Virus record (IMG/VR): IMGVR_UViG_3300044628_001165
Span: 1 to 21,134 of that record
Source of the DNA: a virus
DNA: 21,134 bases
Reading direction: 5' to 3' (one strand)
Each line of letters begins with the position of its first letter. Position 1 is the first letter of the stretch. A program made the position numbers and the translations under genes. Positions 1-21,134 of this stretch are shown here, piece by piece. Under the pieces are notes generated by a model. That model searched no databases. It saw only the letters and a program-made list of their open reading frames with translations, and had not been told where the DNA came from.

Positions 1-20
1 AAGCGGGATTCATGGCTCGC

Positions 21-28
21 GCTATTAC
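21..28 (+). promoter_or_regulatory. -10-like box before the first gene
   Basis: GC-TATTAC lies 24 nt before the ATG at 53. The sixth base is C rather than T, so it is a weaker member of the box family seen throughout the window. No -35 hexamer is visible, and only 20 nt of upstream sequence are present. Confidence 0.4.
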
Positions 29-52
29 AGTCGGCGCACAAGCCATAGACGG

Positions 53-613
53 ATGGAGCCTTCCCAGCGCGAACTAATCCCGGTTCACCTCCTGCCGGAC
101 AGCGAGCGACTGCTGAGGGCGCACAATGAATGGGCGGCGGCATGGGACCAGTCCGGCAATGAAGAAGAAGAATTTGACTTTGAAGCGCAAGTGAAAAATG
201 CCTACAACCACTATTCAGACGGGCTTTCGCCTATTCAAGTCCGCTGGCGCCTGCAGCAGGAGAACCCCCTCCTGCCGGCCAGGCAGATCGCCCGCGTTCA
301 ACGCGCCGCCGAGAGGGCACTCCTGGCGGCTGAAAGCGCTCCGCCCGAGCTGCGCCGGGCCATGGTGGCCGCCGGCAGACAGCAGGCCATTCAGGGCGCC
401 CTGAGGCGCGGGGACTGGGGCTCTGCGCTGCGGGGACTCGACCGGGCCGGGGAGATTGCGGGCGAGCTGCGGGAGTCGGCCGGCTTGTCAGAGGAAGACC
501 TTGTGTTGGTGGTGACGGTGGAGGATCCGGCCCCGCCGCCCCTGCTGGGCGAGGCGAGCGAGACGGGACACGTTCTCACGGGCGAGACCGGGGAGACGCC
601 TGCCGAGCCTTAA
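53..613 (+). CDS. Possible terminase small subunit / DNA-binding protein
   Basis: This encodes 186 residues. An acidic N-terminus (EEEEFDFE near residue 40) is followed by a helical stretch around residues 55-95 (LSPIQVRWRL, then PARQIARVQRAAERALLA) that could be a helix-turn-helix. Residues 105-137 (AIQGALRRGDWGSALRGLDR) resemble the oligomerisation helices of phage small terminase subunits, which often read 'A..aGD..aAlr.ld'. The C-terminus is acidic and Pro-rich. If the call is right, the protein would recognise the packaging site and recruit the large terminase. Against it, the large terminase is 5 kb away on the opposite strand. The ATG at 53 fits the spacing rule from the box at 21-28. 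A generic DNA-binding accessory protein is the main alternative. Confidence 0.45.
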   Translation: MEPSQRELIPVHLLPDSERLLRAHNEWAAAWDQSGNEEEEFDFEAQVKNAYNHYSDGLSPIQVRWRLQQENPLLPARQIARVQRAAERALLAAESAPPELRRAMVAAGRQQAIQGALRRGDWGSALRGLDRAGEIAGELRESAGLSEEDLVLVVTVEDPAPPPLLGEASETGHVLTGETGETPAEP

Positions 614-667
614 TGAGAACCCTTGCGGCGCAGTGAGCCTCAGGCAAGACAGGGCCATTCATCAACG

Positions 668-680
668 ATTGCTAAGCGCT
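668..680 (+). promoter_or_regulatory. Repeated motif ATTGCTAAGCGCT, copy A
   Basis: This is the first of three copies (others at 988-1000 and 1682-1694). Its core, AAGCGCTT with the following T, is a perfect palindrome. It ends 14 nt before the -10 box of the next gene, versus 26 nt for the other two copies. A 12-nt difference is roughly one helical turn, so a protein-binding site on the same face of the DNA is conceivable. The role as an operator or activator site is inferred. Confidence 0.5.
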
Positions 681-691
681 TGTGCATGGCG

Positions 692-700
692 TGCTATTGT
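692..700 (+). promoter_or_regulatory. Extended -10 box TGC-TATTGT
   Basis: The box lies 25 nt before the ATG at 726. The same nine bases occur on the opposite strand at 4661-4669, again 25 nt before an ATG. That match is the strongest internal support that these boxes are real. Confidence 0.55.
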
Positions 701-725
701 TCATGGGCATTCATTCAAGAGCGCC

Positions 726-995
726 ATGCCCGCACCCATTCAACGGCCAACGCCAGCATTCAAGACGAAAGCGGGATGGTTAACGCCTTACGCGCTGGCT
801 TGCGGCTACATGGAGTCCGCCGGAGGCGAGCGCGACGAGGTGACGCTGGAGGCGCTGTGCCTTGACAGGCTGACTTACCGCGTGTCGTGGTGGGAGGGCA
901 ACCACAGAAAGGAAGAGCATTTCAGGCTGCTAGTTATGGCGCGGAAAGCGTTCAGGCAGGCAGTCTCGGCGCAGAGCCTCGTAACAAATTGCTAA
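726..995 (+). CDS. Small unrecognised protein (89 aa)
   Basis: The start is ATG 726 (MPAPIQRPTPAFKTKAGW), chosen because it sits 25 nt after the TGC-TATTGT box. An in-frame start at 633 would add an implausible 31-residue Arg/Cys-rich leader. The protein is mixed basic/acidic with two Trp near residue 60 (RVSWWEGNHRKEEHF), and no signal peptide or membrane segment is visible. The C-terminal codons run into the next regulatory motif: the TAA stop lies inside the copy of ATTGCTAAGCGCT at 988-1000. No family is recognised. The position among single-gene cassettes suggests a phage accessory protein. Confidence 0.5.
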   Translation: MPAPIQRPTPAFKTKAGWLTPYALACGYMESAGGERDEVTLEALCLDRLTYRVSWWEGNHRKEEHFRLLVMARKAFRQAVSAQSLVTNC

Positions 996-1000
996 GCGCT
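988..1000 (+). promoter_or_regulatory. Repeated motif ATTGCTAAGCGCT, copy B
   Basis: This copy is identical over 13 bases to copy A and overlaps the stop codon of the gene ending at 995. It ends exactly 26 nt before the TAATGT box, the same spacing as copy C. Confidence 0.5.
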
Positions 1001-1040
1001 CATCCCCCACAGCAATACGCCCATGCTAATGTGTGGGAGC
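998..1040 (+). repeat. Imperfect inverted repeat flanking a -10 box
   Basis: The left arm GCTC-AT-CCCCCACA (998-1011) and the right arm TGTGGGAGC (1032-1040) are complementary apart from a short bulge. They enclose the TAATGT box at 1027-1032. The same arrangement occurs at 1692-1734. It could be an operator or a hairpin at the transcript 5' end. Confidence 0.45.
1024..1032 (+). promoter_or_regulatory. Extended -10 box TGC-TAATGT
   Basis: The box lies 24 nt before the ATG at 1057. No Shine-Dalgarno sequence occurs in the gap, so a short SD-less leader is predicted. Confidence 0.5.
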
Positions 1041-1056
1041 AATCGCAACCGACAAC

Positions 1057-1428
1057 ATGGCCACCACAACCGACAGGTGTTTCCCGTTTACCACCGCCGA
1101 GTGGTCTGCGCTGAAGCGCTGCGCCGCGACTATGCGCAGATGGGATGAAGACTGCTGTAATGGCGTCATTCAATATGACGACAACGACAGCAACCCGCGT
1201 CGCTACTCCGTGGATCGGTGGAATTCTTTTACCATCCCCGGCCCCGTTGTGGCCGATAAGTCAAAGGCTGCGATAGAAAAAGCCGGCAAGATCGCCGCCA
1301 AGCATGGCTTATCTGTCTACCACCAGAGCGACCCACGCGGCTGTGCCTTGTATGTATTCAGCGCCGCGGACCTTCGCGGGCGAAAAATTGACGAATGCTA
1401 CAGCATGATGGCAAAGCCCGTGCTCTAG
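1057..1428 (+). CDS. Unrecognised protein (123 aa)
   Basis: The start is ATG 1057 (MATTTDRCFPFTTAEWSALKR), 24 nt after the box; the upstream in-frame GTG at 1033 lies within the promoter inverted repeat. The sequence has Asp/Asn-rich turns (QYDDNDSNPRRYSVDRWNSF), then a helical, basic segment (KSKAAIEKAGKIAAKHGL) and a hydrophobic strand (GCALYVFSAADL). It looks like a small soluble alpha/beta protein. No domain is recognised and no catalytic motif is obvious. It is one of a run of small accessory genes with individual promoters. Confidence 0.6.
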   Translation: MATTTDRCFPFTTAEWSALKRCAATMRRWDEDCCNGVIQYDDNDSNPRRYSVDRWNSFTIPGPVVADKSKAAIEKAGKIAAKHGLSVYHQSDPRGCALYVFSAADLRGRKIDECYSMMAKPVL

Positions 1429-1477
1429 CATCTCCCATTCATTGCCATTCATCTGCCATTTATTTATTCATTCAGCC

Positions 1478-1678
1478 ATGATGATTTTAACCACGCAAAA
1501 CGTCATTCATCGCCACGGGCACGCAATTATTCGCCCGGCTGATAGGTCTTGCTGGATTCTCGTCTCGCCGTGCGGTCGATACCGCTCCCAGTACGAGACG
1601 CGCCGCGAAGCTGTCGCCGCTGCGATCGCCGCTGTGCTCGCTCGCCGTCAACGCGAACAGGCCAGGGCAGCACCGTAA
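1478..1678 (+). CDS. Small basic protein (66 aa)
   Basis: The start is ATG ATG at 1478-1483. The longer frame from 1442 uses an ATT start and reads through T-rich repeats (CATTCATT motifs), which is unlikely. The product (MMILTTQNVIHRHGHAIIRP...) is His/Arg-rich, with an SPCGRYRSQYETRREA segment and an Ala/Arg-rich C-terminal helix. That pattern is common in small nucleic-acid-associated phage proteins. A HIP1 octamer (GCGATCGC) lies in the gene at 1622-1629. No clean TAnnnT box is seen at the usual distance, so it may be read through from the gene ending at 1428. No family is recognised. Confidence 0.5.
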   Translation: MMILTTQNVIHRHGHAIIRPADRSCWILVSPCGRYRSQYETRREAVAAAIAAVLARRQREQARAAP

Positions 1679-1681
1679 ATA

Positions 1682-1694
1682 ATTGTTAAGCGCT
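1682..1694 (+). promoter_or_regulatory. Repeated motif ATTGTTAAGCGCT, copy C
   Basis: This differs from copies A and B by one base (C to T). It starts 4 nt after the upstream stop codon and ends 26 nt before the TATTAT box. Confidence 0.5.
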
Positions 1695-1734
1695 CATCCC
1701 ACCGTGCCTATTGCTCAGGCTATTATGTGGGAGC
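1692..1734 (+). repeat. Imperfect inverted repeat flanking a -10 box
   Basis: GCTC-AT-CCCAC (1692-1702) pairs with GTGGGAGC (1727-1734) around the TATTAT box. It has the same geometry as the repeat at 998-1040, although the sequence between the arms differs. Confidence 0.45.
1718..1726 (+). promoter_or_regulatory. Extended -10 box GGC-TATTAT
   Basis: The box lies 25 nt before the ATG at 1752. It is close to the bacterial consensus TATAAT. The region 17 nt upstream reads CCCACC, so there is no -35-like hexamer. Confidence 0.55.
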
Positions 1735-1751
1735 GTTTCAACCGCTGACCC

Positions 1752-2270
1752 ATGCAACCGTCCTTCCATTGCATTGCCAATATCGGCGATGCGACTCCGC
1801 TTGTCCATGGCGGCGCTTTCGTTATGATCGATCGACGCGGCGCGTATTGTCCTGAATTGTTAATCTTGGAACCCTACGGTTCCGACAATTACAGTGATCC
1901 TACAAACTGGCGCCTTCACACTGTTCAATGCAAGCGCCTGACTGTAATTAAAGCCAGCGGCTTTGGCGCCCGTTTGTCAGACAATCCATTCCACGTTAAC
2001 ACAGCTACGTGGTGGTCTGGCGATCTTTCGCCTTTCGCTGAATACATAGGCGAGTCGCTAGAAAGTATAGCGCGCAGGTTTGCGTCAAGCGGACCGCTTG
2101 ACAGGGCTTTTTTGTATCACGATCTTTTTAACTATCACGGCTCCGCTAACTTTGACGAATATCCGCGGGAATTGAATAAAAGACAGGCTAGTAATTTTTG
2201 CCGCGCCATGGATCGCCAAGTCAAGGCCACAGGAAAGTGGGCGGACGGTTACGGGGTTAACTTCGCTTGA
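1752..2270 (+). CDS. Unrecognised protein (172 aa)
   Basis: The start is ATG 1752, fixed by the TATTAT box 25 nt upstream. The protein is soluble and rich in aromatic residues (GDATPLVHGGAFVMIDRRG near the N-terminus, then TATWWSGDLSPFAEYIG in the middle). Its C-terminal half has an apparently helical part (ESLESIARRF) and an FLYHDLFNYHGS segment. The leading 'hGGAFVMID..G' strand-turn-strand looks like the start of a compact beta domain. No catalytic motif or membrane segment is visible and no family is recognised. Base composition here is more AT-rich than in the virion genes, consistent with an accessory gene of separate origin. Confidence 0.6.
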   Translation: MQPSFHCIANIGDATPLVHGGAFVMIDRRGAYCPELLILEPYGSDNYSDPTNWRLHTVQCKRLTVIKASGFGARLSDNPFHVNTATWWSGDLSPFAEYIGESLESIARRFASSGPLDRAFLYHDLFNYHGSANFDEYPRELNKRQASNFCRAMDRQVKATGKWADGYGVNFA

Positions 2271-2286
2271 CCGCCCCGCAATTCCG

Positions 2287-2295
2287 CGCTAACTT
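2287..2295 (+). promoter_or_regulatory. -10-like box CGC-TAACTT
   Basis: The box lies 26 nt before the ATG at 2322. It keeps the TAnnnT skeleton but lacks the preceding TG or GG. Confidence 0.35.
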
Positions 2296-2321
2296 TTCAT
2301 TGCCCCACCGCTTCTCCTGTT

Positions 2322-2567
2322 ATGTGGTTTGATCGTTTCGACATTGTGGAGGCTCATTACTGGTATTGCTCCCATTATTACAACGGCATGGGCTCCGGGC
2401 TTTACGCTCGCCTCTGCCGTATTGGCAAATACTTTCGACCTGCCCCACTCAGCAATGGGCCAAGCACAGAGAACGCTTGGCGAATTTACAACGCCTTAGA
2501 GATTAAGGCTGGCCGCAAGCGCACACACTACAGAGTGCTTCCCACGGGCGAAGCCCGCCTAGCCTGA
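2322..2567 (+). CDS. Small aromatic-rich protein (81 aa)
   Basis: The start is ATG 2322, 26 nt after TAACTT. The N-terminal half is very rich in Tyr, Trp and His (VEAHYWYCSHYYNGMGSGLY), then basic (GRKRTHYRVL). No membrane segment is seen. The body of the protein (SGLYARLCRIGKYFRPAP, then AWRIYNAL) looks like a small alpha/beta fold. No family is recognised. It lies 51 nt after the previous stop and 31 nt before the next gene, so it could be cotranscribed with the gene at 2599. Confidence 0.5.
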   Translation: MWFDRFDIVEAHYWYCSHYYNGMGSGLYARLCRIGKYFRPAPLSNGPSTENAWRIYNALEIKAGRKRTHYRVLPTGEARLA

Positions 2568-2598
2568 ATCCCTCACCGCCCCATCGCTTCGCGTCATC

Positions 2599-3252
2599 AT
2601 GGAACCAACCCAAATGTTGCTGGCTATCTCACAGGCTCCCATTGTTTCACAAGATACGCTCCGCTCTGATCACCTATGTTCGGCCCTGATCAGGGAGGCT
2701 GACAGGCTGGAGATTGAGCTTGACCGCGACTTATGGCAGCCTGCCGCCGCAATCGCCGCCCATGGCAGGAAGCCTGGCCAAATTTGCTTGAGCCTCCCGC
2801 CAAAGCTGGAAGAGATTGGCAGTGAGATAGTGCGGGAACTGTTCACAGAGCTTAACTGGCACGCGCCTAGTGGCTGCAGCTTGGGCGAGTCAGAAGTTGA
2901 CGGCGCACTATTTCTGTGGGAGCTGACGCCTGAGGCGCAAGCGGAGGCGATTAACGCTGACCCGGCGTCAAGGTTTGAGGCGATGACGCTAAGCGTCCCC
3001 AGCCATTGGCTATCAGCCATTGTCAATGGAGATGAATCTAGTTTCGATTGCTATGGCGACGCAGGGGATTACAGGGCGTATAAAGCGTTTAGCAAGGGGG
3101 AGCTTTCCGGCGGCTGGAGCGTTACTAGCACGGCGGAAGAGTCCGAATTCTCTAAATCGCATGACGCTACCGGCTATGGCGTGCTGGCGTGTGACGTGAC
3201 AACTTGCATTGCGATGCGCCTAAAGCCGGAATCGGCGCGGCCTGCCGCTTGA
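2599..3252 (+). CDS. Phage accessory protein with a DUF6926-like C-terminal domain
   Basis: This encodes 217 residues. The N-terminal half (1-125) is helical and unassigned (DHLCSALIREADRLEIELD...). The C-terminal part, about residues 130-210, reads SVPSHWLSAIVNGDESSFD...YRAYKAF, then a strand pair with ESEFSKSHDATGYG. This matches the layout of small phage/plasmid proteins of the 'P.w....l.NGD.sgl...d...' type (DUF6926-like), whose function is unknown. The family link is by memory of the motif and not by search. No clear TAnnnT box precedes the ATG, so it may share a transcript with 2322-2567. Confidence 0.55.
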   Translation: MEPTQMLLAISQAPIVSQDTLRSDHLCSALIREADRLEIELDRDLWQPAAAIAAHGRKPGQICLSLPPKLEEIGSEIVRELFTELNWHAPSGCSLGESEVDGALFLWELTPEAQAEAINADPASRFEAMTLSVPSHWLSAIVNGDESSFDCYGDAGDYRAYKAFSKGELSGGWSVTSTAEESEFSKSHDATGYGVLACDVTTCIAMRLKPESARPAA

Positions 3253-3268
3253 CGGGAACGATAAAGGA

Positions 3269-3277
3269 GGCTATTAT
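3269..3277 (+). promoter_or_regulatory. Extended -10 box GGC-TATTAT
   Basis: The nine bases are the same as at 1718-1726, here 24 nt before the ATG at 3302. The gap contains a possible 5'-leader hairpin (GGGAG...CTCCC, about 3279-3295) and no Shine-Dalgarno sequence. AAAGGAGG just upstream (3263-3270) resembles an SD sequence but lies too far from any start to act as one. Confidence 0.55.
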
Positions 3278-3301
3278 GAGGGAGTCAATCGCTCCCCTCT
3301 C

Positions 3302-3499
3302 ATGGCCAACCTGACCGCTCAGAGCCGTAACGATGCCCAGCCGTGGAACCACTACGAAACCCGCGACGAGCACGGCCACCCCCTCCAGGCCGGCGCCGCC
3401 ATCGGCAGCAGAATCTACCATCCACGAATGCGCGGATGCCTGTCCGGCGCTACGCTCGGCCGCTGCTATAGCTACGCGCTAGCTTGCCCGCTGCGCTAG
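3302..3499 (+). CDS. Small unrecognised protein (65 aa)
   Basis: The start is ATG 3302, 24 nt after TATTAT. The product is polar and Gly/Arg/Tyr-rich (RDEHGHPLQAGAAIGSRIYHP, shown in part) with two Cys near the C-terminus and no predicted helix of note. The coding call rests mainly on the promoter-to-start spacing. It is the last + strand gene before the convergent junction. Confidence 0.45.
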   Translation: MANLTAQSRNDAQPWNHYETRDEHGHPLQAGAAIGSRIYHPRMRGCLSGATLGRCYSYALACPLR

Positions 3500-3671
3500 C
3501 GACCCGCGCCATTCTCCGCCCCGATTCGTTATAGAAACCGGGGCGGGGTTGCGGTTTCGTGTGGGCGGGGCGGGGTCCCCATACCCCCCACACCTCCCAC
3601 CCCTAAACCCCTTACATAAAACGACACCACCCAAAAGCAATAGGGAGGGGCAGTGGTCCGTTTTCAGCAGA
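3500..3671. other. Non-coding convergent junction with G-rich to C-rich switch
   Basis: This is the longest gene-free stretch among confidently called genes (172 nt). It begins with a hairpin, CCGCCCCG (3516-3523) pairing with CGGGGCGG (3539-3546) over a 15-nt loop, with no T-run. A series of G-runs on the + strand follows (3540-3575). At the GGGGTCCCC palindrome (3572-3580) composition flips to C-runs (to about 3610). It could terminate the converging transcripts, form a G-quadruplex, or mark a replication or packaging feature. Which of these applies cannot be told from sequence alone. Confidence 0.5.
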
Positions 3672-3929
3672 TCAGCCCGCCTTTTTTTCTACGGCCCCAG
3701 ACTCAAAATTAACAATTAGCGGATGCTTGTCTTCCGGCGGATCGCAGGGGTCAGCGTTCGCCTCCTGTGCAATGATAATAGCCAAGCAGCCAAGCGCCTC
3801 GCAGCGAGACAGCCCGCTATTTGCCATGGCACCAGTCACTGCGTCGCAAAATGCGACAATGCGCTTTTCCTGCGGCCTGTTTATCTTGCCGGTTGCGGGG
3901 TAAAAGGCTTCGCGCTCGCCTGATGCCAT
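3672..3929 (-). CDS. Small unrecognised protein (85 aa)
   Basis: The start is the ATG at 3929 (MASGEREAFYPATGKINRPQ), 21 nt after a TGC-TATCAT box; the longer frame from 4031 would run through that box. The central part is a probable amphipathic helix pair (RIVAFCDAVTGAMANSGLSR, then EALGCLAIIIAQEAN). The C-terminus is Pro/Asp-rich and ends in EKKAG. There are three Cys and no clear metal site. No family is recognised. It is the last of four small - strand genes. Confidence 0.5.
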   Translation of the reverse strand: MASGEREAFYPATGKINRPQEKRIVAFCDAVTGAMANSGLSRCEALGCLAIIIAQEANADPCDPPEDKHPLIVNFESGAVEKKAG

Positions 3930-3939
3930 GGTGCTTTCG

Positions 3940-4128
3940 CTAACCCAAAGATGATAGCACGCCAGGCCAAAAACCGGGCTCGCCTTGAAGGATTTTGATT
4001 TGCTTGCAATGTTCCGCAATCCTGGCGGCAATAGCCTTTCTCCGTCCGCGCTCCAAGAATGCCAAGCGCTCCGCTATTCGAGCCCTTTGCAGTCCGGTCA
4101 GCGGCCGAGTTTCGTAAAATTCCGGCAT
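3940..4128 (-). CDS. Small helical basic protein (62 aa)
   Basis: The chosen start is the ATG at 4128 (MPEFYETRPLTGLQRARIAER), 5 nt after the stop of the upstream gene. A TTG at 4155 would overlap that gene by 22 nt. The bulk of the protein is one or two Arg/Lys-rich helices (ERLAFLERGRRKAIAARIAE), which could bind nucleic acid or form a small helical bundle. It is probably cotranscribed with 4134-4424. No family is recognised. Confidence 0.45.
   Translation of the reverse strand: MPEFYETRPLTGLQRARIAERLAFLERGRRKAIAARIAEHCKQIKILQGEPGFWPGVLSSLG
3951..3959 (-). promoter_or_regulatory. Extended -10 box TGC-TATCAT
   Basis: On the - strand the box lies 21 nt before the ATG at 3929 and inside the end of the upstream gene (stop at 3940). 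The gene at 3672-3929 could therefore be transcribed separately. Confidence 0.5.
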
Positions 4129-4133
4129 GGCAA

Positions 4134-4424
4134 TCAACAGTAATTTTTCTTCCAAGCCTCAACCTCGGTCCGCTCTCGGTCGCCGAGGGCGCCGATGCAC
4201 GCAAGCGCTTTTCTATGCGCGTGGGCAGCTTCGATCATGTCGATAAACTCGGCGTCTGCCTCGATCTCGCCGGTAAAATCTTTGCCGGCCGCAAATGTGG
4301 CCCGGCGAACTGCAGCGGATCCTGCGCCAAGAATTTCGAGCCTCTTTTCGCTTTCCCTCGGCCCCCACTCCAGGCCGCAAAGCCATTCGACAACTTCGGG
4401 CGGCGGAAGATAGGTTGAGGCCAT
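4134..4424 (-). CDS. Small unrecognised protein (96 aa)
   Basis: The start is the ATG at 4424, 22 nt after a TGC-TAGGCT box. The sequence begins MASTYLPPPEVVEWLCGLEWG. It then has an acidic middle (GEIEADAEFIDMIEAAHAHR) and a Lys-ended C-terminus. The alternating acidic/hydrophobic pattern predicts two or three helices. It is followed after 5 nt by the next gene. No family is recognised. Confidence 0.5.
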   Translation of the reverse strand: MASTYLPPPEVVEWLCGLEWGPRESEKRLEILGAGSAAVRRATFAAGKDFTGEIEADAEFIDMIEAAHAHRKALACIGALGDRERTEVEAWKKNYC

Positions 4425-4446
4425 GAAGCCAAGGACGCGCTTGCCT

Positions 4447-4455
4447 AGCCTAGCA
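4447..4455 (-). promoter_or_regulatory. Extended -10 box TGC-TAGGCT
   Basis: On the - strand, 22 nt before the ATG at 4424. TAGGCT keeps the TAnnnT skeleton. Confidence 0.4.
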
Positions 4456-4473
4456 GGCGTGGCGCGTTGCAGC

Positions 4474-4635
4474 CTAGTGTTTCGTAATGGACTTGCGGCT
4501 GACGGGCCTCGTCACGCCGGCTGGATCAATGACCGCAACCTTGCCGGAAGAAGGCAGAGCGCCATAGTGGTACGGCAACTTCCAGCCTGGCCGGCCGTCA
4601 ACCTTGACGAAGGTGTAGGAAGAGGGTCGATCCAT
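4474..4635 (-). CDS. Very small protein (53 aa)
   Basis: The start is the ATG at 4635 (MDRPSSYTFVKVDGRPGWKL). It follows TGC-TATTGT by 25 nt, exactly as in the gene at 726, and this decides against the longer frame from 4755, which crosses two promoter boxes and overlaps the divergent gene. The product is a small beta-rich, basic protein (VKVDGRPGWKLPYHYG, then SGKVAVIDPAG). No family is recognised. It is the first of the - strand set and divergent from the DUF6378-type gene. Confidence 0.45.
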   Translation of the reverse strand: MDRPSSYTFVKVDGRPGWKLPYHYGALPSSGKVAVIDPAGVTRPVSRKSITKH

Positions 4636-4660
4636 AAGACAGCGCCTTACTCGCTTCCAA

Positions 4661-4669
4661 ACAATAGCA
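4661..4669 (-). promoter_or_regulatory. Extended -10 box TGC-TATTGT
   Basis: On the - strand, 25 nt before the ATG at 4635, with sequence and spacing identical to 692-700. It forms a divergent pair with the box at 4690-4698. Confidence 0.5.
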
Positions 4670-4689
4670 CGCTCTACCGCCCGACGCCA

Positions 4690-4698
4690 TGCTAAAAT
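4690..4698 (+). promoter_or_regulatory. Extended -10 box TGC-TAAAAT
   Basis: The box lies 19 nt before the ATG at 4718, the shortest spacing of the family. The hexamer is one base from the TATAAT consensus. Confidence 0.5.
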
Positions 4699-4717
4699 TT
4701 GATTTTCACAGCAGCCC

Positions 4718-5434
4718 ATGGCCAGCCTTGAGGAAACCCTGGAAGAGCGCGGCAAGCGTTACGGCAGTTTTGCGGAGCATTCGGCGATCACCGACGCGCT
4801 GAAAGAGGCCGCCGCCGCCAACACTCCGCACAAGACAAAGCTCGCGCCTGATCAGAAAGAAGCGCTCGACATGATTTTTCACAAAATCGGTCGCATCCTT
4901 GCCGGCGACCCGGACTGGGCTGATAGCTGGCACGACATCGCCGGCTACGCCAAGCTGGTCGAGGATCGCCTGAACGCCGAGCAGGCGGCCGAGGCGAAGA
5001 AGACGGCGGCCCGAGCCGCTGCGGGCGATCCATGGGAGCCCCGCGCCCCCGTCGAGCTTCAGCTTTTCGACAGCAGCAACATTATCGAGTATTCGCATTT
5101 CGGCAAAGCAAGCGCCGCCTCGCATTCCGAAATCTGCTTTTGCGTGCCGCCGGCACAGGAGCGCAGGTTTCCATCGGGCGCCCACGGGCGTCCCGTCGAA
5201 CTCCATGACAGAATTAAGGTTGCCTGCGACCCGGCCGGCCGCCCGATTAAACCACGCACTTATTTTGTGGTATCGGTCGAGGAGCTTGATGGCGGTTGCC
5301 AGCGCATTTGCGCTATTCCCGAGCGGTACTGGGTTCTGCGCAGCGACTTCCGCGAAGCGCTGCGCCGGGGGGCAAGCCTCGATCTCCGCAAAGAGCTTTG
5401 GATGCTGGAGCGCTTTGGCTATCGTCGGGGCTGA
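4718..5434 (+). CDS. DUF6378-type phage protein with extra C-terminal region
   Basis: This encodes 238 residues. The first about 88 (ERGKRYGSFAEH..., then EALDMIFHKIGRILAGD, then DSWHDIAGYAKLVEDRL) match the DUF6378 layout. That is a short helical domain common in phage and plasmid genomes with conserved HK.aRi..Gd and DSW.DiaGY motifs; its function is unknown. An Ala/Glu-rich linker (about 88-105) leads to about 130 further residues with strand-like segments (DRIKVACDPAGRPIKPRTYF, then ELDGGCQRICAIP) and a basic helical end. The family is normally close to 100 residues, so the C-terminal half is an unassigned addition. The ATG follows TAAAAT by 19 nt. A 303-codon frame on the opposite strand is a shadow. 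Confidence 0.7.
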   Translation: MASLEETLEERGKRYGSFAEHSAITDALKEAAAANTPHKTKLAPDQKEALDMIFHKIGRILAGDPDWADSWHDIAGYAKLVEDRLNAEQAAEAKKTAARAAAGDPWEPRAPVELQLFDSSNIIEYSHFGKASAASHSEICFCVPPAQERRFPSGAHGRPVELHDRIKVACDPAGRPIKPRTYFVVSVEELDGGCQRICAIPERYWVLRSDFREALRRGASLDLRKELWMLERFGYRRG

Positions 5435-5440
5435 GCGACG

Positions 5441-5605
5441 ATGGCGCAAGCGATTCTTATTCTGGCATTTTCTTTTTCTTCGGAGTTGACTGCTGTGATT
5501 TTCCATCCCGACCCAACCTGGCCTGAAATTGCCGCGCTGGCGATAACTTGGCTGCCAGTGCTGATTGTCTCCGCCGCAATCTTCCGCCTGGGGCCGCCGG
5601 ACTGA
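5441..5605 (+). CDS. 54-residue two-helix hydrophobic protein
   Basis: ATG 5441 starts 6 nt after the preceding stop and the frame ends at TGA 5605. Residues 1-22 (AILILAFSFS followed by SELTAVIF) and 30-50 (IAALAITWLP followed by VLIVSAAIF) are strongly hydrophobic, separated by HPDPTWPE, and the tail is RLGPPD. This is the profile of a small inner-membrane protein with two spanning helices. A holin-like or Rz-associated role is possible, but no lysin is adjacent and no family is recognised. It is probably cotranslated with the DUF6378-type gene. Confidence 0.5.
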   Translation: MAQAILILAFSFSSELTAVIFHPDPTWPEIAALAITWLPVLIVSAAIFRLGPPD

Positions 5606-5675
5606 GCGCAGCGGCAAGCCAGCTAGGCGCTCACGGGCGAACGCTCGTCCTACGCACCCAGAATCGACCCTAAAT

Positions 5676-5702
5676 CAAAAAATCTAACAAATCAGTAGAT
5701 TT
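5676..5702 (-). terminator. Weak intrinsic terminator of the large terminase gene
   Basis: On the - strand, AAATCTA (5702-5696), a 9-nt loop and TAGATTT (5686-5680) are followed by a T-run continuing to 5677. The stem is AT-rich and overlaps the stop codon, so termination may be inefficient. Confidence 0.35.
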
Positions 5703-7056
5703 GGTGGTCGGTAAACTCTCCGTTCGCTCCCTTGGTTAGATTAAACTTTCCAAGGCAAAGATACCCAAAGGCGTCGAACGCATGATCGACGCCTAATTTT
5801 TTGTTTGGCATTCGCGTCCCTTCGGCGTACCCAAGCGTTCTGAACGATTTAACAAGCTCGCGGCAGCGCGGATGTATCTTTGTATGCACTTCCCCATCGG
5901 CAGTGCGAAGCGCTGCATTTACAGCGCGGATTTTATCGGCAGTATTGTAAGGCGCCTCTGGCGCGTAAACGCGCAATCCTGCCTTCCTGAGGATTTGATG
6001 GTCACTTACGCCAACGCCAGACGTTTGCTTGCGTTTGCCGGTAGGGTCCGGCAAGCCATAAATTACGCGCCTGGCACCATCGTCGGACTCCGCTAATTCA
6101 TTTACGCCATATTTGTCGTTAACAACCTCCGCCAAGTCCCAGGTTGTCGCATTTTTAAGCGTTATTTCGTCAAATACGCGCAATTCGTAAATTTTCCCGT
6201 TTTTTCTGATGATATTGGCGCAAATTGCCGTTAAGGGATCGTTGTTAAAGTCGATTCCAATGTAAAGCGGCAACCTCTGATCGTCGCAAATCGTAGAGTC
6301 GATGTTGTCCATTGAAAAACAAGGCACAACAAGCCCTGTATTTGACTCAATCTTCGCTTCATACTCCCTGGCAAACACTTCTGGCGCGAGCGTGCGCCGC
6401 GCTTCTTCAATTTCGGCCGCTGGTATGTTTCCGCCTTGCAGCGACGTGTATTCATAAAGCGACCACTGCAAAGGGTCAAGCCGCTCAAGGCCGGGATCAG
6501 CCATTTCGGCGTCTTTGAGCAGCAAAATTGTCTCGTAAAACCAGCCTGCGGTGCCTTCCGGCGACGGAGTTGTAGTAAAAAGCCCCCAGCCGCCACGATC
6601 GGAAAGCGCCGGGCGAATCACGGAGCGCCACGTATATTCTTGCTGGAATGCGCATTCGTCCATCACCACGCCGGATAACGCTGGCCCGCGTAGCGCGTCG
6701 GGATCTTCCGAGCCTTTCAGGTAAATTGCGGAGCCGTTAATCAGCTCAATCTTGAGATTGGCTTCATTCTTTTTTCGCACCCAGCGTTCTGGAATAATGC
6801 GCTTGTAGGTATCCCACGCAATGTCACGCGCCATGCGATATGTTGGGGCGACGTAGTAATAGTCGCCAACAATTTCCGCCGCGCCTCGCAACAGCTCGAC
6901 TCCTCCAAGCACGGTTTTCCCCCCACGGCGCCCCGCAAGCACCACGCGAAAGCGCCGCCGATCCTTGAATATCTGACCCTGGATTGGCCTCAGCGAGACC
7001 CGATTCTTGCCGGCAAGAAAGTCTCCGCTGCGCCGCAATGTGGCCTGGGCTGACAT
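5692..7056 (-). CDS. terL: Terminase large subunit (TerL)
   Basis: This encodes 454 residues and is the DNA-packaging motor and nuclease, which docks on the portal. The Walker A motif is GRRGGKT (42-48) and the Walker B is VVMDE (130-134). The coupling motif is TTTPSP (161-166). The C-terminal nuclease shows acidic residues in IGIDFNND (near 265), a second Asp in GLPDPTGK, and a final Asp in VDHAFDAFGYL. All key motifs are intact and the length is normal. The ATG has a strong AGGAGG sequence 6 nt upstream, unlike most genes here. It is transcribed away from the portal, which is unusual since terminase normally leads the head operon on the same strand. Confidence 0.93.
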   Translation of the reverse strand: MSAQATLRRSGDFLAGKNRVSLRPIQGQIFKDRRRFRVVLAGRRGGKTVLGGVELLRGAAEIVGDYYYVAPTYRMARDIAWDTYKRIIPERWVRKKNEANLKIELINGSAIYLKGSEDPDALRGPALSGVVMDECAFQQEYTWRSVIRPALSDRGGWGLFTTTPSPEGTAGWFYETILLLKDAEMADPGLERLDPLQWSLYEYTSLQGGNIPAAEIEEARRTLAPEVFAREYEAKIESNTGLVVPCFSMDNIDSTICDDQRLPLYIGIDFNNDPLTAICANIIRKNGKIYELRVFDEITLKNATTWDLAEVVNDKYGVNELAESDDGARRVIYGLPDPTGKRKQTSGVGVSDHQILRKAGLRVYAPEAPYNTADKIRAVNAALRTADGEVHTKIHPRCRELVKSFRTLGYAEGTRMPNKKLGVDHAFDAFGYLCLGKFNLTKGANGEFTDHQIY

Positions 7057-7062
7057 TGGCTA

Positions 7063-7068
7063 CCTCCT
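7063..7068 (-). promoter_or_regulatory. Strong Shine-Dalgarno sequence for TerL
   Basis: AGGAGG on the - strand lies 6 nt before the ATG at 7056. It confirms the start and stands out because most promoter-proximal genes here have no SD. Confidence 0.7.
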
Positions 7069-7076
7069 GCCGGCTC

Positions 7077-7085
7077 AGTGTAACC
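7077..7085 (-). promoter_or_regulatory. -10 box GGT-TACACT for TerL
   Basis: On the - strand, 20 nt before the TerL ATG. The hexamer is identical to the boxes before scaffold, decoration and tail tube genes. Confidence 0.5.
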
Positions 7086-7105
7086 CGTGCTCGCTGACGC
7101 TGGCA

Positions 7106-7114
7106 GGCTATGCT
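7106..7114 (+). promoter_or_regulatory. Extended -10 box GGC-TATGCT for the portal gene
   Basis: The box lies 21 nt before the ATG at 7136. With the box at 7077-7085 it forms a compact divergent promoter in a 79-nt gap. Confidence 0.5.
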
Positions 7115-7135
7115 GGCCGCAAACGCGCCGCCCCG

Positions 7136-8590
7136 ATGGCAAGCACCCGAGTAAGGCTAAGGAACGTTAATTACAACGACAAAGACAGTCCATTTTTTAT
7201 GGACACAACTGTTATCAACATGCGTAAGAAGTGGGAGATTATACGCGCCGTCACAAACGGCACTGAATACCTGCACGAAAACGCTGCCGTATATTTGCCA
7301 AGGGAGCCCAGGGAAGAGGCGAAGCAAATTCCGGGTATCGGAAAATACGATCCGTGGCTCAAGCGAGTCAATCTGTCCGTTTTGGCACCTTTTACTAAGC
7401 GCATAATCCATAATGCTGCGGGAATGGTGCTGCGCAAGAAAATTAAACTGGAGGGCGGGGATCCTTTCTGGCGGGAGGAATTTGCAAAAGATGTTGACGG
7501 CGACGGCACGTCGCTTGATTTATTTGCGCTGGGCAGGCTTGAAACTTCATTGACCTACGGTATTTCAACGATTGTGGTTGATGCCGGCAAGCGCCAGGCC
7601 GTTACGGCGGCCGACGAGCTGCAGCCTTTGCGGCCATATTTTGTGCCGGTTGATCCGTGGCAATATCTAGGTCACAGGCGCGAGCATGACGGCCCCGGCG
7701 CCAAATTGACGATGCTGCGGTACCAGGAGGAAAGGCGCACCAACGATGGCGAGTATGGCGAAGAATACGTGGCGGCGGCCAGAGTGATCGTCCCAGGCGC
7801 CTACGAAGTGTTCGAGGCCGGCAAGCGTGTCTCTGTTGAGCTTGACGAATTTCCGTTGGATTATATTCCTGTTGTTGACATTTACTCGCAAAAAGTCGGC
7901 TATAGGTGCGCAACGCCACCTCTCGCTGATGTTGCCCATCTGAACATTGCCCATTACCGCCGCCTGGCGGATCTTCTTCATTCTCTGCACGTTGCCGCGA
8001 TCGGGTTGCTCGTTCTTGAGGATTACGATGGGGAGGACGCCGCAACTGGGCCAAGTTACGCCATCAAGATGAATGCTGGCACCAAAGCCTACTGGGTCGA
8101 ATATGACGCCGGCTCGCTTACCGCTCAGGCGGAATTGCTGGACCGCATCGAAAGCGAAATTAGCCATTTAGGCGTAACTCAACTTCTCGGCCAAAAGCAA
8201 GTGGCGGAAAGTGAAGGCGCCAAAAGAATTGACCAGCAACAGGCAAACTGCGTTCTTGCGGTCGCCGCTCAAGAGCTGGAAGATTCGCTAAATAAGGCTT
8301 TTCGCATGGCGTCTGATTACAACGGACTGGAGCCACCGAAAGTAGTTATCGATAAAGATTTTGACTTCTACCGCCTGCTCGGCCAAGATGTGAGTGTCCT
8401 TTCTCAACTGGAAGAGAAGGGGCAAATTACTACCGAGGGCTTCTTAAAGATTCTTGCTCGCGGGGAATGGCTGCCGCAAGATATGGACCTTGCAGACTTG
8501 CTCAAAAAGGTGGAAGTTCTCAGAAGGGACGCGAAGCGCGAGAACGCCGCCCAACAGCAGCGCGATCTTGCTGCAGCAAAAACCCCCTGA
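7136..8590 (+). CDS. Portal protein (DUF4055 type)
   Basis: This encodes 484 residues from ATG 7136 (MASTRVRLRNVNYND); a longer frame from 7007 would overlap TerL and cross both promoters. The N-terminal region KWEIIRAVTNGTEYL..., with YLPREPREE and then FTKRIIHNAAGMVLRK, follows the DUF4055 portal pattern. A conserved wing region (YFVPVDPWQYLGHRR) and the helical stem/crown (ESEISHLGVTQLLGQKQVAE, then SEGAKRIDQQQAN) come next. The C-terminus is a charged helix. The protein forms the dodecameric ring at the capsid vertex through which TerL pumps DNA. It lies next to TerL and before the scaffold, as expected. Confidence 0.85.
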   Translation: MASTRVRLRNVNYNDKDSPFFMDTTVINMRKKWEIIRAVTNGTEYLHENAAVYLPREPREEAKQIPGIGKYDPWLKRVNLSVLAPFTKRIIHNAAGMVLRKKIKLEGGDPFWREEFAKDVDGDGTSLDLFALGRLETSLTYGISTIVVDAGKRQAVTAADELQPLRPYFVPVDPWQYLGHRREHDGPGAKLTMLRYQEERRTNDGEYGEEYVAAARVIVPGAYEVFEAGKRVSVELDEFPLDYIPVVDIYSQKVGYRCATPPLADVAHLNIAHYRRLADLLHSLHVAAIGLLVLEDYDGEDAATGPSYAIKMNAGTKAYWVEYDAGSLTAQAELLDRIESEISHLGVTQLLGQKQVAESEGAKRIDQQQANCVLAVAAQELEDSLNKAFRMASDYNGLEPPKVVIDKDFDFYRLLGQDVSVLSQLEEKGQITTEGFLKILARGEWLPQDMDLADLLKKVEVLRRDAKRENAAQQQRDLAAAKTP

Positions 8591-8607
8591 ACCAGCGGCC
8601 CAGGGGG
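8578..8607 (-). terminator. Intrinsic terminator for the antisense gene (possibly bidirectional)
   Basis: On the - strand, CCCCCTG (8607-8601), an 11-nt loop and CAGGGGG (8589-8583) are followed by TTTTT. It lies 22 nt past the stop of the - strand gene at 8629 and overlaps the end of the portal gene. On the + strand the same hairpin has only a distant T-rich tail (CTTGTTTTA), so it would terminate portal transcripts less well. Confidence 0.6.
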
Positions 8608-8628
8608 AGGCTTGTTTTAGCGCGAAAG

Positions 8629-8898
8629 TCAGTGCCCGCGCTGCCGCTGACTGGCTCTGGTGGCGCGAACCAACTCAGGCGCGATCATCGGCTCCTTAAG
8701 CGTCTCGGTTTCGCACTCGCCGTCCGGGTGGACAGTTTTCCGCAGCACAAGTCCGGCCATGTTGAGAATTTCGACCATGGGTCCAGGCTCGGGTTCGACC
8801 GGGACCTCCGATGCCTCAGGATCAGGCGCGGGAGGGGCCGGGGGCGCGGCGGCGGCGGCAGGCTTGGGCGATTGCGATACGGCGGCGGCGTTTGCCAT
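8629..8898 (-). CDS. Ala/Pro-rich small protein, antisense within the head module
   Basis: The start is the ATG at 8898, giving 89 residues; an upstream in-frame start at 8937 overlaps the palindromic promoter. Residues 1-40 are Ala/Pro/Glu-rich and probably disordered (QSPKPAAAAAPPAPPAPDPE, in part). Residues 41-75 form a compact segment (MVEILNMAGLVLRKTVHPDG, then ECETETLKEPMIAPELVRAT). The gene sits between portal and scaffold on the opposite strand, with its own -10 box (TACAGT, 27 nt upstream) and terminator. That arrangement supports a genuine gene. The function is unknown; a virion decoration or late-inserted accessory protein is possible. Confidence 0.5.
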   Translation of the reverse strand: MANAAAVSQSPKPAAAAAPPAPPAPDPEASEVPVEPEPGPMVEILNMAGLVLRKTVHPDGECETETLKEPMIAPELVRATRASQRQRGH

Positions 8899-8918
8899 GT
8901 GGGCGGTTGGGCGACTAC

Positions 8919-8935
8919 GCGCTACACTGTAGCGC
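8919..8935. promoter_or_regulatory. Palindromic bidirectional promoter
   Basis: GCGCTACACTGTAGCGC is a perfect palindrome with 8-bp arms and a single central base. Read rightward it provides TACACT (8923-8928), 23 nt before the scaffold ATG. Read leftward it provides TACAGT (8931-8926), 27 nt before the antisense gene. The two hexamers share three bases, so both directions cannot be occupied at once. Confidence 0.6.
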
Positions 8936-8951
8936 ACCTATCAGCCGCGTC

Positions 8952-9650
8952 ATGTCTCTCACGTCGGAGCAAATCGCCGAACTGCAAGCCAAAGCCGCCG
9001 AAGCTGACGAGCTTCGGGTAAGACTCGCCGCAGTTGATAGCAACAAAGGCAAAATTTTGGACGAGAAAAAAGGCGTGCAGAACGAGCTTGAGAAGGCGCA
9101 ACTTGAGCTTAAGGAGATCAAGGACAAGAAAAAAGAGGAGGAAGGGCAACTGCAGGAGCTGCTGGACGAAGCTCGCGCCGCCATCAAAGAGTTGGAGAAA
9201 AGATTGGCGGATAAAGACACCGAAATTGCGGAAATTCAGACAACGGCACAAAAAGATAGGGCGAAGTCTGATTTTCTGGCCGAATTCGGCCCTAGCGTTT
9301 TTGCCCCGAAGCAATTTTGGACGCTTTTCAAGGATTCTGCGATACGCCGAGATGGGCAAACTTACGTCGCGGTTGGCGGAAAAGAAGTTCCCGTCAAGGG
9401 CCTTGCCGAGGCGCTTCGCAAGGATACGGAGTTCTCGCATCATTTCAAGCCGTCCGGCCCCAGCGGCGGCATGGGCTCCAGGGCGAGCAGCCAGGGCAGC
9501 GCCGCAGATCAGAGCGCGGCCCAGGGCAATCCCTTTCTTCCCGGCGGCAGTGTCACGGCCAGGATTGCGCTGAAGCGCGAAAATCCAGACTTGGCTGCTA
9601 GGCTTAGGGCCGAAGCGGAGGCGCCCGAAGCGTCCCGCCGCCAAGGGTAG
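8952..9650 (+). CDS. Capsid scaffolding protein
   Basis: This encodes 232 residues from ATG 8952 (MSLTSEQIAELQAKAAEADE); longer in-frame starts at 8811 fall in the antisense gene and promoter. Residues 8-110 form a long, highly charged coiled coil with heptad-like Leu/Ile spacing (KKGVQNELEKAQLELKEIKD). A compact part follows (SDFLAEFGPSVFAPKQFWTL, then YVAVGGKEVPVKGLAEALRK), then a Gly/Ser/Gln-rich linker and a basic helical C-terminus. The coiled coil plus basic tail, immediately upstream of the major capsid gene, is the classical layout for a scaffold that directs procapsid assembly. No protease motif is visible, so it may be released without cleavage or by an unseen protease. Confidence 0.8.
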   Translation: MSLTSEQIAELQAKAAEADELRVRLAAVDSNKGKILDEKKGVQNELEKAQLELKEIKDKKKEEEGQLQELLDEARAAIKELEKRLADKDTEIAEIQTTAQKDRAKSDFLAEFGPSVFAPKQFWTLFKDSAIRRDGQTYVAVGGKEVPVKGLAEALRKDTEFSHHFKPSGPSGGMGSRASSQGSAADQSAAQGNPFLPGGSVTARIALKRENPDLAARLRAEAEAPEASRRQG

Positions 9651-9728
9651 GCTGCGCCGCGCCCTGGGCACAGGGCGTAACCGCTGCGCGGTTGTGTCAA
9701 TCCCAACGCGCCTCAATCCTTACCTCCA
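9651..9728 (+). other. Scaffold-capsid gap with two hairpins
   Basis: CGCCCT (9660-9665) pairs with AGGGCG (9672-9677), and AACCGC (9679-9684) pairs with GCGGTT (9688-9693). Neither is followed by a T-run, and no TAnnnT box lies at the usual distance from the capsid ATG. Tandem hairpins just 5' of the most abundant virion gene could be RNA processing or stabilising elements, but that is inferred. Confidence 0.4.
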
Positions 9729-10778
9729 ATGGCCTCCCAAAACCTCGGAGGCACATTCGCTGGCGACGTTGCGAGCCTTACGCGGCTTGCGACGTCCGGC
9801 GAATTTGCCGAATACCTTCAGGAGCAGATTTTTCTGAAGTCCCGGCTCATCAACTCTGGCTTTGTCGCCAGAAGCGATCAGCTCCTATCTTCCACAACCG
9901 GCGTTCGCGTCGAGGCACCCTTTTTCCGCCCTCTCGACCCGATTGAGGAGAGGATGACTTCCGCAAATGACTGGGGGCAAAGTGGGGAGGGCCACGTTAC
10001 CTACCAGAAGATCACTGCTGGAACCCAGTACGCCACCATCACGCACCGGATCTTCGCTTACGCGATAGACAAGCTCTCCAAGCTGGCCACTGGCGAAGAC
10101 CCGTTGAGGGTGCTTGGCGAGCAGCTTCAGCCGGCGATGGACAAATTGATGACGGGCAAGTGCATCGCCCACCTGGAGGGCCTGCTTGGCACGGGCGGCC
10201 CGCTGAATGCCACGAGCAGCCTCAACAAGTCCGTCACGACCGGCTCGACTATTGCTAATTGGCTGACCGCCGAAAACGTGATCGAAGCCCGCTACAAGCT
10301 GGGCGAACGGCAGTCGGAGCTTACGACCCTGTTCATTCCCTCTCCCGTTCAGGCTTACCTGGAGCAGCTTGGCTTCCTCACATACGAGGGTGATCGTCGC
10401 GGCGTCAACGCACGCCTGCTGATTGGCAACGCCTACAACCTCAACGTTGTGGTGGACGACCAGCTTCCCGTTATCGGCGCCACGGGCCAACAGCGGCAAT
10501 TTGTCTGCTACCTGGGCGGCGCTGGCGCCGTTCTGGAGGGAGAGCAGATTCCCCTGGAAATCGAATACGACCGCAATGCGCCATCCAAGCAGGATGGCCT
10601 CATTGTTGACTATCACCACGCCTACCACGTCCCTGGCACAACCTGGGCGGCCAACTACGACAACCCGCTAAACGCCCAACTCGCCACCGGCGCCAGTTTT
10701 GGGCTCGCCTACAACGAGCCTCGGCTGATCCCGCTGGTGCGCCTTGTGGTCAACTCACCCTATGGCGGAGTGATCTGA
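9729..10778 (+). CDS. Major capsid protein (gp13-like, HK97 fold)
   Basis: This encodes 349 residues and builds the icosahedral shell. An N-terminal segment (EYLQEQIFLKSRLINSGFVA) is followed by VRVEAPFFRPLDPIEERMTS (E-loop/P-domain region). Then come ITAGTQYATITHRIFAYAID and a helix-rich stretch (EDPLRVLGEQLQPAMDKLMT) that may form the spine helix. The C-terminal half is beta-rich (LLIGNAYNLNVVVDDQLPV). The order '..l..SG.v....l......g....P.f..l' then 'R.fayaid.l..laTG.DP' fits the gp13-like capsid family. Length is normal, there is no obvious N-terminal propeptide, and a terminator follows directly. Confidence 0.85.
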   Translation: MASQNLGGTFAGDVASLTRLATSGEFAEYLQEQIFLKSRLINSGFVARSDQLLSSTTGVRVEAPFFRPLDPIEERMTSANDWGQSGEGHVTYQKITAGTQYATITHRIFAYAIDKLSKLATGEDPLRVLGEQLQPAMDKLMTGKCIAHLEGLLGTGGPLNATSSLNKSVTTGSTIANWLTAENVIEARYKLGERQSELTTLFIPSPVQAYLEQLGFLTYEGDRRGVNARLLIGNAYNLNVVVDDQLPVIGATGQQRQFVCYLGGAGAVLEGEQIPLEIEYDRNAPSKQDGLIVDYHHAYHVPGTTWAANYDNPLNAQLATGASFGLAYNEPRLIPLVRLVVNSPYGGVI

Positions 10779-10800
10779 TCGGCTGGCGGCTGCTGGATCA

Positions 10801-10822
10801 AGGGGGCTCAGGCCCCCTTTTT
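10801..10822 (+). terminator. Strong intrinsic terminator after the capsid gene
   Basis: AGGGGGC, loop TCAG and GCCCCCT are followed by TTTT. The stem is perfect over 7 bp. It is followed 14 nt later by the next promoter box, so downstream genes are reset rather than read through. Confidence 0.85.
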
Positions 10823-10835
10823 CGTGGGCCGGTCA

Positions 10836-10844
10836 GGCTACACT
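10836..10844 (+). promoter_or_regulatory. Extended -10 box GGC-TACACT
   Basis: The box lies 24 nt before the ATG at 10869, just after the terminator. It is part of the eight-base CTACACTG set shared with 8922-8929 and 13182-13189. Confidence 0.6.
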
Positions 10845-10868
10845 GGGCGGAAACCCTGAGCACAGCCC

Positions 10869-11084
10869 ATGGCCGAGTCCAACAGCTACAAGTCGCGCAA
10901 GGGCGAGTTTGAGCTTCTGGCTGGCGTAACCGTCGCCAATCTGCCAAGTTCGCCGGCCGTGGGCATGATCCGCCGGGTTACCAACGCCAGCTCTCCGGCC
11001 GTCGGCTCGGCCGTGGCGGGCGGCGGATCTGCTGCCGCGCTCGTCTGGTACAACGGCTCCGCCTGGCGCGTCATCGGGGTCTGA
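10869..11084 (+). CDS. Small decoration / head-fibre-like protein
   Basis: This encodes 71 residues. The pattern NLPSSPAVGMIRRVTNASSP, then a Gly/Ala turn and ALVWYNGSAWRVIGV, matches a short beta domain common in phage head and tail-fibre proteins, typically 'lP...vG...fVtda..p....v.gGGs...pV.ydG.aWri'. In several phages a protein of this size next to the capsid gene is a minor head or decoration protein, and that role is inferred here. The ATG follows a TACACT box by 24 nt and has no Shine-Dalgarno sequence. The next gene begins 2 nt after its stop, so the two are cotranslated. Confidence 0.55.
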   Translation: MAESNSYKSRKGEFELLAGVTVANLPSSPAVGMIRRVTNASSPAVGSAVAGGGSAAALVWYNGSAWRVIGV

Positions 11085-11086
11085 GC

Positions 11087-11653
11087 GTGAGCAACCCGCT
11101 CTGGTGGCCCTGGCACCGCCTGGCAGAGCCCTACTCTTACTCGGCCATCAGCGACGAGCAGGTGTGCAACTGCACCCCTCCCGAGCTGATCGAGGTGGCC
11201 GATGCCGACGCCTACATGGCGGCCACGCTCAAGGCGGAGCGCTGGGCGGCGCTGAACGCGACGCAAAAGGGGCAAGCGCTCAAGTCTGCCCAGGATGCGT
11301 TGCGCACATTGCGCTGGTGTACTGACGAAGAAACACGCTGCGGCAAAGAGCTTGCTCCAAACTACGTCGCCGCCGCGTCCGAACTTGCGCTAGTGCTTTA
11401 CGATAATGCCACGGCGGTCCTGGGGGCGGCAAGCCAGCTTCCGGCGCCAGTTGTTAAACGGCAGGAATTTGATGTATTCAGAGAAGAATACTTTGATCCC
11501 GCCGCGATTGCCGTCCAGGCGCTACCGCGAGACAAGCGCGTAGGTAGTCACTCCCCAACCGTTCTGCGTCTTTACCCTTGGCTGCTCGACTTGATTGGCT
11601 GCTGGATTGATTGCGGCAACAATTCCAGCCTTGTCCCTATTTTGCGAGGGTAA
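11087..11653 (+). CDS. Head-tail adaptor (DnaT-like / gp6-type)
   Basis: This encodes 188 residues from a GTG start 2 nt after the previous stop. After a Trp-rich leader (NPLWWPWHRLAEP), residues 38-75 read ADADAYMAATLKAERWAALN, then QKGQALKSAQDALRTLRWC. Next come LAPNYVAAASELALVLYDN, and finally a variable C-terminus. This 'daYla...W......k..aL..A...id...w.G......vP..v..A..elA' layout is that of phage head-tail connectors annotated as DnaT-like. It should bind the portal from below and extend the DNA channel. The C-terminal about 60 residues with WLLDLIGCWIDCG are an unusual extension. Confidence 0.7.
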   Translation: MSNPLWWPWHRLAEPYSYSAISDEQVCNCTPPELIEVADADAYMAATLKAERWAALNATQKGQALKSAQDALRTLRWCTDEETRCGKELAPNYVAAASELALVLYDNATAVLGAASQLPAPVVKRQEFDVFREEYFDPAAIAVQALPRDKRVGSHSPTVLRLYPWLLDLIGCWIDCGNNSSLVPILRG

Positions 11654-12136
11654 ATGAACGCCGCACAAGACGCCTGGGCAATGCCGCTGGCCAAGCGGCT
11701 GATAACCAAATACACGACGCAAGCGCTTATCTACGTTTCGGTGGCGAATGGCGCATACGACGAATTAACCGGACAAATTGCAAATACGGAAACTGCCTAC
11801 CCCGCCGCCGGAGCCGTCGTCCGATCGCAAAAAGCAGAGCGCGACCGGACCCAGCAGGGCCACGGCGTCACGGCCTGGATAAGCCACGAAATTGTGCCAT
11901 GGCCCATCAGCTCAAATGACTATTTGGGCTACCTCGGCAAAAGATGGAAGGTCGCCAAGATCGAGAGCTACGGCAGCGGCGGTGACGGCTTGATGATTGG
12001 CCCGATTTACTTGACAACCGTAGACGGCAAGATGTTAACGACACTTGACGGGAAGCCCTTTATCGTACAAGGCCCCGAGGGCGGCGGCCCGGCTTTTACA
12101 ATGTACGCCAGTAAAGTCATGGCCAGGGCGGAGTAA
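11654..12136 (+). CDS. Head closure / stopper-like neck protein
   Basis: This encodes 160 residues. The ATG directly follows the upstream TAA, with GAGGG just before it as ribosome site. The opening LAKRLITKYTTQALIYVSVA, then GAYDELTGQIANTET and AVVRSQKAERDRTQQG, is typical of small beta-barrel neck proteins ('l..kfg..v.l.......yd..tg......'). WPISSNDYLGYLGKRWKVAKI forms the second half of the barrel. It would cap the adaptor ring and hold DNA in the full head. The final 45 residues include LTTVDGKMLTTLDGKPFI, a duplicated short hairpin resembling fibre-type repeats, which is unusual for a stopper. Confidence 0.65.
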   Translation: MNAAQDAWAMPLAKRLITKYTTQALIYVSVANGAYDELTGQIANTETAYPAAGAVVRSQKAERDRTQQGHGVTAWISHEIVPWPISSNDYLGYLGKRWKVAKIESYGSGGDGLMIGPIYLTTVDGKMLTTLDGKPFIVQGPEGGGPAFTMYASKVMARAE

Positions 12137-12732
12137 TGGCAAGACGCGCAAACAGGAAAAGCAGCAAAAGCTCTGACATTTCCCGAATGTCCGACGACAT
12201 TGCCAATGCCACAATCAGTGCTTTGCGTGAAGCCGCAAAGGAAGTTCTTAACGACCTTGCGGAGATTGGCCCAAACTGGAGTGGTGATTTTAGGGAAAAT
12301 TGGTACGTTGAAACACCAGAAGGCCGGCGAGGAGTGAAGCCCACTGGCGAAGGTGGCAGGTACAACCTATTCAATATACCACTGCTCAAAACCCAGGGCC
12401 GCGATAAAAGGGGGCGGTTTACGTCTGGCGCTATTCCTCAAAACATCGGAAAACTTGAATTGCTTATCGGAAACTCGTCTCCGTATGCGCAAGAGGCGAT
12501 GGACTTAATTCCGGGGACTTTTGTTTATCCCGGATTCGAGCCAGCCGGCAGGGAGCAGCCAAGGGGCGAGCGCCAGGGCGGCATCAGAGGCGATCTCCGG
12601 GGCCGGGGAGGCAATCGCTCTACTGCGCCACTGCACTGGTACTCTACCTACATGGAGGGCGGCGGTTTTAGCGCTGCCATCAAGAAAGGCGCCAAAGCTG
12701 GATTCATCACACCCATCAACCGCCCGCGATGA
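12136..12732 (+). CDS. HK97 gp10-like neck/tail-completion protein
   Basis: This encodes 198 residues. The start overlaps the previous stop by one base (TAATG), and GGAG lies upstream. A basic Ser-rich N-terminus leads to a long helix (MSDDIANATISALREAAKEV), then GPNWSGDFRENWYVETPEGR and LLIGNSSPYAQEAMDLIPG. These are features of HK97 gp10-like proteins, where 'sG.L..s....' and 'i...spYA..ve.G' are conserved. The C-terminal region is Arg/Gly-rich, then APLHWYSTYMEGGGFSAAIK. It probably joins neck and tail. The position between stopper and tail terminator is exactly that expected. Confidence 0.65.
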   Translation: MARRANRKSSKSSDISRMSDDIANATISALREAAKEVLNDLAEIGPNWSGDFRENWYVETPEGRRGVKPTGEGGRYNLFNIPLLKTQGRDKRGRFTSGAIPQNIGKLELLIGNSSPYAQEAMDLIPGTFVYPGFEPAGREQPRGERQGGIRGDLRGRGGNRSTAPLHWYSTYMEGGGFSAAIKKGAKAGFITPINRPR

Positions 12733-13157
12733 TTGACCTGCAACGAATTCGAGGTATTTATGAGCGCATTGCCATCGACGCGGCCGGGCTTGTCCCAGTT
12801 TGCGTTGAGAATCAAGCGGCAGTAGATTTTAGCGCTGTCAGCGAATACTGCTGCTTCTATGTTAATTTTGGACGTATGCAAGAAGGCGTCATCGGCGCTC
12901 GCCCGCAGTGGCACACAAGAGGATCGCTTGTATGCGAAATTTACACACGCAAAAACATAGGCCCAGGGAGAGGGCTGCAGATTGCTTCGCCGATCATTGA
13001 GGCGCTTATGGCATTGAATGACACGGTTCCGCCGATCGAACAGCAAATCATTGCCCGAGTTGGCACCCTGGCAGGCCCCGCCCAGGCCCAGCTCCAAGAC
13101 CGCCCGCATCACTTCACGCGGTTCTCGATGCCCTTCCACGCCCGCGGCCGGCCCTGA
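12729..13157 (+). CDS. Tail terminator protein
   Basis: This encodes 142 residues and overlaps the previous gene by 4 nt (ATGA). The N-terminal helix (LQRIRGIYERIAIDAAGLVP) is followed by two strands and RGSLVCEIYTRKNIGPGRGL, a long hydrophobic helix (IASPIIEALMAL), and a C-terminal strand RPHHFTRFSMPFHARG. The layout 'helix, strand, ..G.l.v.i.t....G...a..i...i...l' matches the tail-terminator fold (gpU/DUF4128 type). That protein caps the tail tube at its final length and docks to the neck. It ends 25 nt before a hairpin-embedded promoter. Confidence 0.65.
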   Translation: MIDLQRIRGIYERIAIDAAGLVPVCVENQAAVDFSAVSEYCCFYVNFGRMQEGVIGARPQWHTRGSLVCEIYTRKNIGPGRGLQIASPIIEALMALNDTVPPIEQQIIARVGTLAGPAQAQLQDRPHHFTRFSMPFHARGRP

Positions 13158-13170
13158 TTGGCGGGCCGGG

Positions 13171-13203
13171 CGGGGTTTGCCCTACACTGGGCAGCAAACC
13201 CCG
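13171..13203 (+). promoter_or_regulatory. Promoter inside a 10-bp inverted repeat (tail tube)
   Basis: CGGGGTTTGC (13171-13180) and GCAAACCCCG (13194-13203) form a perfect inverted repeat. The 13-nt loop carries CTACACTG, with a -10-like TACACT at 13183-13188. No T-run follows, so it is not an intrinsic terminator. The ATG at 13229 is 40 nt from the box, longer than usual, whereas an out-of-frame GTG at 13213 is exactly 24 nt away. Confidence 0.5.
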
Positions 13204-13228
13204 TGGCCGGCCGTGGGCCGGGATCTCG

Positions 13229-14056
13229 ATGCCTGCTTCGACCTGCAGCAAGCAAGTTTTGACGGGCCAGGACGGCATGATTGCGATGAAGCCGCCTGGC
13301 ACGCTTGCCTGCTTGCTTGACTTCACCGATTTTCCGGTGCCGGTTTCGCCGGCCACCTTTTCTCTGCTCAAGATCCCGGAAAACTCCGATTTCCGGGTAA
13401 GCGATCCTGTCACTTTCACGAAAAAGGGGACGGCCGATCTTGACTCGGCCTTGACCGAGGGGACCGTCTATTACATCAAAACTCGCCCCTCCGCCGGCAC
13501 CGCAACAATTTCCGCCACGATTGGCGGCAATGCGATTGCATTTGCCGGCAGCGGCGGGGTGTCGAACGCCGATACTCCTGGCGAAGGAAATCATATCGAG
13601 ATGTCGTTTGCAAGCGCACACGCGATGTGCGACGTGCCAAGCGTCACGCTCACGATTACTCGCGGGCAGATCGATACGACAGCGATTCCCTGCAAGCCTT
13701 CTGCCACCGCCGGTGGCCCTAAGTTGGCCAAGTTCAGGCGCAGGCAGCCTGGCTTCGCTGACGGGAGCGGCACCCTGACCCTCCGTCTTAACGAAGACAC
13801 GGCGGGGTTTGGCAATAGGATTATCCAGGGATCGCTGTTTAATGATCAAGGCGGCTGCGTTCTGAAGGCGTACTTCAGCGCTATCGCCGCCACTGGCGGG
13901 GCCGTGGTCGACGATACCAAGTCCCTGTACTGCGAAGTGCCGATCAACCTTCTCGGCTTCGACACCGCGATCAGCCAAGATGACAACCCGACGGAGTTTA
14001 GCATCAACTTCGACGTGGCCGATACTCCGGTTGCGCTGATGGGCCTGGTGTTCTGA
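13229..14056 (+). CDS. Major tail protein (tail tube) with inserted domain
   Basis: This encodes 275 residues that polymerise into the tail tube. After MPASTCSKQVLTGQDGMIAM and a GTLACLLD segment, residues 50-108 (DPVTFTKKGTADLDSALTEG, then TVYYIKTRPSAGTATISATI) look like an inserted small beta domain. A 'sGDpVtFt...g..p.gLt.gt.YyV' pattern is found in many phage structural proteins. The tube fold resumes with SVTLTITRGQIDTTAIPCK, GSGTLTLRLNEDTAGF and SLYCEVPINLLGFDTAIS. An internal ATG at 13277 is possible, but the upstream residues look native. A terminator follows the stop. Confidence 0.75.
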   Translation: MPASTCSKQVLTGQDGMIAMKPPGTLACLLDFTDFPVPVSPATFSLLKIPENSDFRVSDPVTFTKKGTADLDSALTEGTVYYIKTRPSAGTATISATIGGNAIAFAGSGGVSNADTPGEGNHIEMSFASAHAMCDVPSVTLTITRGQIDTTAIPCKPSATAGGPKLAKFRRRQPGFADGSGTLTLRLNEDTAGFGNRIIQGSLFNDQGGCVLKAYFSAIAATGGAVVDDTKSLYCEVPINLLGFDTAISQDDNPTEFSINFDVADTPVALMGLVF

Positions 14057-14074
14057 TTGGCGCCGAGCCGGGCA

Positions 14075-14098
14075 AGCGGGGCCTAGGCCCCGCTTTTT
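14075..14098 (+). terminator. Strong intrinsic terminator after the tail tube gene
   Basis: AGCGGGGC, then CTAG, then GCCCCGCT forms a perfect 20-nt palindrome followed by TTTT. A promoter box follows 15 nt later, the same terminator-promoter pairing as at 10801-10844. Confidence 0.85.
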
Positions 14099-14113
14099 CG
14101 TGGCTTGCTGCAG

Positions 14114-14122
14114 TGCTATGAT
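14114..14122 (+). promoter_or_regulatory. Extended -10 box TGC-TATGAT
   Basis: The box lies 25 nt before the ATG at 14148 and has a near-consensus hexamer. No Shine-Dalgarno sequence occurs in the gap. Confidence 0.6.
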
Positions 14123-14147
14123 GCTTGGGCCGCATTTCCCCTTCGTC

Positions 14148-14543
14148 ATGGCCAAGCAAGATGTCAAGCAACTTCTCGCCAAAACTGGCCAGCGCCGCGT
14201 GGCCGAAGTCACTCTGACCACTGGCGACGTTTTTACCATGTGGTTCGATCCGCTGACCGAAGCGCAAGACGAGAAAATCCGCGAGGCGGTCCAAGGCGAC
14301 AAGCGATCTAACGCCTATGGATTCAACGTGCTTGTGTCAAAAGCACAGCACGAAGACGGGGAGATGATGTTTACCAAGGCCGACATCCCCGAAATGCGTC
14401 AGCGCTATTCCCAGGTTGATATGATGCGGCTGATGACCGCCCTGGTCGACAGCAACGGGATCCTGGCAAGCGAAGATTCCAAAAGCGATCAAGCAAGCGA
14501 TACGGGAAAGCCCGCAACTGCGGTTGAGGCTGGCGCTCTGTAA
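14148..14543 (+). CDS. Tail assembly chaperone, short form (gpG-like)
   Basis: This encodes 131 residues from ATG 14148 (MAKQDVKQLLAKTGQRRVAE), chosen by the box spacing over an upstream in-frame start at 14100. The sequence has EVTLTTGDVFTMWFDPLTEA and acidic helices, and ends in a Ser/Asp/Ala-rich tail (EDSKSDQASDTGKPATAVEA). Position between tail tube and tape measure, size, and a second overlapping frame all identify it as the gpG part of the gpG/gpGT chaperone pair. That pair coats the tape measure during tail assembly and is absent from the mature virion. Confidence 0.75.
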   Translation: MAKQDVKQLLAKTGQRRVAEVTLTTGDVFTMWFDPLTEAQDEKIREAVQGDKRSNAYGFNVLVSKAQHEDGEMMFTKADIPEMRQRYSQVDMMRLMTALVDSNGILASEDSKSDQASDTGKPATAVEAGAL

Positions 14544-14703
14544 AGAGTTGGGCATGACTCCCGCCCAACTCAAGCGCAACGCGACGCAGGACGACATCAT
14601 CATGCTCGCCGCGTATTTTGAAATCCAGGCGGAAGACATGGACCCAGGCAACGCGCCAGGTGCGCCCGCTCCCGCTCCAGCTCGGCGCCGAAGGAGGCGC
14701 TAG
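14437..14703 (+). CDS. Tail assembly chaperone, frameshifted extension (gpT-like)
   Basis: This frame is +1 relative to the gpG frame and is open from 14437 to TAG at 14703. After the likely shift near 14509-14515 it reads QLRLRLALCKELGMTPAQLK, then ATQDDIIMLAAYFEIQAEDM, and ends in a Pro/Ala stretch and six Arg. 'LrLalckeLGmtp.qL' followed by 'a.y..i' is typical of gpT extensions. A -1 shift at GGGAAAG (14504-14510) hits a stop after five codons, so a +1 shift (for example at CCC-G, 14511-14514) or a -2 shift is needed. The fused product would be about 184-185 residues. An independent ATG at 14554 would give only 49. Confidence 0.7.
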   Translation, partial: PPWSTATGSWQAKIPKAIKQAIRESPQLRLRLALCKELGMTPAQLKRNATQDDIIMLAAYFEIQAEDMDPGNAPGAPAPAPARRRRRR

Positions 14704-14706
14704 GCT
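14701..14706 (+). promoter_or_regulatory. Possible -10 box TAGGCT before the tape measure gene
   Basis: This is the same hexamer as at 4447-4452. It lies 23 nt before the GTG at 14730 and overlaps the TAG stop of the gpT frame. The TG/GG extension is absent, so this may be coincidence. Confidence 0.25.
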
Positions 14707-14729
14707 GGGGCGCTGGTGGCTGAGAGGCG

Positions 14730-17700
14730 GTGTCTGACTATCGGGGCCTGATTCGTGTTGGCATACAAGGGCTCGGGGAAATTCGCCAATTAAACAATGC
14801 TCTGCGGACTACCGCAGAGCTAGTCAGCAATCTTGAAAACGCTCAAGTAAACGCAGGGCAGATTGCGCAGGGCGCACAGCGCAACGTCGATCGCGCCGCG
14901 CAACGCAGAAGAATAGCCGGGCTTGAGCTTTCACGCGCTCAGCAAGTTGTAGCCAGCACGGCGATGCGCCGCGACCCGGCGACGGGGCGGATCATGGGCG
15001 GCGGCCCAAACGCTACGGCGCGAAGACTGGCCGGCGCTCAGTTGCGGCTGGCAGAGCGCGAGGTCAGGGAATCCGGCAGATCACTGACGGAAGAGTTGCA
15101 GAATAGGCGCGTAATTTCCGCCGCGCAACAAAGATACGCTATTGCAGCCGGAAATGCCGCCGAGGCCATGGAGGGCCTTCAGGGCAGCATCGAAAGGCAG
15201 CAGGCGCAAGTAAATCAAGTGACCCGAGCCATCGGGCAGGGTAGTCGCGGCAATTATCTCACCAACTTGTTCCAAGGGCGGCAGCAAGCGTTCGCCCGTG
15301 GCGGCGGTGGTCGAAATCTGCCGGAAGCGTTGCAGCGACAGGCGCAGGATGCGCGGGGCGCCTGGGATATTGCGACTGCGGGAGGCAGAGAAAATCTGCA
15401 ACTGATGTCGCGCCTTGCGACGGAAATGACAGGGCTCGTAAGGCAGCAGAATGAATTTAATCGCGGCAGGAGCCTGAGATCCGGCGGGTACGAGGCGGGA
15501 AGAAGAGGACAGGAAAGAATAACTGATTTGTCTAGGATGGCCGGCGCCGATCCGGCTCGGATCAGGCAACTTCGCTCGCGGGCGACCGAGACTATTGCCG
15601 CCAGCTTTAATAGCGATCAGCCGTCTACCCAGCTCGCCACGCGACGCATGAATGCGGCTATTGCAAGATATGAGCGAGAGTTGAATGCGGCAGCGCGTGA
15701 TCTCAGGCTTGCGCAGTCGCGAGGCGGGCCGCGATCGCCAATTCGCGGGACCGAGACGATGGTAGGTTCCCCGGCCTACCTGGCGGCGCGGCCCGGCCTT
15801 TTTCAGGGCAACGCCAGAAAAGCGCTCGGCGAGGGCCTTATCGGCGGCGCGTTCCCACTCCTGTTTGGCCAGGGCGTTGGCGCATCGGCGGGCGGCCTTG
15901 CGGGCGGCTTTGCTGGCGGCATGATTGGCGGAAGTTTCGGCTTTGGCCTTTCCCTTGTCGGCACCGCGATAGGACAGGCCGTTGATACTACGGTAAAGAA
16001 TTTAACTACTCTCGCTGATGCGATCAGAAGCCCAAGCAAAGCACTGGACGCGCTTGAGGCTAGCGGCCTTGCCTCTGGCCGCAGCCTTGAAAAAACCAGG
16101 CTTTACGTTGACCAGCTAACTGCAGTTGGCCGCGCTTACGATGCGCAAGCGCTTGTGCTACGCGAAGCTGAGAAACGGCTTGGCGCTGATGGCGTTCGCA
16201 ATCTAAACGCGCTAAATAGCGAGCAGAAGCGATTTCAGGATCAATCTGCTGCGATTGCTGGGACAATACAATCTGCGCTGCTCCCGGCGCTAGTTGGCTT
16301 TACGGCCGGCATAAACGACGTGATTGCCGCCGCCTCCGGCATTGCCAACTTGCCAGGCGCAAAAGAGGTCGCGGCTGCGCGGAACGCGCTGACTCAGAAC
16401 CCGGCTGGCCGCGCCCTCGCCAGCTCGCTTAGCCCGTTTGGGTCGATTGGCCAACTATTCGGCGTTGCGCAAGGTCGCGGTCGGGCGATTGCCGCCACGG
16501 GCGCCGGCAATCGCCAACCGCTTTCTCCGCAGGAAGCATTCGCAAATCAAACGGCCGCCGTTCAAGAATCACGCAAGCTCGCAGATCAAATTCAATCTGC
16601 TTACAGGGAATCTTTCAACTTGCAAAGGCAGGCGCATGACCTGCAATATGACGGAGCCAAGCTAAACAGGGAAGTTGCGAATTACGTGTACGGCAAAGAA
16701 AAGCAGATATTCGACTTGCGCCAGCAGGCGGCAGAGCGGCAAATCGAGAATACCAGGGCCGCCTCGCAAAATCGTATCGAGCGTGGGGATCTAAACGCTC
16801 GCCAAACCTTTGCGGCGGCGGTCGGTTTTGAGCAGCAACTGCTCAGCAATGTGCGTGAAGTCGTCCGCTCCAGAAAAGAAGGCGAAGCGGATATTGAGCA
16901 ATCCAGAAACAGGCTTGAGCTTGCGATGGCAAGGCTTAACCGAGGCGTCGAAGATTACAAGCGTACCAACGCACGCGAGATTGAGGATATTGAACGGCGC
17001 AAATTGAGCTACGTGCGATCTGTGGAAGATTACAGAATGCGCGTGGCGGATTACGTCTTGCAGCGCTCCCGCGAGTCGGCCGATCTCATGCGGCAAGCGA
17101 TGGTGCTGCCCCCCGCCGGGGCGGCGCCTGGCGCCCCGGCGGGGGGCAGCACTCCTGGCGGTGGGGCGGCCATCCCTGGAGGCGCGAGCACAGCCGGGAA
17201 CGTTGATCGCTTACTTCAGGCAGCAAATGGTAGCCTGGGCCTTTTCGCTGGCCAGACAGAGCGCTGCGCGGACGCAGTGCGCGAACTGTTCAAGGTCGCC
17301 GGAATCGCCATTGGCTCCACTAAAAAAGCGTGGGATGGCCTTACGTCTGGCCCGAGACTGGCGAGCAGCTTTTTTGGCTCGGATGTAGGCCAGCGAATCA
17401 ACCGCAAACAGGATCTGCGCCCAGGCGATCTAGTCGGCTTCGAGCGCACTTACGGAAACTGGGGGCAAGGCGTGCAAACCCATGTCGGCCTCTACGCCGG
17501 CAACGGGCAAATGTATGACCACAGCTCCAGGCGCGGACTGGTCAAGCGGCCAATGGATACGTTTGCCGGGAAGTTCATGTACGGAGTCCGCCCGAATGCG
17601 ATCGCCCCCAGCAATGCGCAAGGTAGTGCATCTGCCCAAATCAGCAACACCCCCGCGCCAACTTTCAAGCCTACCCCGATCGGTCCAACCCCCTCGGCCG

Positions 17701-19328
17701 CGCCCCTGAACGCCGCCAACCTCGCCGCCGCCGCGCAACTCAAAGGCGGGCAGGGCGAGGCGCAACGCATCCTGGAAGATCAAATCAAGCTCAGGCAAAA
17801 GGGAATCGAGCTTGGCCAAATTGAGCAAATACTGCAGGCAAATCAACTGCCGCAACTGCAACAGCAGGGCGAAGCGCTCAAGCAGCAAATCGATGCAAGG
17901 CAAAAGATTCTCGGGCTTAGCGATGACGCCGCTTCCGTCGTCGACATTGAAGCGGAGGCGAGCGCGAGGATTAAGCAAATTGAGCTTGATCGCAGCAACG
18001 CACTTGCCAAGGTGAAGGCGCAGTACAGTGGCAACGTTGACCTTGCGAAGCAAATAAACACGCAAGCTGATACCGCGCTCAAAATCGCCAAAGGCGAAGA
18101 AGTGCAGCGCCGCGCAAATCTCGAACTTGCCAATCAACTGCAAGTCGCAGATCGCGCTCGCTCCGAAATTCTGCAGCTTCAGGAAGACCTATCTCGCGGC
18201 AGGGCAGAAGCTGCCGCGCTAGAGCGCGGCGAGCTGCAAGCAAGCGCAGTCGAGCTGCTCAAGGCGTCTGCGCTTTACCAGCAGATGGGCAACGCGCAGC
18301 GCGAGATTGTTGCCGGGCTTGTCGCGGAAAGAGAATTGCAAAAGCAGGCCAACGATTTTCGCAGGAGCATTGAAGAGATGCGTCGAGACAAGTCGCTGAC
18401 CGGCGCCGGTTTGCGAGCTGGCTTTATCGGCACCGGCGCCAGAGCGTTCGAGCAGGGAATGAAAGATTTTAATGGTGACACGGGCAGGGCAACGCAGCTC
18501 GCCCGAGAAGCGCAACTGCTCGAAAGCCAACAACTTATTTGGCAGAGCCTTGAGAGGAATATCGTTGACACGTCAAGCGCCATTTCCGGCGGGCTGACGA
18601 ATGGCCTGCTTGATATTGTGAGTGGATCTAAAAAAATTGAGGACGTTGGCCGCGAAATGCTTAGCAACATTGCTCGCAGTTTTGCCGATAGCGCCCAGCA
18701 GCAGTTGAATGCGCTGCTTCAGCGCCAGCTCGGCGGAATGCTCGGCGGCGCCGGGGGGCCGCTCACGCGGATGATCGGGGCTGGCGCAGAGGCGGCAGGC
18801 CCCCAGGCGCTCGGGGCGGCTTCCATGGCGGCCTCCGGACAGCTCGCCATGTTCGGAGCCGCGCTGCAGGCCGTAACCGCTCAGATGGCTCTCTCCGGCG
18901 CGATGGGCGGTACTGGCTCCGCCTTTTCCGGCGCCGCCTCGACACTGCTCGGCAACGCGGTTCCGGGCCTGATTCCGGGGTTCTCGCCCACCTACACATT
19001 TGGCGGGTTCTTCGCCAATGGCGGCACTACCCGCCCAGGCGAGGCTTATGTAGTTGGCGATGGCGGCGAGCCAGAATTTTTCTTCCCCGGCACAACGGGG
19101 CGAGTAGTGCCACAAAGCAAGATGACAAAAGCGGATAAGCTAAGGCGGCAATCCCGTCAGAGCGATACCATCGATATTAGCTACACTGTCACAGAGCAAG
19201 CGGGCCAGCGCTTTGTCACGGAAGATCAATTCCGCAGAGGCATGGATGCCACCAAACGGGGTGCGCGAGCCGCTACGCTTGCCGGGCTAAGAAACGACAA
19301 GTCCCAGCGAGACTACGTGAACATCTAA
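14730..19328 (+). CDS. Tape measure protein with internal NlpC/P60 domain
   Basis: This encodes 1532 residues from a GTG start (SDYRGLIRVGIQGLGEIRQL). It sets tail length and is ejected with the DNA. Residues 10-360 are Gln/Arg/Ala-rich helices, and about 365-415 form a Gly-rich hydrophobic patch (GGAFPLLFGQGVGASAGGLA). Residues 500-790 are coiled coil. About 824-957 form an NlpC/P60-like peptidase with Cys846 (ERCADAVRELF), DLRPGDLVGF, His918 (THVGLYAGNGQMYDH) and a polar third residue near 930. It is flanked by Pro/Gly/Ala linkers. Further coiled coil covers 985-1250. Near 1440-1465, VVGDGGEPEFFFPGTTGRVV is the usual tape-measure C-terminal motif. The enzyme probably cuts peptidoglycan during entry. 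Confidence 0.9.
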   Translation: MSDYRGLIRVGIQGLGEIRQLNNALRTTAELVSNLENAQVNAGQIAQGAQRNVDRAAQRRRIAGLELSRAQQVVASTAMRRDPATGRIMGGGPNATARRLAGAQLRLAEREVRESGRSLTEELQNRRVISAAQQRYAIAAGNAAEAMEGLQGSIERQQAQVNQVTRAIGQGSRGNYLTNLFQGRQQAFARGGGGRNLPEALQRQAQDARGAWDIATAGGRENLQLMSRLATEMTGLVRQQNEFNRGRSLRSGGYEAGRRGQERITDLSRMAGADPARIRQLRSRATETIAASFNSDQPSTQLATRRMNAAIARYERELNAAARDLRLAQSRGGPRSPIRGTETMVGSPAYLAARPGLFQGNARKALGEGLIGGAFPLLFGQGVGASAGGLAGGFAGGMIGGSFGFGLSLVGTAIGQAVDTTVKNLTTLADAIRSPSKALDALEASGLASGRSLEKTRLYVDQLTAVGRAYDAQALVLREAEKRLGADGVRNLNALNSEQKRFQDQSAAIAGTIQSALLPALVGFTAGINDVIAAASGIANLPGAKEVAAARNALTQNPAGRALASSLSPFGSIGQLFGVAQGRGRAIAATGAGNRQPLSPQEAFANQTAAVQESRKLADQIQSAYRESFNLQRQAHDLQYDGAKLNREVANYVYGKEKQIFDLRQQAAERQIENTRAASQNRIERGDLNARQTFAAAVGFEQQLLSNVREVVRSRKEGEADIEQSRNRLELAMARLNRGVEDYKRTNAREIEDIERRKLSYVRSVEDYRMRVADYVLQRSRESADLMRQAMVLPPAGAAPGAPAGGSTPGGGAAIPGGASTAGNVDRLLQAANGSLGLFAGQTERCADAVRELFKVAGIAIGSTKKAWDGLTSGPRLASSFFGSDVGQRINRKQDLRPGDLVGFERTYGNWGQGVQTHVGLYAGNGQMYDHSSRRGLVKRPMDTFAGKFMYGVRPNAIAPSNAQGSASAQISNTPAPTFKPTPIGPTPSAAPLNAANLAAAAQLKGGQGEAQRILEDQIKLRQKGIELGQIEQILQANQLPQLQQQGEALKQQIDARQKILGLSDDAASVVDIEAEASARIKQIELDRSNALAKVKAQYSGNVDLAKQINTQADTALKIAKGEEVQRRANLELANQLQVADRARSEILQLQEDLSRGRAEAAALERGELQASAVELLKASALYQQMGNAQREIVAGLVAERELQKQANDFRRSIEEMRRDKSLTGAGLRAGFIGTGARAFEQGMKDFNGDTGRATQLAREAQLLESQQLIWQSLERNIVDTSSAISGGLTNGLLDIVSGSKKIEDVGREMLSNIARSFADSAQQQLNALLQRQLGGMLGGAGGPLTRMIGAGAEAAGPQALGAASMAASGQLAMFGAALQAVTAQMALSGAMGGTGSAFSGAASTLLGNAVPGLIPGFSPTYTFGGFFANGGTTRPGEAYVVGDGGEPEFFFPGTTGRVVPQSKMTKADKLRRQSRQSDTIDISYTVTEQAGQRFVTEDQFRRGMDATKRGARAATLAGLRNDKSQRDYVNI
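17103..17152. repeat. Perfect 21-bp inverted repeat inside the tape measure gene
   Basis: The arms 17103-17123 and 17132-17152 are exact reverse complements, separated by 8 nt. They are built from GC-rich blocks (GTGCTGCCCCCC then GCCGGGGCG, and the mirror). The repeat encodes the Pro/Gly/Ala linker at residues 792-808, just before the NlpC/P60 domain. No T-run follows. It would give a very stable hairpin in DNA or mRNA. Confidence 0.9.
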
Positions 19329-19861
19329 TGTTGTCTGTAACGCACTACATTGAGTTTCTCGACTCATCTGGAAGCCCGCTGCTGGTGCCTCAGCGTTATC
19401 AGCCGTACTTCCCTGAAGAGACGCGGACTTTTGATGGGCTCACGTATCAATTTAGCCCATATAGCATTGCCGGCGATATTTCGACTGACGGGAGCGAAAG
19501 CGGCGACCACGAATTGATTGCACCGGCCAACATGATCTCCGGCGCCAAGCTGTGGCAGGCTTCAGAGGATTCGTGCTTGATAAAAGTGCTCATGGTGCTT
19601 TTGACGGGAACGCCGCCCCAGGATGAAAATAGCGTCCCGACCTGGAGCGAGTTAAATTTTCTTTCGTCTTCTATATTTGTGTGCGACACCTTCAGCTACT
19701 CTGATGCCATTCCCGGAGAAGAAGATGACGAAAATAGTTTTTCCCCGGTGACACTGCGACTGACCAACCCGCTGAATTTCGTTGCCGGGATCGCTCCAAC
19801 CCGTAGACTGACAGCGGCCCAGGTCGGGCCATTACCGTCCAGTGGAGGAATCACGTTTTGA
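19328..19861 (+). CDS. Minor tail protein (DUF1833/gpL-like position)
   Basis: This encodes 177 residues; the ATG overlaps the tape-measure stop (TAATG). It is beta-rich: VTHYIEFLDSSGSPLLVPQR, then TFDGLTYQFSPYSIAGDIST, HELIAPANMISGAKLWQAS and LIKVLMVLLTG. The C-terminus ends in PTRRLTAAQVGPLPSSGG, reminiscent of the short basic tail of DUF1833 or gpL minor tail proteins. It lacks the Cys-rich iron-sulphur site expected of true gpL. It lies between the tape measure and a gpK-like gene, as in lambda-type tail tips, so a distal-tail adaptor role is inferred from position more than from sequence. Confidence 0.5.
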   Translation: MLSVTHYIEFLDSSGSPLLVPQRYQPYFPEETRTFDGLTYQFSPYSIAGDISTDGSESGDHELIAPANMISGAKLWQASEDSCLIKVLMVLLTGTPPQDENSVPTWSELNFLSSSIFVCDTFSYSDAIPGEEDDENSFSPVTLRLTNPLNFVAGIAPTRRLTAAQVGPLPSSGGITF

Positions 19862-20244
19862 CGTTCTGGCATCGCTGGGTAGGGCTCCCCTGGGAACTTG
19901 GCGCAGACCCCAGGGATGGACGAGCCGCCTGCTGCTTCGTGACCGCTCAGGCGGTGCGCGAGCAGCTCGGGATGCACTGGCCGGCAGATCGGATGCGGGC
20001 CTGGTATGAGGAGGCCCGACTGGGCGCCTGGGAGGAGCTGCGATGGGACTGGAGCGCACTGACCGAGACAATCGAGGGTCCCGAAGCGGGGGCGCTGATA
20101 CGGTTCGACAATCCATCTAACGGCAGCTTCGGCGTTGGCGTGCTGCCAAATGACCTGACGCTGATTACGGTTCGGCACAATGGCCGGCTCATTGCTGGCC
20201 CCGTGTCCGCCTGTGGCGGGCTTAAGTTTTTCAGGCTGCGATGA
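19858..20244 (+). CDS. gpK-like tail tip protein with degenerate NlpC/P60 fold
   Basis: This encodes 128 residues from a TTG start overlapping the previous stop by 4 nt, with GGAGG about 9 nt upstream. WHRWVGLPWELGADPRDGRA, then ACCFVTAQAVREQLG, follows the 'W.GlPw..GG....g.dCwglv..vy...lG' opening of gpK-type NlpC/P60 proteins, with Cys25 or Cys26 at the catalytic position. In the expected His segment the sequence is NGSFGVGVL, so the catalytic His seems replaced; a later His (VRHNGRLI) does not align by eye. It may be a structural tail-tip protein that lost activity. The intact NlpC/P60 domain in the tape measure could have taken over that function. Confidence 0.6.
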   Translation: MTFWHRWVGLPWELGADPRDGRAACCFVTAQAVREQLGMHWPADRMRAWYEEARLGAWEELRWDWSALTETIEGPEAGALIRFDNPSNGSFGVGVLPNDLTLITVRHNGRLIAGPVSACGGLKFFRLR

Positions 20245-21134
20245 TACCGTTACTGCCATACGAAAAGCGGCTTGCCGAGATCCTTGGCATCACCCAGGAG
20301 CAGTATCAGGAATGGAAAGCGATAACGCTGCGCGAATCCATCGAGCGCCCGGCGAAGGGGCCACGGTGCGGCCCTCTTGTGCCGGTGCTTGTCAACCTGG
20401 CGATTGCCGTTGGCGTCAGCCTGCTGTCCTCGCTGCTATTCCCGACTCCTCAGCAATCCAGAATTGTAACAAACAGAAAGCGCGGGGACCCGCGCACAAG
20501 CAACCAGCGATCATCGCCAAGGTTCGGGTTTGACTCGCTGCAGGAGCCGGCAAGGGTTGGCCAATCAATCCCGATCATCATAGCCAAGCGCGAAAACGGG
20601 CTGGGCGGCGTCAGGGTGGCCATGCCGATGCTGTGGTCACAGGTGTTGGCGTGGAAACAGTCGGAAATGGCAAGGCTTATTTTTCTTGCCGGCGCCGCAA
20701 ATATGCCATCGGACGCCTGGGACCCAAGGGGCTGGGCCTTTGGCAACAACACGCTTGGCGCTTACGCCTACACCGGGAGCGCCATCGCAAGGGGAGCCAG
20801 GTACTCCATCTATTACGCGCCAAACGGCGGACGCATCAATAGCGCTCATCTGATTGCCGGCAGGGAAGCGGCTAGGGACGCAGGCAATTTCCAAAGCTAC
20901 GGCGGCCAAGACGTGTTTTCGGTAAACACCGGGGGCGGGCAATACAAAAGAGCTTTTTCTATGTCGGAGACGCCATCGACAAGCGCCGCCTTTGGCCTGT
21001 ACTCATGGTGTCCAAATGCAATGATGCGCAGGGCAACCGTCACCATCCAGCCGACAGTTCTTGCTAGAATTTCGTCAAGCGATAAAGTGCGGACCGATGA
21101 CGATGCCGCCGCGCTTGTCGAGTTGTGGAAGGGT
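20241..21134 (+). CDS. Tail tip attachment protein (gpJ-like), partial
   Basis: The ATG overlaps the upstream stop (ATGA) and the frame stays open for all 298 codons to the window edge. Residues 46-68 (VPVLVNLAIAVGVSLLSSLL) form a hydrophobic segment as found near the N-terminus of gpI/gpJ-type proteins. Then FGFDSLQEPARVGQSIPIII, and GGVRVAMPMLWSQV, match the '..fds....r.g.piPvvYG...vgG.....' signature of gpJ and related baseplate hub proteins. These form the tail tip and often determine receptor binding. The middle part (AYAYTGSAIARGARYSIYYA) is unassigned. Total size cannot be known. Confidence 0.65.
   Translation, partial: MIPLLPYEKRLAEILGITQEQYQEWKAITLRESIERPAKGPRCGPLVPVLVNLAIAVGVSLLSSLLFPTPQQSRIVTNRKRGDPRTSNQRSSPRFGFDSLQEPARVGQSIPIIIAKRENGLGGVRVAMPMLWSQVLAWKQSEMARLIFLAGAANMPSDAWDPRGWAFGNNTLGAYAYTGSAIARGARYSIYYAPNGGRINSAHLIAGREAARDAGNFQSYGGQDVFSVNTGGGQYKRAFSMSETPSTSAAFGLYSWCPNAMMRRATVTIQPTVLARISSSDKVRTDDDAAALVELWKG

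Follow-up and report, generated by a model that had tools for sequence, protein, structure and literature searches.

A perfect 21-bp inverted repeat, probably a mutational accident, at the joint of a domain-swap slot in a phage tape measure gene

The window analyzed here is the whole of the IMG/VR record IMGVR_UViG_3300044628_001165 (21,134 nt), in which no tRNA was found. Its terminase large subunit gene (5692-7056, minus strand) overlaps the divergently oriented portal gene (7007-8590, plus strand) by 50 bp, both taken as ORFs. An ORF at 4718-5434 (plus strand) matches phrog_474, which is annotated as phosphofructokinase, over about 100 residues (E 5e-21), and matches phrog_16943, a group of unknown function, more strongly. 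Head-tail connector-like ORFs and a tail assembly chaperone-like ORF (14100-14543) precede a 1532-aa ORF at 14730-19328, which is assigned as the tape measure gene because of its position behind these ORFs and its homology to P0002, a protein with a weak match to a tape-measure PHROG (E 8.5e-4). The tape measure protein includes an NlpC/P60 domain whose presumed catalytic residues, the ERCAD cysteine and the THVG histidine, are invariant across three relatives. The features of the locus are as follows.

14730 to 19328, plus strand: tape measure protein gene (1532 aa), assigned from the ORF, the upstream gene context and the weakly PHROG-matching homolog P0002
16932 to 17099, plus strand: conserved coiled-coil segment (EDYKRTNAREIEDIERRKL...RQAM), common to 59 viral contigs, terminating at the swap slot
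17103 to 17123, plus strand: left arm of the inverted repeat, encoding VLPPAGA (TLPDMGA in relatives), from the sequence and alignment to relatives
17124 to 17131, plus strand: 8-nt loop, GCGCCTGG, from the sequence
17132 to 17152, plus strand: right arm, the exact reverse complement of the left arm, from the sequence
17153 to 17293, plus strand: putative recombination tract, 95% identical to locus L095 (flanks 69% and 74.5% identical), its 5′ edge adjoining the right arm
17265 to 17558, plus strand: NlpC/P60 domain (aa 846-943), from a match to PF00877 (E 4e-7)
17103 to 17624, plus strand: swap slot (approximate coordinates), occupied in relatives by different domains, mostly recognizable cell-wall hydrolases, from comparison of relatives

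The original prediction of a perfect, GC-rich inverted repeat at 17103-17152 within the tape measure gene is confirmed: the arms are complementary at 21 of 21 positions, are 90% G+C, flank an 8-nt loop and lie in frame in the ORF. Each arm is also nearly palindromic by itself (CCCCGCCGGGG against CCCCGGCGGGG), and as RNA the stem greatly exceeds shuffled sequences in stability (MFE -85 kcal/mol for 17080-17200, z -4.3). An intrinsic terminator is rejected, in agreement with the earlier view, because the stem is followed by TCCTGGCGG, with no T-run. The repeat was also said to lie precisely at the edge of the NlpC/P60 domain; it is near that edge but not at it, since the conserved cassette begins at about 17202 and the Pfam match at about 17265, 50-110 bp downstream of the repeat.

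The identical repeat occurs in a second contig (L003/L006, IMGVR_UViG_3300033996_001216), which matches the window at 100% identity along 8482 bp and represents the same virus. The contig analyzed is metagenome-derived, and a fold-back chimera produced in assembly or amplification might therefore be imagined; however, the second contig comes from a different metagenome (3300033996), and the sequence continues on both sides of the repeat in an open frame that can be aligned with relatives, so that the chance of such an artefact is negligible. No further copy of the repeat was found within the window, and a search of 84,980 prokaryote genomes recovered no stem with exact arms of 16 bp. Among viral contigs, a 17-mer from the arm is confined to this virus, apart from three contigs in which it occurs as a single arm in an unrelated context; a further palindromic copy was not found. 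A palindromic sequence standing in frame in a tolerant linker would be expected of a mobile element of the REP or Rickettsia-palindrome type, or of an inserted protein-binding palindrome, but its single-copy state in the window and its absence from the genomes and from the other viral contigs speak against this origin. Furthermore, the corresponding linkers of three relatives (L081, L096 and L057) are equal in length to that of the window, and therefore nothing has been inserted, which makes this explanation highly improbable.

An alignment-based search recovered 28 related tape-measure loci and a search with the coiled coil recovered 59, the window's own virus being included in both. All of them have a coiled coil that terminates in RQAM or a close variant of it, followed by a linker that mostly starts with TLPDMG. 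A palindrome at this position is present in none of the 58 other contigs containing the coiled coil, and the 35 other distinct linkers of the family have arms of at most 8 bp (80 nt scanned, loop of 3-20 nt). Among the 28 loci found by alignment, perfect arms of at least 14 bp within the tape measure gene are restricted to the window's virus; the longest arms in the other loci are 13 bp, in L033, and lie elsewhere in the gene. A domain-based search yielded 12 NlpC/P60 loci besides the window's virus, and the best arms in the 200 nt upstream of their domains are 5-8 bp. Thus, the arms are not kept in relatives that bear the domain (L095, L087 and ten further loci have arms of 8 bp or less), which is the outcome that the original prediction itself had named as counting against its proposals. 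The repeat is not a conserved element and is confined to this virus among the loci found. Because relatives keep the domain without the arms, a role as the entry site of the domain, as a pause hairpin for domain folding or as a conserved protein-binding palindrome, all of which had been proposed, is strongly disfavored.

The proposal of a functional RNA hairpin, which would pause the ribosome or RNA polymerase and let the hydrolase domain fold separately, draws on the high stability of the stem and on its placement between the coiled coil and the domain. However, a conserved hairpin is absent from relatives with and without the domain: the folding z-scores of the NlpC/P60-bearing L095 and L087 are +0.75 and -1.8, respectively, and those of most relatives are near zero. 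Together with the lack of the arms in all NlpC/P60 relatives, this makes a pausing hairpin very unlikely. Elsewhere in the family, the linkers of L068 and L072 (2654-2773 in each) fold better than their codon-shuffled versions (z -4.4 and -3.3).

No match was obtained in nucleotide searches of the slot region against known phages or of the whole gene against plasmids, and in a protein search against phages the enzyme domain was the only matching part, weakly. A search for the coiled coil in prokaryote genomes found no relative, and consequently no host or prophage was identified.

The two arms had been called extremely unlikely to arise by chance. This judgment holds against randomized sequence, since none of 3000 local dinucleotide shuffles has arms exceeding 15 bp, and none of 90,000 randomizations of relatives' linkers towards the composition of the window exceeds 16 bp. 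It needs a caveat for a Pro/Ala/Gly-rich linker with a high GC3 content: when the window's protein was fixed and synonymous codons were varied, arms of at least 21 bp arose in only 1 of 20,000 draws by the codon usage of the gene, whereas GC-ending codons gave them in 49 of 20,000 draws (0.25%). In a Pro/Ala/Gly linker that is very rich in G+C and uses GC-ending codons, pairing of CCN and GCN codons with GGN and GCN codons makes the sequence intrinsically self-complementary, and this linker might have drifted into a perfect match. The 90% G+C content of the stretch and the near-palindromic nature of each arm are in keeping with this view, which is the main rival explanation. On the other hand, holding the present protein fixed already builds the coincidence into the calculation; starting from relatives' linkers, arms of 17 bp are never reached (0/90,000), and arms longer than 8 bp are found in 0 of the 35 other distinct linkers. 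A chance origin is a serious but rather doubtful alternative.

It is more probable, and we hold this with moderate confidence, that the repeat arose by mutation in this lineage, within a Pro/Ala/Gly linker that is not conserved, most likely through a template switch, and that it is not a functional element. In the favored model, the linker would first have held an imperfect palindrome (a quasi-palindrome) and, in a short-range template switch during replication, one arm would have been copied from the other. The direction would have been right to left, with the right arm as the template for the left arm, whose site would have been altered from the family consensus (ACGCTGCCCGACATGGGCGCG to GTGCTGCCCCCCGCCGGGGCG, TLPDMGA to VLPPAGA) to give perfect complementarity. 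The change would have been tolerated, and presumably neutral, as the linker only connects the coiled coil with a wall-hydrolase cassette that can be exchanged. We infer the event, its direction and its neutrality from sequences that are about 25-33% divergent.

Several observations are consistent with this model, among them the absence of the repeat from the other loci found, whether they share the coiled coil or the domain, and the lack of an outside source for the arm pattern. The site of the left arm is otherwise conserved: in 53 of 59 sequences it reads TLP and then D, E or G, and VLPPAG occurs only in the window's virus. The replacement of GAC ATG by CCC GCC changes five of six adjacent nucleotides; among 183 two-codon windows of the flank, 0-5 show a change of this extent. 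The left arm is the reverse complement of the nearby right arm at 21 of 21 positions. The linkers of L081, L096 and L057 align to that of the window without gaps, and differ from it at 9-10 of 21 positions in the left arm and at 6-7 of 21 in the right arm. In simulation, perfect complementarity was out of reach for independent substitution (0/90,000). On the other hand, the arms of L081, L096 and L057 are complementary to each other at 10, 7 and 9 of 21 positions, respectively, but at a divergence of about 33%, and at this divergence both arms of the window differ from relatives. By simple count, an excess of differences in the left arm is not significant, as 9 differences in 21 nt are not significantly above a flank divergence of 24-33%. 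No relative lacking the repeat was found above about 78% flank DNA identity, and the sequence before the event is thus not directly seen. Since the outer right arm (GGCAGCAC) also differs from relatives, part of the homogenization could have run in the opposite direction.

Template switching is known to homogenize the arms of inverted repeats in coding genes and to replace neighboring amino acids, and was first proposed in bacteriophages (the Ripley model; Abraham and Hazkani-Covo, 2021, PMC8604942). Those quasi-palindrome mutations share with the present case a perfect inverted repeat in a coding gene and clustered, multi-nucleotide, amino-acid-changing differences in an arm relative to the family; here, by contrast, a recent ancestor is missing. 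Perfect inverted repeats within open reading frames are also present in the mitochondrial genomes of Nematomorpha (PMC6649704), but these are numerous, reach 284 bp and encode conserved residues, whereas that described here is single and lies in a non-conserved linker.

The position of the repeat also bears on recombination. The sequence at 17153-17293 is 95% identical over 141 bp to L095:2720-2860 (approximate coordinates), between flanks that are only 69% and 74.5% identical. L095 contains the same NlpC/P60 domain without the repeat, and the shared tract begins directly after the right arm; it is likely a recombination tract left by a recent exchange, which would span the end of the linker and the N-terminal part of the domain. 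The repeat might accordingly be a scar that formed at, or promoted, the crossover that brought in the NlpC/P60 cassette or part of it, particularly as it sits in the linker where swaps are joined. However, L095 and the other carriers of the domain have no such repeat, swaps in dozens of relatives took place without one, and the juxtaposition at a single edge may be a coincidence. Thus, of the recombinational origin put forward in the original prediction, the link of the site to recombination survives, whereas the repeat as a scar of domain entry is unsupported and distinctly unlikely.

In the tape measure protein, the linker harboring the repeat forms the 5′ joint of a slot in which domains are swapped. 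Among phages whose flanking DNA is about 91-99% identical, the slot contains, at one position, NlpC/P60, M23, LytM-like, SLT, phage-lysozyme, C39-like or unidentified domains, and in some cases two modules. Pfam matches above the cut-off support NlpC/P60, M23, SLT and phage lysozyme (PF18013), and those below it comprise LytM-like M23, C39-like and further SLT-like domains. The identity of two classes is not secure: one is endolysin-like (phrog_90, E 8e-5), and the other has weak sequence matches, to hedgehog-type proteins. The “M15-like” class, to which these hedgehog-type matches belong, has an AlphaFold model (pLDDT 63) with no significant fold match in the PDB, and the AlphaFold model of the “GH-like” class has a pLDDT of 38, so that the M15-like and GH-like classes are not firmly identified as enzymes. 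Hedgehog-type proteins belong to the LAS metallopeptidase fold.

Swapping is seen directly in pairs of loci. For L031 and L028, the identity is 96.6% along 5.1 kb upstream of the slot and 99.3% along 2.4 kb downstream of it (90.8% in the adjacent part of the gene), and the slot contains a GH-like domain in L031 and an M23 domain in L028; L017 and L030 are about 94.4% identical on either side (1.35 kb and 8.6 kb) and differ in the slot. When mapped on a tree built from the upstream flank, the slot label (15 labels) changes 25 times, or 23 times on a careful tree from which ambiguous rows were left out, with a minimum of 12-14 changes; the labels derive from clustering with two-module slots labeled separately, and some of the changes may be only apparent, owing to recombination within the flank. 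Placement of the carriers in one clade was rejected for the NlpC, M23, M15-like, GH-like and LytM classes (p-AU from 8e-4 to below 1e-40). Further swap-slot loci noted are L012, L020, L025 and L029. Loci L100-L109 have an NlpC/P60 domain 73-86% identical to that of the window, preceded by sequences that do not resemble the tape measure scaffold described here.

From these comparisons, the family appears to be a clear example of tape measure proteins that have recently shuffled their domains. Shuffling of domains between related phage proteins has been surveyed on a large scale, and recent mosaicism in tape measure proteins could not be confirmed (Smug et al., 2023, PMC10684548); the present family, by contrast, shows it between long, near-identical flanks and makes it directly testable. 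It is also tempting to speculate, although we consider it unlikely, that the tape measure protein of these phages contains an evolved plug-in site, whose disordered, GC-rich linkers serve as recombination joints for the fast exchange of wall enzymes among phages that are otherwise nearly identical, and that palindrome formation is a by-product of, or an aid to, strand switching at these joints.

Overall, the original observation was right and its location is informative, whereas the mechanisms attached to it are mostly unsupported; the repeat is probably a mutational accident in a tolerant joint. The palindrome is probably a natural case in which a template switch rewrote a conserved motif of a phage protein. 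The swap slot matters more than the palindrome, as dozens of closely related tape measure proteins have different domains, mostly wall enzymes, in one slot. In mycobacteriophage TM4, the tape measure protein has a peptidoglycan hydrolase motif, Mt3, which helps the phage to infect cells in stationary phase (Piuri and Hatfull, 2006, PMC1796659). A wall-degrading domain is likewise embedded in the protein described here, but in this family a single slot has received different domain families in phages that are close relatives. By analogy with Mt3, the slot cassette probably helps the tail to breach the host wall, and its swapping may track host wall chemistry, which raises the question of whether that chemistry drives the shuffling.
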